DNA of 64,000 nt from Muricea muricata (Eukaryota; Cnidaria; Anthozoa; Malacalcyonacea; Plexauridae): assembly GCA_963855995.1 (NCBI GenBank), contig OY979717.1:38312680-38376679 (forward strand), in the 5' to 3' direction. The position numbers and the translations under genes are program-made. A model generated the notes under the pieces. That model saw nothing but the letters and a program-made list of their open reading frames with translations. It was not told where the DNA came from and made no database searches. Below are positions 1-64,000 of the stretch, in pieces. Position 1 is the first letter of the stretch, and each line of letters opens with the position of its first letter.

Positions 1-2
1 GC

Positions 3-116
3 AAAGATGGTCTCGCGCGATCTGTAAAGGTAAAGACAAGTACATCCGTGCTCGTAAGGCCTGTAAGCAAGCTCATCTTTCTGGAAGCTGAGGACTCTCC
101 ACTGAACAATAAGTAG
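3..116 (+). pseudogene. C-terminal end of a BEL/Pao retrotransposon polyprotein
   Basis: The window opens inside an open frame that ends at a TAG at 114-116. The last residues read R-S-V-K-V-K-T-S-T-S, then V-R-P-V-x-K-L and L-E. This is the signature of the domain (DUF5641) that follows the integrase in BEL/Pao pol polyproteins. Family knowledge places it at the extreme C-terminus, which agrees with a stop codon and then LTR-like sequence downstream. Only about 37 codons are inside the window, so the integrity of the rest cannot be judged. I see the motif directly; assignment to BEL/Pao is inference from the motif and its position. Confidence 0.7.
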
Positions 117-267
117 ACAATAGTCAACATTTTTTAATTAATTAGTCAAGAATACGGACAGTGATATCAAGGAATGTTCAATTTAGTGTTACTTTAGTTC
201 TATTCCACTTGTTTCGAACCCATAGGAATGTAGCTAAAGGCTTTAAAGCGCTTTTAAGGGGCCGGAA

Positions 268-1338
268 TGTTGGTTTCGAAACGCGCGAATACTAAAATGT
301 GATAGGATGTTTCAGGCGATTTTTTGCACAAACAAGCAATTTGTTATTTTCGGTTATGAGCAAACAGTTCCGATTAAATTGCGCAAATTCATAATCTTCC
401 CACAGCTAGAAGCACGTTTCAGCAGCAAATGTGCAAATTGCGGTAAACTAGCCCAAGTAAACTATGTCCGCTGCGTAAGCAATAGGTTTCTGGAAAATTT
501 ATTCCGGTGTTTTTATCGTGTGTATAAGCGGCCAATTCGTCAATTTTAAGTCAGTTTTTGTGTAGATGCTTGTGAGTAAGCAACTGCTCTGTCTGTCTTT
601 CTATGGATCAATCGGCATATAAGCCAGGATTCTAATAATTCTATTAACATTTAAACTATCTACTTCATTTGGATAAAGTAAAGTTGTAAAGCTACGAATT
701 GGTGCGTGCGCAAACCAAAGTAAGTACACATTTTCCGCTTACCATAGTTTATGTTTAGGGATTGTTTATTTCAATCATACTTTTCGGCTAAAAGGCCACC
801 AGTATTTACGTGCGCAGTTTCATGTTTAACGCATTAATTTCTATATTCAAGCATAGTCTCTAGTTGTACTCACACAAGCGCCCTTCAGCTAAGTAAAGTT
901 AGGTTTAAGCGCTAAAATCGCTAAACTGTATATTGTCTTTCAAATCAGCGCAATTGCTAAAATTCAGTTACGATATTGCATGTTTTTACTATAGTAATTA
1001 AATACGCTTTATAATCTAGTACGTGTTAATTGTTGTTTATTGTCGCATACTGATAGCCTTGTTATCATGATATCTCTAATACTATACTATAGTTCTATAT
1101 ATTTAATTGTTAAATTCTAGTTCGAACCGATTGACGATTTAACGATTAAACAATTCGAGTGATTTGAACGGTTCATCGATATTCAGCTATAATTCAACCG
1201 AACTGTTAATTCAACTCAACTTTATTGAAGCTACCGTCAAGTCTATATATTGTTGATTCTATTAAACTGTCATAAAACTGTTGTCAGAAATTCTTCTATC
1301 GAGTTCGATTTATCCACGCACCTGTCTACCTAGTAACA
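268..1338 (+). repeat. Probable 3' LTR of the BEL/Pao element
   Basis: About 150 bases after the pol stop a purine-rich stretch (aaggggccggaa, 256-267) is followed by TGTTGG, the usual LTR start. The likely end is the TAACA at 1334-1338, giving inverted TGTT...AACA ends and an LTR of about 1.07 kb. There is no second LTR in the window to compare with, so the right end is a guess. The interval contains no convincing ORF. Confidence 0.4.
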
Positions 1339-1393
1339 TTTCGTTTGGGTTTTGTTTGGCCTTCAATTTCTATCAAATGAAAGTTACACTTTT

Positions 1394-2811
1394 AGAGTGC
1401 CAATAATAAGCATGAAATTATGTAAAAACATCTTGGAGTCCTGGCCCGTAAACCGATACTGGAAATCTTTACCAGTCCCTTTAGTGTCATTAAACCATCG
1501 TTTGACTTTTTTGCAAGACGAGCCAATTTTGCTCTCTTTATAAGGCAATTTACAAGCCTGGAGAAAGCAGTTGAATTTGAAACATCATTTAAATGAGCTA
1601 CGTTGGGCCAAGATTTGACTTGAAACACTCTCACACAAAATCAACCTAAACATTTGCTGGCAAGCATTATTTTTAACATGCAAGGGTTCAATGTGGGCTC
1701 GATCGAGAAAACGCCCAAGCAAAGGTTTAAATTCTTGCCGACTTTTTTCATTGGCAATAAGTGCAGTTATTTTATTTCTGTTTGTTTTGGCTGAACAATT
1801 TTGCACTTCAAGCTTTTTCAACCTTCTTGAAAACACTCTTTCACTATATGGCCATGGCCGCCATGTACAGCCTGTTGATGAGCCGAAATTTCCATGTGGT
1901 TCATCACAATTGTCTGTGTTGACATTGGCACAGGTAGAAAAATATTTTGCACTGACTGGCAATTCACCAGCTAAAAATGCCATCATCTTTAAGTCATTTG
2001 GAAACTCAGAAAAGGTAAATGTAACAATTTTTCCATCTATGTCAAACACTTTTTTCTCAATTTCAATTATTTCTTGTAACAGAAATTTCACATAGCGGTA
2101 AACAACAATTGAGTTTTTCTCCACAGTTAGCCCTGAAAATCATGAAATTTTCAGTATTACTTAATATGTTTTTCTCACGATTTAAATGCTAACGAGCCTG
2201 AAACATGCACTGCTGTCCTTCCCAAATGGGGCACCCCCAATGCATTATGAAACTTGTTAATTTCATTGTTAAACCACAGCAAATTTTCTTCTGACATCTC
2301 AGCTAGTGTAAAATAGAATTTTGCTAACAGAGGCAAAAATTCAGCCAAGAATCTGTAACAACCTTCCAGCTCATAACAAAAGTCCTCCTTCACACAATGC
2401 AACGTTCCAATTTCCAAAGACCCAACATATGCCATCATTTTATCATATGGTACTAAACGAACAACATTGCAAGACAATAACCTTTATTCGTTTGTTACTA
2501 TTAACCCTATGCATTTTCAGTTCAGAGCTATGAGACATAGATATGGATTTATAGACAGACCTATATTTCCTTTCGCCCATCACACCCCTGCTAAAGTAGG
2601 TTGAAATACTATGTAACATGTTTTGACTTGATGCTTCAAATTCCTTAAGCTTTTGGTTGTAAATTTTTGGGAAAAACTTCTGACACAACTTGGGTGATTT
2701 AGAGATAATCTTAACTAAATCTTTCACAGAAAATTTTGTTGCAAGTGTATCAACTAAACCTGAAAGTGTTGTCATTACATTTGAAGGTGAGCCACCAAGA
2801 ATCCTGGTCAC
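1394..2811 (-). pseudogene. Broken transposase-like gene of an unnamed invertebrate family
   Basis: Four overlapping minus-strand frames (2811-2443, 2477-2175, 2124-1585, 1634-1394) read as one protein with frameshifts. Recognisable pieces are V-M-G-E-R-K-Y-R-S-V-Y-K-S, then R-L-V-P-Y-D-K-M-M, N-K-F-H-N-A-L-G, F-P-N-D-L-K-M-M-A-F-L-A-G-E-L, and K-S-R-Q-E-F-K-P-L-L-G-R-F-L-D-R-A-H. They are followed by I-E-P-L-H-V-K-N-N-A. I have seen this combination in multicopy proteins of cnidarians, sponges and lancelets. It has no settled name that I can give, and its repetitiveness suggests a transposon. At least three frame breaks plus a missing central segment make it a pseudogene. No terminal repeats were found. 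Confidence 0.55.
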
Positions 2812-2980
2812 TGCTTGAAATGTCTCACTGCATCATAGTCACTCTAGGGGGATGGTCTGGAGACTTTGTGATCCCACGGCTTATCCTATTGTCCCGTGTT
2901 TTGTCGTGCACATTGTCTTTCAGCCTTCAGCATACTCACTTTCAAATTTGCAATTAAAATGAAGAAAATTTTAATTTTCA

Positions 2981-3672
2981 ATGATGCCGGGTGATAATTG
3001 TGCCTTTAATCAATGCGAGACAAATCGTAGAACAAAAGGAATCGGGCTATTCAAGCTTCCAACGGCTAAGGATGATGCGAGCAGAAAATGGCGACAGGAT
3101 TTTCTGAATATCCTTACTAAATATCGAGTTGATGACAAAGATTTTAAAAGGCAGTTGGCTGCTGATTCGTTACACGTTTGTGAGAAACATTTTCTCCCTG
3201 AAGAGATTAATACTTGTAAGTCAATTAAAATTTATTAGATGTTATGTAATACTTGATTATACAGTTGGTGAGATGGTTGCATGTATTACAGGGCTACACA
3301 TATTTTACCGGTATTATAATGCTGACACCCTGTGGTGTATTTGTATGATTGAGACCCGTGGTGTCATATATCCAAATAATAAGTGTACATAACATTTTAT
3401 TTTCAGATCATGGCCCAAAGCTAAGCAAGAAGCAGCTTGTGCATGGAGCATTGCCTGCGCAAAATTTACCAGTCAAGTCTCACTCCTTTATTACGAAGCC
3501 TGAAAAAAAGGAACGAAAGCATCGAGCTATTGTACAGGAAAGAGTATCAGCTTCCACAACAACATGTTATAAGAGTATTAATTCATCAAAGACCCACCAA
3601 TATACCACCCCACTGTTCAACCAAGCGTTCTTTGTATACTTGTACTTCTTTACAATTTTGCTTATCTCGTAA
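2981..3672 (+). CDS. THAP-domain protein, two exons (fragment)
   Basis: Exon 1 (2981-3215) starts M-M-P-G-D-N-C and contains a full THAP zinc-finger pattern. C7 and C12 form the first pair, F-K-L-P follows the loop, and C-E-K-H-F supplies the second Cys and His. It ends at a GTAAGT donor. An acceptor (ttttcag, 3400-3406) opens exon 2, and joining them keeps frame into H-G-P-K-L-S-K-K-Q-L. A region rich in basic residues (K-K-E-R-K-H-R) follows. THAP domains bind DNA in a sequence-specific way and occur in host factors and in P, Kolobok and related transposases. The frame then runs into a hydrophobic tail ending at 3672 that looks like intron or decayed sequence, so the 3' part is missing. Confidence 0.65.
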
Positions 3673-4109
3673 CAAAGCATCCAAAAAACCCCATAATCTT
3701 CTTTATTTCCCCGGCATGTCCTGCTTTTACTCGTTTTTCGAAACTCGTAATTCTTTCATGGGACATTGCATCAGCCATGATTTCAGCGACGATGTTTCAA
3801 CAAACGTCCAGACGACAAAACTAATTCGGTACGCTTCACTTGGTTTCACATATTAACACAAATTAAAAGCAATGTGAATACCTCTACGTGTTCTCTATTT
3901 AGCAGCTTACTTAATTTAAAACTTACACATGTTTCTACACATGTTTCCGTATCATTTATAAGTATAACCACTTTTAATTTGTGTGTAAACATGTCCTCGC
4001 TACACGCGTAAATGTCTTGTATAGATTGTGATAAACTGTCCGATTATTTCACAATTTATAGCTTTATGCTAATATGCACTACAATACCCAATTATACTCT
4101 ACAATAAAC

Positions 4110-4400
4110 ACACAAAAATCCATACTCCAAAACGACATGACAACAACATCAGCCACTCATACCAGATCGTTCCATTTCTAAATTTACCAGTTTTGCCGGC
4201 AAATATAATGTAGTCAGGAAATTTAAAAATTACTTTACGCAATGAAAAATCTGTGTGCCTTCACACCACTGAGCTTTACTAATATATCTGGAGATCGGGC
4301 TCTAATACCTCACCAGTCAAAAAAGTGTCTTCAAAAACATGGCGGCTTTTGGCCAAAAAATGTCATTTTTACGTCACAAATTTATGGTATAGAGCACTGA
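4110..4400. repeat. Right end of a satellite-bearing inverted-repeat element (copy 1)
   Basis: 4140-4262 is a near match, in the same orientation, to part of the array at 43.9-44.1 kb (shared caacatcagccactca and gtcaggaaatttaaaaatta). Immediately after it, tatctggagatcgggctct (4286-4304) and a following block with aacatggcgg are the reverse complement of 43000-43055. The element therefore has inverted terminal sequence flanking an internal satellite. Copy 1 preserves its right end and copy 2 its left end. Confidence 0.6.
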
Positions 4401-4513
4401 CCAGCTATGAATGTGGAAAAAGGGGTTTAAAATAAAATATTTTCACCCCCTGGCGCTTTTTTTTTAAACTTGAGCAAGAAATATTTTTAAACTTGAGCGA
4501 GAAAAAGTACAAA

Positions 4514-4581
4514 ATGCCCAATTCTTGCCTCGTCTTTTGGTGTTGGAACACCGGAAAAAGAAAAAATTTGTCTCTTCATTG
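4514..4581 (+). pseudogene. P-element-like transposase, THAP exon 1
   Basis: ATG at 4514 opens a short exon reading M-P-N-S-C-L-V-F-W-C-W-N, the N-terminal Cys pair of a THAP finger. It ends H-W at a GTGAGT splice donor. The matching second half of the finger lies at 5109-5298 and the transposase body at 8.0-9.2 and 18.5-19.3 kb on the same strand. I read these as exons of one P/THAP9-type gene. P transposases use the N-terminal THAP finger to bind sites near the element ends. Confidence 0.6.
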
Positions 4582-5108
4582 GTGAGTATAAATACTGAAT
4601 ATTTTTTACAGCTATTTGTATATTTTTGTAAAAGTAATCACGCATGAACGACTTTTTGTATAAATCGCTTGACAGTTGATGGCTTGACATCAAAGTTTCT
4701 TCGCATGCAATATTTACTGAAATGTATTTCAGCAGTCAAAGGTCATTTGTAACGTGTTAATACACTTTAATGCGATTATCCGAGCTTGTTCTGAGTTAGC
4801 AAATCGTCCAACATTCGTTTATGCGTTTTGTACTTTCAGTAAAGTCCTTTATAGCAACATGGTAGTAATGGCAATTTCTGTAAACATTGAGCATACATAT
4901 ATTACAAGAGTTGGCATTAGGGTTTTGGTAGTTTATTATTTTGGTTTCTTGTTAGTTGTTTAAAGTTTTTTCTTTGTTTACACAATTTGTTATTTTTAAT
5001 GTGTATGTACAACTTGGCCTTGGGTTTATAGTTCATCTAAATTATGCTATTTCAATACAACAGTTTTCATGTAATAACAAGAGTAAATGTTGTGTTAAAG
5101 TTTTCCAG

Positions 5109-5298
5109 ATTCTGTAAAAAAACTTGAGTTGTACAGCATATGGGTAAAAAATGTAAGCGAAGGTGGACCAGCCAAGTTTGTTCTGGGGAAAGATATGTTC
5201 AGAGCACTTTAGTGCTGACATGTTTGAAGAAGATAGCCGTGGTAGAAAAGCTGTACCCACAATCTTTAAGTGGCTTGCTGAGGTTGGTGCTGTACCTT
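5109..5298 (+). pseudogene. P-element-like transposase, THAP exon 2 (interrupted)
   Basis: After a ttttccag acceptor (5101-5108) the frame gives L-Y-S-I-W-V-K-N-V. After a one-base slip it gives P-S-L-F-W-G-K-I-C-S-E-H-F and then A-V-P-T-I-F. C-x-x-H-F followed by A-V-P-T-I-F is the canonical end of a THAP domain. The exon is cut at 5298 by the insertion of the 5299-7115 element, whose target duplication TGTACCTT is at 5291-5298 and 7116-7123. The slip and the insertion show that this copy cannot make a working finger. Confidence 0.65.
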
Positions 5299-7115
5299 CA
5301 TAGATATAGGAGACCTAGATTGCTGACATACACCTAGCATGCATGACCCCCAATAGAAGAATCCAAGACGGCGTCGCAACCGGGCAAAAAAATTAGGAAT
5401 AGTATTACGAAAAACAGGTTTTTGGGCTTTTTAATCACGTTCACGTTCAACTGGACGTTTTTAAAAATAAATCACTATTGCGGAGGTTTTGAACCTGAAA
5501 TGAGACGAGTGGGCGTTTACTGAATTATCGTTCGCTGAAGATTCCAAGGAGTGGACGTTTTGACCAGTTCCGTTAGTTTGCATGGATTATTGGACTTCTA
5601 ACACTACGAATCACGATTGATTGCATATATTTAGAAAACGATGTTTATCATTGATGTCTTAGCTGTGAACAGGAAAGCGTTTGCCAAATTTCATGAAAAA
5701 TATCGTAGGTTAATTTCCTCAGTATCAGCAGCTATTATGACTCCACATCCACCCCAGCTAGAAGGTAGAATTTTGTTTGTTTGTTTGTTGATTATTGTTT
5801 TTATAAATTTATGAGAAATGATTGTTTGAGTAGAATCTGCTGACAAAGTAGCACAAATGTAACAGCAAACGATTTAAATAAGTGTAAAAGAAACCCATGT
5901 TTCCAATTGGTTTCTGTTGATTTATGACTATTGATATCAATCCATATAATTTGTGTAAATCTGAGAAGCTAAGCATAATTTTAGAGACTGATAATATTAT
6001 TATTGTGTAGGGATACATGCATGGTGCTTGATAACATGCATGAATCAAATTAATATTATATACTTGAAGCAAAGATTTGTTAAAATGACCAGGTTTTGTG
6101 TCATCAAAACTTAGAAAATGTCTGTTATTATAAATTATAGATGTACAGCTTAATAAAGTTCAAAATACAGATTGCTGGTTGCCAATGTGATTCTGACTTT
6201 AGTCAAATCAAATACAATATTGAAATGTGCACATGAAAATCTCACCATTTGTCATCAAGCTGTGCCTGTGACAAATGTGTTGCAAAGATGAAAACAAATA
6301 TTGTGAAATATTTGTTTAATCCGCAAATGTTGTGAAATACTGTAATTTTATAAAGCTCCTGCAAGCTTGTTAACAAGACATAAATGCTTGTAAATGTGTG
6401 GGAATGTGAACACAGTTTTTGTAAGACAGTTTATTATAAAATTAGATATTCTTCAGGATTGCTACAGAGATAAATAAGCAATATAACTTGTAGTATTGAC
6501 TTCTGCCTATAGGTATCAATTTTCATTTGATAAACATAAATATGACATCTTTGCAAGCTATTAATAAATGTGACATCTTTGCATGCCCAAAGCAGAACTG
6601 CTGCATGTCCATTATTAATTGGCTTACTTTAACTTAAAGTCAATCATGATGCCTCCTGCGAAACTTGTAGTGTACCTGTACTAAAGGGCTAATTTCATGC
6701 AGATATTCAATTTCACATTTAATACTAAGCAAAAATCCAAATAACACTCAAAATCAAAATCACTAAAAGTTAGATTTACTACAAGAACATACTAAACAAC
6801 CAATTGTCTACTCCAAAAGTCTTTGATGAACGATATTTGATATATGATAAATGTCGTTTTCTAAATATTAATGAAATCTTTATCGAACGATAATTTTGCT
6901 CACTCGTTCAAAACCTCCGCAGTAATGACCTATTTTCAAAAAAGTCCAGCTAAACGTGATTCACAGCAGTTAAACCATCAAAAAAGCTCAAAAACCTGTT
7001 TTTTGTAATACAATTCCTAATTTTTTTTGCCCGGTTGCGACGCCATGTTGGATTCTTCTATTGGGGGTCATGCACACTAGGTATACATCAGCAATCTAGG
7101 TCTCCTATATCTATG
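5299..7115. mobile_element. Non-autonomous DNA transposon, 1817 bp, 8-bp TSD (P-like or hAT-like)
   Basis: The ends are long inverted repeats. The left end starts CATAGATATAGGAGACCTAG and the right end is its reverse complement (7088-7115), identical for the first 28 bases. Similarity continues for roughly 350 bases on each side (for example gcggaggttttgaac near 5480-5494 and its complement near 6910). The direct duplication TGTACCTT flanks it exactly. Eight-base duplications and a CA...TG end fit P and hAT superfamilies; the CATA start looks more P-like. The interior has no ORF above 90 codons, so mobilisation must have been in trans. It sits inside the THAP exon of a P-like gene. Confidence 0.85.
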
Positions 7116-7123
7116 TGTACCTT

Positions 7124-8004
7124 GTTCTCATGTCATATACATTTACTATATCCAGTAAGACGCCAATGAATGGCATATCAATGTTCATTGAGAACCCCAT
7201 GCCCCATGGGTCACATATGACCGAATAGATTAGATAATGTACATGCACATACACACATGATATTTCCATAGGTTATTTCACTATACATAAACAATATTTA
7301 CAAGCAGGACATCAAGTTTACAAGTGAAGGTTCTTTGTCAGGAAGGTCACTTTGTTTGACATATTAAAAATATCAATTTACAACCCCAAATCCCATTAAT
7401 GGCCCATTATCAATTGGGGTCAAATATAACCCAAACCTGTAGTTTTTGAACCATGTCTTCAAAAGTGTCTACTGAAACTAATCCCCTCGGGTTAACTATT
7501 TGCCAGCAATATTAATTGCTCTAAAATTTGTATTTTTTCTTAAGATCTTAAATATATATTTATTTTTTGTAAATTATAAATTAGACAAAGTATGATCATG
7601 TTCAATGTAAAAATTCAATTATTTACCACATCGTATACTTTTCTTTCTTACTTGTTTCGATCAACCAGAATAGAGTAGCTGACCTTGGATCAAGTTACCA
7701 TCAAATGGCAACTAATAAATTTAATTCTAATCCTCCAGATAAAGGAACAAAAATAATTCTGAAGACTAACTGTCTTATGGAACAATTCCATTTTGCCTTT
7801 TATTTATACCTTTTCAAGTCTGATAAATGCATTTCTGATTTTATTAAATATACCTAAAAAATTGTTATGCTGTCAAGAATGTGATATTTTGGGTAACAGT
7901 AATTAGTACAGAAAAACAGCATACATTATCAGACATGTTGAAGTCGTAACTGGTAATAGAAATGAAGGTTTCCAATATTGTAAGTAGCCAGCCAGGAAAA
8001 AAAG
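7124..8004 (+). other. Probable intron of the P-like gene, no coding signal
   Basis: Between the insertion's right target duplication and the coiled-coil exon I see only AT-rich sequence without a supported ORF. The short minus-strand frame at 7865-8065 overlaps the real exon and is treated as chance. Confidence 0.4.
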
Positions 8005-8287
8005 GAAACTCCCTAATGAGTTTCAAAGTGAAGTGAGTAGTGATGAGGCGAATGATTATGATCATTCCTACTTTATAAGATCTTGTAGGTTAAGAAGAAA
8101 AGTTGATGAGGTTATAGAACAGGTTGAAAGTTTGAAGAAGAAATTGAATACATCTCAGTAAAACACGTAGGTTAAAGAAAAAAGTAAGCTCTTTGATGAG
8201 TGGTAAGTGAGTTAAAAAAAAAACCTTGTCAGTAGTGATTGTGCTAATATTCTGGAAAAAACATTTTCTTGAGTTACTAAGGAACTT
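8005..8287 (+). pseudogene. P-element-like transposase, coiled-coil region
   Basis: After an acceptor-like gtagccag the frame reads K-K-R-K-L, then N-D-Y-D-H-S-Y, then R-R-K-V-D-E-V-I-E-Q-V-E-S-L-K-K-K-L, a short leucine-rich coiled coil. A D-H-S-Y motif followed by a basic coiled coil is typical of the segment between the THAP finger and catalytic domain of THAP9/P transposases, where it supports dimerisation. A TAA ends the frame at about 8160; R-L-K-K-K-V-S-S-L continues in the next frame. Two or more stops follow before 8288, so it is broken. Confidence 0.6.
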
Positions 8288-9233
8288 ATGAAAAGGTTAG
8301 TGACACAGAAGAAAAATCCAGGTGCGTATCCAAAAGAGTTACGGGCATTTGCCATGACCCTGAAGTTTTACTCTGCAAAGGCATATAAATATGTTAGAAG
8401 AAGTTTTGATTTAGGGTTACCACATCCGTCTGTGGTCAGCAGTTGGTACAATGTTATCGATGCTGAACGTGGCTTCACCAAAAAAGCATTGACAGCTTTA
8501 CAAGCGAAAGTTTTGGCTAGAGAATGAGACGGCCGGGAAGTAGTTTGCGCATTGATGTTGGATGAGATGTCTACACGCAAGCATGTCCAGTGGGATGGTA
8601 AGGCGGGGAAGAACCGTGGGTTTGTTGACTGTGGCACAGATGTTGACGATGACTCGTTTCCAGAAGCCTCAGACACACTAGTGTTTATGGCAGTCTCCCT
8701 GAATTCCGTACCATGTGGATATTTTCTGGTGAATGGTCTCACAGAGGAAGAGAAAGCAAACATGATGAAAGATTGTCTAACAAAGCTACACGAAGTTGGA
8801 GTGAAGGTGGTTTCCTTTACATGCGATGGACCAACTACCCACCAAGCGATGTTGAAATCGCTGGGAGCTCAACTGTCTGTTGACAACTTGCAGGCTTACT
8901 TCCCTCATCCATGTGACAACAATCAAAGGGTCTATATTTTTTAGATGCTTAAACCTCAGAAAATGAAGGTAAACCTGGCAGCGCAGACACTGAGCTCCAG
9001 CGTTGCAGACGCTGTAGAATATTGTGAAGGTAAGTTGCAGGGAATGCCACAGTTCAAAGGCTGTGGTCCAATCGTCAAGTTTATTTGTACTTTTGATCGT
9101 CTTTTCGATATTTTGAATTCTAGAAATCCATTGGCGAATAATTTTAACCCTTTGGTGCCCACGCTAAATGTGGCATTTTTCAGACAACACTTCAAAAAAG
9201 TTGTTCCATCAACAATTTTCGACCGATTTTTAA
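8288..9233 (+). pseudogene. P-element-like (THAP9-type) transposase, central catalytic part
   Basis: Three frames in series give a recognisable transposase. 8288-8527 reads Y-P-K-E-L-R-A-F-A-M-T-L-K-F-Y-S, then A-Y-K-Y-V-R-R and L-P-H-P-S-V-V-S-S-W-Y. 8552-8944 reads L-D-E-M-S-T-R-K-H-V-Q-W-D, L-V-F-M-A-V-S-L-N, G-Y-F-L-V-N-G-L and F-T-C-D-G. 8945-9233 reads K-M-K-V-N-L-A-A-Q-T-L-S-S-S-V-A-D-A and F-D-R-L-F-D-I-L-N-S-R-N. The Asp of L-D-E-M and of C-D-G match the RNase H-like acidic residues of the P family. A TGA at 8525-8527, a frameshift in a T-run near 8940 and an apparent loss of about 60 residues (the GTP-binding insertion region) break the gene. The protein continues at 18535. Confidence 0.8.
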
Positions 9234-9326
9234 AAGTTATATGTTGTTAGAAAGAAAATTACGTGGGGCATGCGAAAATAAAGGGATGAGAGTTCTAAAG
9301 AGTACAAACAGGAATCACCAGAAGTT

Positions 9327-9925
9327 TTAGTGGTGAGGGTAATTCTTACTATGCCATGCTTCAAAAGAATTCTCTTGAGTTAGGTGTAAATATACCTGAC
9401 ACTGGGGAGCATCACAATAAGTCCTGACCTTCAATGCGATCTGAGACTTACTATAACACACCTTACAATTTCTCTTCATGCTTGACATCTTTGGCATATG
9501 AGTAGTTTCATACTCTCCGAGTGGTTTACGTGGTGTTTGGTGCACAGGTGGTTGCCCATAGTCCTCCAAGCCAGCCAGCTGTCTCACAAGTTCCTCACGA
9601 TATTCAGCAATAGAGTACTTTTTGTTTCTTTGAAGCTATTCGTCATCTGGGTTCCTTGCTCGACGGATTTGAAATAGGATAAAACTGTTGACTACAGCAA
9701 TATCTACCATATGAAAGAATAATACTTTCCACCATCTCATGCACTTTCTCATAACATTATTCTGTGCCATTAGCTGATCTGACCTGTCAACACCATTCAT
9801 GTATTGGTTGTAGTTGTGTATGGCTTTTGGTTGTTTTATATCAATATTCACCCAACGATTATCATTTTTTTGTTTTCGTGTTGTGAAAACAAAATCATTT
9901 GCACATTCAACAGAGGAAAGAATAG
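9327..9925 (-). pseudogene. piggyBac transposase, C-terminal part
   Basis: From 9925 downwards the minus strand reads D-N-K-P-V-T-I-L-S-S, containing the third catalytic Asp. Then come Y-N-Q-Y-M-N-G-V-D-R-S-D-Q-L and R-W-W-K-V-L-F-F-H-M-V-D-I-A-V-V-N-S (9851-9636). The cysteine-rich tail has C-K-V-C-Y and Y-C-D-A-P-Q-C-Q-V-Y-L-H-L (9587-9327). These are the standard DDE_Tnp_1_7 and zinc-ribbon features of piggyBac transposases. The third-Asp region is separated from the first two by the 6.7-kb insertion, and frameshifts lie between the segments. Confidence 0.85.
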
Positions 9926-9928
9926 TTA

Positions 9929-10205
9929 TAGTCCGGTAACAGATCCAAGAAAATAGAGGTTCCGTTCAACCCACGGGTCAGAAAAGGTTTCACACCTGAT
10001 TTTGGTAGAGGAACAACCCCTGAACAACCCCCACCAGTTTTTAATGTTCAAATGTGGTATAGGTTCCGAATTAGGGGGTGTTTTTGTCACGCAATCCACA
10101 AATTAGCATGGAAGTGAGGCTTTTCGTTTAATTGTAATTATCTTTTCTTTTTTTGCTAAAAAACTGTTCAAAAGGGAAAAATAAAGCAAAAAGCAATGGC
10201 TTACA
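9929..10205 (+). repeat. Left terminal inverted repeat of the Academ-like element
   Basis: The block running from TAGTCCGGTAAC through gttcaaaagggaaaaataaa to about 10205 is the reverse complement of 16355-16635 with few differences. Small gaps occur in the middle (the right copy lacks part of the ccttaattaggggg-like stretch). Confidence 0.85.
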
Positions 10206-11366
10206 GTCATACATGACTGTTGTGGTGGTAAAGTGCATCACATGACCAATCACGTGACCAAATTTGGAACAAATTATGGAAAAATATGAAACCATCACGT
10301 TTTAAACATGAAAAATACCCATAATTTTTATTTCTCTTACAACACATACCCTAAATAGGTTAACAAACACTTCTTTATACAAATATAGCTCTTTTTAAAC
10401 ATACATGTTTGTAATAACATGGTTTTTAAGGGGGAATATGGCTTACATGAAAACGAGGCTAAGCAACTGATTGGCTTTTTCTCCTGTAAATTTCACTAAA
10501 CTGCGACCAAAACAATACAGCAAGCTAATTTGTAATGTCATGATGTTGTACAAGTCCATGTGCAACACATTTGCATCGATCACGTGACAATCACATGATG
10601 CCAGTTTAAATAATTGAAAGGACAAGTAATAATAATAAATGATATAATGTCTGAAGTTAATAAAAATATATATCATAAAATAGAAATATCTAAAATAGAA
10701 GATATAATTTACATCAATTTGACCATTCATTTATTTACATCAAAATTATAACAATACTATATTGCTAATCTATATTTAAATAGAGCCTATTTACAAAACT
10801 ATATTTGAGTACATCCTTATTAAAGAAAGGAATATTTGGTATTGCTGTCTTTTTAAGTCGTGAAAAGCATCCACCAATCATTATGAACAGTAAAAAACCA
10901 AAACACTAGCAAAACACTGCCAAATTGAATGAAATCATGGAATTGAGGCTCGCGCTTGTTCAGATCGAGGCTGAAGAATCCAACATGGCGGCTCCCATGC
11001 TCAAATCTTTGTCGTATCTGTAAGTACTATTTTTGTGTGTTTCTGCAATGTTTGTTTATTGTTCTGTATGTGCTAATAAGAAAGTAGCTAGTAAATGATT
11101 CTAGAATCCCATTTTTGTATTTCAAAAACGATTGAAAATGAATAAACATACAAAAAAGAAGTACTCTTTCATGCTTTAAGACGATGAACTTAATGACCGC
11201 ATAATGTACAATTCTACTAATCTACAAGTTATTAATTTATTAATAGGTATGTATTCTACCTGTGATTGATGTGTTTGCCGTAATGCCTGCATTGACGGTC
11301 TATCTATTAACATATATAGAACTGTTATTTTGCAAGTTATTTTTTTAACTATATTGCACAACAGTG
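10206..11366. other. 5' non-coding region of the Academ-like element
   Basis: AT-rich sequence with no supported ORF. It contains aacatggcgg near 10983-10992 and leads to the start codon of the transposase-like frame. The minus-strand frames at 10443-10730 and 11176-11361 have low-complexity composition and no motif. Confidence 0.4.
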
Positions 11367-14300
11367 ATGGCTAGCCAAGAAGAATTTACAATTCCTCTCC
11401 CACCTCAACCAAAGAAACAGAAGCTGTCTTCAACCAAAAATGACTCAAGCAGTCAAGATAACGAAAAAAAAAGTAACAGCAGAGTTACTCGTTCAGTACG
11501 ACCTCCGAGGGATTGGTCCAAATGTTTTATTTGTAGAAATAAAACATACAAAAAAGATAAGCAATTAATCAATGTGTCTTCCTTTGAGGCACAAGATAGT
11601 ATAAAAAGAGCAGCAGAAATAAAAGATGAAGACATGCTGCATGACCTTCTTAGTGTTAATTATGACCAGATAGCAACAGAAGCAAAATATCATAAGAACT
11701 GCTACACACTATATACCAGTATCAAATCCTTCAAGAAAAAAGAAAGCAAAGGCGAGTCCCTACATGAAATCACATTTCAGGAGATGGTCAAAGATATCGA
11801 AATTGGCATAATCAGTGGTAAAGCTTACAACATGGCATCTCTAATTGATCTGTTCAAAGCAATTCTCAAGAATAACGATGCTGAAGCTGTAGACAGCTAC
11901 ACCAAGCAGCATCTAAAAGCGCATCTGCAGAAACACTTTGCTGACAGAATTGTTTTCCATCAGCCACCCGAAAGAAACAAACCAGAGCTTTTCTATTCAA
12001 GCAACATCAAAATACAAGATGTACTAAATGCATGGGCTAGTCACCAGAATGCTGCAGAAAATGAAGACAAAGAACCAGGGGAAGTGAAAAAAGAAGATAT
12101 TCTTTGAGTGGCAAAGTATGTCAGAGGAGAAGTGAGAAAATGCAAAGGTATAAACACAAGGCCACTTGTTAATAGAGATATAAGTTCAGAGGCAGCCAAA
12201 CAAGCGACACCTGACTGTCTTTATTGGCTAATCCAGTCAATAATTACTGTAGAAGGCGCAAAAGGCATTGCACAAGACATTATTCACTGCTGCAATAACA
12301 GTCGTGTCAAGCTACCAAAACACGTAGGTCTTGCTGTATGTGTCTATCACTTAACATCATCAAAACAACTTGTAACGCTCCTGAACAGAATGGGTCATTG
12401 CAGCTCGTATGACGACATTCGGGCTGTGAACACGAGTATTGCTCTGGAAGTTTTGGCAAAGTCAGAGGAATATGGCACAGTAATTCCGTCTAATATATTT
12501 GCAGGGCCATTTATACTGTTAGCTGCAGACAACAACGATTTTAATGAGGAAACCATCGATGGAAAAAATACAACTCACGCTACCACCATGGTGATTTATC
12601 AGCGTAAAGTGTTCGGTCCAGCTCCACCACCAGCAACACCAGTAGCAGATCACAGCAATAGAAGACAATCTTTGAAGGCAAGTTCAAGTGTTTATGAACT
12701 GCAAGAATGCTCTGCACATTATAGGCGCCCTTCTATCACAGCATACGTCAATAAGGTCGGTCGACAAGCAATGGTATAATGGAGAAGACACAAATTGTAC
12801 CGATGTCGCCTGGAAGCTTCTAAGACTGAACCCATCATGTACACAAGTCACAGAGAAACAGACTGTCCCGGGATGGAGTGGATTTAATTCGATTCTCTTC
12901 CCAGACTTTACCTGGTGAAACTACCATAGGCTATTGTTCCACATGATAGATGGCGACTCTACTGAATTCAACACTATTTACACCGTTCTTAAGCATGCTC
13001 AGATGTTGACATCAAGCTTGGGTCAAGAAGACACTGTTATCACATTCGACCTCCTTATCTACAGTAAAGCCAAGCAGATTCAGTGGAGGTTCCCTGACGA
13101 ATTCGCAAATGTTGTCATCTGTATGGGAGGGTTCCATATCGCCCTTAATTTCCTGTCATTACTTGGAAGGAAGTACCTCAACTCTGGACTTGATGACCTC
13201 CTAATAGAATCTGGAGCGTATGCTGCTGGAACAACGGCTGTCCTTATGAAAGGGAAATCATATAATCGTGGAGTAAGAGCACACAAGTTGCTAGTAGAAG
13301 CATTCTTTCGACTCATGTGGGCAGAATTCTCAAGATGGTATAAAGATTCTCACCCTCAGAGAAGACCAATTGAAGAAGAAGATGCCTTGCTGAAAGTTGC
13401 TAATGCAGTACATGTTATAGAGAACAAAGGTGAAGTCTTTCAAGCAGTGCAAGACTTGGAAGCTGATCTGAAAGACATAACATCTTCATTTGATGTCTTT
13501 GTTACACAGCGTAAAACCAAATCAAAGATGTTTACATTTTGGGAGGAGTATGGTGCAATGGTGAACGCTCTGCTACAGTTTATCAAAGCAGAGAGGACTG
13601 GAAATTGGCACTTGCATCTTTCTACTGTAGCAATTTTGACACCATACTTCTATGCCATGGATCGGCCCAACTACACTCGCTGGTTGCCAGTGTATCTTGC
13701 TGATATGTGTCAACTCCATACAAAGCACCCACAAGTATACCAAGAGTTTCTTAATGGGGATCATTCTGTAAGTCGCTCTGGTCAACCTTTTTCTCGAGTA
13801 TGGTCTGATATAGCTCTTAAGCAGTCCATTAACGCTGACTCAAAGTCTTCAGGAGGTGTTGTAGGAAAGTCCCAAAATCCATCCGCATGGTTCCTTACAA
13901 TCCACGAGCGTGCCGCAATAACCACAGCTTTTAAGTCCATGTATGGCGTTCTCAATAACAAACAAGTCGTACACAAAGAAGCAGCACCTAAAAGGGTGAT
14001 GAGAGACGAAGAGGACGTAAAGAAACTTGTCTCTTGCTTCACATCAGGAACAATGGTAAACCCATTTGGAGATACAGAAAATCTAGTCAACTTTGCCACT
14101 GGAGTAGTTTTACCAATACATGTAGCAGACGTCCTTCTAAACAGCACGAAGAGAGCAAAACATCAAATGGATTTATTCATCACAAGCCATCTCAATACTA
14201 ACACAACTGTATTTTGGGAACCCATTCCATCCCTTAAAGTGAAGACCTTTAGCTCTATAACCAAGAAGGTACAAGTCAAAGTCACTAATGAAAAGCTTTT

Positions 14301-14559
14301 CACCGTAAGTACCGATAGAGACCTTTTTGGAAGATTACTAATTGCTGCAAATGCCAGAAGTATTAATCTAAGAGAGGTTCTTAGTTATGAACTTTCCCCT
14401 ATCCCATGCTCACTTGCACACACTGATGGAACACTCAGAAAGACAGCCAAGAGTGCACTGACGACCATCATAGAAAAAGAAGCAAATACCCAACCAAGGC
14501 TTCCAGCGTCAGCTCTTTCCACTACCTATATTATTGATGGAATGGCAGTAGTGCAATGA
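11367..14559 (+). pseudogene. Academ-like element, transposase-like N-terminal and central region
   Basis: ATG at 11367 (M-A-S-Q-E-E-F) begins a long frame. An N-terminal zinc-binding pattern is visible: C-F-I-C, then K-Y-H-K-N-C-Y about 55 residues on. After an in-frame TGA at 12105-12107 the same frame continues to 12779 with N-R-M-G-H-C-S-S-Y-D-D-I and L-L-A-A-D-N-N-D-F-N-E. A shift near 12770, a second near 12916 and then 12934-14559 give C-M-G-G-F-H-I-A-L-N-F-L, L-I-E-S-G-A-Y, G-K-S-Y-N-R-G-V-R-A-H-K and Y-I-I-D-G-M-A-V-V-Q. This protein family is multicopy in cnidarians and molluscs and usually lacks a functional label. Few lesions suggest a fairly recent loss of function. The exact DDE residues are not certain to me. 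Confidence 0.7.
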
Positions 14560-15640
14560 CCTAATCGGTGGTTGCAAGTAAGTTTGGAGATTTGTCACAA
14601 AATACTACAACATCTTTACAGCACCACTTTGTGACTTTCTCACTCATTCTGTGTGTAAATTTGGGCAAGAGATGCTGCCGTTGAACAAGAGCATTGTAAT
14701 CAGATGGGGTTTCAAGGATGGAAAGAGCTGTGCTGTCATAACTAGAGGATGTTGCAGAGATGTTAAAGATCTTCAGTCAGACCACGAGGAGGCAGACACG
14801 CGCTTATTACTTCATGCCAAATATTTATCTGAAGCAGAAGGATGAAGAATTGTAATACAATCTCCCGATACCAATGTTCTCATACTTTGTGTTGCACATT
14901 ACAGCCATTTAAGTTGCAGTGAATTATGGTTCAAGACTGGTGTTAAAGATCGATTACGATTCATTCCAATTCACAATATCTTCCACGAACTAGGCCAAGG
15001 AATCTGTAATTCTCTGCTAGCTTTCCATGCTCTTACAGGTTGTGACTCAAACAGTTCACTGGTTGGCATTGGGAAGAAGAAGGCCTGGGATGTACTAACA
15101 CAAAGCAATGTTCACCAAGAAAGCCTTAGTCTTCTTGGACAAGATCCACTACTTAATGAAACAACTGCTACAAAGTGCGAGGCATTTATTTGCGACCTAT
15201 ACCGATGTCCAAGAAAGCGGGCTCCAACAATTGCCGACGAAAGAAGGTATGTGGTATTCTGTCAGAAAAAACAAAAAAACGAGCAGCTTCCTCCAACCTC
15301 GGACAGCTTAAGACAGCACATGCGGCGTGCTAATTATCAGACTTGTGTTTGGAGACACAGTCTTACTGCCATGCAAAATCTGCCTTCACCAGAGGGTCAT
15401 GGATGGAAAATGGAAGATGACTTTCTACAGCCAGTACTAACGACTAAGGATCCAGCACCAAAATGCCTACTGGAATTGACTTTCTGTCATTGTAATAAAA
15501 CAGAATGCCTTACAAAATGCTCTTGCAACAATACTGGTCTTGCTTGCACAGAATCCTGCAATTGTATGGGAGATTGTAAAAACCCTCATGGCATAGAGTA
15601 TAGCAGCAACACAGATGAGAGTGATACTGAAGATATATAG
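14560..15640 (+). pseudogene. Academ-like element, XPG/FEN1-like nuclease and CXC domain
   Basis: From about 14600 one frame gives K-Y-Y-N-I-F-T-A-P-L-C. 14651-14845 then reads D-H-E-E-A-D-T-R-L-L-L-H-A, and after an in-frame TGA (14843-14845) it continues Q-S-P-D-T-N-V-L-I-L. L-T-G-C-D-S-N-S-S-L-V-G-I-G-K-K-K-A-W follows. The acidic E-A-D, the S-x-D and the G-C-D...G-I-G-K-K-x-A helix-turn motif correspond to XPG-I and the helix-2-turn-helix of FEN1/XPG nucleases. The tail (about 15475-15600) has about 13 cysteines in a CXC (tesmin/TSO1-like) arrangement: C-H-C-N-K-T-E-C, C-S-C-N-N, C-N-C-M-G-D-C-K. It lies directly after the transposase-like part and probably belonged to the same polypeptide. 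Confidence 0.7.
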
Positions 15641-15970
15641 TGAACATTTGAGATATGTAGTGATCATATATGATTATTAGTAGACATTCAAGACTTGGTC
15701 AGTAGCTAGACTTTGCTTGGAGCCAGTCTAGAATGGAGATGTAAGGTGCCTCCATCCCTCCACTAGCCTGGGCGTACACCTTGGGCAAGTGTTAGCACAC
15801 CCTTAGCCTCCCTTGGCCAGAGTTACGGCCTCATGGTCACTGTTGTGACAACACTACTTCAGACAGAAGTAGATAACCATAAACAAAAAAAATGTGAACT
15901 CTCATCTCACTGTGCTTATTATTGACTCAGACAAAAAGGAAAAAGCAAATACCAGTAACTGTCATCTCAA

Positions 15971-16147
15971 AGAGCTCAAGACCAGGCAACTGTTCTCATG
16001 TTTACGTGGTACAAATCCATCATGCGCAAGTACATAAATAGCTGAACATTCTTAGGCATCACAGAGCTCAAGACCAGGCAACTGTTCTCATGTTTACGTG
16101 GTACAAATCCATTATGCGCAAGTACATAAATAGCTGAACATTCTTAG
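15971..16147. repeat. 92-bp direct tandem duplication
   Basis: The stretch beginning agagctcaagaccaggcaac at 15971 recurs at 16063 almost unchanged (atccatcatg versus atccattatg). Both copies end gctgaacattcttag. It lies in the 3' non-coding part of the Academ-like element, between the coding region and the right terminal repeat. Confidence 0.9.
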
Positions 16148-16354
16148 TCATTCGCGTGTGTAGGTAAATAATGTAGATCTGAGTTAAACCCCGTTTACAC
16201 GGTACCGGATTCGCTTGGTCACGACATCGAATTCGGCTAGTTTGCGGTCATATTTACTGTCACCACTTTCTCTATGACTAATTGTTGTTAAATTCTGTAA
16301 TACTATTGTAAATGTAAGAGCCACATTCATCGTGAAACTATTCAATTTGACATC

Positions 16355-16635
16355 AGCCATTAAGCCATTGCTTTTTGCTTTATTTTTCCCTTTTGAACAG
16401 TTTTTTAGCAAAAAAAGAAAAGATAATTACAATTAAACGAAAAGCCTCACTTCCATGCTAATTTGTGGATTGCATGACAAAAACACCCCCAAATTTGAAA
16501 CCTATACCACATTTGAACATTGAAAACTGGTGAGGGTTGTTCAGGGGTTGTTCCTCTACCAAAATCAGGTGTCAAACCTTTTCTGACCCGTGGGTTGAAC
16601 GGAACCTCTATTTTCTTGGATCTGCTACCGGACTA
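16355..16635 (-). repeat. Right terminal inverted repeat of the Academ-like element
   Basis: Reverse complement of 9929-10205. It ends ...gatctgctaccggacta directly before the TTA duplication at 16636-16638. Confidence 0.85.
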
Positions 16636-17738
16636 TTACAGGTTTATTGTCTTTCCACTGTTGAGCAAGGCAAACTCCATCACGCTCTCTTCGCATAGCC
16701 CCACGCTCCAAACTCTTTGCCCATTTTTTGCCATTTTTGTTGGAGGAAAACCCCTTCTGTTTTCAACTGCTGTGCCAGTAATTAAAATCTGCATGTCAAA
16801 CAAATCTTTTACAAGTTTTACAGACGTTATAGAAATTATCAATGTGCAAAGGAGTTATTAGCTTCATTACCACATCATATGCCAAGCTATTCATGCTTTT
16901 AGTTCCTTCAGCATTTCGCCTGATATATACATCAAAATTCCAAGGTGTAGCCATTAGTACTTTCGGCAAGAACCCACAACTTTACTCCCCGTTTAGTAGG
17001 TTTGTTTTCGATGTACTGTCTAATTCCAGAGTGGTGTTTTGACTTGACCATTCTTTCATCTATTGCAATTTCTCGGTATGGTTGATACAGTGCCATGCAC
17101 CTTTCTTTGAAATGTTCAACAAGACTTCTTACCTTTCTCAGTTTGTCCTTGTCATCCTCGGTAAATGGATCTACCACATGCAGCATTCCCATTATTGCTT
17201 TGAATCTGTTCCGTGACATAATGCTTCTTGCCCACAAACCATGAAGCTACATCTACCAAGCCAAAATACAGGAGCAAGGCAATAAGTTTCTCCATTTCTT
17301 CAGGAGATGTTTCAATCCAGGCACCATGACTGTCCCCATAAGATTGTTTATCGGGAATACGTTTCCAACCATACATATTTGTGTGGTTATAAATTTCTTG
17401 AATCAGTTGAGTGAAAAAAACAACTTGAAAAAATCTACAGCCTTAGTCAATGTACTTCTTAGAAATAGGCCAGTAAGATGCAGTCTAGGTGGGATTTGGG
17501 GTGAAAATGATGGCAACTGATTTGGGGTATCAAGGTCATTATACCCCTTTGGGGGCCGGTGTTGTTGTTGACTGCATCTTCCTCTACTCTTTCCTCTACC
17601 CCTTCCCCTACCAGTACTTCTACTGACTTTAGCATGCTTTGGTGGAGTGACTGTGACAGGTTTATCGTCACTGTTCTCTGGTTCATTCACACTAAAAGTT
17701 GGCAGCAAAATTGGAAAAATTTGAAAAATATGTAACAC
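16636..17738 (-). pseudogene. piggyBac transposase, N-terminal and first catalytic part
   Basis: Minus-strand frames in order are as follows. 17738-17403 has the R-G-R-G-R-G-K-S-R-G-R basic stretch, then L-P-S-F-S-P-Q-I-P-P and F-F-K-L-F-F-S. 17376-17152 has M-Y-G-W-K-R-I-P-D and L-L-Y-F-G-L-V-D-V-A-S. 17237-16932 has R-N-R-F-K-A-I-M-G-M-L-H, E-I-A-I-D-E-R-M (first catalytic Asp) and G-V-K-L-W-V-L. A one-base slip then gives I-D-N-F-Y-N (second Asp) near 16820, and N-R-R-G-F-P follows. The coding order is correct for piggyBac but three or four single-base slips break it, and the 9929-16635 insertion separates the last catalytic Asp. Confidence 0.85.
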
Positions 17739-18169
17739 TATTGTAACAGTATATACTATTTATCTTGAGGCTGTTTGAGAAGTTTACTTTATTTGCTCAA
17801 TGAAACAGGGTATTGCTAGTGGCAGTTACATTCTGTAGTATAAAACCATCATTCAAAACAACCAAAGATATTTTAGAGCACGGAACTCTTGGTATTTGCA
17901 CCATAATATATTATATTAGTGATATTGTATCAGGCATCAGATTCCTGCAAAAATTCAACATTCCACGAAGACAACTCAACATTGTATCTCGAATAAAATA
18001 ATCGCTATGTGAGCATTTTTACTAAACAAAATTTTTTGATAGTATTGTAATAGTCAAATGTAGAAAGCAGTAACTTAACAGGTAAAAACAGTATTTCAGC
18101 GTTCTTTAGAAACAATTGTGTAACACGCGACCTTCAGGATATTTTGTTTACAATATTTATGTGCCACAA

Positions 18170-18360
18170 ACTGACCTTTCTTCAGAGTTCGAATCAATTT
18201 CACCTTGTAAATCATTGTCCAATATATATTCTTTGTCGCTAGAAATACCACCGTTCTCGCTATCGATGTCGTTTTGAGTATCATTTTGTGAATTTGAGAT
18301 GATTTGTGCTACCTCAAGGGAAGAGAAAGTCTGAGTATTTATCCCACATGAAGTCGCCAT
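18170..18360 (-). pseudogene. piggyBac transposase, first exon (acidic N-terminus)
   Basis: ATG at 18360-18358 starts M-A-T-S-C-G-I-N-T-Q-T-F-S-S. An acidic, Ser/Asn-rich segment follows (D-S-E-N-G-G-I-S-S-D-K-E), as is usual at piggyBac transposase N-termini. The frame ends near 18157-18175 close to a GT-like donor, and the next piece starts near 17740, so an intron is likely. Assignment rests on position just upstream of the piggyBac body and on composition. Confidence 0.5.
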
Positions 18361-18533
18361 ATTTGCTACTGCCCTCATTTGCGGATCTTCACAATTGAAC
18401 TGTATACAAAACCAACCAATCGTCATAAGGCAAAGACAAACTATAGAATATGATTGGTTATGTTGTTAGGACTCTTGTGATGAAAAAAATTATCATACAT
18501 GCAAATACCATAGCAGCAAATACGTCTAAGGAT

Positions 18534-19324
18534 TTAAAAGCGGCAGACGGGCAATTAATTCTTACGTCGAAACGGAAAACAGGTTTTTTAGACTCTACAC
18601 TTACAAGACGAGTCAGGATCATTTAGAATTATTTTTCGATGCTGTGCGGCCAGTCGGGGGATAGAATAACAATCCTACAGCGATACAGTTCAGGTCAGCG
18701 TACAAGCAATTGTTGATGCGACACAACATCACAGCAGGAAAGCGAAACTGCATTTCCCAAGACGATACTGAGATGCTAAGCAATGAGGAAGGTCAGAGTG
18801 ATGCTGAATCTTCATCAATTAAAATTGACGATGTGATAATTGTAAGGAAATACAACTTGGTTTTAAGAGAAAAGCCAGCTGCAACTGATCATGATTACTG
18901 TGATGTTGGTAACAGCATAAAACTTTCCGAGTTACAGACATTGGCAGTATCTTATATTGCAGGTTACGTTGTCAGAATGGTGGAAAGAAAAGTCCACTGT
19001 ATGAAATGTTTAGCGGCGTTGACAACAATGAAAGAGAAGATTACCTACCTGTTTGTCATGTTCAAATCGAATGGGGGTCTAAAATTGTCTTCATGGCTGC
19101 TAAAAATCTGTGAGGAAACAGAGAAATGCGTTATGCGAATGTTAAACGTGAACCAGGGTAGACTACCACATGGTATGGGATTACCAGGTACAATTGTCTC
19201 AACGGTATTGCAAGTGTGTGTAGTACGCGGAGTGTTCAATGAGTTGAACCAACATATGCTGGAAACAACTACTGTGAACAACCACATTTTCAGTTTATCA
19301 AATGCTGTTCAAAGTGCTACGTGA
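18534..19324 (+). pseudogene. P-element-like transposase, C-terminal part
   Basis: Directly after the proposed piggyBac end the plus strand reads A-A-D-G-Q-L-I-L-T-S-K-R-K-T-G-F. After a slip it reads Q-D-H-L-E-L-F-F-D-A-V-R, a TAG, then N-N-N-P-T-A-I-Q-F-R and L-L-M-R-H-N-I. S-Q-D-H-L-E-L-F-F followed by N-N-N-P is a hallmark of THAP9/P transposases. 18710-19324 continues with S-Y-I-A-G-Y-V-V-R, C-M-K-C-L-A-A-L and G-G-L-K-L-S-S, the conserved C-terminal cysteine region. It completes the gene begun at 4514. Confidence 0.8.
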
Positions 19325-20361
19325 CAATTTGGGTAAGCAGAGGAATTCTAAAATGCACGGAAAGTTAATACGAAAAGAGTATGCGAAACTTACTTTATTC
19401 AAAGGACAGTAAGTTTGTGATGTGGTCAGTTACTGCACAAGCTACATGTGTTCGAGAATATGACAGCTACAGTAATGATATTTCACATATTTAATATGTT
19501 CGAGAATTAACGTTAAAATGCTAGCAATGTGTCAATGAGACTGCACGTTTTAATACGTGTTCAAGAGATTGACACGAGACTCATGTCAAACTGACATACT
19601 GATTTGTTAGCATTGTAATTTGCAAGTATAAAGGGGTAAGAAATGAACTTTACTTATCTATTCAGTATACATGAAAGATATATAGCTAAATGTATAAATA
19701 ACATTTTATTTTTCATCTTTACACTAGAGTAGACCTGGATGTATAATGCAACATTTACTAATATATGGCAAGCCGTGCACAGACCACCAAAGTAATACCT
19801 CAAATCCGAAGCAAAGTCATTTGTCCATTTTATCGGTATGTTACGCATGAAAAAAGGGCACAGTGTTTGGAGTCTCATGAAGAAAGGTTGATAGATAATA
19901 CAATTGGTTGTCGATTCGTGCGTGACTAGACGAGGGTTTTTTTTCAGACGGTTGAACTTCAATGCGTGATATTCATCGTTACTGTGAGGCCCTATCCTTT
20001 TACTATAGCTGAAAAGCTATTTGCATTCAGGTTAATTGTATAATCCTCTGAATCAATTCATTGCTAAATAAGAAATAATAAGTTCTAATGCTTCGACATT
20101 TATTCATAGTGTGGCTACCTTGGCCTGAAATATACAGTGTATACGTGGTACAACGAGTGGTCAATCCTTATTATATTTCAATCTTGGAGCACAGCCTTAA
20201 ACAAATAATGTGAGACATTATTCGACTAGTACAGGTAATTATAATTAATATAATAAAGGGTGCTAGTAATTGTAGAACCATGCTAATGAATGTATTTTTT
20301 TTTTAGATTCCACAAATATACAAAAATACTAATTAATACCATTGATATGTATTAATTAAGG
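19325..20361. other. No supported feature
   Basis: AT-rich sequence after the P-like stop. The minus-strand frame 19654-19962 has no recognisable motif. I looked for, but did not find, an inverted copy of sequence upstream of 4514 that would mark the P element ends. Confidence 0.3.
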
Positions 20362-20546
20362 GTTAGAGACTGTTATGAGAGTTTTGTTTACAAATACATG
20401 CACGAGCTGAATGTACAATGAACGAAAAATTTTGTATGCTGCACGAGGCCGCCGGGGCCGAGTGCAGTATACAAAATTTTGAGTTCATTGTACATTCAGC
20501 TTGTGCATGTATTTGTAAACAAAACACGAACTTAACAGTCTCTAAC
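20362..20546. repeat. Foldback (near-perfect inverted repeat, 185 bp)
   Basis: Two arms of about 85-90 bases (gttagagactgtta... and ...taacagtctctaac) meet around a GC-rich centre (gccgccggggcc, near 20450). The arms differ at only a few positions, so a transcript or single strand would form one long hairpin. The overlapping minus-strand frames at 20363-20695 are by-products of the repeat. Confidence 0.85.
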
Positions 20547-22260
20547 ACATTTAATATATGATCTGAGTTCACTGGTCGTGCTCGCAAGCAAAAGCCGTAC
20601 GCTTTCGCTACCAAAACAAAGTAAAACAAATCTGATTTTAAAAACATTATACGGAAAAAAGTACAACAAATTTGAAGAATTGTAGCGAACAACATTTACA
20701 AGCTGAGTCAAGCAAATAAACACAACGATACGTCAAAAAATAGCCTGTTAAATGAGCTTTCATGCAAGAGTTCACGAACGAAAAAGTGAGAATAATCTGT
20801 GTTTACTAAGTTTAATTACCTCTGACGACAGAAATTCTCAAGATTGTTCTCCTTTTTGGTCTTTATAGTAGAATTCATTGATATTTTCATCAACTTGTTA
20901 GCTTTATCCACTTGTAAATACAGTTTTTTTGATCTTTTACTCCTGGCCATTTTCAATACTGCACACTTTTCGTGCGTTATTGTGATAACGCACTCAAACG
21001 ACTCGTTGTTGCCAGGTAATCAAAACACATGTGATCGATTTTGACCAATCGCGTGCGCGGATTTTGAACAGTGAACGAAGATCATATATTAAGACTGGAT
21101 AATGCATCGTAATACAAAGTACAAGTAAAATTAAAGCTGGAAACACGTCATATTTTGAGATCGTCAGCCATGTTGAGTTGCCCTGGATAAAACGTACATA
21201 AGCCGTATATACCCGATTTTAAAAACTAGTAATTTAAGAATTTTCATTTTTTTATAGAACGTGCAACTCTATCAAATTTCGCTCTTTGGGATATTCCACT
21301 TCAGTCTCATCTCTTACACGTCAAAGCTATGTAAATCATTCCTTTGCAAGATTTTCACGTTAACAGAGTAACAATATATCACTGCTTTGATCAAAACATT
21401 GTTCAAAAATTCTGTTGTTCTTGTTGTCGATAGGTCGATGACCTAATTAGTGTCGTGTGTTCAAGACATTTCTAGCTTGATAGTAATTTAGAATCTTTTG
21501 TTGAAAAGTGAAATAAAAGTATGGTGTTACAAGTTACTGTGCATGTTTGTCGTGTTAGGACCATGCCTGATAATGGAGCTTTTTTCTGATGCAGCCCTTT
21601 GCATTATGATAAGGAGGAAATACAAAAATAAGGTGCAGTATACAGCCTGAGAGACAGGTATTTGTTATGGTTGTAGCGATTTAGAAACTTTTTTGCACGG
21701 TAAAATAAGTATGGTGTTAAAAGTTATTTTTAATGAAACTGCCCTCTTCAAAACGTTCGCAAGTGCGCCCATATTTTACGTCTCTTTCGCCCTGCATATG
21801 GTTGGTCAATCCTGCGTCTCATGAACTAGAGCCTGCGCAGACTAATAAACTCGAGAAGGAAGGCATTTGAGTGCTCTCAGGCTTTTAGCTGGGTTTCATG
21901 TGGTGTCAAAAGAAAAAAATGAATTTAGCAACTGAAAATGTACTGGTAAATGTTTTAAGCCAGAGCTCTGCATGATCTTGATAATGAATCTCATGACAAG
22001 ATTGTAAAAAAGGCTCAAACAAAAAACAGAGCCTAAGCACATCGCTTGCTGACTAAAATTAAAATACCAAACAGTGGAGGGCAAAAAGAAACATAAACAT
22101 AGATTTCAGTTAGTTCACCAAGAGAACTCGACAGACGTCTTTTGCAAGTTTTACACTGAAGTTAAGTAGCTACATTGCCATATTAGTTCTGTTTCTGTTG
22201 TCTATAAAACCGTAATCATGTTCATGTTTGTAAATAATACACCTTCATTACATTTTCCTC
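20547..22260. other. No supported feature
   Basis: Non-coding AT-rich DNA. Frames at 20532-20723, 20844-21044 and 21896-22084 are short and lack motifs or codon structure I can recognise. Confidence 0.3.
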
Positions 22261-22425
22261 TAATATAATGGTCTTGTTTACATGTGGTTATTTTTCCATG
22301 GTATTTATGTAACAGATTTTGGCATTCAATTCAAGCTCAAATAATATAATGGTCTCGTTTTTATGTGGTTATTTTTCCATGGTATTTATGTAATAATGGG
22401 ATCTTGACGTTTAATTCAAGCTCAA
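22261..22425. repeat. 81-bp tandem duplication
   Basis: taatataatggtct at 22261 recurs at 22342. Both copies contain catggtatttatgtaa and end with caattcaagctcaaa or a close variant. Confidence 0.85.
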
Positions 22426-22664
22426 ACACCCTTGTTTAAAAAATATAGGTGTTTAGTGTTTGCGACAGACTGTTTGGCAAAAAAAAGCACACAAAGGAGA
22501 CCAGTAAGCCAATGGGTAAAAATGAAGAACTGAAAATATTAACGCTAGTCTTTTACTATGGTAATAACACTAATATGATACCATAATATATTTAATACAT
22601 AAAAAATACTTATTATCCGACAGGTATTTAACAATTATAAATCATTTTTAAAAATATTCTGTAG

Positions 22665-23149
22665 ATACTGATAGAGATAAGGAATTAGATGAGAAAAGTA
22701 CCGGTAGCGGAGAAGAAGGCAGCAAAGCTCCCGGCAAAAAGGTATAAGAAATCATTTTAGATAATAAGATTGACATGTGGAAATGTGCTTTTTTGTTTGC
22801 ATTTACTCGTTACTATATTGTAACATTGAACATTGAATTGTAAAAGATTTAGGCTATTACCAGTATTTATTAATTTCGTATTAATAGCAAGTCTTTTTTC
22901 TAACTTTCAGATGACCAAACACAGAAAAGAGGTGGGGAATTTATTTTGATTTATTCACTATAAAAGCTGCATACTGCAAACTGTATACAATGAAGTACAG
23001 TAATAAATGTTCAAATCATTCCAGAGGTAAAATACTGCATAATATGCAAATGCATAATTTTTTTAAAAAGTTATATTTTCTCAATTTAGGAAGATGTCGC
23101 AAATGTGGTATAAAAGGCCACTATGCACGAGAGTGCAATGCAAATATGT
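22665..23149 (+). CDS. Exons of a CCHC zinc-knuckle protein (partial)
   Basis: Three short segments have plausible splice borders. 22665-22741 follows ctgtag and reads D-K-E-L-D-E-K-S-T-G-S-G-E-E-G-S-K-A-P-G-K-K before GTATAAG. 22911-22931 follows ctttcag and reads M-T-K-H-R-K-E before GTGGGG. 23091-23149 follows caatttag and contains C-R-K-C-G-I-K-G-H-Y-A-R-E-C, a perfect CX2CX4HX4C zinc knuckle. Such knuckles bind nucleic acid and often end transposase or gag proteins. The second-to-third exon phase does not fit simply, so either a splice site is wrong or the gene is decayed. No upstream body was recognised. Confidence 0.4.
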
Positions 23150-25054
23150 ATATATTTAAACTACAGCATGTATTTATATGTCTTCATCTATTAACAGCAA
23201 CTGAATTTTCTCTTTACTCTACATTTTAATTGGATAATAATTACAGTTTGGCAATTTCTGCCTGTTCTGAACTTTTGGCATCTAGAGGCCTGACTGTATA
23301 AAAGTAAAGGATATATTCAATTATTAGAGGCAGGATCAATTCCTATCGGACAGGAGAGGTGCAGATGTTCCTAAAGGGATTTGCATTGGTGCACTACCAA
23401 TGGCTAGACTTTGTCCATCTTGTGCCAGTGTTTTTGTCATAACATCATGTTACTTATCCTTTAACTGAAACATTCTTCAACTCAAGTCTATATGAATATA
23501 CAGAGCACATGCCATTTCAGGAGGGGGGGGGGGGTGCAACTAGGGGGTGCACACAGAAAGGCTTTTACTAGCTTATTGTTACTATTATTGTGAAATTTAA
23601 ACGTATATTTTTCACTCTTAACAAAAAGAAAAGTCAAAGATAAAGATGCATTAATTTTACTGACCTAAGCTAAAATGTGAAGATTTTAAATCCCAAATGG
23701 CAAATAGGATTAAATTTTAACAGATTTTCACTAAATTCCCAAGGGTAAAATGAAATTTCGATCAGCAAACTTAACTTATTTTTGCTCAATTTTAGTTCAG
23801 ATTTTAAAATAACGGTGGCATTTAAATGCCAAAAGCCTGGTCTTTCCAACTGTGAAAGAATTATTTCTGTATGTTAAATATTGAGTCCCCTAAAGCACTC
23901 CAAAGTACAATTACCTTTTTTAATACACCCTGTATATCTATTTTAATTTGTAATATTTAATTATTGTATTAATTTTGCCATATTTAATTTTGTTTAAAAA
24001 TTGAGTTTTAAAAATAATAATAAAGAGTAAAATTTAAATATGCATGAATTTGATTTTGAAGTATTATAATTATACATTATTATTATTATGATTGGGCCAA
24101 ATAAAATTCTACTTTCTCAGGGCCATACTCTCCAAATTTTCACGGAGTTGGAGGGTTAGTTTTAAAACTATATTTTTTCAATATAAACAAAATGAGTATG
24201 CACAAATGTGGCTCAAACCATTTTGCTGTCATCTTCATATTAAAACCTTGTACAAAATATAGAGCACAAGTGTGAGAAAAATTTGAAACATTATAACCGT
24301 AAGACAATGAAAGTTTATTGCATTTAGAAATTCAGAGGAATGAATCATAAATTCTGATCAACAGGCAGGTACTGATGCTAACCAAGTTTAACCCTGAGTT
24401 AACTTAAAATCCAATGGAAATTTCCTATTAGCACGTGTTTATGAATGTGGAAATATTTTTCAGAAATCTTGTCTGAATATGTTGTAGTTTTCTTCTGTGA
24501 AGTTTTGCGCAGAAATACATCAGCTATAACGGCAGGTTAAATTTTAGCCCACGGTTAGCGCAAATCCTGCTTTGAACAACTGGCCCCTGGAGAGCGGCAA
24601 AGCCCAATTGTATATTGTTCTGGCAAGGACACTGAAACCTTGCTGAATTGGTCTAGGTATGCAATTTGTAACTTGGGCAAATGTTCCTTGGGATCCCAAT
24701 CCATTGAGATCACACTAATTTAAATTTATATGTGTAGATTGAGAGTACTTTGATTTATGTTGATGAAAAAAAATTCTTACCTTCCTGGCCTTGTCTCTGT
24801 CATATTGACTGCCATGTGGGCTAACATTTATCTGGTGCATTAGCAACGTTCAGTAAATTACCCCAGAAAAGTGAAAAGCATTAACTATGCCATATATAAA
24901 ATTTATTACCACTAGTATACACATTAGAAAATGATGTATTTACAAGAACCGACAATTTTAGTCGTGTTTCCTTGCTTCATTTCTAAGTTGGGAAAATTTT
25001 GAGAAAAACAAACAACAGCAATATGGATATATTATAAAACTAAACAGAAATTTG
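23150..25054. other. Non-coding, includes a poly-G run
   Basis: No ORF or motif. A run of 13-14 G lies at about 23522-23535. Confidence 0.3.
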
Positions 25055-25190
25055 AGGAAAAAATGGACATTGCTAAACAACGAAACAGCGAAACAACAGA
25101 ACGAGACAGCGAAATATCTTCTCTCGGGTAGTTTACTTGTTCTTCAGGTATTACGAGCCCTAAAAGTTACAGCAGAACGCAGCTGACGTC
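25055..25190 (+). repeat. Dispersed repeat (inverted partner at 42305-42425)
   Basis: acattgctaaacaacgaa and gagccctaaaagttacagca recur in reverse complement at 42320-42415. The two copies differ by small indels. Confidence 0.6.
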
Positions 25191-25561
25191 ATTTAGAATT
25201 TTTTCCTCAAAAGTTTTTTTGAGTTTTTAAACTTATATTTGTTTTTATTTTGAAAATAAAAAGCGTGCCAGTGTCATTTTTCAACCCAGTTTGCCAGGAC
25301 AACTTGGCAGAAAGCAAATACATAACAATTTTCATCCGGTCTAAGCAAGTTTCTCAGCAGGCCACAAGCGGGATCTCGACTAAACGAGAGAACTCGTTTG
25401 ACATGTAATTGCAATGTTCAGAATCAATTAGCCCATGTAATACGGTTGCACTAAGAAATTGCATGATTCAACCTTTTTAAAACAACAAATCTGGAATTAG
25501 TTACTTACGAATAAGATAGGGGGTGAAATTTTAGAAAACACTTCGGACTTTTGCAGCGGAA

Positions 25562-25730
25562 ACCATCAGTGGCATCTCCTGCTCGATAAGTGAGGGGGAC
25601 ATAATCATATATTCGTGTTCTGCACAATTACTTTTGAAATCGAATCGAATCGAAGAAATTAGTTGTGCAAAACACGAATATATAAAGATGTTCCCCTCAC
25701 CGCGCACGCTGGTGATGGCACTAGCAACCA
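25562..25730. repeat. Foldback element (~165 bp)
   Basis: Arms near 25570-25635 and 25655-25721 pair (tgcacaattact / agttgtgca, catatattcgtgtt / aacacgaatatat, gtgaggggg / cccctcac). A spacer with tcgaatcgaatcga lies between them. Confidence 0.65.
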
Positions 25731-25966
25731 TGTAAATATCTCAGGGAAATCAACGGCACTTAGCAAGTCATGCATGTGACTGAAGCTGAAATTTTTAATA
25801 CGCAAAAAATTGCATTTAAAACAATCTTGTGAACCCAAACCACACAGAAGATGTCGAAAGAAAATCTGATATCATTTCTGCAAATTTATTGAGAAAGTGA
25901 GATGACTTAGGTTCATCATCCAACATGGCAACAAAAAAACAAAATAGACCTCAAGGCAGTAAAAAG

Positions 25967-26213
25967 CAGTGAACTCAATATAACTGGAAGGCTACCTTCG
26001 TATAAATCGATACGCAAAATTTGAAGCCAAACTTGACTGCCAGAAATGCGTGTTTATATCACGCGTTCATCACCCACGCGAGAACTCTTCAGGGGTTGCA
26101 GCATGTTGTTTTTGGCCGAGTTTTTAAATGCATGGAAAGACTGGCAAAAACCCCAACAACTTGGCTTCAAATTTCCCACCTCAGGTAGCCTTCCAGTTAT
26201 ATTGAGTTCACTG
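25967..26213. mobile_element. hAT-type MITE, 247 bp, TSD GTAAAAAG
   Basis: The left end CAGTGAACTCAATATAAC and its exact complement at the right end extend into ~65-base arms. The 8-bp direct duplication GTAAAAAG flanks it at 25959-25966 and 26214-26221. An 8-bp duplication with a CAGTG start is diagnostic of hAT elements. No coding capacity. Confidence 0.9.
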
Positions 26214-26221
26214 GTAAAAAG

Positions 26222-27434
26222 TCAGCATAATTGAAATAAACACTATAAAACCATATTCTTAAGTTTAAAGAACGTTTTGTACATGTACATTTTTATTGGT
26301 CGCGTGACCAGTTGCCGCAATTGTCTCTTCCACTTGGTCATTGTAACTTTTAACAATCAAAATTCGAAAACTTACTCTTGTTTTGACTCATTTTTTGAAT
26401 CCATATCTATTTTCAGCATGTAAGGGTCACATTCCATGTTAATGCAAGTCGCCTATCGGCCCCTAATGTTAGTGTTGAAACTATGCAATAGTACTGCGTG
26501 TCAATATGGCATGGTGGATATTAAAATTTAAATTGAAAATAAGCATTTATCATTCCATTTTTAATTAAACTATGTATCAATAATGATGTCATCTTGATCG
26601 TGATGCATTGTGTTCTATCCATTATCTCATACCTAGCGTATTAGTCACTTTCCTATTGGCTAAGAGGAGGTGCGTCCAAAGTTGAGCCCACCTGCTGACT
26701 GACATATATGTGGAAGTGAAAACATGACAACCGAAATTTGTTCTTCCCAGTCGGGTTTATTTGGTTTATATAATAAATTTTGTCAATGTTTTGGTACAAA
26801 GGCATAAAGGTACAAAGGTAATATTGTACAGCATTTTCCAGCTTGCATGTAGTTTGATTCTATATGTTGGCCTCAAACATTTTATGCCATCAGTGTGCAC
26901 GTATGGTGTAATGAATTTTTAAATGATAAATTTCATTCAAATTTATTTATTTTTCTAGGTTCTTGTTTGTTTTATTAGTTATTCCAAGCATTTAATTTGT
27001 CTTTTATTTAGAATAATAAAAATTATGGTTGTCTCCCATATACTTCATTTGTAGCAGTTCAAAACAGTTCGATTATCCTGGATGGACCACAATGCACTGC
27101 AATATGCTCAAAATTCAAAATGACGTCGCTGTTGTTGAAAAACTCGATTATGACGATTTTGAAAAATAAACTGTCGACCCAAAATAAAATGTTACGAATA
27201 ACCGCACTTTGGACATTGGTGATTTGAGAATTGACATAATTTCTTTTTAAATCAGCACAGTAATTGAAAATATAACTGCGAACATCATCAATAACTATCC
27301 AGAAATTCATGCCCAAATCTGTAATTCTTGCAAGTGCATCGAGCTTAAGTAACAATCTATGTCTGTTTTATTGTCTATTTGTAGAACAAAAATTTCAACA
27401 TCCATTTAAATATTAAACAGTTTCACACGAAGAC
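26222..27434. other. No supported feature
   Basis: AT-rich non-coding DNA. The minus frame at 27059-27355 shows no family motif. Confidence 0.3.
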
Positions 27435-28043
27435 GTTTGCTACAGGGCCAGATTAACCAAAAACCTAGGTAACCTATTTATAGGTTAACCCTGACCCCAC
27501 CCCCAACTGAAGGGGCTGCCAAAAATTCTACAAACAATACCTGCGTGGTACTCACGATGGACACACGACACTTACTATAATTGAGTTTAAAAGTCATACA
27601 GCTCATAGCACAGATTACAGACGAAGTTCACCACCTCCCCCTTTCCCATAGATTTCATGGACAAGCGTGGGTCTGCAATTTCCTCCACGAGCCAAGAACA
27701 TGAAGTTAAATTAATGAGACGTTTATGACATGGTGTGTTCGTTTTTAAAAACAAGCAGGGCATTAGCACTAATGAAGACCGAGCTTACGGATCGATAGTT
27801 TTGCAATAATAAATTTACGCGATGTTTCCACAAAGCTACACAAGTATATTGTCTTCACAATGCAAACGTACAAGGAACTTATTACAAGGAGCTTAAGCAG
27901 TGGTAGTTCGCCATGCAATACTACTGACCGCAAACTTACCAATCATAACACAGAATGTTAAATGAGGTCATGTAGTAACCAAGGTTAATATGTTAGGAGC
28001 CAGCGTGCGATCTGGGTCTGAGTGACCCTTCTGCTGAGCTGGA

Positions 28044-28051
28044 TATATAAG
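28044..28051 (+). promoter_or_regulatory. TATA box of the DIRS-like element
   Basis: tatataag lies 108 bases upstream of the gag start codon, after a GC-richer stretch. It is followed by a plausible initiator region. Inference from motif and position only. Confidence 0.45.
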
Positions 28052-28158
28052 AGCATCAGTCGTCCTTAATCATTCGCTAGCTAATAAAACCAACAGCAAC
28101 AATTTGCAGGAAATAGGGTTAGAAAATTTTTTTGATTATTTTTTGTTTGAAAACAAAT

Positions 28159-29399
28159 ATGTCGGAGCTTAAAAGAGAGATCATTAACGATACAGCGCCA
28201 GGTTCATCCCACTGTTCTATTGATTGGGCTGCTGCATTCAAATCACCGGAGTTTGGTGCTGGCTTACAGACCGCAGTAGCAGAAGCCATCACAAATTAAT
28301 CGGGATCAAGTTCAGTGGCAAGCAGTGTTACTACATTGGAGCAAATGGGTGAGGTTAGTCCGTTGATGCCCAGCACAACCACATCACATGCGCCATCTCA
28401 AGGTATGTTGACTGCTCCTGTTTTTGTTGGCTTGTTGGACGCGTTGACACAATCGAGCGTCGTTGATCAGACAGTTAATTTTTGCCCTACCTTCATCCAT
28501 GAGGCAGTTCCTGCTCCTATAGTTATCACGGGAATGAGCAGCAGTTTTAACCAAGCGTTTATCTTGGGCCCGGGTTGCCCACCTGTCCCTGCTAAACTTG
28601 TCTCGCACATTTTATCTGGCAAGTTCATTGAATTGTCCGAGCTCATGCTAGAAAACTTAGATGCCCCAACGACCGAATCCACCTCCTTTACAATTGAAGG
28701 TCGCTCGATTGTGCCCACAACGACTACGTTGTCGCAAAAGAAAACTGAAATCACTGATATTCTGACTTGGATAGAGAGTTTTAATAGTTACATTTCCGTG
28801 ATCACTGCATGTCAACCAGAAAAATTCGCGACTTACTTGCCTATGTGGCCTTAATAATGCGCATGGCTAAGCAATTTCCCGGACGGTGTTGGTATAGCTA
28901 TGATCGCACCTTTCGTCTCGAAGCCGCTGCATCCAATTCAAAGAATTGGAGTCAAATTAAGTCAGATCTGTATCACTATCATACATCTGTAGCAGTCAAG
29001 CATCAACCCCAAGCGGCAAGACCTAGCAAGCCTCGCGGTGACCCCCATTCGATGATTTTTGCAAATCATGTAATACAGGGGCATGTAGCAGTCCATGCGA
29101 ATCCTGTAGATTTCACCACAATTGCGATCAAAACGAGTGTGGCGGAGCGCATCCCAGAATCCACTGCACAGAGTTTGGATGAAAGTGGGGGCCAAGCCCT
29201 GGCAATGACCCAACCCGCTGGTGACAGCCGAAACGACCTTAAGAGAGACGGTGTTGGTAATAAGCATGTTTTTTCCTGTATAAATGTCGCACATACTTTT
29301 AACCTGCCGGATGCATCTGTTGTTTCTCCAATTAATGTAGCCAAGCTGGCTTACAATTATGCAATCATCCGAACAGAAGCAAAGTTGAGTACATTTTAA
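28159..29399 (+). pseudogene. DIRS-like gag (capsid-like) gene
   Basis: ATG at 28159 (M-S-E-L-K-R-E) runs to an in-frame TAA near 28297 and then on to 28854. It includes G-P-G-C-P-P-V-P-A-K-L-V and G-K-F-I-E-L-S-E-L, the conserved linker of DIRS/Ngaro gag proteins. A frameshift near 28830 moves into 28809-29399 (W-Y-S-Y-D-R-T-F-R, then N-W-S-Q-I). A second frame near 29060-29180 carries the zinc-finger cysteines (C-K-S-C, C-S-S-P-C-E-S-C, C-G-G-A-H-P-R-I-H-C). That arrangement is typical of gag C-termini in this group. At least one stop and two shifts make it defective. Confidence 0.7.
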
Positions 29400-30366
29400 A
29401 TGGTTTTCGTTATGGGTTTCGGCTGGGATTTCACTCCAATACCATCACTCTTAAGTCAGCTAAAAAGAACTGCCCTTCATCTGCTGAGCACCTCGCTATC
29501 ATTGATAAATACCTCGCGAGAGAAGTCTCCTTAGACAGGGTCGTTGGGCCCTTCCAAGCTCCAGCATTAAGCAGTTTACACATTAGTCGCTTCGGTGTAA
29601 TTCCTAAGAAGGATGGCGGCTGGCGTCTGATACTTGATTTGTCTTTTCCGTTTGGCCATAGTGTTAATGATGGTATTAATAAAGAGGATTTTACTGTAAC
29701 ATAGTAAAGTGTCTGGTGGAATTGCCTTAATTGTCAAAGCCGAACATGGTGCGTTAATTGGTAAAGTTGACATTAAAAGTGCTTATCGCATTATCCCAGT
29801 ACATCCGTCCGAATAATGAATGCAAAGTCGACATTGAATGGTGGCGATCATTTCTGCCTGGTTGGGATGGGGTATATTTTTTTATCTGCCTGAGTGGGCC
29901 CCAGTCCCCGACCTTTTTCTGTCCATGGATGCCTCTGGCAGTATTGGGTACGGTGTGTTCTACTCGGGGGAATGGTTTAATGGCGCTTGGTCAGTGGCAC
30001 AACAATCGCTGAGCATTGCTTATAAGTAAATTTTTCCCATAGTCCTTTCCTGCTATCTATGGGTGGGAAAAATGGTGGAATCGACGTATTCAATTTGATT
30101 GTGATAACCAAAGTGTTGTTGCAATAATTAATTCTGGGACATCTAAAGACAGTCACATTATGAAGCTTGTCAGAGAGTTATTTTTGTGCACTGCTCGCAT
30201 GAACTTTACTATCATCACAAAACATGTCCCCGAAAAGGATAATAACATAGCTGATGCGCTGTCTCATTTTAACATGCAGGTCTTTCGTCAACTGGCTCCA
30301 CACGCTCACCTAACTCCGGTTATGGTCCCTCCAGCAGTGCTAGCCCGTTTGAATTATCTACATTAG
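29390..30366 (+). pseudogene. DIRS-like reverse transcriptase and RNase H, internally deleted
   Basis: 29390-29704 reads N-G-F-R-Y-G-F-R-L-G-F, R-F-G-V-I-P-K-K-D-G-G-W-R and D-L-S-F-P-F-G-H-S-V-N-D-G-I, the RT fingers. After a slip, G-K-V-D-I-K-S-A-Y-R-I-I-P-V-H-P (to 29816) includes the first catalytic Asp. The sequence then jumps to the end of RT and to RNase H (L-S-M-D-A-S-G-S-I-G-Y-G-V-F, near 29930). No Y-x-D-D motif is present, so the polymerase core is deleted. 30160-30366 gives H-V-P-E-K-D-N-N-I-A-D-A-L-S, the RNase H end used by DIRS and Gypsy-like polymerases. Confidence 0.75.
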
Positions 30367-30379
30367 AACAGCAGATGCG

Positions 30380-31363
30380 AACACTAGTGTTTAGGGCATT
30401 GCTAATTCAACTCAACAAACCTACAACGCAGCGCAAATTTCTTGAGTTTTGTCACTGGAGCAAGTGTTTCAATGACAATGGTTCCCCTTTGCAGCGTCTG
30501 AATGGACTTTGATGTTATTCGCCACTCACCTGTCGCATATGGTTAAAGCGTCGTCTATCAAGGTTTATTTGGCTGGAGTGCGATCGCTCCATATAGAAAA
30601 CGGCTTCACGAATCCGCTGTCTAATTGTTTACGGCTCAAGCGAGTCTTACGGAGTGTTAAACGCTTGCAGGGTATCTCGACTCGACAACGGCTTCCAGTG
30701 ATGTTGGCAGTACTGTCAAGTATACGGGCAGTGTTAAATTTCGACTGCTACGACGATATTTTGTTTTGGGCTGCATGCTGCATGGGATTTTTTGGCTTCC
30801 TTCGATCTGGTGAGTTTACAACGCCAAGCAGCAAGTTTGACTCGCAAATCTATTTAGCTCTCTCCGATGTGAAAATCGACAAGCATATCAACCCAAAGTT
30901 AATCTTTCTGCATATCAAATGCTCGAAAATCGACCTCTTTCGGCAAGGGTCCACTATACGCCTCGGGATCTCTGGCAAAGACATCTGCGCAGTTAGGGCG
31001 CTGCTGGACTACCTTCAACTTTGTGGGCGTAATGCAGGACCCCTCTTTCGTCATTCAACTGGATCTCCACTGACTAGAGCAACACTAACCACTTGGCTCA
31101 AAAACGCAGTAGATCGCGCTGGTTTATCAGGAAACTTTTCAGGTCATAGTTTTCGCATTGGTGCAGCAACATCCGCTGCTGCCACAGGTATTCCAGATCA
31201 CTTAATCAAGACCTTAGGGGGAGATGGTCCAGCAATGCCTATCAATTGTACATACAAACACCTCACCACATTATCGAGGCCGTTCCTGCACGCATTGTTT
31301 GTAATAATAGTCATAATAATAACAATAAATAGTTTCCAAGATTTAATTGTCGTGTTCTTTTGA
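30380..31363 (+). pseudogene. DIRS-like tyrosine recombinase
   Basis: The main frame from 30509 shows the core-binding part (H-L-S-H-M-V-K-A-S-S-I) and the catalytic domain. The first Arg is in G-F-L-R-S-G-E-F. The His-x-x-Arg box is in S-G-H-S-F-R-I-G-A-A-T-S. After an extra G in the run near 31215 the next frame carries G-R-W-S-S-N-A-Y-Q-L-Y-I, the second Arg/Trp and the nucleophilic Tyr. The catalytic set R, H-R, W, Y is therefore present but split by a one-base slip. Tyrosine recombinases replace integrase in DIRS retroelements, integrating a circular intermediate. The N-terminal start before 30509 (T-T-Q-R-K-F-L-E-F-C) is in another frame. Confidence 0.8.
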
Positions 31364-31384
31364 GAGTCTTTGCAATGGGTGTGG

Positions 31385-33060
31385 TCCCTAGTGAGTCTGT
31401 GACAGCCTAGTAACTGGGTGTGGCCCTTGGTAATTTAAATTTGGTGACAGCTTAGCAGTTGGGTATGGTCCCATTGCTAATTTTATTCTAACGTTAGCTT
31501 AGCATTGGGCGTAGTCCCTGTGCTAATTTTGAATTTGGCAACAGCTTAGCAACTGGGTGTGGTCCCTTTGCAAAATTTGATGTGGCGACAGCTTAGCAAT
31601 TGGGTGTGGTCCCTTTGCTAATTTTAATGTTGCGACAGCTTAGCAATTGCATATGGTCCCTTTGCTAATTTTATTTTAACGACAGCTTAGCATTGGGCGT
31701 AGTCCCTTTGCTAATTTTGCATTTGGCAACAGCTTAGTAATTGGGTGTGGTCCCTTTGCTAATTTTAATGCAGCAACAGCTTAGCAATTGGGTGTGGTCC
31801 CTTTGCTAATTTTATTTTAACAACAGCTTAGCATTGGGTGTAGTCCCTTTGCTAATTTTTGCATTTAGCTACAGCTTAGCAATTGGGCGTGGTCCCTTTG
31901 CTAATTTTAATGCAGCGACAGCTTAGCAATTGGGTGTGGTCCCTTTGCTAATCTTAATGTAGCGACAGCTTAGCAATTGGTGTGGTCCCTTCTCTAATTT
32001 TATTTTAACAACAGCTTAGCATTGGGCGTAGTCCCTTTGCTAATTTTGCATTTGGCAACAGCTTAGTAATTGGGTGTGGTCCCTTTGCTAGTTTTAATGC
32101 AGCAACAGCTTAGCAATTGGGTGTGGTCCCTTTGCTAATTTTATTTTAACAACAGCTTAGCATTGGGCGTAGTCCCTTTGCTAATTTTTGCATTTAGCTA
32201 CAGCTTGGCAATTGGGCGTGGTCCCTTTGCTAATTTTAATGCAGCGACAGCTTAGCAATTGGGTGTGGTCCCTTTGCTAATTTTAATGTAGCGACAGCTT
32301 AGCAATTGGTGTGGTCCCTTCACTAATTTTATTTTAACAACAGCTTAGCATTGGGCATAGTCCCTATGCTAACTTTGCATTTTGCAGCAGCTTAGGAATG
32401 AGCATGGTCCCTTTGCTAGTTTGCATGTGGTGACAGCTTAGCAATTGGGTGTCGTCCCTTTGCTAATTTTATTTTAAACAGTTTAGCATTGGGCATAATC
32501 CCTGTGCTAATTTTGCATTTGGCAACAGCTTAGAATTGGGTGTGGTCCCTTTGCTAATTTATTTTAACAACAGCTTAGCATTGAGCATAGTTCCTTTGCT
32601 AATTTTGCATTTAGCAACAGCTTGGCAATTGGGCATGGTCCATTTGCTAATTTTAATGTGGCGACAGCTTAGCAATTGGGTGTGGTCCCTTTGCTAGTTT
32701 TAATGCAGCAACAACTTAGCCATTGGGTGTGGTCCCTTTGCTAATTCTAAGGTGGCAACAGCTTAGCAATTGGGTGGTTCCTTTGCTAATTTTATTTTAA
32801 CAACAGCTTAGCATTGGGCATAGTCCCTGCGCTAAATTTGGATTTGGCAACAGCTTAGCGATTGGGTGTGGTTCCTTTGCTAATTCTAATGGAGCGACAG
32901 CTTAGCAATTGGGTGTGGTCCCTTTGCTAATTTCATTTTAGCGACAGCTTAGCATTGGGCGTGGTCCCGGTGCTAATGTTGAATTTGGCAACAGCTTAGC
33001 AATTGGGTGTGGTCCCTTTGCTAATTGCGTTTGAATGACAGCCAGTGAGTACTTGGGTGT
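31385..33060. repeat. Minisatellite, ~47-bp monomer, ~35 copies
   Basis: The core cagcttagcaattgggtgtg followed by gtccctttgctaatttt repeats without interruption, with variant spacers (atgcagcga, attttaacaa, gcatttggcaa). Spacers follow a higher-order order of about 329 bases (for example gcatttagctacagctt at 31861 and 32190), i.e. seven monomers. Each monomer contains TTAGCAA and TTTGCTAA flanking GGG...CCC, an imperfect dyad able to form a hairpin. It follows the recombinase frame directly. Confidence 0.9.
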
Positions 33061-33703
33061 AGTTTCTGTGCTAAATTTATTGTGGCAACAGCTGAGCAAT
33101 TAGTTTTATTCTGTTGCGCTGATGTTATCTGTGACGCTATTGATTTAAAGCTACCGTGTGGAGGTGGTTAGAACAGACGGGGAGTTAGTTACTTGGAGTA
33201 GTGAATTTCAGAGAAATATCACTTTGGTGGTCAGGCCCTCGCTGTACAGATTCACATGACTCGGACTTGAATCCAAGTAACACAAATCCCAGACTTTAAC
33301 TGACCGCGTCTGCACCTAACCAACCACACGGGTAAGTATGGTGACGACGGATATTAAGCTGGTGTGCTTTTCATGGTTAATCTGGCCCTGATTTGCAAGT
33401 TTGTATATTGAACTTATTTTAAATATTAAAGCACATGTTCTAATTTGTTACATTCTGGAATATGTAAACAAATATCATGAATACATGTGGAAAGCGACTG
33501 CAATGCCAGTTCACCATAAACTGAATATTAATGATCCTGCTATGAGGCCTGATAAAAACGGCTGATCAGGAGGATAAAATTTAAATCGCATATGACAAAT
33601 TATGCCGTGTAAACGTACTTAACTAGTGTTAACTGTTATTAGCATGTAAAAGTCCTTAACGAACACAACTGTAAAACTATGATGAATCTATGACGAACGA
33701 TGT
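33061..33703. other. Element flank, no gene seen
   Basis: Contains the right hAT-like end (33375-33390). No ORF or motif otherwise. Confidence 0.3.
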
Positions 33704-35114
33704 CTAAATAATAAGACCAAATTCCCTTCGTAAAACATCTTTATGAATTTCAGTCAGGCGCATGCCAACTTCAGGTGGAATAACAATACTCTCACCCTTA
33801 AACGGGGGATTAGTCTTATCAATGCAAGACATTCTCAGGTGGTAGTGATTGTCGCCAGGCTTTCCCAGCTTCATAATTCCATCTACTGGGCTTTGGTATG
33901 AGCGCCATCCTTTTCTTGCCAAGCATACATCATACGGGGGTGGATATATACTACCTTCTTCAGTTCTCATTGGCATTTCCCTTGACATACAGAAATTCGT
34001 CTGCTTACCAATTTTAGAAAAAATCCAGTATTTTGAAAGGGACTTGATGATGTAGAAACGTGTTGATCATCAAATGGACTAGCGTAATTTGTGACAGTTA
34101 TTTTTTGACTATTAGATTGACTGTATCCCTTCTTTGTCTTTCCGCCTTTTTCCAGCTACTTTAGGTGTGTCACTCGATACCATGCCTGAAAAACTTACGA
34201 GTGTCCCTTTGTATGTCTTACGCCAATCAACAAAAGATGAAAGTAGATTAATGGTATGCACCACAGCAACAGTGTGTGAACATATGCAAGTAGACAGCCA
34301 CACCTTGCATCCATCATCGCACGTAAATCTTCCTGACTTTTCTTTTGTAACAAAATAAGGCTTTTTACCAGATTTACTTTCAACTAATTTTGAATCATCG
34401 CTTCCTGGTGGATTGACAATAGCAGACGACTTTGAAACAATGGCTTCTGCCTTGGACCATATACCATCTAGTGTTACTTTCGGAACACCTGATATTTTAA
34501 CATCTTGGTAACCAATGGCCAAAGGACAAGCCAAATTCTGTACAGCCTGTGATATACTTGATGCACTTGCTGTGCCATGTCCGACCATGTCCGATTGGAC
34601 ACGAGCATTTTGAACGGTTGCTTTTCTGAACTTTATAAGGTGCCCTTCTCCCTGATCTTTATCCTATCCGTGCCATTCCGCTGCATCAACCTAGAAAATC
34701 AATTTTATACCGTAAATTGAATGTAAGTGGTTTCTTAGACTCCTTTTGCTGAGGCTCTCTCTGCAAATGTTTCCACTGCTTTTCACTGCGCAGCAGATCA
34801 GACAGGGAACACAATCAACATTGCATTGGACTGTTATATCACTATTAACTTTTAGCCAATTATCAGATGACCGAGAAAAATAGCAAAAGATTATTCTTAG
34901 AGAATTTACAACAACATACAACCAAAGCTGTGCGGCATTTCGAATTACTACAAGCACTTATCATTATTAAATGAAGGGCAGAATGATTAAAGAGTTCAGT
35001 ATGAAATTGGTTTTAACGTTTACATAGAGTTGAAATTAAAGTTAAAGTATAAGCAAGGCCGGATTTTTGAGAAAATGTAAGGCGAGGTGGGGAGATTTTT
35101 AGGAGAGGTGCTAC

Positions 35115-35144
35115 TATGATCTCTCCCAGTCAGGAGAGATCATA
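35115..35144. repeat. 12-bp perfect stem hairpin
   Basis: tatgatctctcc and ggagagatcata are separated by six bases (cagtca). It lies in a G-rich intron stretch with repeats of aggagaggtgc. Confidence 0.8.
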
Positions 35145-35890
35145 ATAACTTTTACATAATTATATCTACATTTTATAGTTTTTCATCAAGTTTATATAAT
35201 TGTCTTTTAAAATTTCTTTCGTTAGTAATGTTATTAGGGGAGGTGCAAAAGTTCTTAGGAGAGGTGCTGAAAATTTCAGGAGAGGTGCAAAGTCATCCCA
35301 GGGGAGCACCTCCCCCCAAAATCTAGCGTTGAGTATAATTTGCTCCATGCAAAGTTTTGGTTAAGAATATTATTTATTCTTGCTTACCTCTAAATATTTG
35401 AATTCTTAGCTAGATAGAACTCTCCAGCACCATAAACAGCCCGTTCAGCTTCAGCAAGTTTTGGCTGTGTAAAGGATCTCAGTTCAGCGATGAAGTCTGG
35501 TATACTGTTCTTCGAAAAATCCACCCAGTCTTTGAGAACAAAGTTCGCACTTTCATTGGCGTTGTCAGTGTAATTCTTTGGAGGAGATTCCAACTGTGCT
35601 GCTTCGTGTACAGGTGCAATCATGCTTTTCTTGAATACTTCAGCTTTTTGTCGCAGAAACTAAGCATGAAAACCAGGAGCAATACAATTCCATTTCTCTT
35701 CTAACTGGGCTAGCCACCTGTCAAACTGACTGTAGTCAACAGAATCTACTAATCCTAGTATCTACAAAAAAAATAGAATTCGCGTGAATTATATCGTGTG
35801 TAAATATTCTTACGTCATGGCCAGAAATGTGAGACAGTCACATTATTATTCATTTATTCCCAGGCACTTTTTGAATAGGTTATAGATCAA

Positions 35891-36469
35891 TATGGTGCCA
35901 TGATTTTACTATAAAACGCCTTTTACGCGACCAAATATTCTTTGACAAATTTCATATGTCAAATGTTTTTTGACCGTGTAAATAAAAAATTTTCGACAAA
36001 TTTGTCAAAAATTCCTAATTTACACCATCAAAAAACATTTGACACATGAATTTTGTCAAAGAATATTTGTTCATGTAAAAAGGGCTTAATTTGTATTACA
36101 AATAAATTAAAAGTTAAAATGCCGGCGAATACAAGCTTCATTTCCGATGTCCACAAATCTTCTTGTGTAGAAAAATAGTTTGCGTCACTTTTAATTTTGA
36201 GATTAGTAATTGTTTATTGGCTTCAAACGCAATTTTATCACGACTGCAATTAATATAAGACTTCTATATGGCAAAAAGATGTGGAATAAAATTGCATCTG
36301 GAACCAATTAACATTTACTAATCTTGGTAAGTAAAATATCAGGTGATGCAAAACTGATTTTTCTGTACGATAAGACTTTTGTGTACATCGGAAATGAAGT
36401 TTGCATAGGCCGATATTTTAACTTCTCATTTCTCTGTAATACAAATTATAGTAAAATCACGCCACCATA
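35891..36469. mobile_element. MITE with long inverted repeats, intron of the SWIM transposase gene
   Basis: tatggtgccatgattttact at 35891 pairs with the complement of 36450-36469. After the internal insertion is removed, the arms continue through ttgtattaca, agttaaaat and cttcatttccgatgt (36135-36160 against 36380-36400). The flanking bases allow a TA duplication. No coding capacity. Confidence 0.7.
35915..36086. mobile_element. 172-bp MITE nested in the left arm of the previous one (TSD TAA)
   Basis: Inverted ends (aacgccttttac... and ...gtaaaaagggct, then accaaatattctttgacaaa on both sides) are flanked by TAA at 35912-35914 and 36087-36089. Its removal restores actataatttgtattac, matching the intact right arm of the host MITE. 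A TAA target fits PIF/Harbinger-type elements. Confidence 0.75.
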
Positions 36470-36934
36470 TTTATAATTATAGCTGTACAGTGTAAAGCCA
36501 ATCTATAATATCCAGATTATAAATTAAAGTTAATGGAGAAATGCTGTTAACATTGTTCAAAGTTCTTACATTTGTTGGAGATTGTCAAAGTGCGCGGCAT
36601 TTCATGTCGTGCGCAATTGTCAGTCATTAACCTAATGCATCAGCGATCACGCGCTGTGCACGATGCAAACATGTGCGCATCATGTCAAATGTAATCCAAC
36701 AAGTAATAGACAGACAATATTGCCTTTGTTGACATTGATCAACCAATAGCAATAGTTTCCGTAGGATATAAACTGATGAGGCACATTTATTAGGTATCAA
36801 TTTGTTCTAAACTTGAGAGAGATACGATAGGGAGCACGAAATTGTTTCCCCACCCACCCACCTCATCAGGGCTAACAACGGACAGGAACAATCTGAAAAT
36901 GGACATGGGAATATGCACACAGACATCGCATTAT

Positions 36935-37416
36935 TTATTGTAAATATAATCCATGCAAGTTCCAGGAAGTGTCCAAGGGGATTGTAACCTCTTGGACAGG
37001 TTAATGTTATGGAGGATTGTAACCCCTCTAACATTGCCTGACGGGGATTCTAACCCCAAGGGCTCCAGTCACCTAGCGGGCATATATACAATTAACAACA
37101 GAGAGGAACAATTGGAAATGGGCATTGGAAGATGCACACTACCTGGGATTATGAGAGATTTGTTATTTGGATTTGGTTTTACTTCAGTATGAATAAAATT
37201 TTGGTCTTGGGGTTGAAGTGCTCCTAATGATCACTTTCTGGCCATAGACTCACATTATTTATTGTAAATATATATTCCATGCAAGTTCTAAGAACTGTCC
37301 AAGGGGATTGTAACCCCTTGGATAGGTTAATGTTATGGGGGATTGTAACCCCTCTAACATTGCCTGACTGGGATTGTAACCCCAAGGCATCCAGTCGCCT
37401 AGCGGGCATATATACA
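36935..37416 (+). repeat. Direct duplication, period ~321 bp
   Basis: ttatttattgtaaatata...gcgggcatatataca is present at 36935-37092 and again at 37256-37412 with about 90 percent identity by eye. Inside each copy ggattgtaacccc or ggattctaacccc recurs three times next to inverted pieces. Confidence 0.8.
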
Positions 37417-40224
37417 CCCCGCTAGGTTATACAAGCTTGCATATTTATGAGTCTATGATAACACTAACAATGCTGTGTAATTAATTTTTTACTACCGGAG
37501 TACTTCACCCTCAACGACCCATCTCCCCCACACAATTACTTGTTTGTCTGTTTTGTTGTCATACACTTCAAATGCCATCGTGCTCCCAAAGAATCTGGGT
37601 TTTCAAGCAACAAATCATCAAATTTTTACTGCTGATTTTTGCATTAAATATTCCCAAGTAATGCTCGACTTCATAGTCAAGTAAAAAGCTACAAAATTGG
37701 CCGCCTCAGAGTGATAACTTGTACATATTCATTAAAATTCTCCCAGCATGTTCTTAGATATGAGTAATTAGTGTGAACAGAAGACACATGCTGAAGAAAT
37801 AATTAATCAACATAATGAATATCGGACTAAAAACTGCCATCTTGATTTTAGTTTAAAAACTCTATAAATGTCTCTGTTTTTTAAATATTTGACCAACAAT
37901 GGTGATTATTGACTCTTCTAACCGAAAGCCACCAGTGTAAGTGCAAACATATTTTTTAAAAAAATTAATTATAGCCACTATGAACCAAGTAAGCCATTTC
38001 TATGGAGAGGGGGGGGGCTATTTTTTGGCTTATTGCATCCCTACAAAGCTGCAACGATTTCTTACCATTGTATCACCTATAACATGACCAAATATGTCAT
38101 GGATTATTGCAGACTTAACCTCTCCTTTAGTACCCAGTTTGTTTTGCAGGTGGTTTTCGATGCTGTTTTTTATATGAATAAAACATCTTAAGCCAATAGC
38201 ATCTGGAAACGCTGCAATCAGTGCATTTAACAGCGACACTTCTCCATCTGACCCATAAGCTTTCAGGTGCTGCAGAGCATTCTTCTTGCCACGCAAACAA
38301 GATAGGAAAGAGTAATATGTCTGGGTTTCCTGTTGCATATGGATAAAGCAAGGCCCAATGAAAACAGGGTGGTCATTGGTGGTCTTTTTCCGTAACATTA
38401 AATGTTGGTAAGTTGTCACTGTAACAAAAAACGAGCCTAAACTGAATGTTGGATCGATACCTAGAACAGAAAACTGCTTGGGATCACAACAAAACCGAAC
38501 CAAATCATCAAGTTGTTCAAAGCTTACGACTACTTCTGGTGTCTTCCCAAACTTGACTTCTTGAATAAAGCCCTCTTCTCCAGCATAGTCATCTTTCAAC
38601 TGTGTTAACAACTGAAATATTTTATCCTTTTTACCAGAAACGTTTTTTGTAGTAGACCGAGCATTATACATTTGTTTTGGGTCTTGTGGTTCAGAAGATG
38701 AATTATCACTTTCTAGCAATCCTCCACACGACTTAAACGTTTCACCGTAAAGTTTTTTGGGTTTTTTATCATGACAGACTTCTTTTATTCTTTGCAATGT
38801 GGTTGGTTCTGTTCTTATATATGGTCTTTTAGACGTTCCTCATGCATTTCCGTGCGAGGCTGGAACAATATCTTGCTCTGGGCAATTTTTAAAGAAATAA
38901 TGCAATATGGCAAAAGAAAGGATCTCTCCTGTGGACATGTTTTTCAATGTAGCAATGACACACTTGAATTCAACATCCTTTTTCTCTCTTGGTGGCTTTA
39001 TGAGTACCATACTGACGAAACAATGTGTATGTGTCACTTTCAGCTGTGTCAGTTTTCATTATGGAGAGAATGCTGCTGGTATCACTTCGTTCAACTTGGT
39101 ACATTCTTCTTGGTGAAGATATGCTCCATGCACCATTGTCATCAGCTGTCAGGTTTTTCAGGGGGAACACTATTCAAATCAGCAATGAATAGGGCATTAT
39201 GGTGAACAGCTACAGGACGGCTTTTGCATATGATTGCAGGATGCTTAGCTGAACCATGCAGAATGAGTTTGATAAGTTCTTCAGAAGGAAGTCCCTCACT
39301 ATTGCGGCTCCAAACCGGCCATTTGGGGTTATTAAAGTAGAAATCATCTACATTCTTATCAGATCCCTGACCAGATTCAGAGTCAGACAATCTAGAGAAT
39401 ATGTCATCATCACTCTCTGTCTTGCAACTTACAGAACACAATGTCTTACACTCTAATTCAACAGGACTTGCTGTAAGATTAATGACCTCTGGTGTCAATA
39501 AACCATCACATTTTCCCTGAAATATATTTAAAATAGGCATGCATTAGCATGTATTGAAATCGATTGGCAAAACATGAATGAATAGTATTCATCCCACAAA
39601 AATTATCACCTTACTCACACTATGCATAAATTATTTTAAATATAAGCTGTAATAAAATATAGCAATATGTCACTCAACAAAAAAATAGAAATACCCCCAT
39701 CCTGTCAAATAAGCCATTGCAATATGCTAATTTCTTCAATCCGTAAACTGCAGACTCACCTCAACACACTCTACATTGCCAGATGACAGTTGAACAACTA
39801 CATGTACAAAAATATTTTATTTGCAGTGGTGATGCAAAAGGACAGCAAGGTGAGAGAGTCTCTCCCCGCCCCCCTCGATATCTCTTTCAATTTTCGTCAC
39901 CCCCTAGATGGTTTAGTCTGTTTTTTTATGTGATCGCATTTTACAGGTCACAGGGTGTGGGCATTACAAACCTTGCCTCAATCTCCACTTGCCACTCGCT
40001 AATTTTTTTGACAGAACTATAAATAGTAGCAAGTACTTCTGAATCATTAAATTTGAGGACAGAGACATAGTTTGGAAAGAGCAGAAAGTCAAAGTCCTCA
40101 CCTTCCTGTCACAAGATAATTTTTTACACATGTGATGTGCTATACTACACACATACACTCAAAGTAAAATCTATTTAAATGCAAGACATATAGTATTCAT
40201 TGCCATTCAGGCAATCATGGGTGG

Positions 40225-40440
40225 ATTTCCTGGGGGGGAGGGGTTAGGGGGGGGAGGTTATCCCCCCCTTAAATTTTTCTTAACCCCCTTCAGAAAGTAT
40301 TTAACCCCTCTAGAATTTTGCTCCACCCCCTAGCACACTTTGGTTTGCCATTTCATGCCCCTTCCGAAGCATCAAGAGTGGCATATTGCATATGACTTGC
40401 ACCCCACCTAAAATTTTTCCACCCCTCCTGTGGAAAAATG
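40225..40440. repeat. G-run/C-run inverted stretch
   Basis: Runs such as tgggggggaggggttagggg (40230s) are followed by tatccccccc and several accccc segments. It lies in intron 1 of the SWIM transposase gene. Confidence 0.5.
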
Positions 40441-40999
40441 AAAATCAGTCCTTGCAGACAATTAGGCTGCAGGATGTAATGACATAATCCTGGGTGGCAA
40501 AGAATAAAATTTCAATGTGCAGGTGTGCAATTCTATCTGAAATTTGTGTAAGCTTACCATACTTAATACTAACTTTAGTGTGAACTATATTGTTTAATTT
40601 TCCAACAATATCGAACAAATACTTGTGGTGAAGGTATAAATCTAGTTACTCAAGTGTGCAAGTAGTGACCAAAAAATATTGTATGTGCACTTGCCATGAT
40701 CTACGCTTGCCATAATCTGCTGAAACTTTGCAGTCCATTTGCTCGATAACAATTCAATTGAGAGGATTATTTTAATCCTTAAAATATCAACACAAATGTA
40801 AGCCATCTTATTTGGTAAGATCAAAAGTACATGAATAAAAGCAACAGCAATGAAACTGAGCGGCAACTTTTCACAAAGTATTTCAAGTGTTATGAATAAT
40901 TTAAGAATTAGAAATTTGCAAAAGAACACTTACCTTCCATGCTGCCAAAACGGAAAGGTCAGGTCGGTGACACGCCAAAAACATCGCGACAACAAAATA

Positions 41000-43000
41000 G
41001 AATTCCTTTGATCGTCCAAAAAACCTTAAAAATTCCTTAGATTTCCTTAAAACTTCTTAAACCGATCTAACATCAAGCACTTCTTGTTATAAATTTGATT
41101 TCTATAACTAGAGAGATGCTAAGCATCATGGGGCGAGTCCGAGCGGGATATAGCGGTTCTTGATCCGGCTTAGTGACAGCATATTCAGCAAAAACATGTC
41201 GATTTCAAAATGCTCTAGAAAGTGAATGTGAATGAAAATGCCATTCGTGAAAAATATTGTCTTGGTGTTAACAGTTGAAAACCGAGACTTTTAAAAATGG
41301 TGGATACGGCAGCTGCACCGATTGCTACTCTTTTGCAAGTCTTAAGTCAGTTGCTATAGACACGCAAAAAGCACGCTATACAATTTTTTACCTGTAGATC
41401 CGCTTTCCGTGTCCTACAGGCCTGTAGGGTTGGTTTTGACAGGTGAAACGTGACGAATCCGCGACAAATTGTAAAGAATTCGCTTTAAAATCACTGTAGC
41501 TTCTTCAATATTTAATATTTTTTGCTCAAAAGCGGCAGATATGTTAAGGAAACGATAGCGATTCATTCGGTGGTATTTTGAGGAAACACAATGCAGGATA
41601 GCAAAGACCTTCGAGGTGAAATGTCAAAATAATTTGTGTATTAAAATTAATATTTCGAATGTCAACATAGTAAACGCATTGTATTTTAGATTTCGCTGTA
41701 TTTTTTTTGCTTTTTAATTTTTTCCAACGAAACTTGGCTTAAGAAAAGAAAACAGTAACGGTGTTTTTGGTGGCATTTTCAGAAATATATGTATTTTCTC
41801 GGCTAAGATATCGCTGTATATTGGACCCGCCACTAGGCCCGATAGGCAGAAATGCAGTCTTAAACAGGCCTAAATTCATCGAACTCATTTATTGTATTTC
41901 TTTGATCAGCTAGCAACTTACGTCTTGCGAAGGGTGAAGCAATGCAAGATGACGCTAAAGTTTATTTCGTAGTTCACGGCAAGCTGACAACCACTGCTGA
42001 CAACAATCTGGGAGAAGTTCGGATGGCAAAATTACTCGATAGGATTTTAATCACTGTAGCAAAGTGCCATGTATGTATGCACCATAATGCATTGCGCTTC
42101 AGCATGGTAAGCCACCAAACAGTGGGGCTCGCTCAGGCTCGCCCCAATAACGAATTGACGAAATCTATTTTTGGCTATTTTTAAGTTTCAAAGTTTTTAA
42201 TAAATATGGGTAACATGGGTATAATTATGCTCAGCTATCTATGCATGTACTCAACAGTTTATGGGCACTAGTGAACAGCTAGATCTGGGTAAAAAATTTC
42301 TAAATGACATTAGCCATGCTCTGCTGTAACTTTTAGGGCTCGTTCAGTTACTTGTTCTGCTGTTTGCTATTTCATTTCATTGTTTCGTTTTGCTGATTCG
42401 TTGTTTAGCAATGCCTGGAAAAAAGTGGTAAAAACAATTTTGTGAAACAGTTTGATTGAAGATGTACATTTTTTTGTATGTTTAACTTGATGCAAATTGT
42501 TTTCTTTCAAGTTGAGTTTACAATTTATTATATACAAATTGTTGAGTAAAACCAAACAAAGGTTCTTTTAAGGCCAAGACAACTGATCGAAAAGCATAGG
42601 CATATGTGTAAATTTTATTCTGTTGGTATGATGGTATCATTGTATCTGAGTACTAAATATTAAAGTATTCATGGGTCACTAAGTCAGATTTTATGTTGTT
42701 CAAGTTTGCCAGCCATGCAAAATATAAAACTTTACATAAGTCTTTTTATATCTTTCATCCTGTTTCCCGCTGTTGACTACAGAGGCCATCATATTCGCAG
42801 GCGGTTTAATTTTCTTGACCATAAATTCACAAATAATTTCAAACGACGTTATGAATTTTTTTTACACGATGTAGAATTAAAAAAATTTCAATTGCTAAAT
42901 CAGGGGGGGAATTTCGTGTCGCCCACAAGTAAATGAGCCCTGATCAGTGGTAATCGCATTAACGGCGTACCCCAGCTGTACCCCAGTGACATCAAATCCG
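41000..43000. other. No supported gene
   Basis: Upstream flank of the SWIM transposase gene. It includes the inverted partner (42305-42425) of the repeat at 25.06-25.19 kb. The plus frames 41942-42184 and 42706-42936 show no motif. Confidence 0.3.
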
Positions 43001-44445
43001 CCATGTTTTCGAGGACACTTTGAAGTCGAGAGCCCGATCTCCAGACATATAGAATAGCTCAGTGCTTCAGACACAACACAAGAAAACAAAGCAGATTGTT
43101 CCATTACAAGTTTAGTTGCTCCTGGTTTACCAATTGCACCAGTAAAAATATATACTGATGAAACTTAAAATTTACTCTACGCTACAGAAAATCTTTGTGC
43201 ATATATACACAACATCAGCAAGCAAAGCATAGTGCTCCATTAAATGTTTCGTTACTGCAAGTTTAGCAATTCTACCAACCTCGGACCAGATGCTTCAATT
43301 ACTAAATTATAAATATATATAGTTCTGAAATTAAAAAATGAATTTATGCTATGAAAAATCTGTGTGCATTCAGAGGCAACATGAGAAAACCAACCAGATT
43401 GTTCAATTACAAGTTTAGGTGCCCCTGGTTCACCAATTGTACCACTCAAAATATACTCATATAACATTTAAAATTTGCTTGATGCAATGGTCAGTCTGTG
43501 TGCATTCACACGCAACATCAGCACTTGGACCAGATCCATTACTAAATTTACCCATTGCGCCCGTAAATATATATAGTCATTAAATTTAGAAATTACTGTA
43601 CCCAATGGAAAATCAGTCTGCATTCGGACGCAACATGAGGAACTGGAGCAGATTGTTTCATTGCAAGTGTATAGTTGCTCCAGGTTTACAAATTGTGCCA
43701 GTAAAATATATAGTGTCCTACCAACCTACCAACAAATATATGACTAATCTCCTACCAATCCTACCAACAAATATATGACTAATGAAATTTCAAAATTACT
43801 TTGTGCAATGAAAAATCTTCATTCAGATGAAACACCAGGGCAGAAAACAGATTTTGTTTGATTACAAGTTTAGTTGCTCCTGGTTTACCCAATTGTACCA
43901 GTAAAAATATATACTAATGAAATTTAGAATTTTCTTTTTGCAATTGAAAATCTTTGTCCATATCGACACAACATCAGCCACTCAGACCAGATCCTTACAT
44001 AGCTAAATTTGCCAGTTGTGCCAGTAAATATAATATAGTCAGGAAATTTAAAAATTACTTTATGCAATGGAAAATCTGTGTGCCTTCAGACACAACATGA
44101 GAAAACAAAGCAGATTGCCTCACCACAAGTGTAGTTGCTCCTGCTTTACCAATTGCACCAGTAAAAATATATACTGATGAAATTTAAAATTTAGTCTATG
44201 CAATGGAAAATCTTTGTTCATATATACACAACATCAGCAAGCAAAGCATAGTGTTCCATTACTGGCTTAGTTTAGAGGTTTTGTTGCAAGTTTAGCAATT
44301 CTACCAACCTCGGACCAGATGCTTCAACTACTAAATTACAAATATATATAGTTTTAAATTAAAAAATGAATTTACGCTATGGAAAATCTGTGTGCATTCA
44401 GAGGCAACATGAGAAAACGGACCAGATTGTTCAATTACAAGTTTA
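43000..44445. repeat. Satellite array with inverted-repeat left end (copy 2)
   Basis: The left terminal block (43000-43070: ccgccatgttttcgagg, agagcccgatctccagacat) is the complement of 4286-4350. The rest is repeats of a diverged unit containing agattgtt(c)(c)attacaagtt, gctcctggtttaccaattg, agtaaaaatatatact and aaaatctttgtgcat. agattgtt-like starts fall at about 43093, 43396, 43650, 43848, 44113 and 44423. 43093-43400 and 44113-44430 are nearly the same, giving a ~1-kb higher-order period. Confidence 0.75.
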
Positions 44446-46864
44446 CACAGGACAAAATTAAATATCTAAGTGACCCAAAAGCATCATTAAAGTATCATTT
44501 ATTGGAACATTCAAGGTGGCTTTTAGTGAATAATTAAAGTTATAGATATGTAGATTTAAGTGCTTACTGAAAGCAAACTATTGATGCATTTCTGGCATTC
44601 CTTAAATATTCCCTGAAGTTTATGAAAATAGCATTTCCCGATACTTTTTAAATCGGCCTTAAATGTTAGGAAATGGAAATTTAAGGTCCATTAGAGGTAA
44701 CCTAAATAACCATTAGATAAATACCAAGTCTTTAAGTAGACTTTAAGGTTGCATATTTTTAAGTGAAATCTTGGCTTTCCGGTAGAAGTAATGTAACTTT
44801 AAGGTATTTTTAAATTTCATAAGAACCATAGCTTTTAAATTTGACAACTGCAGTTAAAGGTCTGAAAGCCTATTAAGGCTTAAGTTTTCCAAATTATACG
44901 GTGCCATTGTAGCATTTTCGTGGTAGGGTTGTCGTTAAACGTGACACAATATTGTATATATTAACTTGTAAACATGCGACATGCATGTTTTACAACGCTT
45001 AGAAAGAGATAATGAAGCAAAATCACCAGTTTAAAGCAATAAACTATATTTTTACATTGAAATCAATACATAAGAATACGAGCATTTAAATGAGGCAAAT
45101 CAAGAATAAGCCATGGGTAACGTGAAACTTGTTTTACGCAACATAAGATGCAAAGGCATTCATGTTGAAAAACTCGACACTATTGATGACACTCGAACTT
45201 GAAAAACTATTAATGCGAGGTGTCATCTATGAACGAATACAGTTTTGCGTGTTCAGCAAAATAAGGATTTTGTTGAACATGCATATAGAAAGATCCTTAT
45301 ATTGAAAAAGACCTGACAATTATTTTGCCCCATTTAAATACAATCATGTAATACATAAAGGAACTGTATTTGAATAGTAAATAGTAGCCCACTTGTGATG
45401 TACGCTATATAATGGACAACTTACATTACATCGACTAAATTTTGATCCAAAGTTTGTAGTTATCCTAGACACTCTTTAGTCTGCCTGTGTGGCAGATTTT
45501 GTACCCCTTGATTGATCAAAATTCAGTGTGTATTAATGTAAATTGGCCATTCATTACTAACTCTATTCAATTACAAAATGTCCGCCATATATATACAAAT
45601 ACAGTAATAGTTCATGTGTAACCATGTCCTCTTGAAAGTTATTCTTTGTTTGAAGATTGCCCATTCAGGGAGACCTCTTCAGGACTAAGCAATCGTGCAG
45701 ATTTTTCTGGGTGTTCCACTCTTCAGAAAAATTTATCTTGTGTCCTTTTCGTTGGTCATTCCTTTGAGGCCTTGTCTAACCTTTGTTTAATCCTTCATAG
45801 TTTCCCAATTTCCTATGGTAATTGCTTCACTTTACATGCCTATTTTCATCTTCTTCAATGTCTTACTCTTATGGTTAAAACTGTAAAAAATGTCATAAAT
45901 TTGAGAATTCAATACGACGGCAGCAAACGCTGTAGAATATACCATCAGATCTAACAGGCAAGTGGTACAATTTACTCTCTTGGTACAATCTTCACATTAT
46001 CAAACATAACTTTGTAATTTTAGAGGAGTACTTTGTTAGTTTCCAGGCTTGGCATAAAATGTAGTGAAAAATGTGCGCAGGTTTTTTCAGGCCCTGGGAA
46101 CAAAATTGATTTTTGAAATTTGTGCCAATTAATAATGATTGAGGGTGCCTGTGAATTTTCTGCATGCAAACAAGTATTAGTGGGATCAATAGAGGGGATT
46201 TACGGGATCAGAATGATACCAAATTTGCTTATGTTGCTTCTAATCCCTTCTCAAACTAACGCATTCTTTCTCAAGCATTTCTGGCATTATGGCGCCTTGT
46301 TTATTTTGAGAAAAATTTGAGGATTTTTGGCTAGTTATAACTTTTTTGTTTTTCATTATTATGAGGTGATTTCATATTTAAAAGAAAGCTGTGATTATAA
46401 CTTGAATTTGTATCTTTGTATTTTTTTCGATTACCATTGTATCACGGTAAAATAAGCAGTTGGATTTGGGGAGGGGGAAATGCGTATTCTCACAAAGTCG
46501 GAGTTTAATATGAAACAATATTCGATGTACTTCGTCACCACCAGTGAGGGAGAAACTTGCGAAAAGTAAGCCAAGTCAAGACAAATGGACATATTTACAA
46601 AAAGGTGTGTATCTCAATTGTATTTTGCTATTTATTTTGGTAAAATAACTGAATTTGTTTATGATTTTAAGTACATGATTGTATAATCGACATCATATCA
46701 TTTTATATGTGCATCAATACAATCTTGGAACAAAGATTACATACTCACAAAGCTTTTCATAAATAGGCGCATGTATTTGTATACCAAAATTCTGCAATAA
46801 CATTAGAATATTGTTTCATGCATCTCGAGTACACCTACTTATTTCTATATTGTGTTGTAGAATT
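44446..46864. other. No supported feature
   Basis: AT-rich DNA. The frame at 45646-45954 is cysteine-rich but has no family pattern I recognise. Confidence 0.3.
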
Positions 46865-47131
46865 TTATTTATTTATTTAGCTTTGCCTCAAGGGCAGGGT
46901 CACCACAACAGCATGAGCCAATTACTGTGGGCCTGTAGTACCTATCCCACCCTGTCAACTTTCCCTGTGGGAGGAAACCGGAGTACCTGGAGAAAACCCA
47001 CGACTTTCGGCAGAGCGTTGACTATACTCTTTTCACGTGAGGACTGGGTTCGAGTCCACCATACTGGGGATCAAACTCGGAACCTTAGAGGTGAAAGGCG
47101 AGTGGTCTGACCACTACACCACCGAAGCCCC
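46865..47131 (-). mobile_element. tRNA-derived SINE
   Basis: On the minus strand the element starts ggggcttcggtggtgtagtg at 47131. It has an A-box-like tggtgtagtgg and a B-box-like gagtttgatcc, as in a tRNA. It continues through ggttttctccaggtactccg and a ttgaggcaaag segment to a taaataaata tail (46865-46880). Repeats with this ctccggtactccggtttcctccc-like core are widespread in cnidarians and molluscs. The plus strand also holds a perfect B box, ggttcgagtcc (47048-47058). Confidence 0.8.
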
Positions 47132-49944
47132 TTTAGACCACATAATTTTTCTTTACTTGAGTAGGAATGTGTAGATGTGCAATAATATACCTGGTATAGA
47201 AAATCATAGCTTCAAAACATTGATTGTTGAAGACATTCAAGTCTTGCAACAACCAAGACACATTGAAATCGAGATGTGCTTGGTATCCTAGTTGCTTGGG
47301 ATCAGCATTTTTCTTTACATTGAGTTAATTACAATTGCTTGAAAACATTCAATTTTGAAACATGTACAATAAAGGGAGGTCAGTCAGCTATATGATGCTT
47401 ATGCCACCTGCATAGCATGGGTATACATCATATATTCATTGATCTTTTCTAATGTGAAGGATATTTCTTACTTTCTGGGATGAGGGGGAAGGGGGAACTG
47501 TTGTTGCTAATGCAATAACTCATCCAGTTACATTGTTATCTCACTCTGGCTGTTTACTCTGCTTTTTAACATGCAAATATTCAATCATGTTTATTCACCA
47601 AGAAGGGCAGCATCTTAGCTATTTATTGTATTATGGATCAGAAGTATAATTTTGACACTGCCGTGTGTCACTGATTGTCCATAACCCTTGTTGCAGGTTC
47701 TCCCATTAAGATTGAGTACCTCCCACTGTGTTCTAAATAGGCTGTGTACACTGGAGGGGAAACTGCGGATCAATGGTTTGAGCTTCCCAAAAGTGTGTAA
47801 TTACATATTTGTTTTCTCTGGGATACAGAAGGATGGTATTTTTCATCTCATTGGGAATATAGCCTGCAACCCTGTTCAAAATATATTGTACTTGTATCTT
47901 CACTTAGGTGTTCAGATGCAATTATATTAATGATGGACAACATGTGCACTGAAAGTTTACACTATGTACATCTAGTGATATAATTTGTCACTGATTTTGA
48001 AATAAATTTGTGATATTGTATGTCAGCTTTTGGTTTAGTGTAGTATTTATATGCTGTTAATAATCAAGGATTTCATGTTGGTTGTACTATGAATTAAAGA
48101 GGAGTTTAATTAAGGGTTGTACTATGAATTAATCCACAACTGTGTAGAGGACACTTTTCTGTTGAAACAGGTGGTGATTGTTATGAAAAGCAAAGCTGTG
48201 TTTGTTTACTTATGTTTTCTTTATACCTGTTTGAAAGACAAACATACCTATGTTTTGCCAGGTGTTCATCCAATTTCATTCTGTACTCATTACAAAGGCA
48301 AACTCACTAACAGGGTAAATTTCTTGAAACACTTAGACACCACTCTCATCTGTATGACTTAACTAGATTAACTAAGTTATTAATACATCTCTGCATACAT
48401 ATAGACACGATGCAATTTGTTTTATTTTATTCATATAATACTGGACTATTGGACTACAATGACAATAAATGCCCCCCGTATCAAGTACTCTGAATATAAC
48501 TGGTCAAGCTATAATGCATTCTATGAGTCAGATACATTGGCACCTGAAGAACAGTGCATGTACTTGCCAAGCTGTTTCCAAGCATATAGACGTTACATTT
48601 GCACTACGTGTACCTTGTGAAAACCTTATAGTACTGGTAACTTGTTCTTGTATTATGAATATCATACATGTTTGCAAATGACACCAATAAACACAAATTA
48701 ATATGGACAAGAAAAAATCATGATATAATATTCCCACTTATGAGCACAACTCACACAAATACAATGATATAAAATTAGCCAAAAGAGCCAGATTCTATGC
48801 AAAACTACATCATCTATCATGGCAATTATCAAACTATTTGTTTTTCGATGATTTTGCCAGGTGGCACGTTTTCAGTCCCACAAATGGGATAAAACTAAGC
48901 TCCTAATTGCTCTATATTCTTTACTCCTGGTCAGCGCCATCTTGGATTTTTATTATGCTCATGGGCGAAACTGCTAAACGCAATGACAGTCCAACTTGGC
49001 CGAATTCGCTGCATTTTATACCAATTGCTTTTATAAGCCAGAATGACAATTGCAAGACAATTTTTATCATGTACATAGGCTTGGTGAGGTCAAACATTGA
49101 GTGGGGGTCAATGCTAAATCAATACACAGTCACCAGGGTAAATTAGTTTTTCACACATGCAATTTCACATCATTTGCTCACCCCAGTTTCATTAGCGTAA
49201 ATACATTCAAGCTAACACCCACTTAGATTCTTATCATAATTCTGTAGTGAAACCTAAGAATAACACACATAAATTTCAATTTACAAAGAATTGGCAACTA
49301 CTGTAGCTAACAAAGTTCAATAAGAAATAGACCATACCCATTATGATGTTTAATTATAATTCAACACTATTAAACCACTGCTAAGTCCAGAGTACTTTGC
49401 TAAAATTCAGACTTAATTGCAATATACAGTAATCTTCGCAAAGTGTTCTGGTCTTAGCTGTTAAATAACGGTATGAAATTTCATAATTAATATTGTCTAT
49501 TAGTAATAGATAGAATGAGAAAACTCAGATAATACTATACCTTGCCACAGTATTCCATCTGCCCCATTGAACTGGGTGAATACTAAGAACAATTTTTATG
49601 ACACATCTGTTAATTTCTCAGTGAACACTGCAAATGATTAAAACACAATATAATATATATTAGTAGAATCATACTAGGATACTATTGCAAATGCTATAAT
49701 TTGATTGGCTACTCTACTCGCTATCTATTCATCATTAGAAAGAAGTAGCAAAACAATCATCTTTCTAGAGATTTTCTTTTTAAAAATTGTTAAAAAATCA
49801 TTTTTTTTTGTTGAATGCTTTATGTTTAATCTTTGATTCAACTAAAACAATTACATTACTCACTCTCAATTTCTATGAGATGATAGTTGATTCGGGCTTT
49901 GCCCTCATCAACTATCACCTCATAAAAATCTCAAGCTCATAATC
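47132..49944. other. No supported gene
   Basis: Short frames at 47688-47930, 48117-48362, 48417-48681 and 48907-49146 lack motifs. A hairpin (agatgatagttgat / atcaactatcacct) lies at 49877-49922, just outside the transposon end. Confidence 0.3.
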
Positions 49945-51440
49945 CATTTTTCCGATGGAAAATAAATGACGTCATGACTCATGGGAAGCAGATATCAGTT
50001 AAACCCAGATTGTCCAATGGATCCATCGGACAAGCGAGTTTACTATAGGACAAGTAATTTTCCGATGGACATTTAAAACTTCATTTTATAAATATGAATT
50101 GTATGCGCAGCTATAAAGTGAACCCGTATCTAAGCATATTTTATACAATTATATATGTGCTGATAAACCTGTATTCTATGTAAGTAACTTAATTGAATGT
50201 GTATTTATTATATCTGTTTGACTCGTTCTCTGAAAAACCCTTATCAACATCAAAGTAATACGAATTGTGAGAATTGTTATATTTGTATACACAACTTTAA
50301 AGTGAACTGTGTATGTAAGTGGCAATAAATCCATATTCAAAGTATGTTTCAGTACACCAATATGGCATATTTACATATTTGTAAATATAGCTGTCAAGCC
50401 AGGTCGGACAAGCGCGTTTGCTACAGGACAAATAATTATCTGATGCCCCATGGACATTTAATATGGACTTTAACATAGACTTCATATTTTAAGTATAAAT
50501 TGCGACAATTGTTATTTGTATGCATAGCCGGTACACCCGTATCAAAGCGCGCATATTTACATACATTTATACATGTGGCGATAAGCCCGTATTCTATAAG
50601 TATATTTATATACACAGCTATAAAGTGAATCCGTATCTGTATGAATTCATTTGTTTGCATTGGAAAGATATGTTTATATGTAGGACTTTAATTCACATTT
50701 TATTGATGTACGTGGCCATGAACCCGTATTGTATGTATGTTTAGAAACATATAGCTATATAAATATTACTTGCATGCATGGGTTTTGACATGTGCTTGCT
50801 CGTTCTCTGAAAAATGCCATACTGAACGTATATTTAAAAACTAGGTAAATAACATACGTTTTAGTTCAATGCTCAATCCTCCGTTCTTTTAAAATATCAA
50901 TACTTATTAATATTAGTTATAAGCACGTAAGGTATATGTTTAGGTTCACCCCGTTTTCTAAGAACCCTGAATCAAATTATTTTCTCACAAGTATTACTTG
51001 ACAATGCTCACTAACTGGGCCTGTGCATGTACGTGGCGAAAAAACCTTATTCCAAGCATGTTTATAGAAATATAGCTATATATAAATGTTACCTCTGTAT
51101 GTATTCATATCTGTTTGACTCGTTTTCTGAAAAACGCCGTTACCAAAAACAAAGTATAATTTAGTTATAAATTGATTAGGTTTAATAGTGTATTTGGTTC
51201 AATGGTGAATGTTTCCTTATTTGAAAATTTAACTTTATATTTATTAAAGTGCCTATGAAACAAAATTTTCAAACATGTAGTTCTTATTGATTTTAGTACC
51301 TTTTAAGTAGTTGAATACGATGCGCATTTTCACATTTGCGTATTTCAAAAGGAAAGTGCTTCTTTTCGGCTTTAAAGTTTGCATTTTTGCGACAGAAAGC
51401 TCCCAAGACCGCGCGCGACCTGTGACGTCACTGGTTAGAG
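49945..51440 (+). repeat. Left inverted repeat of the THAP-DDE transposon
   Basis: Matches the right arm in several blocks in reverse complement. It also contains internal direct copies of a subterminal motif near (a/g)taaacccgtatt(c) (e.g. 50109, 50163, 50582, 50718). The unit tgtgcatgtacgtggcgaaa recurs at about 51025 and, in the same orientation, near 56995. Confidence 0.75.
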
Positions 51441-51442
51441 TC
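51423..51442 (+). promoter_or_regulatory. CRE-containing promoter motif of the transposase gene
   Basis: TGACGTCACTGGTTAGAGTC lies 26 bases upstream of the transposase ATG at 51468. The same 20 bases occur in the other orientation upstream of the second gene (56666-56685). TGACGTCA is the palindromic CREB/ATF site. Function is inference. Confidence 0.6.
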
Positions 51443-51467
51443 AGACTATAATTAAGACTTTACAAAG

Positions 51468-54400
51468 ATGGCATCTTCAAGTGAGTTGACTGAGAGTTTG
51501 CGAAAGAAGCCAAAACAACTAGGAAAATATTGCATAGCAGGTGCCCCTGGAAAAGTCAGTTGCAAGAATAACTCAACATGTGTTGGAATATCAATGCATC
51601 TTTTCCCAAAGGCCAACGAAAAATTGAGAAATATATGGATAAAGTTCGTTCAAAGGATCGCGGCACGGGGTGGCATCCATCTCCATACCCTGCGCTTTGC
51701 TCAGCGCATTTTGAAACGAGCTGCTTCACCCAATGGCTTGATATTGGTTTGGAAGTGGATAAAAGTCAAGCTAGAACCAAAAGATGGCTTAACAGGGATG
51801 CTTACCATCGATACTGTGGTTCCAATGGATGCAGCTCACGAAATATCAATGCGAAAATGCAGACAGGTAATTTAATATACACTGTTTAATATATTCGCGT
51901 GCTTTATACCAGTGCATAATTTTAGTCAGCCAACATACTATATTGCGCTTAGGTCGTGTAGTCTACTCTAGTACTTTATAGCTGTTTTACAGTTATTGAT
52001 GAATTTTGTAGTACATTGTCTTGTTTAGATACTGAGAGAAGCAACAAAGACGACACGGAACAAAAGCCAAGGCGACGAAGGCACAGCAACTGGTGAGGCA
52101 AGCAATCTCATTTGCATACCAGCAAGCAAAATGCATTCGGTCAACGTTGAAGAGGAAGTTTCAATTCCAAAAGGCAATTCAAAAATGTTGTCTTTATATA
52201 AAGAACGTTTGCGTAAGAGCAAAGAGAGGAATTCTAAATTAAGAAAGAGATTGTTCGAAGAACGTGGCAAGAAGAGAAAACTGCTCAAGGTATTATTAGT
52301 CCATACGTATGCATGTATCTCATATTTTCTAAAATATCTGAATTATTGTACATTTTATGGTTAGATTTTGTAAAAAAAAAACAGTGAATAATTCGAGATA
52401 TTTTCGTTTTTTAGTTTTTTAATGCTTGCTCTTATATTTTCCAAGGTGCTTGATGAACAAGAACAAGAAAGAACCAAACCAAATAGTGACAATATGAGTC
52501 AAGATGAAATTTGTCAAGGGTACCTGCAAGGTTAGCAATGAAAATATTATTTAATCCACGAAATGTTTCACACAAAAATATGAAATGCAGAGATTTTGTT
52601 TTAAAAAATCTTATATCTGGCCAGATTTAGACACAGATGTTGATGATGATGATGACAGCATATGCCATGGTGGTGAACAGACCCTATTTGAAGGACAGGA
52701 TCCTGACTGGGAAATTCCAACTGATGATACAAGTGCTGATGATGCAGATACCATGGAAATGACACCCCATTATAAAAATTTTATAAGGTAGCTTGGAATG
52801 TTTTTTAAACAAAAATATTATTTAGGAGATACCATTAACCTACTCTCTGCTAAGCACTGTACAAAATATTATAGTGTCACTGAAGAAAGCTTTGACCTGA
52901 GCTTTTTGACACCCTTACTATAGCCTTATTCTCTTACAATTAATTTTTAATCTATATAGTGCATCTTCAAATGTCAAGTGTGAAAATGAACCAAAATTCA
53001 TCATGTTTCATTCCATGTTACTATCCCTATTCACAATCTTCTGCTTTACTTGCAAGAAAGAAAAACCAAAGGTTGACATGTACAAAAATGGAACGATGGT
53101 AACTGTGGTCCAGCACTGTATTACATGTGGAAATGAATCATTTAAATGGAGGAGCCAGCCCTATGTGTTTGGAATTTATCCAGCTGGAAATGTCTTACTT
53201 TCATTTGCCATACTCATGGCAGGTGCATCAGTAAGCAAGATTTTATTGGTGTGTAAACACATGGGACTTGCTGTTTATTCACCAAGAACATTTTTTTACC
53301 ATCAAAGCAAATTTTTATTTCCCATCATTTTCATTCACTGGGAGGCATATCAATCAAAACTCATTAAATCGATTCGAACTATGGCTGAGACTGTATGGTG
53401 TGGAGATGGTAGATTTGATTCTATGGGGCTTATACAATGTTCTGCACTACCGTTACGAAAATTGTTCACTTTGACTTGTTACAAGTAAGTGTGAAGTTTA
53501 ATCACTGTATTAAATTACTGTTTACCTTATCAGCTAAATTTCATATTGAGGAAAGAAGTAATCAAAGAGCCTTTTAACCCATTATTAACCCTCTCCTATA
53601 CGGTTGCTTTGCTGCTTACTAGGAATGCAATGGTTAGTTCAAAATCTATTCAATATTTTTACTAGTTGCTCAATATCTTCCTGTACTTTACATATTTTAG
53701 GCAAATCAGGCTGGAAGCAGTACGGCAATGGAAATGCAAGGGGCAAAGTCATGTTTTGACTTTCTGGTAACTGCTTGTGGATTGGCGATACCAGTTTTTA
53801 TATCTGATCGCCATCGTGGTGTTGCCAAATGGATACGGCAGTCTCACCCAACCATCGAGCATTTTTTTGACCAGTGGCACATTGCTAAAAGCATTGTCAA
53901 AAAAATGCTAGCTGCTAGCAAAACGAAAGGCTGCGAGATTCTGGGAGAATGGACAAAGGCGGCTCGTAATCACGTCTATTGGTGTTCAACATCTACAATA
54001 AAGGGTTTTGGGAGCATGATTGAGGCAAAGTGGAAATCTTTTATGCGGCATGTTGCCAACAAGCATGAAAGTCATGAGGACAAACTATTCCCAAAATGTG
54101 CCCATGAAGAACTTGAATATCAACGCAAGTGGGTTAAAATTGGTATGTTAATGTGTTGTGGTGCTTAATTTCTAATCCTAGTAATCTTTCTTGCTAGAGG
54201 GCAGTGGTAAGATGATATAACACATTATTTGTTTTGGGGACAGGTAGCTTTTATAGAAGCTGGTATTGATTGAAGGTGGTAGTTGTTCATTTTGTACAGT
54301 TGTTCATTTTGTTCCTTTTTTATTTATTTTTAAGTTTACATTTTATAATTATAGTTATTGTTGCTTTCTCATTGTTCATCACACTGTATGGTATTGAAAT

Positions 54401-55516
54401 TTACTTGTTTTGCTAAATAAAGAAAGACAAACAATATTATTGTTGTGTGGCAACAATATTGAAAAATATGCTTTTAGGAACAACAGCTTATGACAAACTT
54501 AAAGGCATAATGCTAAATGATGTAAAGAAACTCTCTTCAGATGCTCAAACAAGTACATTGGAAGGATTCCATTCGACCCTAAACCAGTGGCATCCAAAAA
54601 TGATTTGTTTTTCATGGCTTGGAACCCATTGCAGGTGATACCTTATTTCAAGTTCTAAAATTGTACTTGTGATAACTCAGTATATCATAGAAGTCAATAC
54701 ATGTGGTAGTAATGAATTTATCCCTTATACTTGTAAGAAAGTGATTAATTATTATCTTGAGACATATACTTGCCACCCTGCATTTCAATGAAAATGTGAG
54801 TCGTGCCGTTAAAAAAACAAAAAATGGAGAGGAGTACATCCATGTAACTTATCCCAAATTTAAGTTTGGAGAGGAAGTTGTGCGTAATGTGCCAATACCA
54901 CCAACATACAGTAAGTTACAAAGACAGGTGTATATAAAAAAACATTGTGTTAACCCCATAATATTTTGCTAAACATGGTGCAGTAATTAGAGGGGAAAGA
55001 CAGTGCTTTGTGCAGTGGTTGCTTCACCCCATCCCTCTTATTTTTATACAGTATATATTTCCTTTAAAATTTATACAATATTCTATGTACTAAATAGGCT
55101 ATGTGGAAGACTTGAAACAAGTGTTGTTAGCATCAAGCACAGAAAGTCTTGAGAAAATCAAAAAGAAATACCTACCAAAGGTTCCAAAACCATCGAATTC
55201 CCAATTTGAAAATAAACCATCTCGGGAGGAAGCTATCAGAAAGACAGCTGCTCGAAAACGAAAAGTAGCAGAACTTTTTCCAGAAGGTACTGTATCCTAT
55301 TTGCTAGCAATGTATATACAATGTATCAACTGAATTCTTAACTACAATTAAGATTTTTACTTAACACTTTTAGGGGATGCCCAAGGAAAGGAGATGGGAA
55401 AAAAAGCAAAGCCTAGTGAAAAACAATGCAGGTGCTGCAAGAAGTGCAAACAATCTATGAAAGGTCACCCCAGGTCCCACTGCCCCAACTACGATGCAGC
55501 ACCATCCAACGCATAA
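51468..55516 (+). CDS. THAP-domain DDE transposase, ten exons
   Basis: Exons are 51468-51866, 52029-52289, 52446-52530, 52625-52787, 52960-53484, 53701-54142, 54478-54634, 54762-54910, 55098-55286 and 55374-55516, all with GT/AG borders; phases agree wherever the frame is unbroken. Exon 1 is a THAP finger (K-Y-C-I-A-G, K-N-N-S, F-P-K, C-S-A-H-F-E), exon 2 a basic coiled coil, and exon 4 an acidic linker. Exon 5 has C-I-T-C-G, G-N-V-L-L-S-F-A-I-L and G-D-G-R-F-D (first Asp). Exon 6 has I-S-D-R-H-R-G-V-A-K-W (second Asp) and N-H-V-Y-W-C. Exon 7 has S-T-L-E-G-F-H-S (probable Glu). Exon 10 ends in a cysteine cluster (C-R-C-C-K-K-C). An aataaa lies after the stop. Two offsetting slips in exon 1 and a small deletion/slip after G-R-F-D in exon 5 probably inactivate it. 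Confidence 0.8.
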
Positions 55517-55729
55517 ATTATGCATGAAATTGAATAAAAGTTATGTTTCAAAATTGGGTATTGTAGTATTTTATAGTTTACTTAGTACTAGAGACTACAA
55601 TATTACACTTACCAATTGTTCCTTAGAATCCACCGGTAAGATACGATGAGCTTGGGTTAGACACAGCCTGGGATGACATGCAGTATTGCATAGATTGTTT
55701 GTATTTGTACAATGTAACATTTGTAAAGT

Positions 55730-56589
55730 TTAATTGTCAGGTGCTCGTTCTTGTCCAGAAGAATAACCCACTGTGCTGTCTGTTGGTAATATCTTTCTAA
55801 TGTGATTGTAGATACAGGCAGAGAGAGGTCTGGTGTTTTTCCAACCCATTTCACCAAATAACCACCTTGCCAGCCATCTGTATGCAACAGCTCGAAGAAA
55901 TCTATTACCAAAATGTAAACAGAAATAATCATGAGTACTTCCTTATACAAGTAAAGTACTCATAAGACAAATTTATAAAGTATTAACAAATATTCAAAAT
56001 GTATGTATTCAAATTCTCAGTACTTACTCATTTTCACTGTGACCATATTTCTGGTATCGTTTGCCGCTTTTGCTTTTTAACAAAGACCCAACTTGCAGCA
56101 TTACAGCCCTGTTTGTTAGTGAACCAAAGTCGTGATGGCTTAGAATACACGCAGCATTTAGTCCTTCAAAAGTAAATTTTCCTGTTGCTTCAAGTATTTC
56201 CTTACAGCAACGATATTCTCGGGAGCCAACAAGAAGTGAGTCTTCACAACCACCACACGTACACCTAAAAGCAACGCAACAAAAAGCAACTTCCACGTCG
56301 AAAAGACAGTTTTGTAATTGGACGCGAAGCTAAAAATTTACCACTGTTGAACAGGAATTTGTTTTTCATATCGTTGCTCCAATACAGCTCTCGTAATGCC
56401 ATCAATATCTGGTGCATCGTCACTTTCGTGGCTTTCATCTGATGAACTTCCCCTAGGTTCGTCTTGATATGGCAAAAAATGACCTTCAAAATGGTACTCA
56501 TCGCTGTCACTTGAACTACTCTTGTCACTGCTAACACTGTCAGTAGAATCCTGACCAGAACAATCGGCTTTCGAGACGAAATCAGACAT
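55730..56589 (-). CDS. P2X7-receptor C-terminal-like (ballast) domain protein, three exons
   Basis: Exons on the minus strand are 56589-56342, 56264-56028 and 55901-55730. Joined they are 657 bases with no stop before TAA, i.e. 218 residues. Residues 1-80 are acidic and Ser/Asp-rich (S-S-S-S-D-S-D-E-Y). From about residue 82: W-C-T-C-G-G-C-E-D, then Y-R-C-C-K-E-I, A-C-I-L-S-H-H-D-F, F-L-R-A-V-A-Y-R-W-L-A-R-W-L-F-G, L-S-A-C and I-R-K-I-L-P. This series of cysteines and the A-Y-R...W...G...C...I-R motif are those of the cytoplasmic zinc-binding ballast of vertebrate P2X7 and of many stand-alone invertebrate proteins. No membrane segment is present. It is converging on, and about 210 bases from, the transposase stop. 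Its role in the element is unknown. Confidence 0.8.
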
Positions 56590-56654
56590 TCCTCTTATTA
56601 TAAAGCCTACTTGCGATTGTTGTTTGCTATAAAATGCTAATTTCGCAGTGCTTG

Positions 56655-57775
56655 GAAGAAAACACGACTCTAACCAGTGACGTCACCACTTGGACTCAGG
56701 CTCCGGAACACTTTATTTGCAAATTGCCCATTTTTAAATGCAAAAATAGGTTACTTGCACTCAAAAACAGGAAATATAAACAACGCCATCGTGTTCAGCA
56801 CCCTAAAGAGCCTCAAAATTATACAAAAAAATGAAGTGCTAAATTTCGTTTCATAGGCACTTTAATGTTTATGTAAGCATATATCTATATGTTCACCTCG
56901 TTCTTTGAATAACCTATATCAAAGTACGCTCACAATTCAAAATAGCTATGACTTGCCAATGGCAACATACATTATAGTCAATTTGCCCTGGACCTGTGCA
57001 TGTACGTGGCGAAAACCTCCTTATTGCAAGCATGTTTATGGAAATATAGCTATATATAAATATTACATCTCAGATACGGATTCACTTTATAACTGTGTAT
57101 ATAAACATACTTATAGAATACGGGCTTATCGCCAAATGTATAAATGTAAATATGCTTTGATACAGGTTTACCGGCTATGCATACAAATAACAATTGTCGC
57201 AATTTATACTAAAAATATGAAGCCCATGTTAAAGTCCATATTAAATGTGCATGGGGCATCAGATAATTATTTGTCCTATAGCAAACACACTTGTCCGACC
57301 TGGCTTGACAGTTATATTTATAAAAATGTAAATATGCCATATTGCTGTAGTGAAACATACTTTGAATACGGATTTATCGCCATTTACATACACAGTTCAC
57401 TTTATAGTTGTGTATACAAATATAACAATTCTCACAATTCATATTACTTTGTTCTTGATAAGGGTTTTTCAGAGAACGAGCAGGTATAATACATACACAT
57501 TCAATTAAGTTACTTATATAGAATACGGGTTTATTGGCACATATATAATTGTATAAAATATGCTTAGATACGGGTTTACTTTATAGCTGCGCATACACGT
57601 AACAATTGTATTAATTCATATTTATAATATGAAGTTTTAAATGTCCATCGGAAAATTATTTGTCCTATAGTAAACTCTCTTGTCCGATGGATCCATCTGA
57701 CAATCTGAGTTTAACTAATATCTGCTTCTAGCTTGTGATGACGTCATTTTTTTCTCCATCGGATAATTTTTTGTC
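56655..57775 (-). repeat. Right inverted repeat of the THAP-DDE transposon
   Basis: Complement of the left arm. It includes agtgcc...catttcatagg-type sequence near 56845-56866 matching 51249-51270, five complements of the subterminal motif (gaatacgggtttat and variants at about 57073, 57117, 57364, 57521, 57566) and the outer ccgatggatccatctgacaa. Confidence 0.75.
56666..56685 (-). promoter_or_regulatory. CRE-containing promoter motif of the ballast-domain gene
   Basis: Reverse complement of TGACGTCACTGGTTAGAGTC, 77 bases upstream of the ATG at 56589. It mirrors 51423-51442 upstream of the transposase. Confidence 0.6.
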
Positions 57776-58260
57776 TGACGGAAAACATGCTTGTCCGATG
57801 GATCCATCTGACAATCTGACTTTCACGAGGTCTGGGCAATCACCAGGCAGGCCGCATGCGGATATCTCTAATTGAATTAAACCTAGCTTGTTATAACGTC
57901 ATTTTTTCTCCATCGGGTAATGTTTTGTCCGACGGAAAACACGCTTGTTTGATGGATCCATCAAACAATCTGACTTTCACGAGCTCAGGGCAATCACCAG
58001 GCACGCAACATGCGGACATCCCTAATTGAATTAAACCTAGCTTGTGATGACATCATTTTTTCTCCATCGGATAATTTTTTGTCCGACGGAAAACACACTT
58101 GTCCGATGGATCTATTGGATCCATCTGACAATCTGACTTTCATGAGGTTAGAGTAACCACCAGGCAGGCAACATGTGGACATCCCTAATTGAATTAAACT
58201 TAGCTTGTGATGACATCATTTTTTGTTTGATGGATCTATCGGACCATCTAAGGGACCGAA
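57725..58260. repeat. Tandem copies of the transposon end, ~150-165-bp unit
   Basis: The block agcttgtgatgacgtcattt ... ccatcggataattttttgtc ... ggatccatctgacaatctga ... caccaggcag ... attgaattaaacct recurs three to four times, starting near 57730, 57887, 58039 and 58202. It is the same sequence as the outermost part of the element arms. Confidence 0.8.
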
Positions 58261-59454
58261 AGTTTCTATTTTCTATGCCTAATACATACTTAGATACTTT
58301 CCGCAAAGTAAGCGTTTAGCATGTTTACATATATGTTACTAAGCTTACCGAATATTGTGTAGATTACATAGTTATAATATTTGCATTTATTACATAATGT
58401 ATAAGTATGTTTGTCACTTGACTGTGTATTTTAAAAAAAGAACTCCATCGGATGCATCGTAAAAAACTTGTCTGATGGATTTGTCCATCGGACTCAGATT
58501 GCCGATATTGGACATCAATCTGCAATGTTCTGGCAAACCAAACTAGCTTGTGAAGCTTGGCAGTTTGTTATAGTTTCAATACATGAGACCATATAATTGT
58601 ACTGTCACAGGTAACCGAGCTACCCTGTAATGGCATCACAAATTAGCTTGGCTACGAAATAAACAACCAAACAAAAAAAAGCTAGCTTTGTTTTCTGGGA
58701 CAATGCAACTACAATGGTCTCACATAAAGAAAACTATAACAAACTGGCAAGCACCAGAGGCTAGCTCAGTTTGCTGTGACAATGCAACTGTATATACATA
58801 TAATACACATATTAAAGCTATCAGTAGATCAAACTGCCAGGCATCATAAGCAAGCTTCTGATGTTTGCCAGTTCATTTCTTTATACACAAGACTAGTTAC
58901 ACTGTCATGGCAAACCATATGATGATGCCTGGCAGTATATAATTTTTACAGCTTTACATGAGACTACTGTAGTTTCATTGTTGCAGTAACTATACCAAGA
59001 TACTGTAGCTTGTAATGCTTGGCCAGTAATATAAGTTATACAACAAACTCAGGTTGCATAGCTAACCAACCTAAGTTCACTGCTTTTTGCTGACGCTAGG
59101 TAGTTTGCAATAGCTACAGTCTACTAAAAACATACTAAACGTCGATTTTTTTTACCCTGGGATACCTAATTGTTATTTATATGCAAAAAATTAAATTCAG
59201 GCACCACTGCAGGCACCAGTAGGACCCAAAATGAATTGCATAAGAAAATTTTTCCATACCAATTATATTAAGAAATCAATTTCCCATGTAGAGATAATAA
59301 TTGTCCTAACCGAGCAGCTTCGTACCCAAGCTTGTCTTATGCAAAGTAAAAGCGCACATATTAAGTAGTTTGATATTCAAGATATAACCGCACGAGGAAT
59401 TATGGGGAGGACATGATGAATGAGTGAGACGCCTGGCAGAATATGCTTATTTCG
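58261..59454. other. Non-coding, small foldbacks
   Basis: 58557-58612 (ggcagtttgttatagttt) pairs with 58695-58756, forming a foldback of about 200 bases. Related inverted pieces (gccaggcatcat / atgatgcctggc) lie at 58838-58940. A further ccatcggat-type fragment is at 58444-58495. No genes. Confidence 0.5.
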
Positions 59455-59481
59455 CTCTTCAGATATGCCATATCTGAAGAG
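59455..59481. repeat. Perfect 13-bp-arm palindrome
   Basis: ctcttcagatatg and catatctgaagag are separated by a single base. Confidence 0.9.
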
Positions 59482-61287
59482 TCTCTATTTATGGATGAGA
59501 TGTAGTAATCCGTTCAAGCACTGTCATTTGAAGGTAGGTCTTTACTGTTTGTTATTGATTTTATGACAATTTTAGCGTATATAATTTTGGCGTAAGTAAT
59601 AATTTCTTTTAAAATAATACCATCAAGTTCTGAAGAAGATATATGAGGGTTGTTTTACTTATATTTGTGAACATCATTAATAATTCATGACGAAAATTAA
59701 GGAAAATACATATTTAATCAATATACATAAGTGGAATAAAGATATTGTGGCTGTTCATGGTCTATTTGTTGGGCAAATTGTGGTTCTTTTATATATGAGC
59801 CTTGAATATATCTGGTTAAATTTGACTTAATTAATTTACATGTAGTTCATACCTCATGGCTATGTTATGCCAACTAGTCATGCAAACATTTTCTACTTGC
59901 CATGTCCACCCAGGTCCTTGTAATGATATTTGTTTCAATATTTGTCTCCATGTTTTACGTAATTATACTGCTCAATGATTACCAGTTTTTTGTATGGAGA
60001 TAAAATTGAAAAAAAGGGTATTAATTTAGGAATTTGTATTTAATTGGAAGAGCACAATGTTACCAGCACCACCCCATTTCCCTGCTGCTGTTGAGTCCCA
60101 ACCATAAAAATATGCTGGTAAGAAATACACATAATACATTAACATTATATATATATTGGACATTTAGCAGTGCTGAGATGGATTTTTAAATTCATTATTG
60201 TCATCATAATTTATCAACCAAGCAAATGCCCAATGTAGTTTCAATGTGCAATATTGTAGTGAGTTTGAAAAATTAACAGTTATAGCTAAAAAGTACATTG
60301 ATTTGGAAAAGCTTTTGCTATACCATGAAGACTTGCTCATGTGAATTGTGAAACAGTCTTTGATAATGAATTTACTTGGTTTATCAGGTGCAAGACAAAA
60401 ACATTTTGACTTGTTCGATCAAAGAAGTATTTCTACATTCGTCCAATAAACCATACTTGTTAGACATGAGAATGTGTATCCTTTTGTCATTATGCCTGCT
60501 GTACTATTTGTTGTAAAAAACAAACCAATGGCAATATAATAAGTTATTGTTATGCAATTACTTGATCTAATGTATGACTATTTCTTAAAGAAAGATAAAC
60601 ATAATTATCCATTTATGGCATTTACTTGTATACTGTATCAGTAACAAAAATCTTAAAGCTATTAAATGTTGACTCCAAGTACTCTGTAGTATAAAGCAAC
60701 ATTGTTAGCTAACCTGGGTTTTCAAAGCAAGCATGCAGCACATGCAGGTTTTCTGGTTGACTATTATTTTCAATATAAAAAAATCATATCAAGGAGTCAC
60801 AGATTTTGTAAAAATTTTTACTGGTATTGAGACTTTTATATGTTTGTACTTTATTTTTTTGTTGAACCACATACTTAAATTCTTAGTGGTGACAATATAC
60901 AATTGTAATTTTTAACACTGAACAGTGTTATCTATACAAAAATGTCATTGAAAGTCATTTACCTGAACAGACACAAAACTGCTCCTTTCTGAGCTTGACA
61001 GTGGAAATATTAGTTTAGCTAATAAGCTTGCCCAAGATTTACAATTTAATAAACTGACAAAAATTTTTCAAGTTAAATTCAGCATTAGTCAAAATGTATG
61101 GATTCACAACAGCAGGAGACAAATTTAACAATCGTATTAGGTGACTATTTCTCACCATTATTTACAATTTTGGTGCGTAAATACTGTTTAGCCAGGAAGC
61201 AAACATGGTGATTGTTGCAGAGAAGTCATTGTATGTTTGCAATGCTTGAAGGCTTGTTGTAAGTAGGTTTAATCAAGTTGATGCACC
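59482..61287. other. No supported feature
   Basis: AT-rich non-coding DNA. The frame 60733-60915 has no motif. Confidence 0.3.
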
Positions 61288-61914
61288 TCTAAGGTACAAA
61301 ATGCTGGGATTTGTAAAAAGATCTATCGACAACATGACCAACTCTCATATCCGTTGTACGCAGCCACTTCGCATACAGCTGTCAAGTCGGGTCACCACAG
61401 TATGTTTCGCTAATCCTTGATATGGAAAAGGTTCAAAGACGAGCAGCAAGGTTTATCATGTCGCTGCCCTATCAATCCGAAACGTGCTACAAAGACCGAC
61501 TGCTAAAAACAGGGTTACTCCCTTTGAGTTACCGGCATGAGTACATGGACTTAATGTCCTGCTTCAAAGCAATATGGAGAAATGATCAAAACATTACAAC
61601 TAAATTACGTAATGGTGACACTAGAAGCGAGATATACTAACTAATTAGTATAAAGATACCTAGAGTAAACACCTTAACTTATCAGAACAGCTACTATAAC
61701 AGGACTCCTAGAATATTCAACAGTCTACCACCAAATATCCGTGGATCAGATCTTACAATTGGACAATTTAAGTCATACTTGTTGAAATATTATCATAAGA
61801 TGACTGAACTAGTATATGACTTTGAAGTTCCCCAAACTTTCAAAACTGTCTGTGTTAAATGTCATTCCTGTCGTCCGTTGTCCATTCTTGCAGATAAAAT
61901 GTGTTGTAAGTAGA
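61288..61914 (+). pseudogene. 5'-truncated non-LTR retrotransposon, C-terminus of RT protein
   Basis: The frame from 61288 reads Y-K-M-L-G-F-V-K-R-S-I. After a slip, 61422-61640 gives M-E-K-V-Q-R-R-A-A-R-F-I and L-L-P-L-S-Y-R-H-E-Y-M-D-L. After an in-frame TAA it continues R-I-F-N-S-L-P-P-N-I-R, F-K-S-Y-L-L-K-Y-Y and T-V-C-V-K-C-H-S-C to a TAG at 61912-61914. E-K-V-Q-R-R-A followed by L-P-L-x-Y-R is the standard end of LINE reverse-transcriptase proteins (Jockey/CR1 type). LINE copies are usually truncated at the 5' end, as here. Confidence 0.8.
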
Positions 61915-62553
61915 TAACCCAGTTCATTCGCTGATCTCAGATTGCTCAGATTTTTGCTAAATTTTACTTTTTTGGCTTTCGTTGAAAGAACTTAAGCCTT
62001 GAAATATAGGTTAAGAAACGATCTCTTGAACGTGCAGTTTCACATTTTCACTTATTATCTGATTATCTTTCTGAGGACAATGAATAACCTTGTAAATATT
62101 GTTAAATTTAAATTTAGGTACCCTGTTAATGGAGCAATGAGCTCTGTAGGGATCACCGGTCAAATTTGACAAAGCTTGTAAATGAAAAAATAAAAATCTG
62201 CATACTGTGCGAGTGATTTAAGCGCTTGCTGACAGTAGGCTATTCCCAAAGCAACTATCTAAAGGCAAAGCAGACAGGAATTGTTGTGACATGTTTATCG
62301 TGTTTATAACAAAACAAGCAGCCGTACATTTGTTATTACCTCAGAGTTTTTATATTTATTACAATTATTCTGCCTATATTGTATCTTAAGTTTACTACTT
62401 ATATTCAAGTTTTTCATGCTACAGTTCTTATTTATTCTTTTTGTCCTTTCCTTTCTTCGATGTCTTCTTACTTGTCATTGCCACATCTTCTTCATCATCC
62501 ACGAGCAACTCGAGTCCCTGTCGTATTCGTTTCGGCTTCAATTTGGCTCTGTT

Positions 62554-63260
62554 CTATTTAATGGTTCGTTTGGGAATTTCTTCTTCGTCATCTGAAGATT
62601 CTGATGTGTGTGATGAAAACGCTGATGGCGGCATTCGCGATGCTTTCACATTTGCTCTTTTCATTGGAGAATCAAACTGCTTGAGGAGGAGATCTTTACG
62701 CACTGGTTGTTTACCTCTCTGGTGCTTTCTACGAAAAACACTTGAGACAATAAAATCACACATCAATTCGATGTCTGCGTTCTTCTTGAACACTGCATTG
62801 CAGCCAGTTTCCGATGCTTCAACGAGTTCTGCATATCGTTAGGATCTTGCACCAATGTTCTCGCAACAATAAGCTGTACTGCTGTCACGAACATTGCACC
62901 GCCAACATGAAAAATTTCATCAACGATGATGTCCAGGTCTTCGTGATCTTGAAACAAGAACTTCAGCACATCCACTACATCTTTTTCACAGGCAGAAGTT
63001 ACAGCATCTTTATGAAGTTTCTTCAGCGGCTTATTTAATTGTTACATTTCCTTGAAAAACTTGTTAACAGTCTCTGACATGAAAACTTGTTTGTCATAAT
63101 CTTCACGTTCTTTATGACTGTGTCTGAAAGCTCACAAAGGGCAACTTTCGGTGGCAACAGCCACTCGCACGAATACGGCTTTAGTCTATTCAGGACTGTT
63201 TCTGTTGATGGCACTCCTTCTGCTTCACCATATGGTCGGATGAAGTGACGTGAAATTGCT
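62554..63260 (-). pseudogene. Broken unrecognised gene or transposon ORF
   Basis: On the minus strand an acceptor-like tttttccag precedes I-S-R-H-F-I-R-P-Y-G-E-A-E-G-V-P-S (about 63258 down). A slip then gives M-S-E-T-V-N-K-F-F, a TAA, and L-K-K-L-H-K-D-A-V. 62975-62763 reads D-V-L-K-F-L-F-Q-D-H-E-D-L-D, and 62793-62554 (another frame) reads E-L-M-C-D-F-I-V-S-S-V-F and ends in a Ser/Asp/Glu-rich tail. The pieces run in order as one protein with two slips and a stop. I do not recognise the family. Coding-like composition is clear, function unknown. Confidence 0.45.
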
Positions 63261-64000
63261 GGAAAAATCCAACACCACCTCCTGGGGAACTGCTAAATGC
63301 TAAGCGATTTTGAGTATGAATTTATGTGTTATTTTTGGCATAACCTTGTAGACATCTTCTACTTCAATCTATACTTTGCACATAGCATTTTTTATATGCT
63401 TTTTAGACTAGCAGTCTGTGTTAATAGATCTAAATTCGTTCGTAAAATATTCTTGTTTTCGTATGCAAAGTGAAATTTTAGTCTTGCGTATATGGTAAGC
63501 GATTTTGAGTATTTATCACCTCCCTGCATATATTAAACCACCATCAGCAAACTGTTTGTCGCGTTGAGCTCAGTTTTCTGTGCTGGCGAGTAATACAAGA
63601 CCACTCAAAGCCTTTATGGCATAATTATGGCTATGTGCCGAGTTGTTAGCACATAGCTGCTTTATTGTTTTGATTAATTTTTAATAACTATATAAAATTT
63701 TGCACAAAAAATGTGGGGTATTACTAACGCCACAAGTCTCCTTGGGGCACGACTAGCCGCTTGCCGATGGTCCCGAGTAGGGCCATGCCAGATAAGTGAT
63801 AATCCCCATCAACTTTAGCAGACCAAAGGCTGATAATCCCTGAGTTGTCCAGTACTTACGATTATATTTACAATAAATAACCTGAATGGATAGGCCTTAA
63901 GTTCACAACTGGGAACACTTTGACCCCCAAATACACTAAATGCATGTGTATTCCCCAGAGATGAACAATCGTACTCTCACAATAACTGTAATCATATGGG
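63261..64000. other. No supported feature
   Basis: Non-coding. Small direct repeats of ctgataatccc-type sequence occur near 63800-63840. Confidence 0.3.

What the first reader, a model, noticed from the sequence alone, without database searches (positions are those of the whole stretch)
49945..57775. A transposon that carries a P2X7-type ballast-domain gene
Inside one set of >1-kb inverted repeats are a ten-exon THAP-DDE transposase and a convergent three-exon gene whose product matches the cysteine-rich cytoplasmic domain of vertebrate P2X7. Its motifs include W-C-x-C-G-x-C, C-C-K-E, C-I-x-S-H, A-Y-R-x-W and C-x-x-x-x-I-R. The second gene is open for 218 codons with perfect splice phases, so it appears to be under selection or recently active. 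Stand-alone copies of this domain are known in many animals. If they are generally transposon accessory proteins, the P2X7 tail could derive from a mobile element.
Basis: partly seen in the sequence, partly recalled or inferred. Interest (0 to 1): 0.88.

Follow-up and report, generated by a model that had tools for sequence, protein, structure and literature searches.

The report
Kolobok transposon with a ballast-domain gene
This stretch is a decayed copy of a known kind of animal jumping gene (a Kolobok element) whose second gene makes the zinc-binding "ballast" protein from which the tail of the vertebrate P2X7 receptor is already thought to have come; the reading is right, but it was published in 2022.

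The parts
49948..50639 (.). left long inverted-repeat arm (outer part)
   Evidence: 89% identical over 709 columns to the reverse complement of 57071-57766
57071..57766 (.). right long inverted-repeat arm (outer part)
   Evidence: same alignment
57728..58224 (.). 154-bp tandem array, 3.2 copies, overlapping the end of the right arm and going on outward
   Evidence: Tandem Repeats Finder; units resemble the arm itself
51422..51442 (+). 21-bp box with TGACGTCA, upstream of the transposase ATG at 51468
56666..56686 (-). same 21-bp box, exact, upstream of the KolX ATG at 56589
51468..55513 (+). Kolobok transposase gene, ten coding blocks (51468-51866, 52029-52289, 52446-52532, 52624-52788, 52958-53484, 53701-54144, 54480-54635, 54763-54912, 55100-55288, 55376-55513); THAP, DDE, DxWH and His/Cys motifs; frame broken near 51650, 51803 and 53425
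   Evidence: not every splice site was checked
56342..56589 (-). KolX (ballast) gene exon 1, N-terminal part rich in Asp, Glu and Ser
56028..56264 (-). KolX exon 2, WCTCGGC (the Trp codon is split between exons 1 and 2), RCCKE and CI clusters
55730..55901 (-). KolX exon 3, FLRAVAYRW ... ACIYNHIRK, stop

Best explanation
It is one decayed copy of a Kolobok superfamily DNA transposon of the Kol0 lineage. Shown: long inverted repeats enclose a THAP-DDE transposase and a convergent KolX gene with the P2X7 ballast fold (fold shown on a model of a close relative). Inferred: the transposase cuts and pastes the element by binding its ends through the THAP domain. KolX, a small zinc-folded protein with an acidic tail, most likely acts beside the transposase as an accessory factor, for example as a partner in the end complex or as a regulator of the element's genes (about even odds between these). 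The copy itself can no longer make a working transposase and would move only with help from another copy.
Against: No TTAA target-site duplication and no 5'-RR termini were found at the ends of the repeats. THAP was not listed when the whole 842-residue read-through was scanned, and its two in-frame halves stay under the cut-off. Six of the nine species listed for both genes do not show the two on one contig in the listings, which hold only cluster representatives. Sequence alone gives only E 0.021 between this KolX and a P2X7 chain, and a KolX profile 0.019 at best. Foldseek E-values to P2X7 are 0.0019 to 0.036, none under 0.001, TM-scores 0.39-0.43 by the model's length. In a small BLAST the P2X7 tails match some ballast proteins not known to be transposon-linked (best P0059) slightly better than the window's KolX (44.7 against 37.0 bits). 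The modelled protein is the Montipora relative P0001, not the window's own. Nothing here tests what KolX does.
Confidence: 0.92

Rival explanations
1. A host ballast-domain (nanor-like) gene was captured by chance in this one element.
For: Stand-alone ballast genes exist across animals (PMC7016195), and no second copy of this element could be looked for.
Against: KolX-transposase neighbours recur in a coral, an amphioxus and a fish, and the two-gene Kol0 plan is in print.
Confidence: 0.04
2. The ballast gene here has been taken over by the host and is kept by selection while the transposon decays.
For: KolX is open for 218 codons while the transposase frame is broken in three places.
Against: 3 frame breaks in about 2526 coding bases predict 0.8 in the 657-base KolX frame; Poisson chance of none is about 0.46 (arithmetic). 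Whether an orthologue sits at the same locus elsewhere was not tested.
Confidence: 0.06
3. The element belongs to another THAP-DDE group (P element or a MULE-like family) rather than Kolobok.
For: Pfam's nearest catalytic model is Mutator (E 0.00024 for one block here, below its cut-off; 2.5e-8 in P0024); no TTAA duplication found.
Against: [quoted passage not shown] conserved His/Cys columns stand there. KolX is the accessory protein of Kol0.
Confidence: 0.03

Closest known systems
[quoted passage not shown]
   Same: two genes; transposase with THAP, DDE, DxxH and His/Cys motif; KolX with ballast fold (PMC9587614 sections 3 and 10 and passages; PMC6004289 passages)
   Different: TTAA duplication and RR/YY ends not found here; this copy's transposase is broken; outer right end merges with a 154-bp tandem array
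P2X7 receptor cytoplasmic ballast domain (Pfam P2RX7_C, PF20478; the ZCD of Rump et al., PMC7016195)
   Same: seven cysteines in three clusters (84, 86, 89, 102, 103, 122, 191); R546 and R578 of the guanine-nucleotide site kept as R165 and R197; same fold by a relative's model
   Different: H547, R574 and K583 replaced by Ala, Tyr and Thr (alignment, numbering); no channel domain; acidic N-terminal part instead
nanor / nanor-like proteins (PTHR36981)
   Same: stand-alone ballast domain (read in PMC7016195)
   Different: host genes, of which zebrafish Nanor is called a likely domesticated KolX by Kojima & Bao; not compared by me

Membership tests
Kolobok (Kol0) | DDD/E catalytic core with C/DxxH between second D and E | tested here: met
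   GDGRFDSMG, DRH, DQWH and LEGFH blocks aligned with 7 homologues
Kolobok (Kol0) | zinc finger between DxxH and the last E | tested here: met
   H600, H605, H608, C616, H618 invariant in 8 of 8 rows, as expected; exact spacing of the published finger was not compared
Kolobok (Kol0) | N-terminal THAP domain | tested here: met
   N-terminal 122 residues read through the two frame breaks: E 3.1e-10, above the cut-off. The two in-frame halves are under it (E 0.027 and 0.056) and the scan of the whole 842-residue read-through did not list THAP. Homologues P0015 and P0016 pass
Kolobok (Kol0) | TTAA target-site duplication and 5'-RR ends | tested here: inconclusive
   no TTAA flanks the outer ends of the repeats; a symmetric TTAA pair at 49999 and 57711 lies inside them and is not followed by RR; right end obscured by the array
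Kolobok (Kol0) | second gene encodes KolX | tested here: met
   PF20478 match and linkage by labels in three species; not compared with the Repbase KolX sequence itself
P2X7-type ballast domain (ZCD) | seven zinc-binding cysteines in three clusters | tested here: met
   Cys 84, 86, 89 / 102, 103, 122 / 191; clusters as described. The pairwise alignment puts the CC pair out of register; the profile alignment (first row) puts it in register
P2X7-type ballast domain (ZCD) | fold | tested here: met
mammalian P2X7 receptor | guanine-nucleotide site R546 H547 R574 R578 K583 | tested here: not met
   2 of 5 kept (R546, R578), by the alignment and the numbering; Rump et al. report the same two beyond deuterostomes. 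A mark of mammalian P2X7, not of the domain family; I do not file KolX as a P2X7 receptor

The most novel reading that the evidence does not exclude
In Kol0 elements the inward ends of the inverted repeats carry one and the same promoter box (GTGACGTCACTGGTTAGAGTC, with a cAMP-response-type palindrome), so that a host CREB/ATF-type factor switches on the transposase and KolX together; KolX would then be a co-expressed half of the transposition machinery, and P2X7 would have inherited a transposase partner domain.
Probability: 0.2. Interest if true: 0.4.

Novelty: new member of a known kind. Interest (0 to 1): 0.27.

Why it matters
It is independent support, with linkage labels from three further genomes and a fold comparison, for the published view that a transposon accessory gene gave a human inflammation receptor its cytoplasmic tail. 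The copy adds an anatomy in which both genes have the same exact upstream box, which makes a test of co-regulation possible. The main idea itself is not new.

Tried and rejected
The fetch from genomes was not tried. Searches of viral contigs for KolX (23 pattern matches) and transposase and of genome contigs for KolX: none confirmed by tblastn; these collections hold viruses and prokaryotes, so little was expected.

Tree of 36 ballast domains: the window's, 32 relatives and three P2X7 tails. P2X7 sits on a branch of 4.9 changes per column; the program warns of long branches; its place is not informative. The 32 were chosen by me out of the 38 rows of alignment A4; P0051, P0055, P0065, P0066, P0072 and P0094 and all other hits were left out. 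In the BLAST of the same call the best match of a P2X7 tail was P0059 (44.7 bits), an unnamed ballast protein; the window's KolX gave 37.0 bits.

First structure job with 10 sequences gave pLDDT 60.4 and was not used; the second with 38 gave 81.1.

PDB search by sequence at E 0.001 found nothing; at E 10 it lists P2X7 chains with E 0.019 to 7.5 and one Mediator subunit at 0.3. In the library held, the word KolX occurs in one paper. Searches combining P2X7 with ballast, Kolobok or transposon terms matched 270, 32 and 209 papers, of which 20, 10 and 10 were listed; by title and abstract start no other of the listed ones treats this link.

Full report
What is there. The window stretch 49945-57775 has two long inverted arms, 49948-50639 and 57071-57766, 89% identical over 709 columns (ungapped pieces). 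Similarity goes on inward in pieces to an exact 21-bp match, 51422-51442 against 56686-56666. Between the arms are two convergent genes. On the + strand ten coding blocks from 51468 to 55513 make a transposase. On the - strand three exons, 56589-56342, 56264-56028 and 55901-55730, with GT-AG junctions, make a protein of 218 residues. The exon 2/exon 3 joint is also where database fragments P0010 (ends in TENE) and P0013 and P0014 (FLRAVAYRW follows unrelated residues) break.

The first gene is a Kolobok transposase. It has 28 homologues, best E 7.8e-221. The alignment with seven of them keeps both aspartates, the DxWH signature, a set of His/Cys columns after it and the last glutamate. THAP passes its cut-off in P0015 and P0016. 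In the window the frame breaks inside it: the two in-frame halves are below the cut-off, the N-terminal 122 residues read through give E 3.1e-10, and the whole 842-residue read-through lists no THAP. PMC6004289 (passages) gives DDE, THAP and H2CH as the usual marks of Kolobok; PMC9587614 (outline, sections 3 and 10 and passages) gives the DxxH signature, the zinc finger, TTAA target sites and RR/YY ends.

This copy is decayed. Compared with relatives the reading frame changes near 51650 and near 51803, and a four-residue stretch conserved in 7 of 7 relatives is missing with a frame change near 53425. Three breaks in about 2526 bases predict 0.8 in the 657 bases of KolX, so its being open has about an even chance without selection (own arithmetic). 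The arms differ at about one base in ten. I therefore do not accept 'under selection or recently active' as shown.

The two genes belong together. In the search listings nine named species have both a KolX row and a transposase row (Montipora capricornis, Montipora foliosa, Rhopilema esculentum, Actinostola, Acropora cervicornis, Paramuricea clavata, Oculina patagonica, Branchiostoma lanceolatum, Engraulis encrasicolus). The other six show different contigs; but the listings hold only representatives of 90% clusters, so this is not evidence that the genes are apart there. I inferred linkage from these labels and lengths; I did not see the DNA.

What is known. PMC9587614 (Kojima & Bao 2022) states that the Kol0 lineage encodes a transposase and KolX, that KolX resembles residues 476-595 of human P2X7 and has the ballast fold, that stand-alone ballast proteins had not been recognised as parts of Kolobok elements, and that P2X7 arose by fusion of a P2X4-like gene with KolX; nanor is called a likely domesticated KolX. 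PMC7016195 (Rump et al. 2020; outline and sections 9, 11, 14, 15 read) had earlier described the domain across animals; a search of its text for 'transpos' and 'mobile' found none. I file the element as a new member of Kolobok Kol0, with the TTAA duplication undecided.

How it likely works. Transposase: THAP binding of the ends and DDE cutting and joining, by family knowledge. KolX: no function in transposition is stated in the passages I read. Its recurrent linkage, zinc fold and acidic tail fit an accessory factor that works with the transposase or on the element's own expression; this is inference. The exact 21-bp box GTGACGTCACTGGTTAGAGTC ends at 51442 before the transposase ATG at 51468 and at 56666 before the KolX ATG at 56589, which suggests that both genes answer to the same factor. 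TGACGTCA occurs five times in the window, four of them in this element, against 0.6 expected by a first-order model (mean of 40 simulations, maximum 3). That the palindrome is a CREB/ATF site is recalled knowledge, not a result. Since the arms are inverted repeats, the box may also be shared only by descent.

Ends. No TTAA stands at the outer ends of the arms; a TTAA pair at 49999 and 57711 is symmetric but lies about 50 bases inside and is not followed by RR. On the right the arm runs into 3.2 copies of a 154-bp unit that resembles the arm itself, so the original right end may lie further out. Left unsolved.

Noticed in passing
51422-51442 and 56666-56686: Exact 21-bp inverted box with TGACGTCA upstream of both genes; two more TGACGTCA in the outer arms (49967, 57739).
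   Followed up: partly
57728-58224: 154-bp tandem array (3.2 copies) that grows out of the right inverted repeat; the related motif TCCATCGGA again at 58444 and 58484.
   Followed up: partly
49869-49929: Short self-complementary stretch directly outside the left arm (82% over 61 bases).
   Followed up: no
P0009 and P0050 (tree): KolX of the anchovy and of amphioxus pair with full support among sequences that are otherwise cnidarian or unnamed; this may point to horizontal transfer of Kol0 elements among marine animals.
   Followed up: no
P0012, P0057, P0061, P0062, P0064, P0067, P0069, P0070: A well-supported divergent group of ballast proteins, all but one from named cnidarians, that could be host genes rather than transposon genes; their linkage was not tested.
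   Followed up: no
30476-31360 + and other long frames listed: An open frame that looks by eye like a tyrosine recombinase, and several other transposon-like frames; no family search was made on them.
   Followed up: no
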